Shown here piece by piece: positions 1 through 48,356 of a DNA stretch of 48,356 nt (position 1 is the first letter of the stretch; the number at the start of each line of letters is the position of its first letter). The stretch is from Acidimicrobiales bacterium. GTDB lineage: Bacteria > Actinomycetota > Acidimicrobiia > Acidimicrobiales > Iamiaceae. The notes below the pieces were generated by a model. The model was given only the letters and a program-made list of their open reading frames with translations. It did no database searches and was not told where the DNA came from. A program made the translations under genes and the position numbers. The stretch is from the NCBI GenBank assembly GCA_025463365.1, contig JAOBWM010000123.1, positions 1 through 48,356 on the forward strand, given 5' to 3'.

Positions 1-237
1 GGCGGCGGGACCACGCCCGGCGGCGGCGGCACCACCCCGCCGAGCACCCCGCCCCCGAGCACGCCCCCGCCCACCACGCCGCCTCCCAGCACGCCACCCC
101 CCACCACGCCTCCGCCGACCTCACCCCCGCCCACCACGCCTCCGCCGACCACGCCCACGATCCCCGATCCGCTCGGCGGGGTCGTCGGCGGGCTCACCAC
201 GACCATCGGCGGCCTGGTCCCCGGCCTCGGCCTCTAA
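1..237 (+). CDS. Pro/Thr-rich protein, C-terminal fragment
   Basis: Open frame entering from the left edge and ending in TAA at 235-237, so only the last 78 residues are visible. They consist of a Gly-rich stretch, then about seven TPPP/STPPP-type repeats, then a short hydrophobic Gly/Leu/Val tail (PDPLGGVVGGL...). Pro/Thr-rich linkers like this are typical of secreted or wall-spanning actinobacterial proteins, but the functional domain lies outside the window, so no function is assigned. Its stop overlaps that of the convergent cysS gene. Confidence 0.6.
   Translation, partial: GGGTTPGGGGTTPPSTPPPSTPPPTTPPPSTPPPTTPPPTSPPPTTPPPTTPTIPDPLGGVVGGLTTTIGGLVPGLGL
10..155 (+). repeat. Low-complexity CCN/ACN coding repeat
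   Basis: Short degenerate tandem repeats of roughly 12-15 bases (ACGCCNCCNCCNACC type) encode the TPPP repeats of the protein fragment. This is coding low complexity, liable to length variation by slippage, not a mobile or CRISPR repeat. Confidence 0.6.
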
Positions 238-1688
238 GGGTTCTCGGCCCCGTCGCGCCGGCGGGCCTGGGGTCCGGCTGGCGTGTCGATCACCTCGAGC
301 CCGCGCGCTGCGAGCTCGTCGCGGATGCGATCGGCGCTGGCGAAGTCGCGGGTGGCCCGAGCTTCCTCGCGGGCGGCCAGGAGCGCGGCGACCTCGGGAT
401 CCTCGGCCGATTCGTCGGACCCACTGGGCACCACGGCGTCGGCCAACCCGAAGGCGAGGACCCGGTCGAAGTCGGCCAGCAGGCTCCACCGGTCGGCCGC
501 GGTGAGCTCGGGTGATCGCACCACGGTCGAGACCACCGACAGGGCGCGCGGGGCGTTGAGGTCGTCGGCCAGCGCATCCCAGAACGCGGCTCGCAGCGGC
601 TCGGTGCGGCTGGAGTCGCCGGCCGTGGCATCGCCGCCCACGTCGTCGCGGGCGGCCACCGCGTGCAGCGTCAGGCGGCGCAGGGCGGTGCCGGCCGCCG
701 CCACCAGGTCGAACGTGAACGACTGTTGCTGGCGGTAGTGCGCCTGGAGGAAGAAGTACCGGAACGCGAGCGGTTCGATCCCCCGGGCGACGAGGTCGTC
801 GACGACCAGCGTGTGGCCCTTGCTCTTCGAGAGCTTCTCGCCGGCGAGGTCGAGGAACTCGTTGTGGACCCACCAGCCGACCCACGGGTGCACCCCCAGC
901 GCGCACTCGCTCTGCGCGACCTCGTTGGTGTGGTGGACCCGCACGTGGTCGACGCCGCCGGTGTGGATGTCGAAGCGATCGCCGAGGTACTGGGTGGCCA
1001 TCGCCGAGCACTCGATGTGCCACCCGGGGAACCCGCGGCCCCACGGCGAGTCCCACTCCTGCAGCCGCATCGTGCCGGGCGGGCTGAGCTTCCAGAGGGC
1101 GAAGTCGGCGGGCTGGCGCTTGTCGTCCACGTGCTCGACGCGGCCCGTCGCCTGGAGCGCGTCGAGGTCGAGGCCGGCGAAGTCCGCGTAGGCAGGGAAC
1201 GTCGCGACATCGAAGTAGACGCCGTCGTCGATCCGGTAGGTGTGGCCCTGGGCCTCGAGGACCCGGATCATCTCGATCTGCTGGGGGATGTGGGCGGCGG
1301 CGCGGGGCAAGACGTCGGGCTCGAGGCAGCCGAGCCGGCGACGATCCGTGGCCCACTGCTCGGTGAAGAACGCGGTGATCTCGGCAGCGGTCCGGCCTTC
1401 GCGTCGGGCGGCGGCCTCGACCTTGTCGTCGCCGTCGTCGGCATCGTCGGTCAGGTGGCCGACGTCGGTGACGTTGGTGACCGACGTGACGTCGAGGCCC
1501 GAGGCGAGCAGGACCCGACGCAGCAGGTCGGGGGTCAGCTGGCTGCGCATGTTGCCGAGGTGCTGCGGTGCGTAGACCGTCGGCCCGCACGAGTACATGC
1601 CCACCTGGCCGGGAACGAGCGGCTCGAACGGGAACACGGCCCGGCGTCGGGTGTCGTAGAGCTGCAGCTGCGGCACGGTCGCGGTCAC
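234..1688 (-). CDS. cysS: Cysteinyl-tRNA synthetase
   Basis: Class I aminoacyl-tRNA synthetase charging tRNA-Cys in the cytoplasm; 484 aa, normal length. Visible: SCGPTVY near residue 33-39, the HIGH-type motif HLGN (43-46), the KMSKS-type motif KLSKSKG (285-291), and zinc ligands C34, C227 (HIECSAM), H252 and E256 (VHHTNE). The C-terminal DALR/anticodon region follows. The segment IHTGGVDHVRVHHTNE differs from the commoner GGGxDLxFPHHENE form but keeps the ligands. The mycothiol ligase MshC is a shorter paralogue (about 410 aa) without the full C-terminal region; length and domains favour CysS here. The start is GTG. It is divergent from valS across about 86 bp. Confidence 0.93.
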   Translation of the reverse strand: MTATVPQLQLYDTRRRAVFPFEPLVPGQVGMYSCGPTVYAPQHLGNMRSQLTPDLLRRVLLASGLDVTSVTNVTDVGHLTDDADDGDDKVEAAARREGRTAAEITAFFTEQWATDRRRLGCLEPDVLPRAAAHIPQQIEMIRVLEAQGHTYRIDDGVYFDVATFPAYADFAGLDLDALQATGRVEHVDDKRQPADFALWKLSPPGTMRLQEWDSPWGRGFPGWHIECSAMATQYLGDRFDIHTGGVDHVRVHHTNEVAQSECALGVHPWVGWWVHNEFLDLAGEKLSKSKGHTLVVDDLVARGIEPLAFRYFFLQAHYRQQQSFTFDLVAAAGTALRRLTLHAVAARDDVGGDATAGDSSRTEPLRAAFWDALADDLNAPRALSVVSTVVRSPELTAADRWSLLADFDRVLAFGLADAVVPSGSDESAEDPEVAALLAAREEARATRDFASADRIRDELAARGLEVIDTPAGPQARRRDGAENP

Positions 1689-1760
1689 CGCCCGATCTTG
1701 GCCGATGCACCCCCCTTGGACCGACCTCCATCCGGTTCGGAGCCCTGACGAGGTCGCCGG

Positions 1761-1766
1761 TACCTT
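1761..1766 (+). promoter_or_regulatory. -10 box (TACCTT) of valS, probably leaderless
   Basis: TACCTT lies 8 nt before the valS ATG. Transcription starting about 7 nt after a -10 box would begin at or next to the start codon. No convincing Shine-Dalgarno fits at the same time. Confidence 0.5.
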
Positions 1767-1774
1767 TGGAAGCC

Positions 1775-4396
1775 ATGGTCTCCCCTGCTGTTCCCGACAA
1801 GCCGTCCCTCGAGGGTCTCGAGGCGCGCTGGGGCGAGGTGTGGGAGGCCGAGGGGACCTACCGGTTCGACCGCACGAGGCCGAGGGCCGAGGTCTTCTCG
1901 ATCGACACGCCGCCGCCCACCGTCTCGGGCTCGCTCCACGTCGGCCATATCTTCAGCTACACCCACACCGACACGGTCGCCCGCTACCAGCGGATGCGCG
2001 GCAAGGCCGTCTTCTACCCGATGGGCTGGGACGACAACGGGTTGCCGACGGAGCGCCGGGTCGAGAACTTCTACGGCGTCCGTTGCGATCCTTCGATCCC
2101 CTACGCCGATGGCTACGAACCGCCCGAGAAGCCGGGGAAGAAGCGCCAGGACTACGAAGCGATCAGCCGCCGCAACTTCGTCGAGCTGTGCGAACGCCTG
2201 ACCGAGACCGACGAGCAGGTCTTCGAAGACCTGTTCCGCCTCGTCGGGCTCTCGGTCGACTGGCGCCTGACCTACACCACGGTGTCCGAGCGCAGCCAGC
2301 GCACCAGCCAGCGCGCCTTCCTGCGCAACCTGGCACGGGGTGAGGCCTACTCGTCGGAAGCACCGAGCCTGTGGGACACCACGTTCCAGACCGCCGTGGC
2401 CCAGGCCGAGCTCGAAGACCGGGAGCGTCCCGCCGCCTACCACGACCTCGCGTTCCACCGCAGCGACGGCGGTGGCGACGTGGTCATCTCGACCACCCGT
2501 CCCGAGCTGCTCGTCTCGTGCGTCGCCCTGGTCGCCCACCCCGACGACGAGCGCTACCAGTCCCTGTTCGGCTCGTCGGTCACGACGCCGGTCTTCGGGG
2601 TCGAGGTGCCCGTCCTCGCCCACAAGCTCGCCGAACCCGACAAGGGCACGGGCGCCGCCATGATCTGCACCTTCGGCGACCTCACCGACGTCATCTGGTG
2701 GCGGGAGCTGCAACTCGAGACGCGCGCCGTCGTCGGCAAGGACGGCCGGTTCGCGCGCGAGGCACCCGAGTGGCTCACCACCGACGACGCACGTCACGCC
2801 TACGAGCAGTTCGCCGGCAAGGCCGCCGGCGGCGCGCAGCAGGTGATGGTCGAGCTGCTGCGAGCCAGCGGCGAGCTCCAGGGCGAGCCCGAGAAGATCA
2901 CCCACCCGGTGAAGTTCTACGAGAAGGGCGACAAGCCCCTCGAGATCGTCACGACCCGCCAGTGGTACATCCCCAACGGCGGGCGATCCGAGGAGCTGCG
3001 CGCGGCGCTGCTCGCCCGCGGGGCCGAGCTGGCGTGGCACCCCGACTACATGCGGCACCGCTACGACAACTGGGTCGGGGGCCTCAACGGTGACTGGCTC
3101 ATCTCCCGGCAGCGGTTCTTCGGTGTCCCGATCCCGCTCTGGTACCGGCTCGATGCCGACGGTGAGCCGGACTACGACGCGCCGCTGGGCCCACCCGAGT
3201 CGGCCCTCCCGGTCGACCCGCAATCGCACGTCCCTGACGGCTTCACCGCAGACCAGCGGGACCAGCCCGGCGGGTTCATGGGTGACCCCGACATCATGGA
3301 CACCTGGGCAACGTCGTCGCTCACGCCGCAGATCGCATGCGGTTGGGAGGAGGACGCCGACCTGTTCGCGACCACCTTCCCGATGGACGTGCGTCCGCAG
3401 GCCCACGAGATCATCCGCACCTGGCTGTTCTCGACGGTCGTCCGCAGCCACTACGAGCACGGCACCGTGCCGTGGGCGAACGCCGCCCTGTCGGGTTGGA
3501 TCCTCGATCCGGACCGCAAGAAGATGTCGAAGTCGGTCGGCAACGTCGTCGTCCCCACCGACCTCCTCGAGCAGCACGGATCCGACGCCGTCCGCTACTG
3601 GGCGGCGAGCGGCCGTCCGGGCACCGACACCGCGTTCGATGCCGGGCAGATGAAGATCGGCCGCCGGCTGGCGATCAAGGTCCTGAACGCATCGAAGTTC
3701 GCACTCGGGATCGGTGAGGCCGCCGCCGACGCATCGGTCACCGAGCCGATCGACCTCGCCATGCTGGCCGAGCTGGCCGGCCTGGTCGACGATGCCACCA
3801 ACGCCTTCGACGACTTCGACTACGCCCGGGCCCTGCAGCGCACCGAGGACTTCTTCTGGCGCTTCTGCGACGACTACCTCGAGCTGGTCAAGTCCCGGGC
3901 GTACGGCGACGACGAGGCCGCCACGTCGGCGAGGGTCGCGCTCCGCGTCGCCCTGTCGACGTTGCTCCGGTTGTTCGCGCCGATCCTGCCCTACGTCACC
4001 GAGGAGGTCTGGTCGTGGTGCCACGACGGCACCGACGCCCTCCCGGGCTTCACCACCGGATCGGTGCACACCGCGGCGTGGCCCGACGCCAGCGAGCTTC
4101 GCGTGATCGCCGGCGATCCCGCCGAGGCCGCGGGCGGGCCGTCGCCCCTCCTCGTGGCCGCCGATGTCCTGAGCCGGATCCGCAAGGCCAAGTCGGACGC
4201 CAAGGTCTCGATGCGAGCCGAGGTCGCCAGCGTCACGGTCTCCGACACGCCCGATCGGCTCGCGGCGCTGGCGCTCGCGATCGGCGACGTCTGCGATGCC
4301 GGCAAGGTCGCCGACGTCCACACCGCCGAGGTGGCCGACGGCGCCGAGGCCGGGGTCGACGTGGTCCTGGCCGAGGTGACTGCGGCCGGGGGATGA
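1775..4396 (+). CDS. valS: Valyl-tRNA synthetase
   Basis: Class Ia synthetase joining valine to tRNA-Val, with an editing domain; 873 aa from ATG 1775. The frame is open farther upstream but homologous sequence begins at MVSPAVPDKPSLEGLEARW. Seen: HIGH motif HVGH (55-58) in TPPPTVSGSLHVGH, the CP1 editing region with STTRPELL, NGDWLISRQRFFGVPIPLW, DIMDTWATSSLTPQ, and KMSKS (583-587) in RKKMSKSVGN. The C-terminus lacks an obvious long coiled coil, matching the archaeal/actinobacterial type 2 ValRS. The next gene overlaps its stop by ATGA, implying translational coupling. Confidence 0.95.
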   Translation: MVSPAVPDKPSLEGLEARWGEVWEAEGTYRFDRTRPRAEVFSIDTPPPTVSGSLHVGHIFSYTHTDTVARYQRMRGKAVFYPMGWDDNGLPTERRVENFYGVRCDPSIPYADGYEPPEKPGKKRQDYEAISRRNFVELCERLTETDEQVFEDLFRLVGLSVDWRLTYTTVSERSQRTSQRAFLRNLARGEAYSSEAPSLWDTTFQTAVAQAELEDRERPAAYHDLAFHRSDGGGDVVISTTRPELLVSCVALVAHPDDERYQSLFGSSVTTPVFGVEVPVLAHKLAEPDKGTGAAMICTFGDLTDVIWWRELQLETRAVVGKDGRFAREAPEWLTTDDARHAYEQFAGKAAGGAQQVMVELLRASGELQGEPEKITHPVKFYEKGDKPLEIVTTRQWYIPNGGRSEELRAALLARGAELAWHPDYMRHRYDNWVGGLNGDWLISRQRFFGVPIPLWYRLDADGEPDYDAPLGPPESALPVDPQSHVPDGFTADQRDQPGGFMGDPDIMDTWATSSLTPQIACGWEEDADLFATTFPMDVRPQAHEIIRTWLFSTVVRSHYEHGTVPWANAALSGWILDPDRKKMSKSVGNVVVPTDLLEQHGSDAVRYWAASGRPGTDTAFDAGQMKIGRRLAIKVLNASKFALGIGEAAADASVTEPIDLAMLAELAGLVDDATNAFDDFDYARALQRTEDFFWRFCDDYLELVKSRAYGDDEAATSARVALRVALSTLLRLFAPILPYVTEEVWSWCHDGTDALPGFTTGSVHTAAWPDASELRVIAGDPAEAAGGPSPLLVAADVLSRIRKAKSDAKVSMRAEVASVTVSDTPDRLAALALAIGDVCDAGKVADVHTAEVADGAEAGVDVVLAEVTAAGG

Positions 4397-4644
4397 AGGA
4401 CGGGCCGAGCGGTCCCCTCCGGGCCGGCTGGCTCGACACACCGGACCCGTCCCGCCTGGCGCCCGACCACCCGCGCCGGTCCGAGATCCTCGCCCGCCAC
4501 GCGCGGGCCAGCGCGGCCGGGCTCAGCTCCTACCTCGACCCGGCCACGGGCTACAGCGTCCTCACCGCTACCTACCTCGCCGAGCGCGGCTACTGCTGCA
4601 GCCAGGGCTGCCGCCACTGCCCCTGGGAAGGCGCAGAGGTCTGA
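4393..4644 (+). CDS. DUF5522-like small Cys-rich protein
   Basis: 83-aa protein whose ATG overlaps the valS stop (ATGA). The C-terminal half carries YLDPATGYSVLTATYLAERG followed by YCCSQGCRHCPW, the conserved pattern of the small DUF5522 family, with four cysteines and a histidine in a CCxxxCxxC-like arrangement that could bind zinc or an iron-sulfur cluster. The function of the family is unknown to me; metal binding is inference from the cysteine spacing. Cotranslation with valS suggests coexpression, not necessarily a role in tRNA charging. Confidence 0.75.
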   Translation: MKDGPSGPLRAGWLDTPDPSRLAPDHPRRSEILARHARASAAGLSSYLDPATGYSVLTATYLAERGYCCSQGCRHCPWEGAEV

Positions 4645-4666
4645 CCGCTCGATCAGCGGATCAGCG

Positions 4667-4954
4667 TCAGGTGAACGCGACGCCGCTGTTGAGGCCGAAG
4701 ATGACGGCCAGGACGATGCCGATGACCAGGCCGGCGAGCAGCGGGGCGAGCACCCAGGCGTCGTCGGTAGCACCGTGGTCGTCGTGGGCATCGTGGCCGT
4801 CGTCGTGCTCGTGCTCGGCGGTCGGATCGGTGCCGTGGGGGTCGTCCTGGGCGGCCTCGCCGCCGTGGACCGACGCGTCGTGGTCCGGGTGGTCCTGCAT
4901 CGGGGCGTCGTGCCCGTGGTCGTCGTGGACGTTCTCGTCGTGACCTTCAGCCAT
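4667..4954 (-). CDS. His/Asp-rich small single-pass membrane protein
   Basis: 95-aa protein starting at MAEGHDENVHDDHGHD. Residues 1-65 are extremely rich in His and Asp (HDDHGHD, EHEHDDGHDAHDDH), and residues 67-88 (WVLAPLLAGLVIGIVLAVIFGL) form one hydrophobic helix. I do not recognise a family. The His/Asp tract could bind divalent metals such as zinc, nickel or copper at the membrane face, but that is inference. The frame extends upstream, but that stretch has the Arg/Pro-rich composition of an antisense shadow, so the internal ATG was chosen. It is convergent with the DUF5522 gene. Confidence 0.6.
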   Translation of the reverse strand: MAEGHDENVHDDHGHDAPMQDHPDHDASVHGGEAAQDDPHGTDPTAEHEHDDGHDAHDDHGATDDAWVLAPLLAGLVIGIVLAVIFGLNSGVAFT

Positions 4955-4992
4955 GGGGCCAGCTTCGCCCACCCGTCCCGCCGTGCGCCACC

Positions 4993-6003
4993 TCAGCGGG
5001 GCGGGTTGACCTGGCGCACGAAGTTGGCCGGAGGCAGGTCGATGCCGGCTTGGGCCAGCGCGTCGGCGATCTGCACCCGCAGCAGCCGGCTCACGCGCCA
5101 CTGGGCGCCGGGCCGGGTCTTGCCCTGCACGCGGATGGTGGCGGCATCGGGCCCGAGGTACTCGAGGCCGAGGACCTCGGGGCGGTCGAGCACGTCGGCT
5201 CGGGCCTCGTCCATCTCCCACACCGCATTGGCGGCATCACCGATGACGGCGACGGCCTGCTCGAGGTCGGCCGACGGCGCCACCGCGATGTCGAGGACCG
5301 CGCGCGCCCACTGCTGGGACTTGTTGCCCACCCGACGGATCTCGCCGTTGGGGACGTGCCACACCGTGCCGTTCTGATCGCGCAATCGGGTGACCCGCAG
5401 GCTCACCTCCTCGACGGTGCCGCTCGCCTCGCCGACGTCGACGATGTCACCGACGCCGTACTGGTCTTCGATCAGCATGAACATGCCCGAGAGGAAGTCC
5501 TTCACCAGGCTCTGGGCACCGAAGCCGAGGGCGACACCGGCCACGCCGGCACCGGCCAGCAGCGGACCGAGGTCGAGTCCGAGAGCGCCGAGGACGTAGA
5601 TGAGGGCGAACGTGCCGATGATCCCGGTGGCGATGCTGCGCATCACCGCGGTGATCGTCTGGGCTCGGGCGGCCGAGCGCAGGTTGACCTCGCCGGTGGA
5701 CAGCAACATCGACGGGGTTCGGTCGCGCCACCGCTTGATCCGGCCCGATTCGGCCGATCCTTCGATCCGCGCCCCGAAGCGCTTGATGGCTCGTCGGACG
5801 AGCCGGTTCAGGATCACCGCGCCCAGGATCACCAGGAGGATCTGCAGCGGTGCGCCGGTGAGCCAATCGGCGACCTTGGCCAGGCCGATGTTGTCGGAGT
5901 GGTCCACGACGAACCGGCAGGCGTTGCCGGGATCGCGTCCGCAGGCCTCGGCGCGACGCGCCGGATCCACCGGAGAGAACAGGGACGAGGGGTGGGTCAA
6001 CAT
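4993..6003 (-). CDS. MscS-family mechanosensitive ion channel
   Basis: Small-conductance mechanosensitive channel protein of the inner membrane that releases solutes on osmotic downshock. From ATG 6003 it has 336 aa: a hydrophobic helix near 50-70 (LQILLVILGAVILNRLV), a second near 120-145, and the pore-lining TM3 with LLAGAGVAGVALGFGAQSLVKDFLSGMFML, the Gly/Ala-rich MscS signature. This is followed by the beta domain (EDQYGVGDIVDVGEASGTVEEVSLRVTRLRDQNGTVWHVPNGEI) and a C-terminal alpha/beta domain. A GTG 30 nt upstream (6033) is possible. The ATG is preferred because a TAGGGT box and a GGTGG motif lie just ahead of it. Confidence 0.9.
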   Translation of the reverse strand: MLTHPSSLFSPVDPARRAEACGRDPGNACRFVVDHSDNIGLAKVADWLTGAPLQILLVILGAVILNRLVRRAIKRFGARIEGSAESGRIKRWRDRTPSMLLSTGEVNLRSAARAQTITAVMRSIATGIIGTFALIYVLGALGLDLGPLLAGAGVAGVALGFGAQSLVKDFLSGMFMLIEDQYGVGDIVDVGEASGTVEEVSLRVTRLRDQNGTVWHVPNGEIRRVGNKSQQWARAVLDIAVAPSADLEQAVAVIGDAANAVWEMDEARADVLDRPEVLGLEYLGPDAATIRVQGKTRPGAQWRVSRLLRVQIADALAQAGIDLPPANFVRQVNPPR

Positions 6004-6013
6004 GACCGCATCC

Positions 6014-6019
6014 ACCCTA
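6014..6019 (-). promoter_or_regulatory. -10 box (TAGGGT) of the MscS gene
   Basis: On the minus strand TAGGGT ends 10 nt before the ATG at 6003, giving a leaderless or near-leaderless transcript. It supports the shorter start. Confidence 0.4.
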
Positions 6020-6079
6020 CCGAGGGCCCCCACACCCCTTCCGACCTGGCGTGCCCACCGTCACGGCAGACCGGACGCC

Positions 6080-8368
6080 CTAGCTGACGCCAACCAGGTC
6101 CGGGTCGGGCTGGTCGTCGTCGTCACCGCCGGCTTCGCCGTCGCCGTCGATCTCGGCGATCAGGTCCTCCTCGATGGTGACGCGCGCGGCGATCGCCGGA
6201 CCCCGGCCCACCTCGTACTCGGGCTCGGGCAGGCCGCCCTCGCCTTCGAGGTCGAGGTTCGGGAGGATGCGGTCGAGCCACGGCGGGAGCCACCAGTTGC
6301 GATCACCGAGCAGCTGCATGCTCGACGGCACGAGCACCATGCGGATCAAGGTGGCATCGAGGAGGATCGCGGTGGCGAGCCCGACGCCGAACATCTTCAC
6401 CGTCGGGTCGTCACCGAAGGCGAACGAGCCGAACACGCTCACCATGATGATCGCGGCCGCGGTGATCACCCGAGCGGTGTGGCTGATGCCGGTGCTGACG
6501 CTGTGGGTGTTGTCCCCGGTGTGGAGGTACTCCTCGCGGACCCGGGACATGAGGAACACCTCGTAGTCCATCGACAGCCCGAAGAGGATCGCAAACATGA
6601 ACATGGGCAAGAAGCTGATGATGGGCAGCGACTCGTCGATGCCGAAGAAGCCGGCGCCCCACTTCCATTGGAAGACCGCCACGAGGACCCCATAGGCAGC
6701 GGCGATGCCGAGCAGGTTCATGAGCGCGGCCTTGAGCGGCACGAGGACCGAGCGGAACACCATCATCAAGAGCACGAACGACATCACCAGCACGGAGCCG
6801 ATGAAGATCGGGAGGCGGCTCGTGATCTTGTCGGAGATGTCGATGAAGAACGCGGTGCTGCCCGTCACGAGGGTCTTGTCGACCCCGGCCTTCCGGCGGG
6901 CGTCGGGCAGGACGTCGGCGCGCAGGCGGTGGACCAGCTTCTGGGTCTCGACATCCTGCGGCGCGCTCTTGGGGAAGACCGTGAGCAGGGCGGTCGTGCC
7001 GTCCTTGCTGATGCGGGGATCGGGGGCCACGAAGGCCACCTCGCGGTCCTGCGCGATCCGGGCCGAGACCTGGGGCAGCGCCGCCGAGAGGGGCGCCGTC
7101 CCCTTCTGGACGACCACGGCCAGCGGGCCGTTGAACCCCGCGCCGAACCCATCGGCCAAGAGGTCGTAGGCCTTGCGGGTGGTGGTCGCGGCAGGATCGT
7201 TGCCGGCGTCGGTCTGCCCGAGGCGGATCGAGAAGAACGGCACGATCAGCAGGCTCAGGATCAAGGCGCTGGCCAGCAGGTAGCGCCACGGGTGTCGTGA
7301 CACGTGCCGGGACCAGCGGGCCGCGTAGGTGTGCTCGTCGGCGGCCGCTGACGACTTCACCCCGGGGATGCGGAGCTTGTCGATGCTGTGGCCGGCGAAG
7401 CCGAGGAACGCGGGCAACAAGGTGATGGCGGCCACGACGGCGACGGCCACCGTGATGGCGATCGCGTAGCCCATCATCGCGACGGAGTGGATGCCCACGA
7501 ACTGGAGCCCGCAGATCGCGATCACCACCGTGATGCCGGCGAACACCACGGCCTGGCCGGCGGTGGCGATGGCCCGCCCGGCGGACTCCTCAACCGTCAT
7601 GCCGCGGTGCAGGTGCTCGCGGTGGCGCGTCACGATGAACAGCGCGTAGTCGATGCCCACCCCGAGGCCGATCATCGCGGCGAGGGTCGGGGCGATCGTC
7701 GGGACGTCGAGGAACTTCTCGGCCACGGTGATCAGGCCGAGGCCGGTGCCGAGGCCGACGAGGGCGGTGCCGAGCGGGAGGCCCATGGCGACCACCGATC
7801 CGAAGGCCACGAGGAGCACCACGATGGCAACGCCCAGGCCGATGTACTCGCTGCTGCCGCCCAGCCCCTGGGCGCCGATCTGGATCTCGCCGCCCAGCTC
7901 GACCTGGATGCCTTGGTGCCGCAGTTGCTGGGCCGATGCGTCGAGGTCCTTGCCCGGCTGGACCCCGAGGTCGCCGGAGGTGCCCCGGTACGTGACGAAC
8001 GCGAAGCCGATCCGCGGCTCGGAGGGCGAGGGGGTCACCGTGCCGACGTCGACCACCTCGTGTTGGCCGCGGACGCCGGCGAGGAACGCCTTGACGGGTC
8101 CGGCGACGGCGGGATCGCTCAGGGTGCGGCCAGCCGGGGCTTGGAACACGACCTGGGCCTGGGCGCCGGAGTCGTTCGAGAGCTTTGCCTCGAGCAGGTC
8201 GCGCCCGGCCTGGCTCTCGGTGCCGGGCACCTGGAAGTTGTCGGCGACCTTCCCACCCAGCTGGCTGCCGACCACGCTGACCAGCACGAGGGCCAGGATC
8301 CACGCCCCGAGCACGAGGCGACGACGACGGACCGCGAAGCGGCCGGCCCGGTAGAGGAAGTTGGACAC
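6080..8368 (-). CDS. MmpL/RND-family exporter
   Basis: Large MMPL-family membrane transporter (762 aa from GTG 8368, preceded by AGGAG at 5 nt spacing; the frame continues upstream to 8401). The layout is the usual duplicated RND one: TM1 at 15-40 (RRRLVLGAWILALVLVSVVGSQ), an extracytoplasmic loop, then a TM bundle with GLGVGIDYALFIVTRHREH, a second loop, and a second bundle with FGLSMDYEVFLMSRVREEY. The two (G/S)xDY motifs carry the Asp-Tyr pairs expected for proton relay. The substrate is not predictable; actinobacterial relatives export lipids or drugs. It may follow the FKBP lipoprotein gene on the same strand, with about 120 bp between them. Confidence 0.9.
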   Translation of the reverse strand: MSNFLYRAGRFAVRRRRLVLGAWILALVLVSVVGSQLGGKVADNFQVPGTESQAGRDLLEAKLSNDSGAQAQVVFQAPAGRTLSDPAVAGPVKAFLAGVRGQHEVVDVGTVTPSPSEPRIGFAFVTYRGTSGDLGVQPGKDLDASAQQLRHQGIQVELGGEIQIGAQGLGGSSEYIGLGVAIVVLLVAFGSVVAMGLPLGTALVGLGTGLGLITVAEKFLDVPTIAPTLAAMIGLGVGIDYALFIVTRHREHLHRGMTVEESAGRAIATAGQAVVFAGITVVIAICGLQFVGIHSVAMMGYAIAITVAVAVVAAITLLPAFLGFAGHSIDKLRIPGVKSSAAADEHTYAARWSRHVSRHPWRYLLASALILSLLIVPFFSIRLGQTDAGNDPAATTTRKAYDLLADGFGAGFNGPLAVVVQKGTAPLSAALPQVSARIAQDREVAFVAPDPRISKDGTTALLTVFPKSAPQDVETQKLVHRLRADVLPDARRKAGVDKTLVTGSTAFFIDISDKITSRLPIFIGSVLVMSFVLLMMVFRSVLVPLKAALMNLLGIAAAYGVLVAVFQWKWGAGFFGIDESLPIISFLPMFMFAILFGLSMDYEVFLMSRVREEYLHTGDNTHSVSTGISHTARVITAAAIIMVSVFGSFAFGDDPTVKMFGVGLATAILLDATLIRMVLVPSSMQLLGDRNWWLPPWLDRILPNLDLEGEGGLPEPEYEVGRGPAIAARVTIEEDLIAEIDGDGEAGGDDDDQPDPDLVGVS

Positions 8369-8459
8369 GAGGACTCCTGAAGCCGGGCGCGGACCGGGCA
8401 AGTGTGCGTGACCGCGGGGCGCGGCTCGGCGCGGTTTCCTCAGATATCGGTCACACCGG

Positions 8460-8480
8460 CCCGGACCTCAAGCGTCCGGG
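8460..8480 (-). terminator. GC-rich stem-loop after the FKBP gene
   Basis: CCCGGAC (8460-8466) and GTCCGGG (8474-8480) form a perfect 7-bp stem with a 7-nt loop, 8 nt past the FKBP stop on the minus strand. No U-tract follows, so it may be an actinobacterial I-shaped terminator or an mRNA-stabilising hairpin. Confidence 0.4.
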
Positions 8481-8487
8481 ACGACGG

Positions 8488-9603
8488 TCACCTGGCTGAG
8501 GTGGTCGTGGTGTCCTTGGCCGTCGTGGTGGTCGTGGCACCGGGCGCCGTCGTCGTGGTGGTCGACTTGGGAGCCGCGTCGGCCACCTTGACGATCTCGA
8601 CGACGAACACGAGCGAGGCGTTGGCGGCGATCGATGGGGGCTGACCGGCGGCGCCGTAGGCCAGCTGGTACGGGATGTCCATCTGGCGGATGCCGCCGAC
8701 CCGCGCGGACTCGAGGCCGGGGCTCCACCCGGTGATGACGTTGCCGGCGGTATCGGTGGCCTTGGCCGTGCCGAGGGCGGCGGTGAGCGTGTCGTCCTGA
8801 CCCTGTGCGCCCCGGTCCCAGGAGGCGTCGAACTGGCGGCCATCGATGCACGAGATGCCGTAGTACTTCACGGTCACGTAGACGTTGCGGCCCACCTTCT
8901 TGCCGGTGCCGACCTTGAGGTCGCGGGTCTCGACCTTGGTGGTGGGCGCGAGCAGGGGCATCTTGACGCCCAACGGCTTGCCCGGGATCTTCTTGCCGGC
9001 GATCTCCGCAGGCAGGTCGGTCACCGCGGAGCAGTACTTCGGGGTCGTGGTCACCGCGACCAGGTCCACGACGAACACGAGCGCCTGGTTGGGGCCGATG
9101 CCCTGGGCCGTGTTGCCGTCCTTGCCGTAGGCCTCGGCGGCGGGAACCGTGATCGTGCGGCGGCCCCCGACCTTCATGCCGGCCAGGCCGGTCTCGAGCC
9201 CGGCGACCAGCTGGTTCTGACCGAGCTGGGCCGTGATCGGATGGCCCGTCTTGTAGGTCGAGGTGAAGACCTTGCCGTCGGCGGCGGTGGCCCCGACCAT
9301 GTCGAGGCTCAGGTAGCCCTCGGTCCCCGCGGCACAGCCCTTGCCGACGGTCACGTCCTTCTGCGCGGTCTTCTTGCCGACCTTGGTGGTCTTGGCGATG
9401 GTGGGCGGGGTGGTCGGGCGGTTGACCTCGGGCGTGCACCCGATGCCGTCCTTGACGACCGAGCCCTTGAGCTCGTCCTTCTTGCCACAGCCCGACAGGA
9501 CCAAGGCGACGACGAGCACGGGAGCCACCAGCGCCCACCGTGCCCTGGCTCGACGGGCGTTTGACGAGAGGGCGGGCGCAGTCGCGGCCGGAATGACAGA
9601 CAT
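8488..9603 (-). CDS. Tandem FKBP-type peptidyl-prolyl isomerase lipoprotein
   Basis: 371-aa exported lipoprotein: basic N-terminus, hydrophobic helix and lipobox LVLSGC with C39 as the lipidated residue. Two FKBP domains follow. The first, about 75-185, has TAQLGQNQLVAGLETGLAGMKVGGRRTITVPAAEAYG and ALVFVVDLVAV. The second, about 225-345, has GWSPGLESARVGGIRQMDIPYQLAYGAAGQP and ASLVFVVEIVKV. A low-complexity Thr/Ala tail ends the protein. FKBPs catalyse cis-trans isomerisation of X-Pro bonds; here outside the membrane, probably in folding of exported proteins. The start ATG 9603 is supported by TAGGGT 8 nt upstream; the longer open frame overlaps the divergent gene and is not coding. Confidence 0.88.
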   Translation of the reverse strand: MSVIPAATAPALSSNARRARARWALVAPVLVVALVLSGCGKKDELKGSVVKDGIGCTPEVNRPTTPPTIAKTTKVGKKTAQKDVTVGKGCAAGTEGYLSLDMVGATAADGKVFTSTYKTGHPITAQLGQNQLVAGLETGLAGMKVGGRRTITVPAAEAYGKDGNTAQGIGPNQALVFVVDLVAVTTTPKYCSAVTDLPAEIAGKKIPGKPLGVKMPLLAPTTKVETRDLKVGTGKKVGRNVYVTVKYYGISCIDGRQFDASWDRGAQGQDDTLTAALGTAKATDTAGNVITGWSPGLESARVGGIRQMDIPYQLAYGAAGQPPSIAANASLVFVVEIVKVADAAPKSTTTTTAPGATTTTTAKDTTTTSAR

Positions 9604-9611
9604 GGGGCGAA

Positions 9612-9617
9612 ACCCTA
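9612..9617 (-). promoter_or_regulatory. -10 box (TAGGGT) of the FKBP gene
   Basis: TAGGGT on the minus strand ends 8 nt before the ATG at 9603, the spacing seen for other probable leaderless genes in the window. Confidence 0.45.
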
Positions 9618-9671
9618 TCGAAGCGGGGTCCGCGGTCCCGGGCGAGGGGACGGCGGACCTCGGGGCTCCGG

Positions 9672-9677
9672 TAGCGT
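9672..9677 (+). promoter_or_regulatory. -10 box (TAGCGT) of the lytic transglycosylase
   Basis: TAGCGT ends 8 nt before GTG 9686 and marks that GTG as the likely start of a leaderless mRNA. Confidence 0.45.
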
Positions 9678-9685
9678 CGCAGCCC

Positions 9686-11107
9686 GTGCCATCGGACCGG
9701 GGAGGCGTTCGAGGCGCTGCCGTCACCGTCCTCACCGGCATCCTCGCGGCGGCCGCGGTCCTGGCCGCCATCCCGGCGGGCGCCGCAGCCGGCGAGCCCG
9801 CCCCGCCGTCGTCCTTCGCGAAGCGCGAGCTGAAGCCGGTCGACACCCCCGGCCTGGACCCGGTCCTGGACGGCATCGACGTCGTGGAGACCAGCGCGAC
9901 GCGCCGCGCCGGCCGGCGGCTCGACGAGACGGCCCAGGCCCAGGGACGGGCCACCCTTCGCTGGCTGGCGGCCGACCGGGCTCGGCTGGAGCTCGTCAGC
10001 CACGCCGCCCAGGCCGGCGACGACGTGACCCGGGACCGCACGACGCTCGACCGGGCCCAGGCCACCCGGGTGGCCGGTGAGACCGAGCTCCGGCGCCGAC
10101 GCGCCACCGAGCGACGGCGCCAGGCCGCGCTCGCGGTCCAGCAGGCCGAGCTGCGCCGCCTCGCCGCGGCCATCGTCGCCTCGGGTACGACGGATCGCTT
10201 CGCCGTCTTGGGCAACCCGGGCGACTACTCGGCGGGATCGAGGCGAGAGGCCGTGCGAGCCCGGACGCTCGGGGCCCAGAGCGGACGGGTCGAGCAGGAG
10301 CGGGTCCCCTGGGCCCGGGCCCGAGGAAGCCGGCTCGCCCAGCAGCGCCGGGTGGCGCGTGCGGTCGCCGCCCAGCGCCGGGCCGTCGCCGCGTTGGCGC
10401 ACGCCATCGAGGTGCGAGACGAGTTCGCCACCCTGCTCGATCAGGCGACGGCCGAGTCCGCCCGCCGCCTCGACGACCTCCGCGCCGCCGAAGGCGACAC
10501 CCACGACGCCATCGTGGCGCGCCGCGAGGCCCGCCTGACGGCGACGGTGAAGGGACTCGACCTCCCGCTCGTCGCCGTGGACGCGTACTGGCTCGCGTCG
10601 GCGGCCGCGCCGTGCGTCGTGCCCTGGTGGGTCGTCGCGGGCGTGGGCCGCATCGAGTCCCGCCATGGAACGGCCCAGCGGAGCAAGCTCCTCGCGGACG
10701 GGACGACCACCGTCCACATCCGGGGCATCCCCCTCGACGGGCGGCCCGGTACCTTCCCGGTCCACGACACCGACGGCGGCCTGCTCGACGACGACGTCGT
10801 CTGGGACCGCGCCGTGGGCCCGATGCAGTTCCTGCCGGGAACGTGGGGACGTTGGGCCACCGACGACAACCACGACGGCAAGGCCGACCCCCACAACCTC
10901 TACGACGCGGCCGGTGCCGCCGCGGCATATCTCTGCTTCGGCCACGGCGACCTGACCGACGAGGCCGCCATGCGGGCTGCCCTGCTGTCCTACAACCGGT
11001 CCGTCCCCTACGGCACGCGCGTGCTCGACGCGGGCCGCCGCTACCGCGACGAGCTCGGCCTGCCTGACGAGCCGCCGGAGGCTTCGCCGGCGACGAGCGG
11101 CAACTGA
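9686..11107 (+). CDS. Secreted lytic murein transglycosylase with coiled-coil region
   Basis: 473 aa from GTG 9686. A hydrophobic N-terminal signal segment (AAVTVLTGILAAAAVLAAIPAGAAA) is followed by about 230 residues rich in Arg, Ala, Glu and Gln (likely helical/coiled-coil) and a C-terminal transglycosylase domain. In it VVAGVGRIESRHG carries the catalytic Glu, followed by VGPMQFLPGTWGRWATD and NLYDAAGAAAAYLC, the pattern of MltB/SLT-2-type enzymes. It would cleave the glycan strands of peptidoglycan outside the membrane, perhaps in division or wall turnover. The upstream open frame overlaps the divergent FKBP gene, so the GTG after the TAGCGT box was chosen. Confidence 0.85.
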   Translation: MPSDRGGVRGAAVTVLTGILAAAAVLAAIPAGAAAGEPAPPSSFAKRELKPVDTPGLDPVLDGIDVVETSATRRAGRRLDETAQAQGRATLRWLAADRARLELVSHAAQAGDDVTRDRTTLDRAQATRVAGETELRRRRATERRRQAALAVQQAELRRLAAAIVASGTTDRFAVLGNPGDYSAGSRREAVRARTLGAQSGRVEQERVPWARARGSRLAQQRRVARAVAAQRRAVAALAHAIEVRDEFATLLDQATAESARRLDDLRAAEGDTHDAIVARREARLTATVKGLDLPLVAVDAYWLASAAAPCVVPWWVVAGVGRIESRHGTAQRSKLLADGTTTVHIRGIPLDGRPGTFPVHDTDGGLLDDDVVWDRAVGPMQFLPGTWGRWATDDNHDGKADPHNLYDAAGAAAAYLCFGHGDLTDEAAMRAALLSYNRSVPYGTRVLDAGRRYRDELGLPDEPPEASPATSGN

Positions 11108-11113
11108 GCCCCG

Positions 11114-11641
11114 TCAGGCGAGTGGCGAGATGCCGGCCTCGAGGTCGAGCAGGAAGCGCTTGCGGTCCATGCCGCCGCCGTAGCCGGTGAGGCTGCCATC
11201 GGCCCCGATGACGCGATGGCACGGGACGATGATCGAGTGGGGGTTGCGGCCATTGGCCAGGCCGACGGCCCGGGACGCGTTCGGGGCGCCAAGGCCGACG
11301 GCCATCTGCCCGTAGCTCCACGTCTCGCCATAGGGGATCGTGCGCAGCTGGGTCCAGACGCGGAGCTGGAACTCGGTGCCCACCGGCGTCAGCTCGAGGT
11401 CGAACGACCGCCGGGTGCCGCCGAAGTACTCGCCGAGCTGGCCGGCGGCGTCGGCGAAGGCATCGTCGTCGCGCTCGAGCCCGGCCCCGGGGTTGGTGGT
11501 CGAGGTCGGGCCGGTGAACCAGCAGCCGGCGAGGGTGGGCCCGGTCCCGGTGAGGATCAGGTCCCCGACGGGGCTGGGGATCACGGCAAAGCGGTCGGCG
11601 ACCGCACGGGATCGGGGGGCGAGCGTCGGACGAGGAGCCAT
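11114..11641 (-). CDS. ogt: Methylated-DNA--protein-cysteine methyltransferase
   Basis: 175-aa DNA-repair protein that removes O6-alkyl groups from guanine by irreversible transfer to its own cysteine. Diagnostic segments: PYGETWSYGQMA (recognition helix region), NGRNPHSIIVPCHRVIGADGSLTGYGGG with the acceptor Cys in PCHRV, and the Arg finger region (ASRAVGLANGRNP). No AdaA/AdaC-type DNA-binding domain is present, so it is the stand-alone Ogt form. ATG 11641 is chosen because TACCGT lies 7 nt upstream; a GTG at 11650 is the alternative. It is convergent with the transglycosylase gene, 6 bp apart. Confidence 0.93.
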   Translation of the reverse strand: MAPRPTLAPRSRAVADRFAVIPSPVGDLILTGTGPTLAGCWFTGPTSTTNPGAGLERDDDAFADAAGQLGEYFGGTRRSFDLELTPVGTEFQLRVWTQLRTIPYGETWSYGQMAVGLGAPNASRAVGLANGRNPHSIIVPCHRVIGADGSLTGYGGGMDRKRFLLDLEAGISPLA

Positions 11642-11648
11642 GTCGAGC

Positions 11649-11654
11649 ACGGTA
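11649..11654 (-). promoter_or_regulatory. -10 box (TACCGT) of ogt
   Basis: TACCGT on the minus strand ends 7 nt before the ATG at 11641; it fits the leaderless promoter pattern of this window. Confidence 0.45.
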
Positions 11655-11812
11655 CGGGGTCCGCGGGCCGGTCACTGGCGGGAATCGGACGATGCGGGTG
11701 GACCGTCCGCGGCCCGTCCGCGACCCATCCGTGGCCCGTCTGGGGCGGTCTGGCCGGGCCGGTGGCGGCCGGTACGGTTGGCACCGGCGTTCGACAGCAA
11801 GGAGACCTGGGG

Positions 11813-12769
11813 ATGATCGAGGCGCGGGGGCTGACCAAGCGGTACGGCTCCACGGTCGCAGTCGACGACCTCAGCTTCCGGGCCGAAGGCAACCGGGTGA
11901 CCGGGTTCCTCGGGCCCAACGGGGCCGGCAAGTCCACGACCATGCGGATGGTGCTCGGGCTGGACCGCGCCGATGCCGGCGGAGTGCGCATCGACCAGAA
12001 GCGCCTGATCGACTTCGCCGTGCCGATGCGGGAGGTCGGGGCCTTGCTCGACGCGGCCTACGTCCACCCGACCCGCAAGGCCAGCGAACACCTCTGGGCG
12101 TTGGCCGCGTCCAACGGGCTGCCGCGCAAGCGGGTCGACGCCGTGCTCGGCCTGGTGGGACTGTCGGAGGTGGCCGGGAAGCGGGTGGGCGGGTTCTCGC
12201 TCGGCATGAAGCAGCGGCTCGGGCTGGCCGGCGCCATGCTCGGCGACCCGCACACGCTCGTCTTCGACGAACCGGCCAACGGGTTGGACCCTGAGGGGAT
12301 CCAGTGGATGCGCCGGTTCCTCAAGGGCCTGGCCGCTGACGGGCGCACGGTGTTCGTCTCCAGCCACCTGCTGTCGGAGATGGCGCTGATCGCCGACGAC
12401 CTCGTCGTCATCGGCAAGGGCCGCCTCATCTTCCAAGGGCCGGTGGACGCGTTCGTGAAGGGCGCGGCCCGGTCGTGGGTGACCGTCCGCAGCCCGCAGG
12501 TCGCCCAGATCGCGACCGCCCTCGCCGAGCAGGGAGCCACCGTCACGTCAGGCGACGATGCGTCGATCGACGTCGTCGGCGTGGACGCCAAGACCATCGG
12601 CGAACTGGCCGCCGGGCTCGGCGCCACGCTGCACGAGCTCGCACCGCGCACCGGCTCACTCGAGGACGCGTTCCTCGAGGTCACCGCCGGCGCCCAGGAG
12701 TACCGGGGTGATCCGCGTGCGGGCAGCGCCATCCCCGGGACCACCGCGCCGGGAGGCACCCCCTCGTGA
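11813..12769 (+). CDS. ABC transporter ATP-binding protein (ABC-2 type)
   Basis: 318-aa ATPase with AAGGAG 8 nt before ATG 11813. Walker A GPNGAGKST near 38-46, Q-loop region changed to LLDAAYVHPTRKA, signature SLGMKQRLGLAGAML, Walker B LVFDEPANGLDPEG and switch His in VFVSSHLLSEM. The C-terminal ACT-like extension is typical of ATPases serving ABC-2 exporters. The downstream permease overlaps its stop (GTGA), so the two form a transporter. The substrate is unknown; relatives include bacitracin/antibiotic-resistance-like and other small-molecule exporters. Confidence 0.92.
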   Translation: MIEARGLTKRYGSTVAVDDLSFRAEGNRVTGFLGPNGAGKSTTMRMVLGLDRADAGGVRIDQKRLIDFAVPMREVGALLDAAYVHPTRKASEHLWALAASNGLPRKRVDAVLGLVGLSEVAGKRVGGFSLGMKQRLGLAGAMLGDPHTLVFDEPANGLDPEGIQWMRRFLKGLAADGRTVFVSSHLLSEMALIADDLVVIGKGRLIFQGPVDAFVKGAARSWVTVRSPQVAQIATALAEQGATVTSGDDASIDVVGVDAKTIGELAAGLGATLHELAPRTGSLEDAFLEVTAGAQEYRGDPRAGSAIPGTTAPGGTPS

Positions 12770-13590
12770 TCCACGTCATCCGCTCCGAGTGGATCAAGTT
12801 CCGCAGCGTGCGCTCCACGGTCCTGCTCGTCCTGGCCGCAGGGCTGCTCGTCGTGGTCGTGGCGTTCTTCGCGGCCCGCAGCGAGAACCACGACGCCGCC
12901 AGTGGGTTCTGCCGACCCGACATCGCCACCGCACCCGCCGGATCGGGTTCCGCGATCGAGGGTGAGGGCCAGGGTCCCTCCGTGCAGTCGTCGTCGGGCC
13001 TGTGTCCGATCAACTTCGGCGACATCACGGTCGGCATCCCGTTCGCGCTGTTCCTGTTCGGGGCGCTCGGCGTGCAGATCATCGGCCAGGAGTACCGATT
13101 CAGCACGATCCGGCCGACGTTCACCGCAGTCCCGCGTCGTGGTCGCGTGCTCGCGGCCAAGCTGCTGGTGGTCACGGCCGCCTGCGCGGTGGTGGCGGCC
13201 GTCATGTTGGCCTTGTGCGCGCTGCTCGGCACCGTGATGGTGCACGACTTCACGTTCGACGGGATCGACCAGCGCGTGGCGTGGGGCACGGTCCTGTTCA
13301 TCGTCGGGTGGACGGCGCTCGGCATGGGGGTCGGGTCGATCGTCCGCCAACCCATCGCCGGCATGTTGATCCTGCTGGTCGAGGCGTTCGTCCTCGAGAA
13401 CCTGCTGCGGCACCTCGTGCACGGCTCCGGGAAGTGGCTGCCGTTCGTCAACGGGATCCAGATGACCTTCCGCGACCCCGACCACAGCGGCGAGCTCCGC
13501 TCCATCACCGGCGGCGGCGTCTACTTCTTCGTGGTCGCGGCGGTCATCTGGTCGGTCGGCGCGGTCCTCGCCCATCGGCGAGATGCCTGA
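12766..13590 (+). CDS. ABC-2 type membrane permease
   Basis: 274-aa integral membrane partner of the preceding ATPase; its GTG overlaps the upstream TGA. About six hydrophobic segments are visible: STVLLVLAAGLLVVVVAFF, FALFLFGALGVQIIG, VVTAACAVVAAVMLALCALLG, TVLFIVGWTALGMGVG, IAGMLILLVEAFVLEN and VYFFVVAAVIWSVGAVLA. GQEYRFSTIRPTFTAVPRRGR after the second helix is the usual conserved cytoplasmic motif of ABC-2 permeases. The extracytoplasmic loop after TM1 has two cysteines (GFC, GLCPINFGD) that could form a disulfide. Confidence 0.88.
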   Translation: MIHVIRSEWIKFRSVRSTVLLVLAAGLLVVVVAFFAARSENHDAASGFCRPDIATAPAGSGSAIEGEGQGPSVQSSSGLCPINFGDITVGIPFALFLFGALGVQIIGQEYRFSTIRPTFTAVPRRGRVLAAKLLVVTAACAVVAAVMLALCALLGTVMVHDFTFDGIDQRVAWGTVLFIVGWTALGMGVGSIVRQPIAGMLILLVEAFVLENLLRHLVHGSGKWLPFVNGIQMTFRDPDHSGELRSITGGGVYFFVVAAVIWSVGAVLAHRRDA

Positions 13591-13601
13591 GGGCTGGAAC
13601 G

Positions 13602-13988
13602 ATGACCACCGATCGGCAGGTCCTACGGGCGCAGCGCGAGGTGCGCGAGGCGTGCGTGGCCCTGCCCGAGGTGACCGAGCGGCTCAGCCACGGCGCGCCC
13701 ACGTTCTTCGTCCGCGACAAGAAGTCGTTCGTGATGTTCCACGACGACCACCACGGCGATGGGATCATCGGGATCTGGTGCGCGGCGCCGCCGGGCGTCC
13801 AGCAGGAGCTGGTCGAAACCGAGCCCGAGCGGTTCTTCCGACCGCCCTACGTCGGCCACCGCGGCTGGCTCGGCGTGCGCCTGGACCGTTCCCCGGACTG
13901 GGCCGAGCTCCGGGTGATCGTGGCCGATGCCTACCGCCAGGTGGCCCCCAAGACCCTCGTGGCGCGCCTCGACGAGCCACCCGCCTGA
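13602..13988 (+). CDS. MmcQ/YjbR family protein
   Basis: 128-aa protein of the MmcQ/YjbR (CyaY-like fold, DUF1801-like) group. Typical features are EACVALPEVTERLSHGAPTFFVRDKKSFVMF at 15-47, and RFFRPPYVGHRGWLGVRLD followed by a C-terminal helical part LRVIVADAYRQVAPKTLVARL. Members may bind DNA, but the biochemical role is not established. It starts 11 bp after the ABC permease and may be read through from that operon, although a functional connection is not evident. Confidence 0.85.
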   Translation: MTTDRQVLRAQREVREACVALPEVTERLSHGAPTFFVRDKKSFVMFHDDHHGDGIIGIWCAAPPGVQQELVETEPERFFRPPYVGHRGWLGVRLDRSPDWAELRVIVADAYRQVAPKTLVARLDEPPA

Positions 13989-14046
13989 CAGCAGAGCATC
14001 GTGCGAAATTCGGCGCGTCGTCGCCCGACCAGGTAGCACCTCGCCC

Positions 14047-14883
14047 ATGCGTGTGCCCTCCACCGACGGCGTCGAACTCGAGCTCCACGACCTCGGCGGC
14101 GACGGCCCGACCGTCCTCGTGGCCCACGCCACCGGGTTCTGCGCCGGCGCGTACCGCCCGTTCGCAGCCCGCCTGGCGAGCCACGGCCACCACGTCTGGG
14201 CGCTCGACTTCCGGGCCCACGGCGACTCCACGGCCCCGGCGAGCGGCGACCTGCACTGGCGCGGCATGGCCGACGACGTGCTGGCCACCGTCGCCGCGAT
14301 CGGTGATGGTCCGGTGCTCGCCTACGGCCACTCCATGGGCGGCGCGGCCCTCGCCATGGCAGAGCTCGAGCGACCTGGCACCCTGCGGCGGGCGGTGTTC
14401 TTCGAGCCGGTCATCGTCCCCACCGATTGGGCCCACATGCTCGACGGCGACAACCCCCTCGCGGCGTCGGCCCGCAAGCGCCGGGCCGCGTTCGATTCCC
14501 GCCCCGACGCCCTCGCCCGCTACGCCGGTCGTCCGCCGCTGGGGGCGTTTCGCGCCGACGTCTTGTCGGCCTACGTCGAGCATGGGTTCGCCGACCAGCC
14601 CGACGGCACCATCGCCTTGAAGTGCACGCCGCAGCACGAAGGCGACGTCTTCGACGCCCCCGGCAAGCCCACCATCGACACGATGGGGGCGGTGCAGACC
14701 CCGGCGCAGGTCGCCCTGGGCCTCCGCGATGCCGGCCGAGGCCCGACCGACTTCGCCCAGGCGGTGGCCGACGCGCTCCCCCATGGCTCGTCGCACCCGT
14801 ACCGCCACGTCGGGCACTTCGGTCCGTTCCAGGATCCCGACACCCTCGCCGACGACGCCGCCGCCTTCTTCGCCGCCGGGTAG
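14047..14883 (+). CDS. Alpha/beta-fold hydrolase
   Basis: 278-aa alpha/beta hydrolase. The nucleophile elbow GHSMGG lies near 98-103, an oxyanion region HATGFCAGAYRPFAARL near 26-42, and the C-terminal catalytic His is probably in YRHVGHFGPFQDPD. A cap region occupies about 125-190. The substrate cannot be told from the sequence. TAGCAC lies 7 nt before the ATG, a near match to the local leaderless -10 pattern. The downstream amidohydrolase lies on the same strand 78 bp away. Confidence 0.88.
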   Translation: MRVPSTDGVELELHDLGGDGPTVLVAHATGFCAGAYRPFAARLASHGHHVWALDFRAHGDSTAPASGDLHWRGMADDVLATVAAIGDGPVLAYGHSMGGAALAMAELERPGTLRRAVFFEPVIVPTDWAHMLDGDNPLAASARKRRAAFDSRPDALARYAGRPPLGAFRADVLSAYVEHGFADQPDGTIALKCTPQHEGDVFDAPGKPTIDTMGAVQTPAQVALGLRDAGRGPTDFAQAVADALPHGSSHPYRHVGHFGPFQDPDTLADDAAAFFAAG

Positions 14884-14909
14884 GCAGCGCCGGGCGGTTC
14901 GTGGAAAAC

Positions 14910-14923
14910 TGGAACACGTTCTC
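14910..14923 (+). promoter_or_regulatory. Candidate KstR-like operator
   Basis: TGGAACACGTTCTC matches 13 of 14 positions of the TNNAACNNGTTNNA site of the actinobacterial lipid/steroid repressor KstR (recalled consensus). It lies 39-52 bp before the amidohydrolase ATG. No KstR or steroid genes are in the window, so the assignment is tentative. Confidence 0.25.
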
Positions 14924-14961
14924 GTCCGGCGGACCCGCCGGCCGAGCGCCAGGAGGCCACG

Positions 14962-16161
14962 ATGACCGATTCCGCCGCCACCACGGCCACCCTCGGCTAC
15001 CGGCCCTTCGACGCCGACAACCACTACTACGAGGCCGTCGACGCCTTCAGCCGCCACCTCGACCCTTGCCACGCGACCCGCGTGTTCGAGTGGGCCAGGA
15101 TCGGCAAGCGCAGCTATCCGGTCCTCGCCGGCAAGGTCTTCCGCGGCGTCAAGAACGCCACGTTCGATCCTGTCGCCTACCCCGGCATCCTCGCCGACTA
15201 CTTCCGGGGCAACCCGAACGGCGACGACCCGCTCGAGCTCCTCAGCCGCCACGAGCCCATCCGCCCCGCGTACCGCGACCGTGATGCCCGACTCGCCACC
15301 ATGGACGCCCACGGTCTCGACAAGGTCTGGCTGTTCCCGACGCTCGGGATGATCTACGAGGACCCGCTCAAGCACGATCCCGGAGCGGTGAAGCTCCTGT
15401 TCACGGCGTTCAACCGCTGGCTCGACGAGGACTGGGGCTTCGCCTACCAGGATCGCATCTTCGCCGCGCCCTACTTCACGCTGGTCGACGTCGAGTGGGC
15501 GTGCGCGGAGCTCGAATGGGCGATCGGACGGGGCGCCCGCACGATCGTCACCCGACCCGCCGCGCCGACGACGGTCGACGGCCCCCGCTCCCCCGGCCAC
15601 ACCGACTTCGACCCGTTCTGGGCCCGCGTCAACGAGGCCGGGATCACCGTGGTCGTGCACGCGGGAGACAGCGGCTACACGTCGCACGGCTATGCCACCG
15701 ACGGCTTCACCACCGACTTCGGCGGCGTCCCGCAACCGATCAAGATGCTGCAACTCGAACGGCCGATCGAGGACTGGCTGTCCTCGCTCGTCTGCGACAA
15801 CCTCTTCCACCGGTTCCCGAACCTGCGCGTCGCCTCGGTCGAGAACGGCTCGAAGTTCCTGCCCGGGATGTTCGAGCGGCTGCAGGTGGTCGGCCGCAAG
15901 ATGAACGGCTGGTTCCCCGAGGATCCCGTCGAGACGTTCCGCCGCCACGTGTGGGTCAACCCGTTCTGGGAGGACCACGTCGATGACGTCATCGATGCCG
16001 TCGGGGTGCAACGCGTGATCTTCGGCAGCGATTGGCCCCACATCGAAGGGCTGCCCGAGCCGCTCGACTACGTGGCCGAGGTGAAGCACCTCGCCGAGCA
16101 CGACCAGAAGCGCATCCTCGCCGACAACGCCGCCGAGCTGACCCTCCTCCGACCCACCTGA
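14962..16161 (+). CDS. Amidohydrolase-2 family metal-dependent hydrolase
   Basis: 399-aa TIM-barrel enzyme of the amidohydrolase-2 (ACMSD-like) family. Visible: N-terminal metal site FDADNHYYE (residues 15-23, with Asn where many members have an HxH pattern), VVVHAGDSGY near 230, SVENGSKFLP near 290, and the catalytic Asp in RVIFGSDWPHIEGLPEP near 352-367. The group catalyses hydrolysis or decarboxylation; actinobacterial relatives with the DADNHYYE start are common in gene-rich lipid or aromatic catabolic regions, but the substrate is unknown. A reasonable AGGAGG-like site (gccAGGAGGccacg) precedes the ATG. Confidence 0.88.
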   Translation: MTDSAATTATLGYRPFDADNHYYEAVDAFSRHLDPCHATRVFEWARIGKRSYPVLAGKVFRGVKNATFDPVAYPGILADYFRGNPNGDDPLELLSRHEPIRPAYRDRDARLATMDAHGLDKVWLFPTLGMIYEDPLKHDPGAVKLLFTAFNRWLDEDWGFAYQDRIFAAPYFTLVDVEWACAELEWAIGRGARTIVTRPAAPTTVDGPRSPGHTDFDPFWARVNEAGITVVVHAGDSGYTSHGYATDGFTTDFGGVPQPIKMLQLERPIEDWLSSLVCDNLFHRFPNLRVASVENGSKFLPGMFERLQVVGRKMNGWFPEDPVETFRRHVWVNPFWEDHVDDVIDAVGVQRVIFGSDWPHIEGLPEPLDYVAEVKHLAEHDQKRILADNAAELTLLRPT

Positions 16162-16184
16162 ACCAGGGAGCTGGTGGCCCTTGC

Positions 16185-17306
16185 TCAGGCCTTGCGGAGG
16201 GGGTGGGCTTCGAAGAAGGCCCACATGAGCTTGGTGGCGTCGACCGAGGTGGTGGTGTGGCCGGTCACGCTGTCGAGGGTGGCGCCCACCACGCTGCCGG
16301 GCCAGGCGTGGCCGCCGCCGGTCACGCGGTAGAGCTCGGCCTCGTCGCCGGCCGGGCAGGTCTCGTGGAGGAGGTCGACATCGGAGCTGACCTTCGAGAC
16401 CGTCTCCTTGCCGGTGCAGCCGTTGCGCTTCGACCAGGTGGCGAGGATCTCGGGGACGGTGTCGTTGATGTCGCCGGGGAGGATGTCGGTGGCGGACTTG
16501 GGATCGGCCTCGCCCATCGTCTCGCCGGACTGCTTGCTGTCGACGGCCGGGAGCTTCTTCGCCCCTGAGCCGATGCCGCCCTTGTAGACCACGAACTCGT
16601 CGGCCGTCCCGTGGAACGCGATCACCGGCACGGGACGCTTCGGCTTGCAGCCGGGCACGTCGCGGATGCCCGCCACGGGGGCGACAGCTGCGAACCGCTC
16701 CGAGTCGGTGCACGCCAACGTCGAGGTCAAGAAGGCCCCGTTCGAGAAGCCGGTGGCGTACTCGCGGTTCTTGTCGATGCACGTGGTCTGCTCGACGTGG
16801 TCGAGCACCGCGTTCACGAACGTGATGTCGGGCGACGTGAGCCTGGTGTCCCAGTGGACCAGGTCACCTTGGCCCTGCGGCGTGACGGTGACGAAGCCCT
16901 CGAACTGGCCGAGGGCGCTGAGGCCCGAGACACCGGCGTGCAGGTCAGCCCCTTCGAGGTACCCGTGGAGGTCGAGGATCAACGGCTGCGGCGTGTCCGC
17001 CGTGTTCGACGACGGCACGTTCACGAAGTACCAGCGGTCCATGCCGCCCGACGCGGTTGCCACCTTCTCGTTGCCGGATGTGGTGTGGATCGAGCCCCGG
17101 CAGCCGGCCGACGGATCGGCGGGCACCGACGACGGGTCGACGGTCCTCGTGGTGGACGCGCCGGTCGTGGTGGACCGTCTCGTCGAGGCATCGGTGGTGG
17201 GCGACGCGTCGCTCCCACCCGACGAGCAGGCCGCCAGCGCAGCCGTCACCGCGACCGCTCCGACCAGCGCCCGCGACCATCCGAACCTGTCCCTGTGCAT
17301 GGCCAT
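16185..17306 (-). CDS. Secreted PHB-depolymerase/feruloyl-esterase-like lipoprotein
   Basis: 373-aa lipoprotein with lipobox LAAC (C27), a Thr/Ser-rich linker, then an esterase domain of the PHB depolymerase/LpqC type. PLILDLHGYLEG gives the oxyanion region, YATGFSNGAFLTSTLAC carries the nucleophile in GFSNG, VPVIAFHGTADEFV supplies the Asp, and TGGGHAWPGS the catalytic His. Several Cys pairs probably form disulfides outside the membrane. Likely action is ester hydrolysis at the cell surface (polyester, acyl or feruloyl); substrate unresolved. The start has TAGGGT 6 nt upstream; a second in-frame ATG lies two codons later. Confidence 0.88.
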   Translation of the reverse strand: MAMHRDRFGWSRALVGAVAVTAALAACSSGGSDASPTTDASTRRSTTTGASTTRTVDPSSVPADPSAGCRGSIHTTSGNEKVATASGGMDRWYFVNVPSSNTADTPQPLILDLHGYLEGADLHAGVSGLSALGQFEGFVTVTPQGQGDLVHWDTRLTSPDITFVNAVLDHVEQTTCIDKNREYATGFSNGAFLTSTLACTDSERFAAVAPVAGIRDVPGCKPKRPVPVIAFHGTADEFVVYKGGIGSGAKKLPAVDSKQSGETMGEADPKSATDILPGDINDTVPEILATWSKRNGCTGKETVSKVSSDVDLLHETCPAGDEAELYRVTGGGHAWPGSVVGATLDSVTGHTTTSVDATKLMWAFFEAHPLRKA

Positions 17307-17312
17307 CGGGCG

Positions 17313-17318
17313 ACCCTA
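17313..17318 (-). promoter_or_regulatory. -10 box (TAGGGT) of the secreted esterase
   Basis: TAGGGT on the minus strand ends 6 nt before the ATG at 17306; a leaderless arrangement. Confidence 0.45.
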
Positions 17319-17416
17319 CGACCATGGTCGCACCGACCCGAAGGCGCTCCGCGCCGCACGGTGGGCTGGACCGAAGGGTTGACACGGGCGGGCGAGCGGG
17401 TGGAAGGTGGTCGGCG

Positions 17417-17451
17417 ATGCGTCCGGCCACCCACCTCCTCCTGCTTACGTA

Positions 17452-17452
<1 letters not shown>
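17417..17452 (+). CDS. leuL: Leucine leader peptide of leuA
   Basis: Eleven-codon ORF MRPATHLLLLT with four consecutive Leu codons (CTC CTC CTG CTT), preceded by GGAAGGTGG at about 6 nt spacing. It lies about 150 bp before leuA and directly ahead of two hairpins, the second followed by a T-rich tract. This is the classical architecture of ribosome-mediated transcription attenuation: low Leu-tRNA stalls the ribosome on the Leu run and lets transcription continue into leuA. The peptide itself probably has no other job. Confidence 0.85.
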
Positions 17453-19315
<1,863 letters not shown>

Positions 19316-19330
19316 ACCTGACCCCGGGAG

Positions 19331-19813
19331 TCAGGCGGGGGGCTTGTCGGGGCGGGTGCCCCACGCGTAGGTCTGCTTGACGAGCTTGAGGTACATGAAG
19401 GTCTCGGTGGCGCGGACCGTGGGCAGCGAGCGGATGCGCTCGTCGAGGGTGGCGAGCAGGGACGCGTCGTCAGCACACACCACCTCCACCAAGAGGTCGA
19501 ACGAGCCCGCGGCGATCACCACGTAGGCGACCTCGTCGAGCGCCGCCAGCTGGTCGGCGGCCTCGCCGATGCTGCCCTCGACGGTGATCCCCACCATGGC
19601 CTGGCGGTGGAGGCCGACCTCGAGCGGGTCGGTGACGGCCACGATCTGCATGACGCCGGCCGCGAGGAGCCGCTGCACCCGCTGACGGGCCGCCGCCTCG
19701 GACAGGCCGACCGCCTCGGCGATGGCCCGGTAGCTCATGCGCCCGTCGGCCTGGAGCAGCTCGATGATGTGCCGCGACGTGGCGTCGAGGGTGACGTCCG
19801 GGCTGTCGACCAT
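19331..19813 (-). CDS. Lrp/AsnC-family transcriptional regulator
   Basis: 160-aa Lrp/AsnC protein: N-terminal winged helix-turn-helix (DATSRHIIELLQADGRMSYRAIAEAVGLSEAAARQRVQRL, 10-50) and a C-terminal RAM ligand-binding domain with FDLLVEVVCADDASLLATLDERIRSLPTVRATETFMYL. Such proteins bind an amino acid and regulate amino-acid metabolism as octamers. It is divergent from the aldehyde dehydrogenase gene and likely regulates it, as in many actinobacteria where the two are neighbours. The very long upstream open frame overlaps that dehydrogenase antisense and is not coding. Confidence 0.9.
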   Translation of the reverse strand: MVDSPDVTLDATSRHIIELLQADGRMSYRAIAEAVGLSEAAARQRVQRLLAAGVMQIVAVTDPLEVGLHRQAMVGITVEGSIGEAADQLAALDEVAYVVIAAGSFDLLVEVVCADDASLLATLDERIRSLPTVRATETFMYLKLVKQTYAWGTRPDKPPA

Positions 19814-19951
19814 CGGGGAAGTCTCGCACGAAAGCCGAAGGGCACTCCGCCCGCCGCAACGGATTCGGTGCCTGTCGGCGACATGAACAGCGGAAGGAGT
19901 CGTGGGCGGCGGAGGACTACGGTCACGCCCACCAGAGCAAGGAGCGTCGCC

Positions 19952-21382
19952 GTGACCGATCCCCTCGTCCTCCAGAACTTCGTCGGTGGTACCCGGGTCG
20001 ACGCCGCGTCGGGCGAACGGCTCGACCTGATCGATCCGTCGACCGGTGAGGTGTACGCCTCGTCGCCGCGATCCGGGGTCGAGGACGTCGACGCCGCCTG
20101 CCGGACCGCGGCGACCGCCTTCGAGACGTGGCGGGACACCACGCCGAGCGAGCGCCAGCGGGCCCTGCTGAAGCTGGCCGACCTGATGGAGGAGCACGCC
20201 GACGAGATCGTCGACATCGAGGTGGCCAACACCGGCAAGCCCCGGCAGATGACCGCGGAGGAGGAGATGCCGCCGGCGATCGACCAGATCCGCTTCTTCG
20301 CCGGAGCGGCGCGCATCCTCGACGGCGTCTCGGCGGGCGAGTACATGGCTGGCCACACGTCGTGGATCCGCCGGGAGCCGATCGGGGTGTGTGCCCAGGT
20401 CACGCCGTGGAACTACCCGATGATGATGGCGGTCTGGAAGTTCGCACCGGCGATCGCGGCGGGCAACTGCGTGGTCCTCAAGCCGTCGGACACCACGCCG
20501 GCCTCCACCTTGAAGCTGGCCGAGCTCGCGGCCGAGGTGATGCCGCCGGGGGTGTTCAACGTGATCTGCGGTGACCGGGACACGGGCCGCGCCCTCGTCG
20601 AGCACGAGGTTCCGCAGATGGTGTCGATCACCGGGTCGGTGCGGGCCGGCAAGGAGGTCATGGCGGGCGCGGCAGCCGACCTGAAGAACATCCACCTCGA
20701 GCTGGGCGGCAAGGCACCGGTGCTGGTGTTCGACGACGCCGACCTCGAAGCGGCAGCCGAGGCGATCTCCGTCGCCGGGTTCTTCAACGCCGGGCAGGAC
20801 TGCACGGCTGCCACCCGGGTGCTGGCCTCGCCCGGCATCCACGACGACCTGCTCGCCGCCCTCGGCGAGGCCGCACGCGGCACCGTGACCGGCCCGCCCT
20901 CCAACGAGGACGCGCTCTACGGCCCACTGAACAACGCCAACCAGCTCGACCGCGTCGCCGGGTTCGTCGATCGGCTGCCGGGCCATTCCGAGGTGGTCGC
21001 CGGGGGCGCTCGCGTCGGTGGCGCCGGCTACTTCTACGAGCCCACGGTCGTGGGCGGCGTCCAGCAGGGCGACGAGATCCAGACCGACGAGGTCTTCGGG
21101 CCGGTGATCACCGTGCAGCGGTTCACCGACGAGGACGAGGCGGTGGCCTGGGCCAACAGCGTCGAGTACGGCCTGGCGTCGAGCGTGTTCACCACCGATC
21201 ACGGCCGGGCCCTGCGGGTGTCGCGCCGGCTCGACTTCGGCTGCGTGTGGATCAACACCCACATCCCGATCGTGGCCGAGATGCCTCACGGCGGCTTCAA
21301 GCACTCCGGCAGCGGCAAGGACCTGAGCCGCTACGGCTTCGAGGACTACACCCGCCTCAAGCACGTCATGTCGGCCTGGTGA
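19952..21382 (+). CDS. Gamma-aminobutyraldehyde/betaine-type aldehyde dehydrogenase
   Basis: 476-aa NAD(P)-dependent aldehyde dehydrogenase. GTG 19952 has AAGGAG at 7 nt spacing. Rossmann segment VTPWNYPMMMAVWKFAPAIAAGNCVVLKPSD, catalytic Glu250 in LELGGKAPV and nucleophile Cys284 in NAGQDCTAATRV are present. The C-terminal WINTHIPIVAEMPHGGFKHSGSGKDLSRYG is characteristic of gamma-aminobutyraldehyde dehydrogenases (PatD/Prr type), which convert 4-aminobutanal from putrescine to GABA. The divergent Lrp regulator and a class III aminotransferase elsewhere in the window fit polyamine/amino-acid breakdown. Betaine aldehyde is the main alternative substrate. Confidence 0.88.
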   Translation: MTDPLVLQNFVGGTRVDAASGERLDLIDPSTGEVYASSPRSGVEDVDAACRTAATAFETWRDTTPSERQRALLKLADLMEEHADEIVDIEVANTGKPRQMTAEEEMPPAIDQIRFFAGAARILDGVSAGEYMAGHTSWIRREPIGVCAQVTPWNYPMMMAVWKFAPAIAAGNCVVLKPSDTTPASTLKLAELAAEVMPPGVFNVICGDRDTGRALVEHEVPQMVSITGSVRAGKEVMAGAAADLKNIHLELGGKAPVLVFDDADLEAAAEAISVAGFFNAGQDCTAATRVLASPGIHDDLLAALGEAARGTVTGPPSNEDALYGPLNNANQLDRVAGFVDRLPGHSEVVAGGARVGGAGYFYEPTVVGGVQQGDEIQTDEVFGPVITVQRFTDEDEAVAWANSVEYGLASSVFTTDHGRALRVSRRLDFGCVWINTHIPIVAEMPHGGFKHSGSGKDLSRYGFEDYTRLKHVMSAW

Positions 21383-21533
21383 TCCGCCCGGCCCGGACGA
21401 GCGGGTTCTCCCACCCGACGGACGAGGAGGCCACCTGCGCATCGTGATGGGGGAGCCGGCGGGGTGGGGGGCGTTCGCGCGTGCCTACCCGATCTGGCCG
21501 CCGAGGCCCTGCCCAGAGCGGGTGGCGGCGGGA

Positions 21534-21551
21534 CTTGACCCGGCGGTCAAG
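21534..21551 (+). promoter_or_regulatory. Palindromic operator before the acyl-CoA dehydrogenase gene
   Basis: CTTGACC and GGTCAAG form perfect 7-bp arms around CGGC, 20 bp upstream of the TAGGTT -10 box. Position and symmetry suit a dimeric repressor such as a TetR- or GntR-type fatty-acid regulator. Confidence 0.45.
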
Positions 21552-21571
21552 ACAGGGCGAGCCGGCAACGG

Positions 21572-21577
21572 TAGGTT
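21572..21577 (+). promoter_or_regulatory. -10 box (TAGGTT) of the acyl-CoA dehydrogenase gene
   Basis: TAGGTT ends 8 nt before GTG 21586 and fixes that GTG as the likely start of a leaderless mRNA. Confidence 0.5.
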
Positions 21578-21585
21578 CGTCGGCC

Positions 21586-22818
<1,233 letters not shown>

Positions 22819-22903
22819 TCGGGCGCGCATCGCGACCGACCCCGAACGCGACGCGGGCCGGCCACCCGAAGGTGACCGACCCGGAGCCGGGATCCGCCTG
22901 ACC

Positions 22904-24088
22904 TCAGGGCTGGAAGCGAAAGCCCTTGTTGGAGACCGGGGCGAGGGGGCCGTAGTCGTCCTCGCTCGGGGGGTACTTCTGCATGAACTCACCGGACACG
23001 AGCAGCTCCGCCCACAGCCGCTCGGGGCTCACGCCCTGGCGAAGGCGGATCTGCCAGCCGTACCGCCCCACCGCGCTGGGCGCGTGACCGAGGGTCTTCT
23101 GGTACCGGTCGGCGATCAACAGGTCGTAGCTCTCCGTCGACCGCTGGATCTTGAGCACGACCGCGGCGAACGTCTTGCCGTTGGCGTAGTCGAGCGCGAA
23201 GGCCTCGATCTCGGCCTGGGTCGGAGCCCGTCCGAGGACCACGTGGTACGCCGCGATCGTGGGATCGGCCGGATCCTGGCCGTGCTTGGCGCTGAACTCC
23301 CTCGAGGTGATCATGCGTCGCTCGATGGCCTCGTACGACAGGCCGCTGTTGGACCTCGCCAACCAGTACGTGACGTCGGTCGCCGACGCAGGGCGCCCGA
23401 GGATGCGAACGTACGCCTCGCGGATCCGGATGCGCCGGTACTCGTTGCTCCCGATGATGCCGAGCGGCACCGTCTCGAGGTGTCGCGGGTAGTGGTTGTT
23501 CGCCTGGAAGAACCGGTTCGCCCAGAACGTGAGGCTGGAGCTGTCGGGGTCCCGTCCGAGGATGATCGGGAACACGCCCTTGACGTAGCGCTCGCCCTGC
23601 GACGGTCCTCGTCGGACGAGCATCGTGTCGGTGGCGGCCAGGTCGGCCGAATCCGGGTCAGGGGTGGTCGACGAGGCCGCGGCCGGGATCGTGTACACGC
23701 CTGAGGCAGACGGGCGCAGCTTGATCGTGGCCGTCGCGGAGTTGCCGCTGGTGATGGTGCCGACGGTGCACAGCACCGAGTTGCCGTCGCCGTAGGAGAG
23801 CCGACAGTTGGCATCGGCCGACACCAAGGAGAGCGGGTAGCCGAACGACAGCCCGAGGACCACGGCGGCGGCATCGCCCGGGCCCGCGTTGGTGCCGGTG
23901 ACGGTGAAGGTCACCTCGTCGCCGGTGGTCACCGTGGTTGGCGAGTGCGTCACCGTGACCGACACGTCGGCCTCCGCCGGGTCCGCCTGGGCCGCCGACG
24001 GCAGGAGGACGATCCCGCCCATCCCCGTCGTCAGGGCCAGTGCCAACGCCCCCAGCCCACGCCGCCCGATGCGCATCGCTCCCACCAT
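22904..24088 (-). CDS. Secreted DUF11-type and DUF4214-like protein
   Basis: 394 aa from ATG 24088 (AAGGA about 8 nt upstream); a GTG at 24109 is possible. Signal peptide RRGLGALALALTTGMGGIVLLPSAAQA is followed by a DUF11-like immunoglobulin-type repeat (about 47-150: VSVTVTHSPTTVTTGDEVTFTVTGTNAGPGDA...). The C-terminal half has three to four short helical repeats of the form YVKGVFPIILGRDPDSSSLTFWANRF, AYVRILGRPASATDVTYWLARS, AYHVVLGRAPTQAEIEAFALDYANG and RYQKTLGHAPSAVGRYGWQIRLRQG, resembling DUF4214. This looks like a surface or S-layer-type protein; the function is unknown. Confidence 0.75.
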   Translation of the reverse strand: MVGAMRIGRRGLGALALALTTGMGGIVLLPSAAQADPAEADVSVTVTHSPTTVTTGDEVTFTVTGTNAGPGDAAAVVLGLSFGYPLSLVSADANCRLSYGDGNSVLCTVGTITSGNSATATIKLRPSASGVYTIPAAASSTTPDPDSADLAATDTMLVRRGPSQGERYVKGVFPIILGRDPDSSSLTFWANRFFQANNHYPRHLETVPLGIIGSNEYRRIRIREAYVRILGRPASATDVTYWLARSNSGLSYEAIERRMITSREFSAKHGQDPADPTIAAYHVVLGRAPTQAEIEAFALDYANGKTFAAVVLKIQRSTESYDLLIADRYQKTLGHAPSAVGRYGWQIRLRQGVSPERLWAELLVSGEFMQKYPPSEDDYGPLAPVSNKGFRFQP

Positions 24089-24208
24089 GATCCCCGTCCT
24101 TCCTCGCACCCCTCAGGGCGCCGCGTCACCTTACGGGCAGGTCCGACGGTCCGCGAGGACACCTGGTTCCCGGCAATCCTGACGAATCCCGCGTGCCTGC
24201 CCTCGACA

Positions 24209-25663
24209 TCACGGCGCTGCCGGCCTGCGCGTCCGCGTCGCCGCGGCGCCCTTGGTGCCGCGCGCCGGTCGCATGAGCGCGTCGGCGCGGTCGCGCGGCG
24301 AGGCCAGCCCGACCGCTTGTTCGAGCTCGACGAGGGATTCCTCGAGGTGCACCAGCAGCCGCTGGAGGTGGGGCACCCGGCGGCGGCATCCCGTGAGCCC
24401 GAACTCGAGGTTGTCGACGTAGCTCGTGATCGTGATGTTGAGGGCCTGGCCGTGGTACGGGATCGACATCGGGTAGATGCCCTGGAGCTTGGCGCCGTTG
24501 AGGTAGAGCGGCTCGCGCGGGCCCGGGACGTTCGAGATGGTGACGTTGAACGGAGGCCGCCAGCCCTCGCCGCCGCCGAGCATCGACACGATCGGGGACG
24601 GCATCATGTTCGCTGCACTCATGGCCAGCAGCTGGATCGGCGACAAGCCTCGCAGGCTCGCCTTGGCGATCTCCATCGACTGCCGGATCCGGTCGAGACG
24701 CCAGCTCGGATCCTTCGTGTCCGTCGCGAGCGAGGTGAGCACGGCCCCGACGGCGTTGCCCTCGGCGCTGTCGTCGGTGCGCAGCGACACCGGCACCATC
24801 GCCGTGAGCGACTCGTCGGGGAGGCCGCCCTCCTCGATGAGGTAGCGGCGCAGTGCCCCCGAGCACATGCCGAGGACGATGTCGTTGAGCGTGGCATCGG
24901 ATGCCTTGGCGACGGCGCGCACCCGGCTGAGGCTCCACGTGTCCGCCGCGATGCGACGAGCCCCGGTGATGTGCACGTTCAACATGGTGGGTGGCGCCTT
25001 GAACGGGAACGCCGCCAGCTCCTCGTCCATCGCCCGCCGGGCCGAGCGCAACAGCGCCGGCGCGACACCCACGAGCTCCAGGCCACCCTTGGCGACGTCG
25101 AGGAGCGCCTCGACCGGGTTGGCCCCGCCTCCACCTGCCGCGGCCGGCCGCGGCCGACGGATCCATGGCGGCGCCACCTCGGTGCTCGGGTCCTTGGCCA
25201 GCGACCGCTCGAGGATCCGGAGCGACGAGACGCCGTCGACCATGGCGTGGTGGATCTTGGTGTAGGCGGCGAACCGGTTGCCCTCGAGTCCCTCGATCAG
25301 GTGGAACTCCCACAGCGGTCGCTGCCGGTCGAGGAGGGCGCCGTGCCACCGACCACCGAGGGCGAGGAGCTCGCGGACCCGGCCGGGCTGGGGCAGGGCG
25401 GAGTGGCGGACGTGGTACTCGATGTCGAGCTCGTCGTCCTCCCGCCAGGCCCACTGGCCACCGGTGCGCCACGACCGGTAGGGGCGCTTGCGAAAGAGCG
25501 TCGAGACGTCGTCGTAGGCGAGCATCTGCTGGAACTGCTCGCGCAACCAACCGGGTCCGGCGCCCTCGGGCAGCTCGAACACCTGCAGCCCCCCGACGTG
25601 CATCGGCGTCGCGCGCGACTCCGACAAGAGGAACGCAGCGTCTGGCGGCGAGATGAGTCCCAT
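24209..25663 (-). CDS. Wax ester synthase/diacylglycerol acyltransferase
   Basis: 484-aa WS/DGAT, transferring an acyl group from acyl-CoA to a fatty alcohol or diacylglycerol to make storage wax or triacylglycerol; acts at the membrane or lipid droplet. N-terminal MGLISPPDAAFLLSES and TPMHVGGLQVFE are family hallmarks, the active site is HHAMVDG (138-144) after AAYTKI, and the conserved NVTISNVPGPREPLYLNGAKL and NITITSYVDNLEFGLTGCRR lie in the C-terminal half. ATG 25663 has AAGGGA at 5 nt; the open frame farther upstream runs into the palindromic repeats and is noncoding. A Gly/Ala/Pro-rich linker around 180-190 is normal for the family. Confidence 0.93.
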   Translation of the reverse strand: MGLISPPDAAFLLSESRATPMHVGGLQVFELPEGAGPGWLREQFQQMLAYDDVSTLFRKRPYRSWRTGGQWAWREDDELDIEYHVRHSALPQPGRVRELLALGGRWHGALLDRQRPLWEFHLIEGLEGNRFAAYTKIHHAMVDGVSSLRILERSLAKDPSTEVAPPWIRRPRPAAAGGGGANPVEALLDVAKGGLELVGVAPALLRSARRAMDEELAAFPFKAPPTMLNVHITGARRIAADTWSLSRVRAVAKASDATLNDIVLGMCSGALRRYLIEEGGLPDESLTAMVPVSLRTDDSAEGNAVGAVLTSLATDTKDPSWRLDRIRQSMEIAKASLRGLSPIQLLAMSAANMMPSPIVSMLGGGEGWRPPFNVTISNVPGPREPLYLNGAKLQGIYPMSIPYHGQALNITITSYVDNLEFGLTGCRRRVPHLQRLLVHLEESLVELEQAVGLASPRDRADALMRPARGTKGAAATRTRRPAAP

Positions 25664-25758
25664 GTCGTCCCTTCGGTGGATGCCCGGCGGCAGCGACCGG
25701 ATCGTACGCCGACCACCGGGACGCGTGTCCACGCCCAAGGCGGCTCCGTCAGGTTCGG

Positions 25759-25805
25759 GATTTGTGGCGATCGCGCACCGACGAGGTCCATGATCGCCAC
25801 AAATC
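25759..25805. repeat. Long palindromic repeat, copy 1
   Basis: GATTTGTGGCGAT (25759-25771) and ATCGCCACAAATC (25793-25805) are perfect 13-bp arms around a 21-nt loop. A second copy starts 71 bp further on. It lies between the allophanate hydrolase stop and the WS/DGAT start, outside any gene. Confidence 0.85.
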
Positions 25806-25829
25806 GGGCGGGCGTCGGCCAGGCGCAGG

Positions 25830-25876
25830 AATTTGTGGCGATCGCGCACCGACGAGGTCGATCATCGCCACAATTC
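25830..25876. repeat. Long palindromic repeat, copy 2
   Basis: TTGTGGCGAT (25833-25842) and ATCGCCACAA (25864-25873) form 10-bp arms; the loop is identical to copy 1 except two substitutions near its end (GTCCATG to GTCGATC), and one base of the outer right arm is lost. Arms and loop are conserved almost equally, suggesting recent duplication or a genome-wide dispersed element. Confidence 0.85.
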
Positions 25877-25908
25877 GGGCGGGGGGCCGGGCGTTGGTCA
25901 GTCGTTGG

Positions 25909-27642
25909 TCAGGGGCGGGACGCCTCGTCGTTCACCACGGCCTTGACCCAGCGGCCGTCGGCCAGCTCGACGGCGCCGAGGGCGAGGTCGGTCGGCAGCG
26001 ACGCGGTGAGGCGGCCCAGCCCGGCTGGCGCGATCGACCAGAGCTCCACGCCGACGCCGATGCCCATGGCTGGGCCGGTCCGCTCGGCATGGGCGAGCGC
26101 GCCCTGGCCGAGGGCACGACCGCCGATGAGGCCTGCGCCGGCATCGTCGCGCGCCCGCCGGTAGCCGGGTGCGGTGGACGTGCGGTCGACGAGCTCGGCA
26201 CCGAGTCCCGCGAGCACCCCGCCGATCGACCCCAGTCCACGCACGGACGACGGCGCCCCGACCACCCCAGCGCCGTCCGCGATATCCGGAGCCACCGCGA
26301 GGTGGATGCGGCCGCTCGGGCCGCCCGCGCCTGCCGTCAGTGCCTCGCCGTGCAGTGCGGCGGCCACGCCGGCCACCGTGCCCAGGTGGCCGGGCGGCCC
26401 CAGCACGGTGACGCCGCCGGGTCCGTCGGCCGCCGGGACGGCGATCGCCGCCAGCCCGAGCAGGTTGGCGAACGTGGTGTTGCGGCCGAGCCGGGCGTTG
26501 ACGCCGATCGGATCGACCGACACCGCGGCCAGCGTCGGCGCCCAGGGCACCGTCGGCACCACGAGGGCATCCACACGCCGCCACCATGGGGCCAGCACCG
26601 TCTGGATCTCGGCCAGCCGGCGGACGGCCGCGAACACCTCGGTGCCCGAGTACCGCGCCCCCTCGGCCACCACCCGGCGCACGATCTCGACGGTGCCCTC
26701 GAGGCCGTGCGCCAACACGTCGGCCAGGGCCGCAGTGCGATCCGCCAGCCAAGGGCCCTGGTACAGGAGGTCACCGGCCTCGTGGAACGGCGCCAGGTCC
26801 GCTGCCAGAACCTCGTGCCCGCCGACCCGGAGGCGCAACCCCTCCGGCCCGTCAGGATCGGCCACGGCCACGCGCCAGGGCCCGATCGCGACCGGCCACG
26901 CCGAGGCCGCCATCACGGACTCGACGAGCAAGCCGTCGGCGATCGAGCGTGCGAACGTCGAGACGCAGTCGAGGGTCGGGCTGGCCGGGACCACGCCGTC
27001 CATCGGTCGAGCCCCGGGAGGTCCCTTGACCCCGACGATCCCGCAAAGCGCGGCGGGCACCCGGCCGGACCCGGCGGTGTCGGTGCCGAGTGCGAACGTC
27101 ACCTGGCCGGCGGCCACGGCCACAGCCGAACCCGACGACGATCCGCCCGGCACCAGCGCCGCGTCGAACGGGTTGCGGGGCGTGCCATAGGGCGACCGCG
27201 TGCCCACGAGGCCGGTGGCCAGCTGGTCCAGGTTGGTCTTGCCGACGTAGATCCCCCCGGCGTCGATCAGGCGCTGCACGACCGTCGCGGTCCGGTCGGC
27301 CGTGCGCACGGCGCCCGGCAGCCCGGCCGTCGTGGGCCGGCCTTGCACGTCGATGTTGTCCTTCACGCCGAATGGCACGCCCCACAGCGGCGAGGTGTCC
27401 CGGTCGCGCTCCCCGAGGTCCTTGGCCGCCAGCTCCAACCCCTCGATGCCTTCGACGTCGATCCAGACGGCCGGGTCGCCGTGCGCGGTGATGCGAGCGA
27501 GCACCTCGTGCACGACGTCGGCCGGTTCGAACCCCGCGGCGTACGCCTGGCGCAACCCGGCGAGACCGCCGTCGAGGGGATGGGGCGCTGCGCCCTCAGC
27601 TCCCAACGGCCTGGTGGGCGCCGAGTGCGGCCAGCAGCGCAC
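25909..27642 (-). CDS. atzF: Allophanate hydrolase
   Basis: Up to 577 aa. It splits allophanate to ammonia and CO2, the last step of biuret, cyanurate or urea-carboxylase pathways. The amidase domain has the Ser-cisSer-Lys triad: Lys94 in GVPFGVKDNIDV, the cis-Ser in GGSSSGSA (167-173) and nucleophile Ser192 in GTDTAGSGR. After about residue 430 comes the short C-terminal allophanate-hydrolase domain ending GVELWSIAPAGLGRL...LGAVELADGRWVKAVV, which separates AtzF/DUR1,2-type enzymes from ordinary amidases. The GTG 27642 start overlaps the biuret hydrolase gene by 47 bp; a TTG at 27606 would give a shorter overlap and may be the real start. It is the last gene of the biuret operon. Confidence 0.9.
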   Translation of the reverse strand: MRCWPHSAPTRPLGAEGAAPHPLDGGLAGLRQAYAAGFEPADVVHEVLARITAHGDPAVWIDVEGIEGLELAAKDLGERDRDTSPLWGVPFGVKDNIDVQGRPTTAGLPGAVRTADRTATVVQRLIDAGGIYVGKTNLDQLATGLVGTRSPYGTPRNPFDAALVPGGSSSGSAVAVAAGQVTFALGTDTAGSGRVPAALCGIVGVKGPPGARPMDGVVPASPTLDCVSTFARSIADGLLVESVMAASAWPVAIGPWRVAVADPDGPEGLRLRVGGHEVLAADLAPFHEAGDLLYQGPWLADRTAALADVLAHGLEGTVEIVRRVVAEGARYSGTEVFAAVRRLAEIQTVLAPWWRRVDALVVPTVPWAPTLAAVSVDPIGVNARLGRNTTFANLLGLAAIAVPAADGPGGVTVLGPPGHLGTVAGVAAALHGEALTAGAGGPSGRIHLAVAPDIADGAGVVGAPSSVRGLGSIGGVLAGLGAELVDRTSTAPGYRRARDDAGAGLIGGRALGQGALAHAERTGPAMGIGVGVELWSIAPAGLGRLTASLPTDLALGAVELADGRWVKAVVNDEASRP

Positions 27643-28303
27643 TGGAGGGCGCGACGGCGCCGAACACGCCGCCCTGCATCTTCACCATCTCGAGTGCGGC
27701 GCGGTAGTTGCCGACGTCGGTGGCGCCGGTGCAGTCCGACAGCAGCAGGCACTCGTAGCCGCGGTCGTTCGCCTCCCGCATCGTGGTGTGGACGCACACG
27801 TCGGTCGTGATGCCGGTGAGGACGATGTGGGTGATCCCGCGGCTGCGCAGGACGAGGTCGAGCTCCGTGGCGTAGAACGCGCCCTTGCCCGGCTTGTCGA
27901 TGATCACCTCGCCGTCGATCGGGTACACCTCCGGGACGATGTCCCAGCCGGGCTCACCCCGCACGAGGATCCGCCCGCACGGCCCAGCGTCGCCGATCCC
28001 GGCGCCGATCTGCTTCGAGCGCCACAGCTTGTTGGGCGGGCAGTCCGACAGGTCCGGGAGGTGGCCCTCACGGGTGTGGATGACGAGCATGTCGGCGGCG
28101 CGGCAGGCAGCCAGCACCTCGACCGTGGGCGCCAGCCCGGCACGGGTCAGGCTCAGGTCGTACCCCATGGCGTCGACGTAGCCGCCGGGACCGCAGAAGT
28201 CGGTCTGCCAGTCGATGTTCACCAGCGCGGTGTGGGCGGGATCGAAGACGGCGTCGTAGGGCCACGAGTAGGGCTCGGCGTCGATGGGTCCGATGGTGGT
28301 CAT
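27596..28303 (-). CDS. biuH: Biuret hydrolase (isochorismatase-like cysteine hydrolase)
   Basis: 235-aa cysteine hydrolase turning biuret into allophanate and ammonia. The triad is intact: Asp35 in DWQTDFCG, Lys137 in IIDKPGKGAF and Cys170 in GITTDVCVHTTMREANDRGYE. Segments such as GGYVDAMGYDLSL, HTREGHLPDLSD, WRSKQIGAGIGDAGPCGRILVRGEPGWDI and MVKMQGGVFGAV closely match what I recall of characterised BiuH from Rhizobium, and less well the ureidoacrylate hydrolase RutB. The adjacent allophanate hydrolase makes biuret the best substrate call. Its ATG overlaps the stop of the dead paralogue upstream (ATGA). Trp32, where relatives usually have Met, is a small oddity. Confidence 0.88.
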   Translation of the reverse strand: MTTIGPIDAEPYSWPYDAVFDPAHTALVNIDWQTDFCGPGGYVDAMGYDLSLTRAGLAPTVEVLAACRAADMLVIHTREGHLPDLSDCPPNKLWRSKQIGAGIGDAGPCGRILVRGEPGWDIVPEVYPIDGEVIIDKPGKGAFYATELDLVLRSRGITHIVLTGITTDVCVHTTMREANDRGYECLLLSDCTGATDVGNYRAALEMVKMQGGVFGAVAPSSALLAALGAHQAVGS

Positions 28304-28872
28304 GGGGTGGTGGCCTCCTGGCCTGGAGCAGTGGCAGGTGCGGATGTCAGGGCGGTGAGGACCGCCTCGGTCTGGCCGACGGCACCGAAGATGCCGCCGG
28401 ACATGGTCACGGTCTTGAGCGAGGCCTCACGGAGGTCGTCGCGGAGGGGAGCCGACGCGTCGGCGACCAGCAGGGCCTCGTAGCCGCGGTCGTTGGCGGC
28501 ACGGAGGGTGGAGTGGACGGGCGCCTCGAGCCCCATCCCGCCCACCAGCAGGTGCGTGCGGCCGCGAGATCGCAAGATGTCGTCGAGCGGGCCTCCGTGG
28601 AACCCGTCGATCCCGTGGGCGGCCACGGCGAGGTGCGTTCCGGGCAGGTCGAGGGGCGCCGAGCCGGCGTGGTGCACGCCGATGACGAGACCACCGAACG
28701 CGGCGACCGCCGCTGCGAGGGCCAGGCAGCCGGCGTGGGCCGGGGACCGGTCGGTGACCCGGCCGGCCCAGCCCTCGTCCCAGCCGGCGAGGACGAGCGC
28801 CAGCTCGCGTCCGTCGAGCCGGCCGTCGTAGGGCCAGGCGTAGGGATCGGTCCCGGCCACGTGGATCGTCAT
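28300..28872 (-). CDS. Catalytically dead isochorismatase-like paralogue
   Basis: 190-aa relative of the neighbouring biuret hydrolase: shared DPYAWPYDG start, DDILRSRG, VHSTLRAANDRGYEALLVAD and MSGGIFGAV. All three catalytic positions have changed by my alignment: Asp to Gly34 (AGWDEGWAG), Lys to Ala85, and Cys to Pro118 (GMGLEAPVHST). About 45 residues of the central loop region are also missing. The frame is intact, it has a GAGG ribosome site 5 nt before ATG 28872, and it overlaps both neighbours by ATGA, so it seems to be expressed. Likely a pseudoenzyme, perhaps a structural or regulatory partner of biuret hydrolase; function unproven. Confidence 0.8.
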   Translation of the reverse strand: MTIHVAGTDPYAWPYDGRLDGRELALVLAGWDEGWAGRVTDRSPAHAGCLALAAAVAAFGGLVIGVHHAGSAPLDLPGTHLAVAAHGIDGFHGGPLDDILRSRGRTHLLVGGMGLEAPVHSTLRAANDRGYEALLVADASAPLRDDLREASLKTVTMSGGIFGAVGQTEAVLTALTSAPATAPGQEATTP

Positions 28873-29621
28873 CGGGACCTCGTCAAGGTGGTGGGTCGGC
28901 AGGAGCGGATCACATCGGCGAGGAGGCTTGGTGCATCGAGTTGGGCGGCGTTGCCCGAACCGGCCACGACGCGCAGCTCGGCACGGGCGTGGAGCTGCAG
29001 GATCTCGGCGGCCTCCCATCGCTCGGGTCCGCTGCGGCCGCCGACGGTCGTGATCACCGGGAACGAACGGAGCCGGTCGAGCTCCTCGGACGACGGATCG
29101 AAGGCCGCGAACACCGCCACCTCGGCCCGGGACCGGCCGGCCTCGGCCAGGACCTGCGCCCTTTCCGGCTCGGTGAGCCGTTCCCAGGTGGCCTCGCCCA
29201 TGACGGTGCGGACCACGCTGACGGCACCCGCTTCGCCCTCGGCCGCGAGACGGGCCGCGGCCGCGAAGCGCGTGTGCAGGGTGGGGGCCAGCGAGCCCAC
29301 GAGCGGTTCATGGACGACCAGACCCCCCACGACCTCGGGACGCAGCATCCCGATGAGCAGGGCGAGGGTCGCCCCGCCGCTGACCCCGGCGATGCACGCA
29401 CCGGCGGCACCGACCGAGCCGAGGAGATCGGCCACGCCGTCGGCCTGGTCCGCGAGGGACACGGCCGTCGAGGGGCCGCCGGGCCGCCCGACCACGACCA
29501 CGCGGTGGTCACGTTGGAGCAGTCCGGCCAGTTCGTCGAAGGACGCCGGCCCGACCCCGACGCCGTGCAACAGCACGACGACAGGGCCCTGGCCGGAGTC
29601 CGAGTGGACGGTTGCGTCCAT
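28869..29621 (-). CDS. Alpha/beta hydrolase, catalytic His replaced by Asn
   Basis: 250-aa alpha/beta hydrolase with VVLLHGVGVGPASF (oxyanion region, 15-28) and nucleophile elbow GVSGG (Ser81). The C-terminal motif that normally reads GxGHxxxLDxP is AGSGNAAQLDAP, with Asn224 (codon AAC) in the place of the catalytic His. Hydrolysis is therefore doubtful unless another His serves. It is coupled by ATGA to the dead isochorismatase gene and follows the BMP protein gene by 11 bp, so it belongs to the biuret operon. A distant analogy is RutD beside RutB in the pyrimidine pathway, but no other Rut genes are present. Confidence 0.8.
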   Translation of the reverse strand: MDATVHSDSGQGPVVVLLHGVGVGPASFDELAGLLQRDHRVVVVGRPGGPSTAVSLADQADGVADLLGSVGAAGACIAGVSGGATLALLIGMLRPEVVGGLVVHEPLVGSLAPTLHTRFAAAARLAAEGEAGAVSVVRTVMGEATWERLTEPERAQVLAEAGRSRAEVAVFAAFDPSSEELDRLRSFPVITTVGGRSGPERWEAAEILQLHARAELRVVAGSGNAAQLDAPSLLADVIRSCRPTTLTRSR

Positions 29622-29632
29622 CGTGGGTGTCG

Positions 29633-30763
29633 CTACCCGATCTTCCCGACGACGCCCTTGACGAAGAACTTCATCGTCTCGACCTCGGCGTAGGTGGGCT
29701 GCTTGCCCTTGGCGTAGATGACCTTCCCGTCCTGGTCCTCGACCGGCCCAGCGAACGGGGAGCCGCCATCTTCGAAGGACTTCTTGGCCTTCTCGATGAG
29801 CGCCTTGGTGTCGTCGGTGACCATCGAGCCGTACTTCGACTGCACGAAGGGGTTGTCCCCGGTCTGCAGGCCGACACGGAAGTCACCGTCGTACTTGCTG
29901 CCCTTGAACGTGCCGTCCTTCACCGTCTTGACGATGTCGGTGTACAGCGGGGTCCAGTTCCATTCCGAACCCGTGACCCAGCCCTTGGGAGCGAGCGACG
30001 AGGCATCGGCGTGGTAGCCGATGGAGTAGGCGCCCGCGGCCTCGGTGGCCTCGATGATCGTCTTCGTGCAGTCCTGGTGCTGGGTGATGACGTCGACGTC
30101 CTGGTCGAGGAGGGTCTTGACCGACTGCGACTGGACCGACGGGTCACACCAGCTGCCGGTGGCGATGGTGATGACCTTGATGCCTGGCTTCACCGACTGT
30201 GCGCCCAACGTGAAGGCGTTGATGTTGGCCAGGGTCTGGGGGATCGGGAAGGCGTAGACGTAGCCGAGCTTGTCGGACTTGGTGACCGACCCGGCCGCGA
30301 TGCCGGCCAGGTACACGGGCTCGTACACGGTGCCGAAGTAGGTGCCGAGGTTGTCGAGCTTGGTGTCGCCCTTCAGCCCGCCCTGGTGGACGAAGGTCAC
30401 GCCCGGGTTCTTCTCCGCCATGTTCTTGGCGAACTCGTAGTGGCCGTAGCTGGTGGCGAAGATGACCTTGGCGCCCTTGTCGATCATGTTCTGCATGGTC
30501 GCTTCGCTCTCGGCGGTCTCCGGCACGTTCTCCGCCTGGAGCACCTTCACGCCGGGCACCGCCTTCTCCATCGCGACCGATGCCTCGTACGCGGCCTGGT
30601 TGTAGCCGAAGTCGTCCTTCGGCCCGACGTAGATGAAGCCGACGGTGAACTTCCCGTCGCTCGACGCGCTCGACGACGCCGAGTCGCCGCTGCTGCTGCC
30701 GCAGCCGGCGACCAGCATGGTGAGGCCCAGCACGATGGCAAGGGCGCGGATGGTTCGGGACAT
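29633..30763 (-). CDS. BMP-family ABC transporter substrate-binding lipoprotein
   Basis: 376-aa lipoprotein (lipobox VAGC, Cys21) of the basic membrane protein/Med family, the binding component of nucleoside-type ABC importers. Visible: FTVGFIYVGPKDDFGYNQAAYEA at 38-60, NMIDKGAKVIFATSYGHYEFA, FVHQGG, TYFGTVYEPVYLAGIAAGSVTKSDKLGYVYAFPIP, and VDVITQHQDCTKTIIEAT. Ribosome site GGAGGA lies 6 nt before the ATG. Known members bind nucleosides or purines; here the operon ends in biuret and allophanate hydrolases, so a ureide, biuret or a related N-rich compound is the inferred ligand. A GC-rich hairpin precedes the gene. Confidence 0.92.
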   Translation of the reverse strand: MSRTIRALAIVLGLTMLVAGCGSSSGDSASSSASSDGKFTVGFIYVGPKDDFGYNQAAYEASVAMEKAVPGVKVLQAENVPETAESEATMQNMIDKGAKVIFATSYGHYEFAKNMAEKNPGVTFVHQGGLKGDTKLDNLGTYFGTVYEPVYLAGIAAGSVTKSDKLGYVYAFPIPQTLANINAFTLGAQSVKPGIKVITIATGSWCDPSVQSQSVKTLLDQDVDVITQHQDCTKTIIEATEAAGAYSIGYHADASSLAPKGWVTGSEWNWTPLYTDIVKTVKDGTFKGSKYDGDFRVGLQTGDNPFVQSKYGSMVTDDTKALIEKAKKSFEDGGSPFAGPVEDQDGKVIYAKGKQPTYAEVETMKFFVKGVVGKIG

Positions 30764-30809
30764 GGAAGATCCTCCGGGTGCGGTGGTTGGCTAGCTGTTG
30801 GGGGAACGG

Positions 30810-30830
30810 GGCCGGCTCGGGGGGCCGGCC
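30810..30830 (-). promoter_or_regulatory. GC hairpin between permease and binding-protein genes
   Basis: GGCCGGC (30810-30816) and GCCGGCC (30824-30830) can form a 7-bp stem in the 76-bp gap of the operon. It may stabilise the mRNA or partly terminate it, setting the transporter-to-binding-protein ratio. No U-tract is present. Confidence 0.35.
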
Positions 30831-30839
30831 GGGGAGCGG

Positions 30840-31739
30840 TCAGCCCTCGAAGACCTTCTCGAGGGCTGCGGGCCCGCCGTGGATGCGGCGGTTGCTGAGC
30901 AGGGCCAGCACCACGAGCACGGTCACGTACGGAAGGGACTCGAGCAGGTACCGGGAGATCTCCCAGCCCCGCGCCTGGAGCTGGAGCTGCAAGGCGATGG
31001 CACCGCTGAAGAGGTAGGCGCCCCCGGCGAGCTTGAGCGGGTGCCAGCCGGCGAAGATCACCAGCGCCACCGCCACGAAGCCGCGGCCGACGGTCATGCC
31101 CTCGGACCAGTTGAGGGTGGCCGCGGTCGACAGCTGGGCGCCGCCGAGGCCCGCCAACCCGCCGCCGACGAGCAGGGCGATCCAGCGGACCTTCCGAGCC
31201 GAGGTCCCGTAGATCTCCAGCACCTCGGGTCCTTCGCCGGCAGAACGCAAGATGAGCCCGGCTCGGGTCCGCCACAGGCCCCAGGCCACGAGGGGGACCG
31301 CCACGAACGACAGGTAGGTCAATGGGTCGTGGTCGAACAGCACGGTCCCGAGGAACGGGAGCTTCGACAGGCCGGGGATCGCCCACGACTCGAGCGGCTG
31401 CACGCCCTTGCCCACGTAGTCCTGCCCGAACAGCGACGTGAGGCCGGTGCCGAGGAAGGTCACGACCAGGCCGACGGCGATCTGGTTGGCGTGGCGGTGC
31501 AGGACCATGACGGCGTGCACCGAGGCGAGCAGCGCGCCAGCGGCGATCCCGGCGAGGACGCCGAGCCACGGGCTGCCGGTGTTGATGCCGACGACGTAGG
31601 CCGCGAGCGCCCCGCAGAGCATCGAGCCCTCGGTACCCAGGTTGATGACCCCGGCACGCTCGCACGTGAGCTCGCCGAGCCCGGCGAACACGATGGACGT
31701 GCCGCCGGCGACGGCACCAGTGAGGACTGCTTCGATCAT
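30840..31739 (-). CDS. ABC transporter permease (BMP/nucleoside type), second subunit
   Basis: 299-aa polytopic permease of the branched-chain/sugar-type (BPD_transp_2) family. Diagnostic pieces are FAGLGELTCERAGVINLGTEGSMLCGALAAYVVG at 18-51, HANQIAVGLVVTFLGTGLTSLFGQ, LRSAGEGPEVLEIYGTSARKVRWIALLVGGGLAGLGGAQLS (cytoplasmic coupling loop) and GRGFVAVALVIFAGWHPLKLAGGAYLFSGAIALQLQLQ. About eight to nine membrane helices are likely. ATG 31739 shares one base with the preceding permease stop (TGATG), so the two subunits are translationally coupled. Confidence 0.9.
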   Translation of the reverse strand: MIEAVLTGAVAGGTSIVFAGLGELTCERAGVINLGTEGSMLCGALAAYVVGINTGSPWLGVLAGIAAGALLASVHAVMVLHRHANQIAVGLVVTFLGTGLTSLFGQDYVGKGVQPLESWAIPGLSKLPFLGTVLFDHDPLTYLSFVAVPLVAWGLWRTRAGLILRSAGEGPEVLEIYGTSARKVRWIALLVGGGLAGLGGAQLSTAATLNWSEGMTVGRGFVAVALVIFAGWHPLKLAGGAYLFSGAIALQLQLQARGWEISRYLLESLPYVTVLVVLALLSNRRIHGGPAALEKVFEG

Positions 31740-32923
31740 CAGGACCCTTCCGATTCGGACGTGCGGCCCCAGCCGAGGACGGCGAACAAGACGAGCGCCA
31801 TCAAGATGTTCACGGCGCCGCCGGACAGCCCGGCGGTGATCTTCAGGCCGCTTCCGCCGACGGCGATCGCGCCGAGGAGCACGGCGGCGCCGATGATCCG
31901 CAGCGGGTCGTGGCGGGCGAGCCAGGACGCCAGGAAGCCGATGAACCCGTAGCCCGCGAGCAGCTCGGGCCGCAGGCGGCCTTCGGTGCCGGCCACCTCG
32001 ACCATCCCGCCGAGGCCGGCCATGGCCCCGCCGACCATCATCGCCGCGATCGACAGCCCGGTGACGGCGAGGCCGGCGCGACGAGCAGCCGAGGGGTTGC
32101 CGCCGAGGACCTTGAGCTTGAACCCCCAGGTGCTCCAGCGCAGGATCACCCACAGCACGAGCCCGGCGATCACCCCGACGAAGATCCCGAGGTGGACGCG
32201 GTTCCCCCAGATGATCGGGAACCGCTCGCCGCCGGTCAGCTCCCGGGAGTACGCCTGGCCGAGGCTGATCGGGTCCTTCCAACGCTCGAAGCACAGCCAG
32301 GTGATGATGATCCCGGCGATGTAGTTGAGGAGCAGGCTCGAGATCGCCTCGTTGGTCCGCGTGTACACCTTCAGCACGGCGGGGATGGCGGCCCAGGCCG
32401 CACCGAACACCGCGCCGCCGATGGCCATGCAGACGAGCGTGACGGCGCTGCTCGCCCCGCCGTCGAGGGCGTTGGCGGCGACGAACGCCCCGACCGCGCC
32501 CAGCAGGAGCTGGCCCTCCCCGCCCAGGTTGAACAGGCCTCCGCGTGCCGGCACGGCCGCGGCGAGCGCGGCCAGCAGGATGGGCGTGGCGCGGATGAAG
32601 GTCTCGCCGACGCTGTCGGGGCTGCCGAGCGACGTCTCCCACATCGAGCGCAAGACCTCGTCGGGCTGCGCGCCCTTGGCCAACAAGAAGGCGCAGAAGA
32701 TCGCGATGGTGGCGCCCACGAGCACCACCCACCGGACAGCGACCCGGACGATGCGGTTGTGCCTGAACGCCGCGAAGGCCGCGAGCGACCCCGGTTCGTC
32801 GAGAAGCGTCGCCGTGGTCGGGTCGACCGGTCCGATCGGCGGCGGTGTCGGCAGCTGCCCGCCCGCGTCGGGTTCGAGGTCGTCGGGCGCATCGGGTGCG
32901 CCGGGTGCGTCGACGGCGGTCAT
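31739..32923 (-). CDS. ABC transporter permease (BMP/nucleoside type), first subunit
   Basis: 394-aa permease, longer than its partner because of a Pro/Asp-rich cytoplasmic N-terminus of about 55 residues. Membrane region starts at VAVRWVVLVGATIAIFCAFLLAKG; key segments ATPILLAALAAAVPARGGLFNLGGEGQLLLGAVGAFVAA, TRTNEAISSLLLNYIAGIIITWLCFERWKDP (EAA-like conserved part), LKVLGGNPSAARRAGLAVTGLSIAAMMVGGAMAGLGGMVEVAGTEGRL and GSGLKITAGLSGGAVNILMALVLFAVLGWG. It overlaps the ATPase gene upstream and the second permease downstream. Confidence 0.9.
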   Translation of the reverse strand: MTAVDAPGAPDAPDDLEPDAGGQLPTPPPIGPVDPTTATLLDEPGSLAAFAAFRHNRIVRVAVRWVVLVGATIAIFCAFLLAKGAQPDEVLRSMWETSLGSPDSVGETFIRATPILLAALAAAVPARGGLFNLGGEGQLLLGAVGAFVAANALDGGASSAVTLVCMAIGGAVFGAAWAAIPAVLKVYTRTNEAISSLLLNYIAGIIITWLCFERWKDPISLGQAYSRELTGGERFPIIWGNRVHLGIFVGVIAGLVLWVILRWSTWGFKLKVLGGNPSAARRAGLAVTGLSIAAMMVGGAMAGLGGMVEVAGTEGRLRPELLAGYGFIGFLASWLARHDPLRIIGAAVLLGAIAVGGSGLKITAGLSGGAVNILMALVLFAVLGWGRTSESEGS

Positions 32924-34485
32924 GCGGCGGCTCCTTGGAGCATCAGGCGTCCGATCGCCTGTCGATCGGTGCTGCCCGGTTCGACGACCCCGGCCAGGTG
33001 ACCGTCGTGCAGCACGATGATGCGGTCAGCGAGGGCGAGGAGCTCGTCGAGGTCCTCCGAGACCATGAGGACGCCGGCCCCCGCCTCGCGCCGCTCGAGG
33101 AGCAGCTGCTGGGTGGCGCGCACCGAGGCGATGTCGAGGCCCCGGCTCGGATAGGCGACCACCACGAGCTTCGGGTCGTCCACCAGGAACGTGCGGGTGA
33201 GGACGACCCGCTGGATGTTGCCGCCCGAGAGGGTTGCCACCTTGCGATCGAGCGGCGCCAGGTGCAGCCGCTCGGAGATGTCGTTGCCCGCCACCAGGTT
33301 CCGAACCGACTTCCAGTCGATGCGCGGTCCGCTGGTCGGGAGCGGCCGCCCGTTGAGGGCGAGGTGCTCGAGGATCGCGAGCCCGCCGACCACCGCGTCG
33401 TTCACCGGATCCTCGGGCACGATCACGGCCCCGGCGCGCAGCGCGTTGCGGGGCTTGCCGGAGCGCCCGATGTCGCGGCCACCGATGTGGATGCTGCCGG
33501 AGGAGAGCGGAAGCACCCCGAGGACGACGTCGAGCAGCTCGCGCTGGCCGTTGCCCGAGACGCCGGCCACACCCACCAGCTCACCGGGCTGGACGAGGAA
33601 GGTCACGTCGTGGAGGCGGGGGTGGCCGTCGGCGCCGTTGGCCGACACGCCGCTGACCGCCAGTGCCGGCATGCCGGTGCGGGCCGGGACCCGTTCGGCC
33701 GGCAACGGCGGGGGCACGGCCCCGACCATCGTCTCGATGAGCTCGTCGTCGGTGAGCGACCGGGGGTCGGCCCCCGAGAGGACCATCGCCCCGCCTCGCA
33801 GGACGGTGGCGCGGTCCGCGACCGCTCGGGTCTCGGCGAGCTTGTGGGTGATGAGCGCGATGCCGAGTCCGTCGTCGCGTAGCCGCTCGATCACGGCGAG
33901 GAGCGCGTCGACCTCTTGGGGAGCGAGGGCGCTGGTGGGTTCGTCGAGGATCACCACGCGGGCGTCCATGAGCAGCACCCGCAGGATCTCGACGAGTTGG
34001 CGCTCGGCGATGGAGAGGTCGCGCACCACGGCATCGGCGTCGACGGCGAGGCCGTAGCGCTCGGCGCCGCCGCGGACCCGATCGCGTGCGACCTTGCTGC
34101 GGTAGCGGCCCGAGCCACACGCGAGCTCGATGTTCTCTGCCACGGTCAGCGCGGGCACGAGCCGGAGGTCCTGGAAGACCATGCCGATCCCGGCGGCGCG
34201 GGCCGCAGCCGGCGACCCGGGCTCGATGGCCACGCCGTTCACGAGGACCTGGCCCTCCTGCGGGGTGTTCACGCCGTAGAGCACCTTCATCAGCGTGCTC
34301 TTGCCGGCGCCGTTCTCGCCCAGGAGCGCGTGCACCTCACCGGCAAACAGCGAGAAGTCCACCGCATCGTTGGCCACCAGTGAGCCGAACCGCTGCGTGA
34401 TGCCTCGGGCGTCGAGGATCGGGATCCGCTCGGCCGTGCTGGGCGCGTTCGCGTCACGGGGTGCCGTGGGGGCGTCGTTCGTCAT
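32920..34485 (-). CDS. ABC transporter ATP-binding protein with two nucleotide-binding domains
   Basis: 521-aa fused double ATPase of a BMP/sugar-type importer. NBD1: Walker A GENGAGKST near 55-63, signature LSIAERQLVEI, Walker B VVILDEPTSAL, switch ITHK. NBD2 is degenerate as usual for the family: Walker A-like GVSGNGQRE, signature LSGGNIQRV and Walker-B region LVVVAYPSRGLD without the standard Glu. ATP hydrolysis probably rests on NBD1. The ATG overlaps the GntR stop by ATGA and the C-terminal stop overlaps the first permease, so the genes are tightly coupled. Confidence 0.92.
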   Translation of the reverse strand: MTNDAPTAPRDANAPSTAERIPILDARGITQRFGSLVANDAVDFSLFAGEVHALLGENGAGKSTLMKVLYGVNTPQEGQVLVNGVAIEPGSPAAARAAGIGMVFQDLRLVPALTVAENIELACGSGRYRSKVARDRVRGGAERYGLAVDADAVVRDLSIAERQLVEILRVLLMDARVVILDEPTSALAPQEVDALLAVIERLRDDGLGIALITHKLAETRAVADRATVLRGGAMVLSGADPRSLTDDELIETMVGAVPPPLPAERVPARTGMPALAVSGVSANGADGHPRLHDVTFLVQPGELVGVAGVSGNGQRELLDVVLGVLPLSSGSIHIGGRDIGRSGKPRNALRAGAVIVPEDPVNDAVVGGLAILEHLALNGRPLPTSGPRIDWKSVRNLVAGNDISERLHLAPLDRKVATLSGGNIQRVVLTRTFLVDDPKLVVVAYPSRGLDIASVRATQQLLLERREAGAGVLMVSEDLDELLALADRIIVLHDGHLAGVVEPGSTDRQAIGRLMLQGAAA

Positions 34486-35189
34486 CGTCGGGGCTCCAGC
34501 ATTCGGGCGATCGTCTGGGCAGCGCGCTCCTCGACCACCTCGAGGGATTCGCCGAAGTGGCCGATGAGGCGCTCCTCGGCCAGGTCCACGTCGTCGGCAA
34601 GCAGGGCCTCGAGCACGCCGACGTGTTGCACGATGGTGAGCTCGACCCGGTCAGCGGTGAGGAAGTCCTGCATCCGCACGATCCGGATGCGCTCGTTCAC
34701 CTTGTGGAGCTGGTCCACGAGCGATCCGTTGCCGGCCGCGCCGGCGAGGCGTTCATGGAAGTCCTCATCGAGCAGCACGAACTCGCCGTCGACCTCATCG
34801 TCGGACCGTGGGGTGTCGAGGTCGGCCCAGTCGCCGTAGAGGCGCCGGATCTGCTCCTCGTCGTGGGCCAGACCCGTGCCCCCCGTGCGCCGGATCGCGA
34901 ACCGTTCGAGGGCGAAGCGGATCTCGTACAGCTCGCGGATGAGGTGCAGGTTGATCAGGGTCGGGCCGAAGCCCCCGTCGACGAGCCGTTCCACCAGCCC
35001 CTCGGAGTGGAGGCGGGAGAGGGCCTCGCGGATCGGGGTGCGCGAGACGCCCAGCTCGCCAGCCAAGCGCTCCTCGCCGAGCCGCGCGCCAGGTGGGAAA
35101 TCTCCGCTGAGCAGTCGTTGCTTGAGCGACTGGTACGCGAAGTCCCTCCGGGTGCTCGCTGTATCCGAGGCTGTATACACGCCGGTCAC
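34482..35189 (-). CDS. GntR/FadR-family regulator of the biuret operon
   Basis: 235 aa from GTG 35189. N-terminal winged helix (FAYQSLKQRLLSGDFPPGARLGEERLAGELGVSRTPIREALSRLHSEGLVERL) and a C-terminal all-helical FadR/FCD effector domain with metal-binding-type residues (LDEDFHERLAGAAGN, IVQHVGVLEALLADD) are visible. It is the first gene of the operon and its stop overlaps the ATPase start, so it probably autoregulates the transport and catabolic genes, with a pathway compound as inducer. The upstream open frame overlaps the pirin gene and is rejected; the palindromes at 35161-35208 surround the chosen start. Confidence 0.88.
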   Translation of the reverse strand: MTGVYTASDTASTRRDFAYQSLKQRLLSGDFPPGARLGEERLAGELGVSRTPIREALSRLHSEGLVERLVDGGFGPTLINLHLIRELYEIRFALERFAIRRTGGTGLAHDEEQIRRLYGDWADLDTPRSDDEVDGEFVLLDEDFHERLAGAAGNGSLVDQLHKVNERIRIVRMQDFLTADRVELTIVQHVGVLEALLADDVDLAEERLIGHFGESLEVVEERAAQTIARMLEPRR

Positions 35190-35208
35190 GGTACGTATCG
35201 GTGATATC
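35161..35208 (-). promoter_or_regulatory. Palindrome cluster at the GntR/pirin divide
   Basis: TGTATACA (35172-35179), GTACGTAT (35191-35198) and GATATC (35203-35208), plus a related GTATCC at 35161, sit around the GntR start codon. They are AT-rich islands in GC-rich DNA and plausible autoregulatory operator or promoter parts. Confidence 0.35.
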
Positions 35209-35334
35209 TCGACCGTTGCTGCGACGTGAGCAGCGCGGGTCCGCTCCCTGGCCTCAATCTGTCCGATTTGCCGCTTGCGGGGGACGAACCCGCCGCTCAC
35301 GGGCCTGGCCCGAGGCCGCGTTGGCATCCCCCCG

Positions 35335-35340
35335 TAGCGT
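35335..35340 (+). promoter_or_regulatory. -10 box (TAGCGT) of the pirin gene
   Basis: TAGCGT ends 6 nt before ATG 35347. GGAGG in the gap is too close to the ATG for normal use, so a leaderless mRNA is likely. Confidence 0.45.
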
Positions 35341-35346
35341 GGAGGC

Positions 35347-36390
35347 ATGGATGATCCCGTGCTCCAGACCGTGCCATTGGGCGCCCAGTGGCCGACCATC
35401 GACCCGTTCTTGTTCTGCGCCCACCACCTCGACCACTACCCCGCCGGCAACGACCAGCTGGGTCCGGCCGTCCCGATCGACGATCGCGACCTCGGGTCGG
35501 ACTTCGCCGGGATCGACGGCTGGAACATGTACCACGGCCAGATCGTGCCGGGCTTCCCCCAACACCCCCACCGCGGCTTCGAGACGGTCACGTTCGTGCG
35601 ACGCGGGCTCATCGACCACGCCGACTCGCTCGGCGCCACGGCCCGGTTCGGTCGTGGCGACGTGCAATGGCTCACCGCCGGCGGCGGCGTGGTCCACAGC
35701 GAGATGTTCCCGCTCGTGAACCGTGACGGCGACAACGACCTCCAGCTCTTCCAGATCTGGCTCAACCTCCCGGCCTCCGACAAGCTCGTCGACCCGTACT
35801 TCACGATGCTGTGGGCGGAGGACATCCCGCGGATCGAGTCGGTCGACGATGCCGGCCGACGCACCGAGATCACCGTCATCGCCGGAGCGCTCGGCGATGC
35901 CAAGCCACTCGCCCCACCACCGAGCTCGTGGGCGGCCCGGCCCGAGTCCGACCTCGCGATCTGGCACCTCGCCCTCGAAGCCGGGGCCACGTGGCACCTC
36001 CCGCCGGCAAGCGGTCCTGAGACGGTGCGGACCCTCTACGTGTTCGACGGGCCGGGCCTCTCGGTCGGATCGCACCAGCTCGACGGCGACACCGGAGCGG
36101 TCGTGAAGGCGGACGAGGCGATCACGCTGCGCGCCGACGACTCGGGCCCGGTCGAGGTGCTCGTCCTCCAGGGCCGTCCCATCGGCGAGCCCGTGGCCCG
36201 CTACGGCCCCTTCGTGATGAACACCGAGGCCGAGATCGAGCAGGCGTTCGCCGACTTCCGCGAGACCGGGTTCGGTGGCTGGCCCTGGGACGACGACGCC
36301 CCGCACCACGGCCCCACCAAGGGCCGCTTCGCCCGCCACGCCGACGGCCGCACCGAGACCCGCACCGAATCCCACGCCCACACCAGCTGA
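35347..36390 (+). CDS. Pirin family protein (bicupin)
   Basis: 347-aa pirin-like bicupin. The N-terminal cupin has FLFCAHHLDHYPAG at 22-35 and the metal-binding motif PGFPQHPHRGFETVTFVRRGLIDHADSLG, followed by RFGRGDVQWLTAGGGVVHSEMFP with further His and Glu ligands. The C-terminal cupin (about 195-290) carries RTLYVFDGPGLSVG and a Pirin_C-type ending (ARYGPFVMNTEAEIEQAFADF). Pirins bind Fe or similar metals; some act as quercetinases, others as redox-linked co-regulators. The role here is unknown. It is divergent from the biuret operon and may share its control region. Confidence 0.92.
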   Translation: MDDPVLQTVPLGAQWPTIDPFLFCAHHLDHYPAGNDQLGPAVPIDDRDLGSDFAGIDGWNMYHGQIVPGFPQHPHRGFETVTFVRRGLIDHADSLGATARFGRGDVQWLTAGGGVVHSEMFPLVNRDGDNDLQLFQIWLNLPASDKLVDPYFTMLWAEDIPRIESVDDAGRRTEITVIAGALGDAKPLAPPPSSWAARPESDLAIWHLALEAGATWHLPPASGPETVRTLYVFDGPGLSVGSHQLDGDTGAVVKADEAITLRADDSGPVEVLVLQGRPIGEPVARYGPFVMNTEAEIEQAFADFRETGFGGWPWDDDAPHHGPTKGRFARHADGRTETRTESHAHTS

Positions 36391-36431
36391 CCCCTCCGCC
36401 GCCCCGCACCACAGAGAGGCCCGGAAGCCCC

Positions 36432-36973
36432 ATGAAGACATCACCCACCGAGTCGGACCTCGGCGTGTTGGAGGAGGTCGACGGGCGATCCGTCGTCCGC
36501 TTCGAGCGCACCTACGCGCACCCGATCGAACGGGTCTGGGCCGCCCTGACCGATCCCGACGAGCTGGCCCACTGGTACCCCACCACGATCGAGGGCGACC
36601 TCGAAGCCGGCGCTGGCACCCCGTTGCGGTTCGAGTTCCGCTTCGAGGGGATCGACGGCTTCGATGGTCACCTCGACGAGTACGACCCACCCCGGATCCT
36701 CGCCTTCCACTGGGGCCCCGACGCCCTCCGCTGGGAGCTGCACCCACCAAGGAGGGGTGCCGGCTCGAGTTCACCGACTCCTTCTCGACGATCGAGAAGG
36801 CCGCTCGCGACAGCACCGGTTGGCACGTCTGCCTGGCCCAGCTCGGCGATCGCCTCGCCGGCGGGTCGAAGCCGGCGCCGACCGACGAGATGCCCGACGA
36901 GTGGAAGGGCCTGTTCGAGGTGTACGCCGACCGCTATCCCCCGGACGCGTCGACCCTCACCGAACCCGACTGA
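36432..36973 (+). pseudogene. SRPBCC/AHSA1-like protein gene with frameshift
   Basis: ATG 36432 opens a START-like domain: RFERTYAHPIERVWAALTDPDELAHWYP, then FEFRFEGIDGFDGHLDEYDPPRILAFHWGPDALRWEL. At about 36743 the homology moves to the -1 frame, continuing CRLEFTDSFSTIEKAARDSTGWHVCLAQLGDRLAGG and ending TLTEPD at 36973. One C appears to be missing from CACCCACC (CAC CCC ACC AAG expected). Both halves belong to one Aha1/SRPBCC domain of normal size (about 180 aa). Either a recent inactivating deletion or a sequencing error; intact it would bind a small hydrophobic ligand. Confidence 0.8.
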
Positions 36974-37084
36974 GGACCGACGGGGCGACGGAACCGCCGC
37001 AGGACGATTCGAACCTTTTTCCGATCTTCCGCGTCTAGCGCTCGGCCCACGGGGGTACACCTCGTCGCAACCCCACCGCACCAA

Positions 37085-37130
37085 GATCGTGCCCGCCGCC
37101 TCCTCCCTCCCCCATGCGGCGGGCACGATC
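37085..37130. repeat. Perfect 15-bp inverted repeat
   Basis: GATCGTGCCCGCCGC (37085-37099) and GCGGCGGGCACGATC (37116-37130) flank a C/T-only-like 16-nt loop. It lies 25 bp before the next gene and 111 bp after the frameshifted one. It could be a bidirectional terminator (without U-tract), a dispersed palindrome or an operator. Confidence 0.75.
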
Positions 37131-37154
37131 GCGTGCGGGGCAGGTCGGAGCCTC

Positions 37155-37496
37155 ATGGACGATCCGGAGCACGCCGACGAGCCGGACGCATCCGAGACCC
37201 CCGCGCCTGGCGCGGCGGCCGCCTTCGACTGGTGGTTCCGCAGTCGGCGGACCGGGCGCATCGTCATCGCCCAGATGCCGAACGTGGCCCTCGGCATCGT
37301 CCTCGTGGCCGCCGTCGGCCGTCGGGCCTTCCATCCGGCCGGCACCGCCTCGACGACGCTCGCGGTGGTCGCCACGATCGCGCTGGCGTGGTGGGCCGGT
37401 GACGAGATCTTGCGGGGCGTGAACCCGTGGCGGCGGACGCTTGGGATCGTCGTGCTGGCCGCGGTCGTCTCCCGCCTCGTCACCGCCCTCACCTGA
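37155..37496 (+). CDS. Small three-helix membrane protein (DUF3017-like)
   Basis: 113 aa. After an acidic N-terminus (DDPEHADEPDASETP) come three hydrophobic segments: IVIAQMPNVALGIVLVAAVG, STTLAVVATIALAWWAGDEIL and TLGIVVLAAVVSRLVTAL. The motif AWWAGDEILRGVNPWRR between helices two and three resembles a conserved region of small actinobacterial membrane proteins such as DUF3017. No function is assigned. The region before it holds the 15-bp inverted repeat and no other gene. Confidence 0.65.
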   Translation: MDDPEHADEPDASETPAPGAAAAFDWWFRSRRTGRIVIAQMPNVALGIVLVAAVGRRAFHPAGTASTTLAVVATIALAWWAGDEILRGVNPWRRTLGIVVLAAVVSRLVTALT

Positions 37497-37547
37497 GCTG
37501 GTCCGGCGGGGAACGAGCGGTGAGCCCGCTGTCGTCGGGCCGTTCGG

Positions 37548-38408
37548 TCACTCGGCGAGCACGGGCTCGGGGACTGCGTCGGCCGCGGGCTCGGCATCAG
37601 CCACGATCGTCGGGACCGACATGCGCCGACGGGCGGAACGCAAGCGGCGCGCCCCCCAGTCGAGGCCCAGGGCGATCACCATCAGGCCGATGGCGACGAT
37701 GCCGTCCATCCACCAGTGGTTGGCCGTCGCCACGACCGCGAAGAACGTGAGGGCGAGGTGGACCGGGCCGATGATCCGCCAGCGGCTGGGGCTGGCCTCC
37801 AGCACGCCGAAGCACACGATCGCGGCCCAGGCGATGTGGATCGAGGGCATGGCCGCGAACTGGTCGGACACACCGGTGCCGACCGGCCCGTACACGGACT
37901 TGTGGAGCACGTTCGACATGTCGACGAAGCCGAGGTCCGGCAACAGGCGCGGCGGCGCGACGCGGACGAAGCGGATGAACAAGCAGAAGCCGGTGGTGAT
38001 GACCAGTGCGTTGCGCCACCGCGGGTAGTCGGGCTTGTGGCGGACGTACAGCCAGACCAAGAAGCCGAGCAACGCCGGCACGTGCGCGGTCGCATAGAAG
38101 CTGACGGCGAACTCGGCGAGCCAGCGATGGTGGAGCGTCCACCGTTCGATGGCGAGCTCGCTCGGCAGGTGGAGCCATTGCTGCAGGCGCCAGATCTGGT
38201 GGCCCCGCTCGACGGCGCCCTCGTCCTGCACGAGCGGCAGCACCCGGGCGAGGCGCCAGAGCATGTAGAGGAACGACACCAGCGCGACCTCGGTCGCGCC
38301 GGCGGCGACGGACGGCCCGCGACGGTTTCCCCATCGCTTCGCCGCGGCGGCCAGGAGCAGCATCGCGACCGTGAGGGAGGCAGCTTGCTGCCAGTTCGGC
38401 CACGGCAC
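37548..38408 (-). CDS. PAP2-superfamily membrane phosphatase/inositolphosphotransferase-like
   Basis: 286-aa protein with about six membrane helices. The PAP2 catalytic motifs are recognisable: RVAPPRLLPDLGFVD, SDQFAAMPSIHIAWAAIV (PSxH-type) and ANHWWMDGIVA with His and Asp. The spacing and the AMPSIH pattern fit the Aur1/Ipt1-like PAP2 group found in actinobacteria. Likely acts on a phospholipid or prenyl/inositol phosphate at the membrane; substrate unknown. The start is GTG 38408; the C-terminus is a short cytoplasmic Ala/Pro/Glu tail. Confidence 0.85.
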   Translation of the reverse strand: MPWPNWQQAASLTVAMLLLAAAAKRWGNRRGPSVAAGATEVALVSFLYMLWRLARVLPLVQDEGAVERGHQIWRLQQWLHLPSELAIERWTLHHRWLAEFAVSFYATAHVPALLGFLVWLYVRHKPDYPRWRNALVITTGFCLFIRFVRVAPPRLLPDLGFVDMSNVLHKSVYGPVGTGVSDQFAAMPSIHIAWAAIVCFGVLEASPSRWRIIGPVHLALTFFAVVATANHWWMDGIVAIGLMVIALGLDWGARRLRSARRRMSVPTIVADAEPAADAVPEPVLAE

Positions 38409-38430
38409 GACAGACAGTCTGCCGGGTGCG

Positions 38431-40647
38431 TCAGGCGGTTCGGGCCGCTGACGCCGTCGCGTTGGCGATCGGTTCGGCGGGCCGGGCCGGTTGGCCTCGG
38501 AGGGAACCCGCCGGCGGGAGGTCCTCGGGGTGATCCACGCCCACGGGCCAGACCGGCAGGACGAGTGCGCTGGGGTGCGTGCCGCCGAGTCCGACGTCGT
38601 GTGCCGCGCCGGCCTCGATCGGGTTGTCGAAGCACCAGAACGGGTGGTCGCGACCCGGCGTGGACAGCGCGAGACGGATCCGCGAGCCCTTCCGGAACAC
38701 GTGGGCGAACGGGTAGATCGGGAGCCGGAAGCGGAGCCACTCCCCCGGCACGAGCGGGACCCGATCCTCCGGGGCGAACGTGTAGTCGACCGCGAGGTCG
38801 CCGCTGTGGACCGGATCCTCGACGCGGTGGATCGGCCGGTGCCAGCCGCATTGGATCCGTTGCTCGATGCCGTCGGCGCGGACCTCGGTGATCGTGGCCT
38901 GCACCGCGGTGTCGGACGTGCTCGGCCGGAGCCACACGTCCACGTGGCCGGCCCCGGCGACCGTCACCGCCTCCGTCAACGGCTCGGTCTCGCCGGCCAA
39001 GCGGTGCGCGTCGTCGAAGCGGGTCCAGTCGGTCGGGACGCCCGGCTTGGCGAAGCGGAGCAGATCGTCGAGCAGGTCGGTCGCATAGCCGAGCGCGCCG
39101 GCATCGGGGTCGTCCAGGTAGGTCCCGACGGCCTCGACGGGGGGCGCCTCGTCGAGCAGTTGCCCATCCGTGCCGAGGTGCCAGCGGCGAGGCTCGACGC
39201 CGTCGGGCGGGAACGACGTCGCCGCCGCCTCGTAGCGGTGGGCGGTGGCGCCGAGGACCTCATGGCCGGCACCGCTCTCGAACAGGAGGCGGACCCGCGG
39301 CTCGGATTGCCACTCGGTCATCGCCGCCGCCAGGTCGTCGCCGTGGTGGGCGAAGCGATCGGGCTCGAGCACCGGCTGGTAGCCGAAGTGTTCCTCGAAC
39401 AGCATCGGGCCGAACTCGCGGATCAGGTCGGGGAGCTTCGGCACGCGCTTGGCGACGTGGAACGACAAGAACTCGTACCAGCGCTGGATGACCATCGGGC
39501 TGTAACCGTCGGGGTGATGTCCGTTGAACACGGTGGCCCGAGAGTCGGGCGAACCGGTGAAGGCGTCGATCATCGAGGCGAAGCGGCTGCCGGTCTGCTC
39601 GTCCTGCCAGGCGCCGGTGAGGAAGACCGGCACGTCGATCTTCCCGACGAACGAACCGATGCGCCGGGCAGCCAACGCTGGCCCGTAGTCGCCGATGGCA
39701 CGGCCGAAGCTCTCGAAGTCGAAGTTCTGACTGCGGATGGCCTGGTTCTCGCGGGCCCGCTCGTCACCGGCATCGATGATCTTCTGGTCCCATGCCATGC
39801 CGCCGACCTGGGCTTGGGCGTCGCGCATGGCGATCCAGGCCCGCGTGAAGCCCGAGTTGTAGATGCCCCCGGGCCACTGCTGGCGCCACAGGTCGTCGAT
39901 CACCGAGAGCGGCGTGATGGCGGCCAGGCTCGGCGGGTTCGTGGCCGCGACGTACAGCTGGGTGATGCCCGGGTAGCTGAGGCCGACCATGCCGGGGCGA
40001 CCATGCAGCACCCACGGCTGGCGGGCGACGGTCTCGATCACGTCGTAGCCGTCGGCGGCCTGGCCGGGGCTGAAGACGTCGAACACGCCACCCGAGCACC
40101 CCGTGCCACGGATGTTCACGGCCACCGTGGCGAAGCCGAGGACGTTGGCCAGGAGGGTCCCAGGCTCGGTCGCATCCGGGTTCGACGGCCCGTACCCCGA
40201 GTACTCGACGACGGTGGGCCACGGTGCCGGGCCGTAGAGGTTCTGGTCGGGGAGCCGCACCATGATCGACAGGGTCACGCCGTCGCGCACCTCGAGGTAC
40301 CCGAAGCCCTCGTGGAGCTCCTGCTCGTAGAGCGACGGGTCTGGAAGGTCGTCGACCTCGAGGACCCGCACCGGCCCGTGGCGTTCCTCCGGTGATGCCG
40401 ACTCGTCGACCACGACGTAGCGACCGGGCGGGACCGTGCGGCCGCTGGCGAGGGCCTCGACCAGGTCGGCCGTCGTCGCCAGCACGCGGTGCGCGGAGGG
40501 GACGAAGGCCAGGTGCGCGTTGCCGGCTGCGTCAGCCACCACGGTGGCCACGCGTTCGCCCGACTCGTCCTCCACCCGGAGCCGCGTGCCCGGCACCGCC
40601 CCGGTCACCGTCAGCGTCTCCACACCCGCGCGGATCTCCACGATCAC
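38431..40647 (-). CDS. CocE/NonD family hydrolase (X-Pro dipeptidyl-peptidase S15-like)
   Basis: 738-aa serine hydrolase. An N-terminal Ig-like region of about 115 residues precedes the alpha/beta domain (RDGVTLSIMVRLPD..., VAVNIRGTGCSGGVFDVF). Triad: Ser224 in GMVGLSYPGITQ, Asp349 in TGAWQDEQTG and His377 or His378 in FNGHHPDG. The C-terminal jelly-roll domain has HVDVWLRPSTSDTAVQATITEV and GEWLRFRLPIYPFAHVFRKGSRIRL, typical of the CocE/S15 fold. There is no signal peptide. It acts on esters, amides or acyl compounds; cocaine-esterase activity is not implied. GTG 40647 is the start, with TAGGAT some 30 nt upstream. Confidence 0.88.
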   Translation of the reverse strand: MIVEIRAGVETLTVTGAVPGTRLRVEDESGERVATVVADAAGNAHLAFVPSAHRVLATTADLVEALASGRTVPPGRYVVVDESASPEERHGPVRVLEVDDLPDPSLYEQELHEGFGYLEVRDGVTLSIMVRLPDQNLYGPAPWPTVVEYSGYGPSNPDATEPGTLLANVLGFATVAVNIRGTGCSGGVFDVFSPGQAADGYDVIETVARQPWVLHGRPGMVGLSYPGITQLYVAATNPPSLAAITPLSVIDDLWRQQWPGGIYNSGFTRAWIAMRDAQAQVGGMAWDQKIIDAGDERARENQAIRSQNFDFESFGRAIGDYGPALAARRIGSFVGKIDVPVFLTGAWQDEQTGSRFASMIDAFTGSPDSRATVFNGHHPDGYSPMVIQRWYEFLSFHVAKRVPKLPDLIREFGPMLFEEHFGYQPVLEPDRFAHHGDDLAAAMTEWQSEPRVRLLFESGAGHEVLGATAHRYEAAATSFPPDGVEPRRWHLGTDGQLLDEAPPVEAVGTYLDDPDAGALGYATDLLDDLLRFAKPGVPTDWTRFDDAHRLAGETEPLTEAVTVAGAGHVDVWLRPSTSDTAVQATITEVRADGIEQRIQCGWHRPIHRVEDPVHSGDLAVDYTFAPEDRVPLVPGEWLRFRLPIYPFAHVFRKGSRIRLALSTPGRDHPFWCFDNPIEAGAAHDVGLGGTHPSALVLPVWPVGVDHPEDLPPAGSLRGQPARPAEPIANATASAARTA

Positions 40648-40783
40648 TCCCCCGGTCGTCCCTGCGAGACGTCATCCTAGGAAACCGGGAACCAGGACTC
40701 AGAAGCGCCGTCGACCCACGTGTCGTCGGCGGTCGAGGGCCGTAGCCTCCTCGGAACGCCAAGACCCAGCCGGAGGGCTGCCG

Positions 40784-41098
40784 ATGACCGAAGCCAGCTG
40801 TCTCCACCTCGTTGAGCTCGACGCCGACGACACCGAGATCGGCGCCCCGCCCGATGCTGACGGCTGCACCGACTGCCTCGCCATCGGCGGGAGCTGGGTG
40901 CACCTCCGTCGATGCCTCGACTGCGGTCACGTCGGCTGTTGCGACTCCTCGCCCAACCGCCACGCCACCGCCCACTTCCAAGCCAGCGGGCACCCGCTCA
41001 TCCAGTCCTACGAGCCCGGCGAGGAGTGGATCTGGTGCTACATCGATCAGATGGCGGTCGAGCTCGACGGGCTGCCACCGAGCCCGTCGCACCCCTGA
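40784..41098 (+). CDS. UBP-type zinc finger protein
   Basis: 104-aa protein that is almost entirely a ZnF-UBP domain: CLHL, CTDCLAIGGSWVHLRRCLDCGHVGCCDSSPNRHATAHFQASGHPLIQSYEPGEEWIWCYIDQM. The Cys/His ligands CxxC, CxxC and the H-x-H pattern are all there. Stand-alone bacterial copies are widespread in actinobacteria; ubiquitin binding is not expected and the role is unknown. ATG 40784 has CGGAGG at 7 nt spacing. Confidence 0.9.
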   Translation: MTEASCLHLVELDADDTEIGAPPDADGCTDCLAIGGSWVHLRRCLDCGHVGCCDSSPNRHATAHFQASGHPLIQSYEPGEEWIWCYIDQMAVELDGLPPSPSHP

Positions 41099-41192
41099 GG
41101 CCGCTCATGTTTCGATGCTCACGGATCGGAGCGTCCCGGCTCGGTAGCGTGACCTGCACGGATCGCACGGACCGTGTTTGGAGCATTCTCGA

Positions 41193-41963
41193 GTGAGCGA
41201 CTCATCCCGCAGTGGAGCGGACATCGAGGGGAGCGGATCGCCTTCTCGCGCCACGACGAAGGCACCGAAGACCCCGCAAGCCAACCGCACCGCACCCCGT
41301 GCCGCGGGCCCGCTCAGCAGGGACCGCATCTTGGCGACGGCCCTGAAGCTCGTCGACGAGCACGGGTTCCCAGCGCTGACCATGCGTCGCCTCGCCGCCG
41401 AGCTGAGCGTCGAACCGATGTCGATCTACCACCACGTGCCGAACAAGCGGGCCTTGGTCGACGGCGTGGTGGGCCGGGTCGTGGCCGAGGTCAAGCCGCT
41501 GCACGACCTCCAGGGGCCGTGGCGGGTTCGGATCCGCGAGGCCTGTCGCCGGCTGCGCCAGGTGCTGGTCGACCACCCCAGGGTGGCGGCGGCGGTGGCC
41601 ACCCGGCCGATCATGGATGTGGCGACGGTCGCCCTCACCGAGGACGCGTTGGCGCAGCTGACCTCGTGGGGGCTGTCGCTCGAAGAGGCCAACGAGATCC
41701 TCTGGCTGTGCAACGCCCTCGTGATGGGCACCACCGTGACCCGCGCCGAGTGGACGGCCAACCAGACGGGCGCGGCGGCGCTGCAGGACCTCTGGGCGGG
41801 CGACGCCGGGCTCGACGTCGAGGCCTACCCGCTCGCGCTGGCCAGCTACGGCCGCTCGGCCATCAACCCCGAGCAGGGGGACCAGCGCTTCGAGCGGGCG
41901 CTCGACATCTTCGTGGTCGGGATCGCCGACCGCTACCGCCACATCCACGATCCCGAGGAATGA
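41193..41963 (+). CDS. TetR-family transcriptional regulator
   Basis: 256 aa from GTG 41193 (GGAG upstream; TTG 41178 is possible). A disordered N-terminal stretch of about 40 residues leads into the TetR helix-turn-helix ILATALKLVDEHGFPALTMRRLAAELSVEPMSIYHHVPNKRALVDGVV. The C-terminal ligand-binding part (REACRRLRQVLVDHPRVAAAVATRP...) resembles the TetR C-terminal type 1 domain. The aminotransferase gene follows 93 bp downstream on the same strand and is one possible target. A TAGCGT box lies at 41145-41150, giving a leader of about 35 nt. Confidence 0.88.
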   Translation: MSDSSRSGADIEGSGSPSRATTKAPKTPQANRTAPRAAGPLSRDRILATALKLVDEHGFPALTMRRLAAELSVEPMSIYHHVPNKRALVDGVVGRVVAEVKPLHDLQGPWRVRIREACRRLRQVLVDHPRVAAAVATRPIMDVATVALTEDALAQLTSWGLSLEEANEILWLCNALVMGTTVTRAEWTANQTGAAALQDLWAGDAGLDVEAYPLALASYGRSAINPEQGDQRFERALDIFVVGIADRYRHIHDPEE

Positions 41964-42004
41964 GGTCCGGCCTTCCCGCCGCCGGGGTGGCCTCGCACCT
42001 CACC

Positions 42005-42045
42005 CTGTCGTTCTCACCTCTGTCGTTCCCGCCTCTGTCGCTCTC
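42005..42045 (+). repeat. 15-bp tandem repeat in the aminotransferase leader
   Basis: CTGTCGTTCTCACCT, CTGTCGTTCCCGCCT and a partial CTGTCGCTCTC follow one another exactly in phase, ending 11 bp before the ATG and next to the AAGGA ribosome site. Copy number could vary and affect expression. Confidence 0.7.
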
Positions 42046-42056
42046 GAAGGACAGCC

Positions 42057-43280
42057 ATGTCGCACCTCGCCAACGTCTGGTTCTCCCTGACCGACCTCCA
42101 GGTCGCCAGCGGCGATGGGTGCTGGGTCACCACGACCGACGGTGACCGCTACCTCGACTTCAGCTCGGGGATCGCCGTCACCTCCACCGGCCACAGCCAC
42201 CCCGCCGTGGTCGCCGCCATCGCCGAGCAGGCCGGCCGGTTCGTGCACGCACAGGTCAACTGCTACCGCCACGACCGCCTCGAGCCGCTCGCGGCGCGGC
42301 TGGCCGAGATCAGCCCGCCGGGCATCGACACGTTCTTCTTCGCCAACTCCGGCGCCGAGGCGACCGAGGCCGCGGTGAAGCTGGCCAAGCAGGCAACCGG
42401 GCGCCCGAACGTGGTGGTGTTCTCCGGCAGCTTCCACGGGCGGTCGCACCTGACGATGGCGATGACGACCTCGAAGACGGGGTACCGCGCCGGACACGCA
42501 CCGTTGCCGTCGGGCGTGTTCGTGGCGCCGTTCCCCGATCCCTTGCGACGCGGGGCCGACCTCGACGACTGCATCGCCGGGTTCAAGGCCCTGTTCGCCA
42601 CCCAGACCGCGGTCACCGAGACCGCGGCGGTGGTCATCGAGCCCGTGCTCGGCGAGGGCGGGTACATCCCGGCCCCGGCCCCGCTGCTCCAGGCGATCGC
42701 CGAGGTGTGCGCCGAGCACGGGATGTTGTTCGTGGCCGATGAGGTCCAATGCGGCTTCGCCCGCACCGGCACGATGTTCGCCATCGAACAGGCGGGCGTG
42801 CGGCCTGATGTCGTGATCATGGCCAAGGGGATCGCGTCGGGCTTCCCGCTCAGCGCGATCGGCGCGTCGGCCGAACTCATGGCGAAGTGGCCGACGGGGA
42901 GCCATGGCGGCACCTACGGCGGGAACCCGATGGGGTGCGCGGCAGCACTGGCCACGCTCGAGATCCTGACGGCGGACGGGTTCCTGGAGAACGTGGTCGC
43001 GCGCGGCGAGCAGCTGCGAGCCGGCCTGACGGCGCTGGCGTCGAAGCATCCGGCGATCGTCGACGTGCGCGGTCCCGGCCTGATGGTGGCCACGCAGTTC
43101 GACGACGCGGCGAGGGTGCCGGTGATCCTGCGCCACTGCCTCGACGAGGGGAACCTGATCCTGATGAACGCCGGCACCTACGGCACGGTGATCCGCTGGA
43201 TGCCGCCGCTCGTGGTGTCGGCCGAGGAGATCGACCTCGCCCTCGACGCCTTCGCCGCCGCCCTCGACGCGACCTCCTGA
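42057..43280 (+). CDS. Class III aminotransferase (4-aminobutyrate-type)
   Basis: 407-aa PLP-dependent aminotransferase. Seen: YLDFSSGIAVTSTGHSHPAVV, FFFANSGAEATEAAVKLAKQATGR, FSGSFHGRSHLTMAMTTSK, IEPVLGEGGYIPAPAPLLQ, VADEVQCGFARTG (Asp228 pairs with the PLP nitrogen) and the Schiff-base Lys257 in DVVIMAKGIASGFP. The pattern fits 4-aminobutyrate, putrescine or beta-alanine/aminoisobutyrate aminotransferases. Together with the aminobutyraldehyde dehydrogenase at 20 kb it could serve GABA or polyamine breakdown, but the genes are 21 kb apart. AAGGA precedes the ATG. Confidence 0.9.
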   Translation: MSHLANVWFSLTDLQVASGDGCWVTTTDGDRYLDFSSGIAVTSTGHSHPAVVAAIAEQAGRFVHAQVNCYRHDRLEPLAARLAEISPPGIDTFFFANSGAEATEAAVKLAKQATGRPNVVVFSGSFHGRSHLTMAMTTSKTGYRAGHAPLPSGVFVAPFPDPLRRGADLDDCIAGFKALFATQTAVTETAAVVIEPVLGEGGYIPAPAPLLQAIAEVCAEHGMLFVADEVQCGFARTGTMFAIEQAGVRPDVVIMAKGIASGFPLSAIGASAELMAKWPTGSHGGTYGGNPMGCAAALATLEILTADGFLENVVARGEQLRAGLTALASKHPAIVDVRGPGLMVATQFDDAARVPVILRHCLDEGNLILMNAGTYGTVIRWMPPLVVSAEEIDLALDAFAAALDATS

Positions 43281-43337
43281 GGCCTGACTCCCGGCCACCC
43301 TCGGGAAATCGATGGTGGGCTCCGAGCTGGGACCCGG

Positions 43338-43343
43338 TACCGT
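43338..43343 (+). promoter_or_regulatory. -10 box (TACCGT) of the tRNA-like gene
   Basis: TACCGT ends 8 nt before the predicted 5' end of the acceptor stem, about where transcription would begin. It supports expression of the RNA. Confidence 0.5.
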
Positions 43344-43351
43344 GGCTGCTG

Positions 43352-43484
43352 CCTGGGGTAGCTCCAAGTGGTAGAGCGCCTACTGGTCCTCCGTTCACTC
43401 CATCGTGAGTGAGACGAGGCCGCGATCTCGACGGAGATGCGGCAGATGTAGGAGTTGCGGGTTCGAGTCCCGCCCCCAGAACCA
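43352..43484 (+). tRNA. tRNA-like gene with two-hairpin insertion in the anticodon loop
   Basis: A tRNA scaffold is clear. Acceptor CCTGGGG (43352-43358) pairs with CCCCAGA (43474-43480) except the first pair, followed by A and encoded CCA (43482-43484). The D-arm is GCTC-GAGC (43361-43364, 43374-43377), the anticodon stem CCTAC/GTAGG (43379-43383, 43448-43452), and the T-arm GCGGG-TTCGAGT-CCCGC. The anticodon loop is 64 nt (43384-43447) instead of 7; removing 57 nt would leave a 76-nt tRNA. The extra sequence folds as two adjacent hairpins (43388-43419 and 43420-43442). Reading T43384 as U33 gives anticodon GGU (Thr), tentative. It may be an intron-containing tRNA, a disrupted tRNA or a new structured RNA. 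Confidence 0.6.
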
Positions 43485-43489
43485 CCGGT

Positions 43490-43535
43490 CGTCCCGGTCT
43501 CCGCCTGCCCGGCGAGGCCGGGACGGCTGCGTTTT
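43490..43535 (+). terminator. Intrinsic terminator after the tRNA-like gene
   Basis: CGTCCCGG (43490-43497) pairs with CCGGGACG (43518-43525), and GCTGCGTTTTCC follows with a short T-run. It begins 6 nt after the encoded CCA and would end the RNA. Confidence 0.65.
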
Positions 43536-43570
43536 CCGGTCCGGTGCCGGTTCCGGTGCCGGCGACCGCT

Positions 43571-43969
43571 TCAGCCGTGGGCGGTCCGGCGCCGGGCGTG
43601 GGCCGCACCCAAGGCTCCGACCGCGACGCCGACGACGGCGCCGTAGATGCCGACGGTCCGCGACCGTTCGGGCAGCCGGTCGTGGTTCGCCACGCCGCCG
43701 ACGAGGTCGGCCAGGTCGGCGCCGCCGCTGGCGAGGAACCAGCCGGCGGTGGTCGGGTCGCCGCGCAGGCCGGCGCGCAGGAGCATGCCGCCCACCAGCG
43801 CATCCCGGTAGCCCATCGACCGCAGCAGGAGCGACGCCGTGGGGTTGTCGTCGGGGTCGCCGCCCCAGATCTTCGTGGCCGCCTTCGGCGCGACCAGGAA
43901 CGACACCCCCGACGCCAACCGGATCGCTCCCGCTCCCACTGCCAGCTTGTCCACCTGCGCTCGTGCCAT
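43571..43969 (-). CDS. Small membrane protein of unknown function (DUF4267-like)
   Basis: 132 aa starting MARAQVDKLAVGAGAIRLASGVSFLVAP. It has the pattern of a DUF4267-like membrane family: two to three weakly hydrophobic helices (GAIRLASGVSFLVAP, LVGGMLLRAGL, GIYGAVVGVAVGALGAAHA), the segment KIWGGDPDDNPTASLLLRSMGYRDALVGGML and GWFLASGGADLADLVGG. No catalytic motif is seen. It is convergent with the tRNA-like gene and divergent from the next hydrolase. Confidence 0.7.
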   Translation of the reverse strand: MARAQVDKLAVGAGAIRLASGVSFLVAPKAATKIWGGDPDDNPTASLLLRSMGYRDALVGGMLLRAGLRGDPTTAGWFLASGGADLADLVGGVANHDRLPERSRTVGIYGAVVGVAVGALGAAHARRRTAHG

Positions 43970-44062
43970 GGCGGTGCAGCCTGCCCGACGCGGCTGGCCG
44001 GCGCCCGGAACGGCGTGACGCCTACCCCCTGTTCGGATGACGACGACCGGGAGGGCCGTCGG

Positions 44063-44068
44063 TAGCGT
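44063..44068 (+). promoter_or_regulatory. -10 box (TAGCGT) of the alpha/beta hydrolase at 44075
   Basis: TAGCGT ends 6 nt before GTG 44075; no ribosome-binding sequence fits in between. Confidence 0.5.
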
Positions 44069-44074
44069 CGAGTC

Positions 44075-45004
44075 GTGAACTCCGTCGAGAAGCGGTCGGT
44101 CAACCTGCACGGCCACCAGGTGGTCTACCGAGAGGCCGGCCGGGCACCCGAGGGAACGCCGGACCGTCCCGTGTTGCTGCTGGTCCACGGCATGGCCGGA
44201 AGCTCGGCGACCTGGAAGGCCGCCCTCCCCCGGCTGGCCGAGCGGTACCACGTGATCGCGCCGGACCTGCCGGGACACGGCGAGTCGGACAAGCCCCGCC
44301 AGGACTACTCGCTCGGCGCCTACGCCAACACCTTGCGCGATCTCATGATCGCCCTCGGGGTCGATCGCTCCACGGTGGTGGGCCAGTCACTCGGCGGCGG
44401 CGTCGCCATGCAGCTCGCGTACCAACACCCGAACCGTTGCGAGCGCCTCGTGCTGGTGTCGAGCGGGGGCCTCGGGCCGGACGTGTCGTGGATGCTGCGG
44501 GCGCTCACCCTCCCCGGGTCCGAGTACCTCATGCCGCTGCTCTTCCCCCGCTTCGCGGCCCAGGCCGGCAACGTCCTCAGCCGGCGGCTGGCCTCGTTCG
44601 GGATCCGCTGGGCCCAGGTGGAGGAGGAGTGGCGGGCGTACGTCTCGCTCACCGAGCCGACCAACCGCGAGTCGTTCGTGAAGACGCTGCGAGCCGTGGT
44701 CGACCCCCGGGGCCAGACCGTCAGCGCCCACGACAAGCTGTACCTGGCGAGCCGGCTCCCCACGCTCATCATCTGGGGCCGCGAAGACCGGATCATCCCG
44801 GTCTCGCACGCCGCGGCCGCCCAGGAGTCGATCCCGGGCAGCAAGCTGGTCATCTTCGAGGGCGCCGGTCACTTCGCCCACGCCGAGGAACCCGATCGGT
44901 TCGTCGATGTGCTCTCGGAGTTCGTCGACGAGACCGAGCCGCTGGAGCTCGACGAATCCGAGTGGCGCGAGGTCCTCACCGCCGGACCACCCGCTCGCAC
45001 CTGA
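44075..45004 (+). CDS. Alpha/beta-fold hydrolase
   Basis: 309-aa classical alpha/beta hydrolase. Oxyanion region LLLVHGMAGSSATWKAALPRLAERYHVIAPDLPGHGESDKP, nucleophile Ser in VVGQSLGGGVAMQLAYQHP, acid Asp in IIWGREDRIIPVSHA, and catalytic His in FEGAGHFAHAEEPDRF: the triad is complete. The sequence resembles ring-cleavage (MhpC/BphD-like) and lipase-like hydrolases, but no partner genes are nearby to settle the substrate. The start is GTG 44075 behind the TAGCGT box. Confidence 0.9.
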   Translation: MNSVEKRSVNLHGHQVVYREAGRAPEGTPDRPVLLLVHGMAGSSATWKAALPRLAERYHVIAPDLPGHGESDKPRQDYSLGAYANTLRDLMIALGVDRSTVVGQSLGGGVAMQLAYQHPNRCERLVLVSSGGLGPDVSWMLRALTLPGSEYLMPLLFPRFAAQAGNVLSRRLASFGIRWAQVEEEWRAYVSLTEPTNRESFVKTLRAVVDPRGQTVSAHDKLYLASRLPTLIIWGREDRIIPVSHAAAAQESIPGSKLVIFEGAGHFAHAEEPDRFVDVLSEFVDETEPLELDESEWREVLTAGPPART

Positions 45005-45021
45005 CCCGCGAGTCTCGGCGA

Positions 45022-45078
45022 TCAGGTGGAGAAGGCCACGTCGGTCGCGACGCCCTCGTGCAGCATCACTGCACGCAT
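45022..45078 (-). CDS. Possible 18-aa small ORF or alcohol-dehydrogenase remnant
   Basis: MRAVMLHEGVATDVAFST, with TACCCT on the minus strand ending 7 nt before the ATG (promoter at 45086-45091). The first residues look like the start of zinc alcohol dehydrogenases (MRAVxLHE), but a stop follows at codon 19 and no continuation is visible. Either a decayed gene start or a tiny leaderless ORF. Confidence 0.3.
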   Translation of the reverse strand: MRAVMLHEGVATDVAFST

Positions 45079-45252
45079 GGGCGCCAGGGTACCGAAGGCG
45101 GTCATCGAGGCTCCCGAGTCGGACAGCGGTGAGCGGTTGCGCCGTCATCGGCCGTCTCCTCTCGAGGTCTGCTCCCACCCGAGGAAGGGGGTCTGACATC
45201 GAATCGGGGACCAATCGACCAGCCCGTAGAGTCGGTGCCCGAGAGGGGTCAC

Positions 45253-45894
45253 ATGGACGACGAAAATCCCGAAGCGCGCCGAGCACGACGACTGGCGGAG
45301 GCACGGGCTCAGCGGGGCACGCCGGAGCGCCAGGCCCAGGTCGATGCGATGCTCCAGGCGAAGGCGGCCGGCGACACCGCGGCCACGCCGCAGGCGACGC
45401 GTCCGGCGCGGGTCCGTTCGGCTCCGGGGACCCGGGCGCCACGCACGCCGCGGCAGGCACCGGACCCGAGCACCCGCCAGCCCGGCCACGCGCTGCCCGT
45501 GTGGATCCAGATGCGAACCGTTGCGCTCGCTCATCTCGAAGCATGTGCCCGAGCCGGCGAGCTCACGAGCCCCGATGCGGTCTGGCAGCTCGTGAAGGAC
45601 TCCCGCACCGAGGAGCTCGGCAACCCCCGCTACCAGCTGCCGAAGTTGCTGGGATACGTCGAGACGAAGTCACTGGCGGACACAGGCCTCCTGGCGTCGG
45701 CCCTCATCGTGGTGCCCGACCGCGGCAACGAGCCCAACGCCGAGTTCTTCCGTCTCGCCCACAAGCGCGGCCTCATCGCCGACGACGACGCGCCGCCCGC
45801 CACCGATGCCGGCTGGACGATGTCCGAGGCTCAGCGCGAGTTCTGGCAGTCCCAGGTCGACGGCATGTTCGAGCGCTTCGGGCGATCGTCCTGA
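45253..45894 (+). CDS. Conserved-looking protein of unknown function
   Basis: 213 aa, not recognised. Residues 1-80 are charged and then Pro/Arg/Thr-rich (low complexity, likely disordered: RRARRLAEARAQRG..., TRPARVRSAPGTRAPRTPRQ). Residues 80-205 look folded and mixed alpha/beta: VWIQMRTVALAHLEACARAGELTSPDAVWQLV, GNPRYQLPKLLGYVETKSLADTGLLASALIVVPDRGNEPNAEFFRLAHKRGLI. No signal peptide or membrane helix is seen. GAGAGGGG precedes the ATG, and TAGAGT lies 20 nt upstream of it, so this gene has a short leader with a ribosome site. Confidence 0.65.
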   Translation: MDDENPEARRARRLAEARAQRGTPERQAQVDAMLQAKAAGDTAATPQATRPARVRSAPGTRAPRTPRQAPDPSTRQPGHALPVWIQMRTVALAHLEACARAGELTSPDAVWQLVKDSRTEELGNPRYQLPKLLGYVETKSLADTGLLASALIVVPDRGNEPNAEFFRLAHKRGLIADDDAPPATDAGWTMSEAQREFWQSQVDGMFERFGRSS

Positions 45895-45933
45895 TCGTGG
45901 CCGTGTCCGCCCGTCGTGGCTGGCGCGACCTGG

Positions 45934-46074
45934 TCAGCAGTCGCGGCAGCGACTGCGGCCGGGAGGCGGCGCGCCGGACCTGAGGTGCTCAGGGGCGATC
46001 TTCTTCACCCGGGGGCAATCGGGGTTGATGTGGTACACCGCCGGCGTTTCCGGCTGGTTCGTCCATTGGGCCAT
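45934..46074 (-). CDS. 46-aa putative zinc-binding small protein
   Basis: Starts MAQWTNQPETPAVYH and ends CRDC. The pattern VYHINPDCPRVKKI...CRDC has His, Cys and a C-terminal CxxC, like small single-knuckle zinc motifs seen in Ada-type or hypothetical mini-proteins. GGAGG lies 9 nt before ATG 46074 on the minus strand, which favours translation. The open frame upstream (46075-46182) also has cysteines but no better start. Function unknown. Confidence 0.55.
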   Translation of the reverse strand: MAQWTNQPETPAVYHINPDCPRVKKIAPEHLRSGAPPPGRSRCRDC

Positions 46075-46227
46075 GAGGACTTGCCTCCACGTTGCGTCGG
46101 CGCAGATCCGACGGTGCGTACATCCTGCACAGGCAGTGTGACAGCCAACTGCCCCGAACCCGTCGATGCTCCCGAGACTCATCGGCGGGCCGAGGCCACG
46201 CCCGGTCCAGCGCGTCCGAGCACACGC

Positions 46228-47133
46228 TCATGGGCGGGCGTCGAGGATGTCGGGCCAGGCGGTGGTGATCACGAGGTGGCCGATCCCGTCGACCTCGTGC
46301 GTGGTGGCGCCAGGGATCTGGCTGGCCCACCAGTCGCCGTGGGCGGGGGTCACGATGGCATCGTCGGTGCCGTACCAGCACGTGGTCGGGGCGATGACCG
46401 CGCTGAGGTCGAAGTCCCAGGGCGCGATCTGGTCGGACACGATGTCGGCGGTCATGCCCTGCACGCCGTTCGCGGTGCCGGCGCGGACCATGGTCACGAC
46501 CGCCGCCTTGATGTCGGGTCGCTCGGCGAGGAGCGCGGCATCGCCGTCGCCGCCGGAGACCTGGCCGGCGGCCACGTCGTCGTCGGCCGCGATCGACTCG
46601 GTCATGCCCATGGCTTCGAACGCCTCGATGAGGTGGGCGTAGGCGGTCGACGGGTCGGTGCGCAGCTGGGCGGTCATGGGCTTGTAGGCGTCGGGAACCC
46701 ACGGGACCTCGTCCTCGGGCGCCGGCGTGGCGACGATGGCGATGCTGCGCACGAGCTCGGGCCGCCCTGCCGCGAGGGCCGCGGCGATGCGGCCGCCGGC
46801 GGACCAACCGACGACGTCGACCGGGCCCGCCTCGAGCGCTTCGGCCACCAGAGCGGCGTCGGCAGCATGGCCTTCGATGGAGGGCAGCGAGTCGGCGGGC
46901 AGCGGTGTGGAGTCGCCGTAGCCGGCCCGATCGAAGGTGACGAGGCGGATCCCCCGAGCGGCGGTGACGGCCGGGTCGGGATCGCAGCGGCGCGAGCCAG
47001 GCGCGCTGTGGACGAACAGGAGGGTGGGCCCGTCGGCAGGACCGGTGATGTCGACGGCGAGGGTGCGGCCGTCGGGCGTGGTGATCCGGTGGCCGGTGCT
47101 GAGCTGGGCGTTGGTGGGTTGGGTGTCCTTCAT
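46228..47133 (-). CDS. Alpha/beta-fold hydrolase
   Basis: 301-aa alpha/beta hydrolase: LLFVHSAPGSRRCDP in the oxyanion region, RLVTFDRAGYGDSTP, nucleophile Ser in DVVGWSAGGRIAAAL, Asp in YGTDDAIVTPAHGDWW, and His in DGIGHLVITTAWPD. The triad is complete; the substrate is unknown. It is divergent from a WYL-domain regulator, with a 20-bp palindrome in the 70-bp gap between the two start codons, so it is probably under that regulator. Confidence 0.88.
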   Translation of the reverse strand: MKDTQPTNAQLSTGHRITTPDGRTLAVDITGPADGPTLLFVHSAPGSRRCDPDPAVTAARGIRLVTFDRAGYGDSTPLPADSLPSIEGHAADAALVAEALEAGPVDVVGWSAGGRIAAALAAGRPELVRSIAIVATPAPEDEVPWVPDAYKPMTAQLRTDPSTAYAHLIEAFEAMGMTESIAADDDVAAGQVSGGDGDAALLAERPDIKAAVVTMVRAGTANGVQGMTADIVSDQIAPWDFDLSAVIAPTTCWYGTDDAIVTPAHGDWWASQIPGATTHEVDGIGHLVITTAWPDILDARP

Positions 47134-47155
47134 GGGGGCAGCGTGCGCCCCGCCA

Positions 47156-47175
47156 GGTGACACCGTGGTGTCACC
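47156..47175. promoter_or_regulatory. Perfect 20-bp palindromic operator
   Basis: Arms GGTGACACC (47156-47164) and GGTGTCACC (47167-47175) flank GT. It lies between the divergent hydrolase and WYL regulator genes, ending 15 bp before the regulator's TACCGT -10 box, where it would overlap the -35 region. Confidence 0.65.
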
Positions 47176-47190
47176 GTTTCCCGGACGCCG

Positions 47191-47196
47191 TACCGT
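47191..47196 (+). promoter_or_regulatory. -10 box (TACCGT) of the WYL regulator
   Basis: TACCGT ends 7 nt before GTG 47204; leaderless spacing. Confidence 0.5.
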
Positions 47197-47203
47197 CGAG
47201 GCC

Positions 47204-47974
47204 GTGAACCGCACCGACCGGCTCTACGCCATCGCCGAGGCGCTGCGGGCGGCTGGTCCGAAGGGGTTGACGTCGGACCAACTCGCTGCACGGTTCGAGG
47301 TGGCCACCCGCACCGTCAAGCGCGACGTCCTCGCTCTCCAGGAAGCCGGGGCCCCGGTGACGGGCATCGGTGGGCCGGGAGGCGGCTACGTGCTCGACGC
47401 CGCCGCCACCCTTCCACCGGTGACGTTCACCGTCGCCGAGGCCATCGCCATGGCCGTGGCCGTGTCGACCAGCGCCGACCAACCCTTCGCCGCCGACGCC
47501 AGGCGCGCCCTCACCAAGCTCCTCGACGCCGTCCCCCCGTCCACGCGAGCGAGTGCCGAGACGCTCGCCGGCAAGGTCTGGGTCCGCTCGGGGGTGGGGG
47601 CCGACGGCGACGGCGACCGAGACACCGACGAACCGGTTGCAAGGTCCCAAGGCGCTCGACCGCGGTCGACCGGCCGGCGCCCGACGGACCGCGTGGTGGA
47701 GGAAGCGGTGCGGACCGGCACGGTGGTGGTGATCGACTACGTCGATGCCGCCGGCAAGACCACCATCGCCCGCCCGGTGGAGGCCCTCGGCCTCGCCCAC
47801 CGCGACGGCATCTGGTACCTCCTCGCATGGTGCCGACGCAGGGATGCCGAACGCTGGTTCCGCTTCGACCGCATCCTCGTCGCCCACGCCACCGGCACTT
47901 CGGTGGAGGACAGAGACGTGTCCACGATCTTCGGCGTCCCACCCGCCGACGCCGGCCCCATCACCTTCAGCTAG
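47204..47974 (+). CDS. YafY/PafC-type HTH and WYL-domain regulator
   Basis: 256-aa transcription regulator starting at GTG 47204. The N-terminal HTH_11 (VNRTDRLYAIAEALRAAGPKGLTSDQLAARFEVATRTVKRDVLALQEAGAPV) is followed by a GGPGGGYVL wing and, near 160-225, a WYL ligand-sensing domain (VVIDYVDAAGKTTIARPVEALGLAHRDGIWYLLAWCRRRDAERWFRFDRI) with the W-Y-L triplet. WYL proteins sense nucleic acids or small ligands. The divergent hydrolase and shared operator suggest it controls that gene and itself. Its TAG overlaps the TAG of the convergent reductase (CTAG). Confidence 0.88.
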   Translation: MNRTDRLYAIAEALRAAGPKGLTSDQLAARFEVATRTVKRDVLALQEAGAPVTGIGGPGGGYVLDAAATLPPVTFTVAEAIAMAVAVSTSADQPFAADARRALTKLLDAVPPSTRASAETLAGKVWVRSGVGADGDGDRDTDEPVARSQGARPRSTGRRPTDRVVEEAVRTGTVVVIDYVDAAGKTTIARPVEALGLAHRDGIWYLLAWCRRRDAERWFRFDRILVAHATGTSVEDRDVSTIFGVPPADAGPITFS

Positions 47975-48356
47975 GCCGTGTCAGCCACCGTTCCTGCTCG
48001 CTCTAGGCGGTAGCGGAGGTGTACGACGCCGTTGCCGAATCGGCGCTCGTCGACGAGAGCGAGCTCGGAGCGCGTGTCAGGCGCGAGCGCCGGGTTGCCC
48101 CCACCGAGGAGCACGGGCCAGATGAGGAGGTGGCACTCGTCGACCAACCCGGCCTTGAGCGCCTGAGCTGCGAGGTTCGGACCTCCCACCATGAGATCGC
48201 TCCGGGCCGCAGCCTTCAGGTCACGTACCGCATCGGGGTCGAAGTGGCGTTCGAGCCGGGTCTTGGCGGTGGACACCGCCGCCAGGGTCGTGGAGTAGAC
48301 GATCTTGTCGGCCGCCTGCCAAGCGGTCGCGAAGTCGCCCATGAGGTCCGACTGGT
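47971..48356 (-). CDS. RibD C-terminal/dihydrofolate-reductase-like protein, partial
   Basis: C-terminal 128 residues of a reductase whose 5' part is beyond the right edge; the frame is open to the end (QSDL precedes MGDFATAWQAADKIVYSTTL). Visible: WQAADKIVYS, DLMVGGPNLAAQALKAGLVDECHLLIWPVLLGGGNPAL and a C-terminal LALVDERRFGNGVVHLRYRLE, the usual pattern of stand-alone RibD_C/DHFR-fold proteins (YwjB/YyaP-like). Such proteins bind NADPH; the substrate is generally unknown. The ATG at 48342 is internal, not the start. Confidence 0.85.
   Translation of the reverse strand, partial: QSDLMGDFATAWQAADKIVYSTTLAAVSTAKTRLERHFDPDAVRDLKAAARSDLMVGGPNLAAQALKAGLVDECHLLIWPVLLGGGNPALAPDTRSELALVDERRFGNGVVHLRYRLERAGTVADTA

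Follow-up and report, generated by a model that had tools for sequence, protein, structure and literature searches.

A tRNA-like gene with a structured arm in place of the anticodon loop, so far known from one genome of the Acidimicrobiales

The tRNA-like gene and its surroundings

The window examined here is a whole stretch of 48,356 nucleotides, corresponding to contig C107 (GenBank JAOBWM010000123.1) of an Acidimicrobiales draft genome (4.31 Mb, 219 contigs, 98.4% complete). Between a plus-strand gene at 42057-43280, presumably aminotransferase-like according to our own reading of its protein, and a minus-strand gene at 43571-44278, there lies a tRNA-like gene that is composed and flanked as follows:

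43338-43343, plus strand: -10-like hexamer TACCGT (TANNNT), ending 8 nt before the gene
43352-43484, plus strand: tRNA-like gene, 133 nt (ARAGORN -i, free fold and constrained fold)
43352-43358, plus strand: acceptor stem, 5' strand CCTGGGG, with a C1.A72 mismatch and pairs 2-7 intact
43361-43377, plus strand: D arm, stem GCTC/GAGC, G18G19 present and C in place of A at position 14
43379-43383, plus strand: anticodon stem, 5' strand CCTAC (constrained fold)
43384-43447, plus strand: replacement of the anticodon loop, 64 nt (constrained fold)
43389-43418, plus strand: hairpin A, CTC.GTTCACTC / GAGTGA.ACGAG, loop CATCGT (free and constrained folds)
43419-43443, plus strand: hairpin B, GCCGC.ATCTC / GAGATGCGGC, loop GACG (free and constrained folds)
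43448-43452, plus strand: anticodon stem, 3' strand GTAGG (constrained fold)
43457-43473, plus strand: T arm GCGGG-TTCGAGT-CCCGC with T54, T55, C56 and A58 (constrained fold)
43474-43480, plus strand: acceptor stem, 3' strand CCCCAGA (constrained fold)
43481-43484, plus strand: A73 and the encoded CCA (sequence)
43486-43529, plus strand: terminator-like stem-loop of 19 pairs (-37.0 kcal/mol), then CGTTTT with four T

Twenty stem pairs are intact (acceptor 2-7, four in the D stem, five each in the anticodon and T stems). Apart from C1.A72 and C14, the gene has what is canonical for a tRNA: the stems of the acceptor, D arm and T arm, the TTC loop, G18G19 and CCA. Canonical elongator tRNAs have a 7-nt anticodon loop with U33; here the loop measures 64 nt, and with the 5-bp anticodon stem no register yields U33. 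An earlier note, made from the letters of this DNA, had described the acceptor, D, T and anticodon stems, the encoded CCA, the C.A pair at 1:72 and a 64-nt loop built as two back-to-back hairpins; each of these is found in its place in the sequence, and the hairpins appear in the fold as well. The locus at 43352-43484 (plus strand) is genuinely a tRNA-like gene, well formed and carrying a structured arm that does not decode.

The reading that we come to favor is that of an orphan gene for a noncoding RNA mimicking a tRNA, and the signals around the gene bear on it in both directions. A TANNNT hexamer occurs 3-12 nt upstream of 19 of the 47 other tRNA genes of this genome, the background being 0.26% of window positions on both strands, mostly coding. 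Such a hexamer at the correct distance, together with the strong stem-loop downstream, counts in favor of the mimic; the plain consensus scan, which called neither a sigma-70 promoter nor a terminator at the gene, counts against it. The -10 box 8 nt upstream and the terminator after the CCA that had been proposed earlier correspond to TACCGT and to the 19-pair stem-loop with four T.

Detection and predicted folding

The gene is missed by ARAGORN under default settings and by Rfam at gathering thresholds. Once introns are allowed, ARAGORN reports [43352,43484] with a 57-nt insert, in agreement with the former claim that removing 57 nt leaves a tRNA of 76 nt. With this setting the real window yields two matches, the second lying at 38292-38410 on the other strand, and 100 dinucleotide-preserving shuffles of the window yield a mean of 0.22 and a maximum of 2. 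The pair formed by the D-arm and T-arm motifs occurred in 0 of 100 shuffled windows, and chance is therefore no explanation for the gene. An ordinary tRNA, a tmRNA and a curated Rfam RNA were ruled out by default ARAGORN and by Rfam (at gathering and at E<=10). The tmRNA (RF00023) resembles the present gene in carrying a tRNA-like domain on a longer RNA. It differs in that the window gene has only 133 nt and a complete D stem, and the model gave no match to the gene at gathering and none at E<=10.

Folded freely, the whole gene reaches -59.2 kcal/mol, which 3 of 200 shuffles equal or better (z -2.89). This minimum-energy structure disrupts the D arm, and enforcing the cloverleaf costs 3 kcal/mol (-56.2), which speaks against the predicted cloverleaf as drawn and counts against the mimic. 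When the cloverleaf is enforced, GTC at 43386-43388 pairs with GAT at 43445-43447, giving an extended anticodon stem that leads into a three-way junction predicted to be nearly free of unpaired bases; when the stem is not extended, hairpin A gains one C-G pair at its base. In stability the insert exceeds shuffles only mildly, 70 of 2000 doing as well when it is folded alone and 52 of 1000 when it is folded in context, a further point against the mimic. Its pairing is unusually complete, with 16 unpaired bases against a shuffle mean of 24, and since only 7 of 1000 shuffles were as low, this counts for it.

Relatives, origin of the tRNA body and the relic alternative

The earlier note had proposed looking for the same locus in related genomes, and neither 24 family genomes nor 397 order genomes yielded a homologous one. 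BLAST against 99 relatives returned, besides the gene itself, short matches among those listed, mostly to the T arm, and a pattern of D, anticodon and T arms matched one of 397 order genomes, namely its own. With model R1 the gene itself scored 172 bits, and the best score elsewhere in the 24 family genomes was 51.5 bits; those top matches that were run through ARAGORN are ordinary tRNAs. The model also gave a few matches of 120-140 nt, at most 19.2 bits, in the family genomes G003, G018 and G021. Across the 397 order genomes, with eight candidates scored per genome, nothing else reached E 1e-6. Among phage and plasmid sequences, 52 and 5 records matched in part, covering at most 32% of the gene among the matches listed, and no homologue with the same anticodon stem was found in viral contigs. 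The gene is unique so far, i.e., known from one genome. Since no homologue was found, neither covariation nor any trace of selection over time speaks for it, and this counts against the mimic.

Several other leads were abandoned. L016 and L017, the first apparent relatives, are sites inside genes read as beta-glucosidase. A syntenic locus was sought via the upstream aminotransferase, for which only two of the other genus members (11 in all) had a match at E 1e-80, with 43% identity; via the downstream hydrolase, the examined flanks of its family homologues held no tRNA-like gene. A mobile repeat in the loop was rejected, the insert being unrepeated in the genome and its other 20 matches spanning 14-30 nt. 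Repair of a missing isoacceptor was likewise dropped: Gly(gcc) and Pro(tgg) are absent among the 47 tRNAs of the 219-contig draft, and neither was judged to fit the acceptor.

With the loop masked, the identity of the body to 970 class I tRNAs from fetched loci does not exceed 76.5%, and to the tRNAs of its own genome it does not exceed 73%. Of the own tRNAs, 12 share their anticodon with one of 44 tRNAs sampled from relatives; 11 of these match that counterpart at 83-99%, and the twelfth, an odd Trp tRNA, reaches only 68% with its isotype in relatives. Such low identity of the body argues against a fresh break of a house tRNA, and the disrupted tRNA, one of the options raised earlier, is not a recent one, given the 73% figure for own tRNAs. 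That option survives in another form, a serious rival to the mimic: a tRNA relic, laterally acquired or an old duplicate, whose anticodon loop took up an insertion and which is now decaying without a function. We consider this possible, if less probable than the mimic. It is favored by the restriction of the gene to one genome, by the 47 other tRNA genes, Thr(ggt) included, and by the lack of a tRNA-like gene in the examined hydrolase flanks. Mismatch C1.A72, C14 in place of A14 and the missing U33 are what decay would also leave, and they count against the mimic to that extent. The genome has other odd tRNAs as well, such as the cluster of Trp, Asp and Cys genes at G000:C183:3295-3554 (L052, L075), two of which score only 32 and 48 bits. 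Against a relic stand the 20 pairs that remain intact although the body has diverged this far from any tRNA compared, which also counts for the mimic, the promoter-like element in register upstream, and an insert that is no repeat and is unusually fully paired.

The intron alternative

The same 57-nt excision that restores a cloverleaf would fit a short intron spliced out of the anticodon loop of a tRNA gene, an option raised in the earlier note. In this reading the tRNA would be Thr GGU, its stem moved by one position and the insertion placed after position 37. We regard this as very improbable. C2:G71 and A73 fit Thr and are counted for it, and the loop is the archaeal intron site, holding the insert in 12 of 15 archaeal matches vs 3 of 59 bacterial ones in the scan described below. 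However, no splice register with a full 5-bp anticodon stem contains U33, and reading T43384 as U33, which was said to give GGU (Thr), works only if the stem is shifted by one at the price of a G27.A43 mismatch. No bulge-helix-bulge was found at the loop borders; two folds of this kind lie elsewhere, and 155 of 200 shuffles had as many. The C1.A72 mismatch and the Thr(ggt) tRNA already present in the genome also tell against splicing. The missing U33 and the missing bulge-helix-bulge at the loop make an intron unlikely, and the variant in which a Thr GGU tRNA in the shifted reading loses a structured intron of ~57 nt through a splicing mechanism that is not known from bacteria deserves very little credence.

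Known introns offer partial likenesses. The known bacterial tRNA introns are far longer than this insert, which is counted against the intron, and a group I core would not fit into 57-64 nt. None was seen by Rfam in the window gene, either at gathering or among the four matches at E<=10. The archaeal bulge-helix-bulge introns of tRNA genes share the position in the anticodon loop and a similar length; the window gene differs from them by the absence of that motif at its loop and of U33 in register, and its genome does not appear archaeal by gene content. Group I introns that interrupt bacterial tRNA genes, as described in the part of the source consulted (PMC3984707), share with it the interruption of a tRNA gene.

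Expanded tRNA-like genes and their association with Ro60

A class scan for a D arm followed by a T arm at 62-92 nt gave 105 stretches in genome contigs: 15 archaeal loci, 60 bacterial loci whose match is not covered by an ordinary tRNA and 30 loci where it is. Viral contigs gave at least 120 stretches, and 67 of 120 lacked an ordinary tRNA over the match. Pfam detected TROVE in 25 of 42 genomes with expanded bacterial loci (42 of the first 43 loci, L272 being left out because it was read as two ordinary tRNAs end to end) vs 1 of 14 control genomes. Adjacency was examined by tblastn with 18 TROVE reading frames, a nineteenth having been dropped for having no homologue among them. A TROVE homologue lay in the same stretch at 38 of 60 bacterial loci, in 35 cases with centers less than 2 kb from the tRNA-like gene; among archaeal loci this held for 0 of 15, and among those with ordinary tRNAs for 2 of 30. 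For viral contigs the counts were 12 of 67 expanded loci vs 1 of 53 with ordinary tRNAs. Pfam overlooked some TROVE genes that tblastn found, e.g., at L258, L267, L299, L315 and L318. The Rfam YrlA gathering score was reached in 6 of 28 distinct loci submitted, and that model misses un-permuted Y-like RNAs beside Ro60. Together, the Rfam matches and the adjacency to Ro60 indicate that a large part of the class consists of known bacterial Y RNAs, and for this reason the idea that the class represents short phage introns was dropped. The bacterial expanded loci that adjoin Ro60/TROVE are probably Y RNAs.

In the bacterial loci the insert mostly sits elsewhere than in the window gene. Placed between positions 28/29, it leaves a full anticodon hairpin with U33 in 28 of 59 bacterial loci (re-paired control 7.6) and in 13 of 43 loci of viral contigs (control 2.9); of the viral loci these counts cover only L121-L200, and loci with a T-stem spacing outside the pattern (e.g., L268) were dropped. 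The window gene is pairable in this way too, but without U33. The viral tRNA-like genes L144 (IMGVR_UViG_638275430, 233234 bp) and L132 resemble the window gene in carrying the insert within the anticodon loop. Another loop-type gene, L356:34-174, has a GTA anticodon by our own reading and lies on a 3.1-kb contig labelled deltaproteobacterial; it could be a mis-binned archaeal intron.

Six Y-RNA-like genes near Ro60 (L336:909-1008, L273:2283-2377, L293:2822-2916, L310:492-589, L286:6000-6099 and L333:3503-3600) have tRNA order, an open acceptor and a closed Y stem. Rfam YrlA is a circular permutation of these six and misses all of them at gathering. Among 21 sequences, all seven acceptor pairs have changed on both sides with no broken pair.

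A separate set of 14 tRNA-like genes has short inserts: L259, L261, L282 and L285 (Lachnospiraceae), L276, L283, L291, L308, L323 and L358 (Bacteroidota), and L133, L156, L199 and L200 in viral contigs. Twelve of them are pairable as 28/29 insertions, several carry ACAGCAA- or ACTTACTTC-like motifs, and the stretches examined around them contain no TROVE homologue. They may be Y RNAs whose Ro60 lies far away, or they may form a different class.

Closer to the window genome, three order-mates, L378 (G135), L377 (G255) and L374 (G164), have 5-20 tRNA genes around a TROVE gene, and the expanded RNAs beside it match the Y-RNA model R2 weakly (17-29 bits).

Comparison with bacterial Y RNAs

Bacterial Y RNA of the YrlA kind has reportedly been described before. 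In the parts of the sources consulted, YrlA consists of a tRNA-like domain and a stem that binds Rsr/Ro60 (PMC8394870, PMC7790460). Like bacterial Y RNA/YrlA (RF02553), the window gene has tRNA-like D, T and acceptor arms, to which a structured extension is joined where the anticodon arm would be. The RF02553 model itself is circularly permuted; the window gene is in tRNA order. Its topology, an open acceptor with an insert between the D and T arms, is that of the un-permuted Ro60-linked RNAs, the 5' side of the insert has GTCCTCCG in common with a Sorangium Y RNA (L293), and TROVE occurs in 6 of 298 genomes of the order. One could thus see in it a strongly diverged, un-permuted bacterial Y RNA whose Ro60 was lost or became dispensable, which we consider improbable.

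Model R2 gives the window gene 51.1 bits, but it gives ten ordinary tRNAs of the same genome 27.9-54.5 bits, which renders the figure uninformative beyond the tRNA body; on other expanded RNAs it gives 38-84 bits, archaeal introns among them reaching 60-68. The insert-only model R3, which recognizes only one Y subclass, yields 3.5 bits on the strand of the gene. Rfam YrlA gives it 12.7 bits, from the T arm only, against a gathering score of 69, a weak argument alone since the model misses un-permuted Y-like RNAs. No TROVE protein was found in the genome, either with Pfam PF05731 (none at E<=10) or with a profile of 15 TROVE members, the best match of which had 9.5 bits over 16 positions (E 0.51). 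Finally, the insert forms two stable hairpins, whereas YrlA has one interrupted Y stem, and no 3' strand resembling GGUUAUC, ACUAC or UUACUUC was seen in it by eye. With no Ro60 found in the genome and 12.7 bits against 69 for YrlA, membership of the window gene in the Y RNAs is not supported.

Discussion

We favor the orphan tRNA-mimicking noncoding RNA gene as the best reading, ahead of the relic, the diverged Y RNA and the intron, and we hold it tentatively, at close to even chances. That a tRNA body with a structured arm recurs beside Ro60, as the adjacency counts indicate, counts in its favor. An anticodon-arm-expanded regulatory RNA, one of the options in the earlier note, is the best fit: the design is real, and it recurs in bacteria and phages, mainly as Ro60-linked Y RNAs. 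As to its putative function, the window gene resembles known tRNA-mimicking RNAs in design and belongs to no family testable here.

The transcript would adopt a tRNA body, and proteins that process or bind tRNAs would be expected to recognize it. According to the constrained fold, the place of the decoding loop would be taken by a lengthened anticodon stem that ends in a tight three-way junction made of two hairpins, and an RNA of this shape would be unable to decode. The tRNA body would most likely provide processing, stability and a docking surface, while the two-hairpin arm, by analogy with the Y stem that serves YrlA for Ro60, would most likely bind or scaffold a putative partner.

Genes of this type are passed over by ARAGORN in its default mode, and un-permuted ones beside Ro60 escape the Rfam YrlA model. 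If expressed, the window gene would represent a tRNA mimic in a genome without sign of Ro60, the partner encoded beside most of the similar bacterial loci, and it would suggest that tRNAs have repeatedly given rise to regulatory RNAs by replacement of the anticodon arm.
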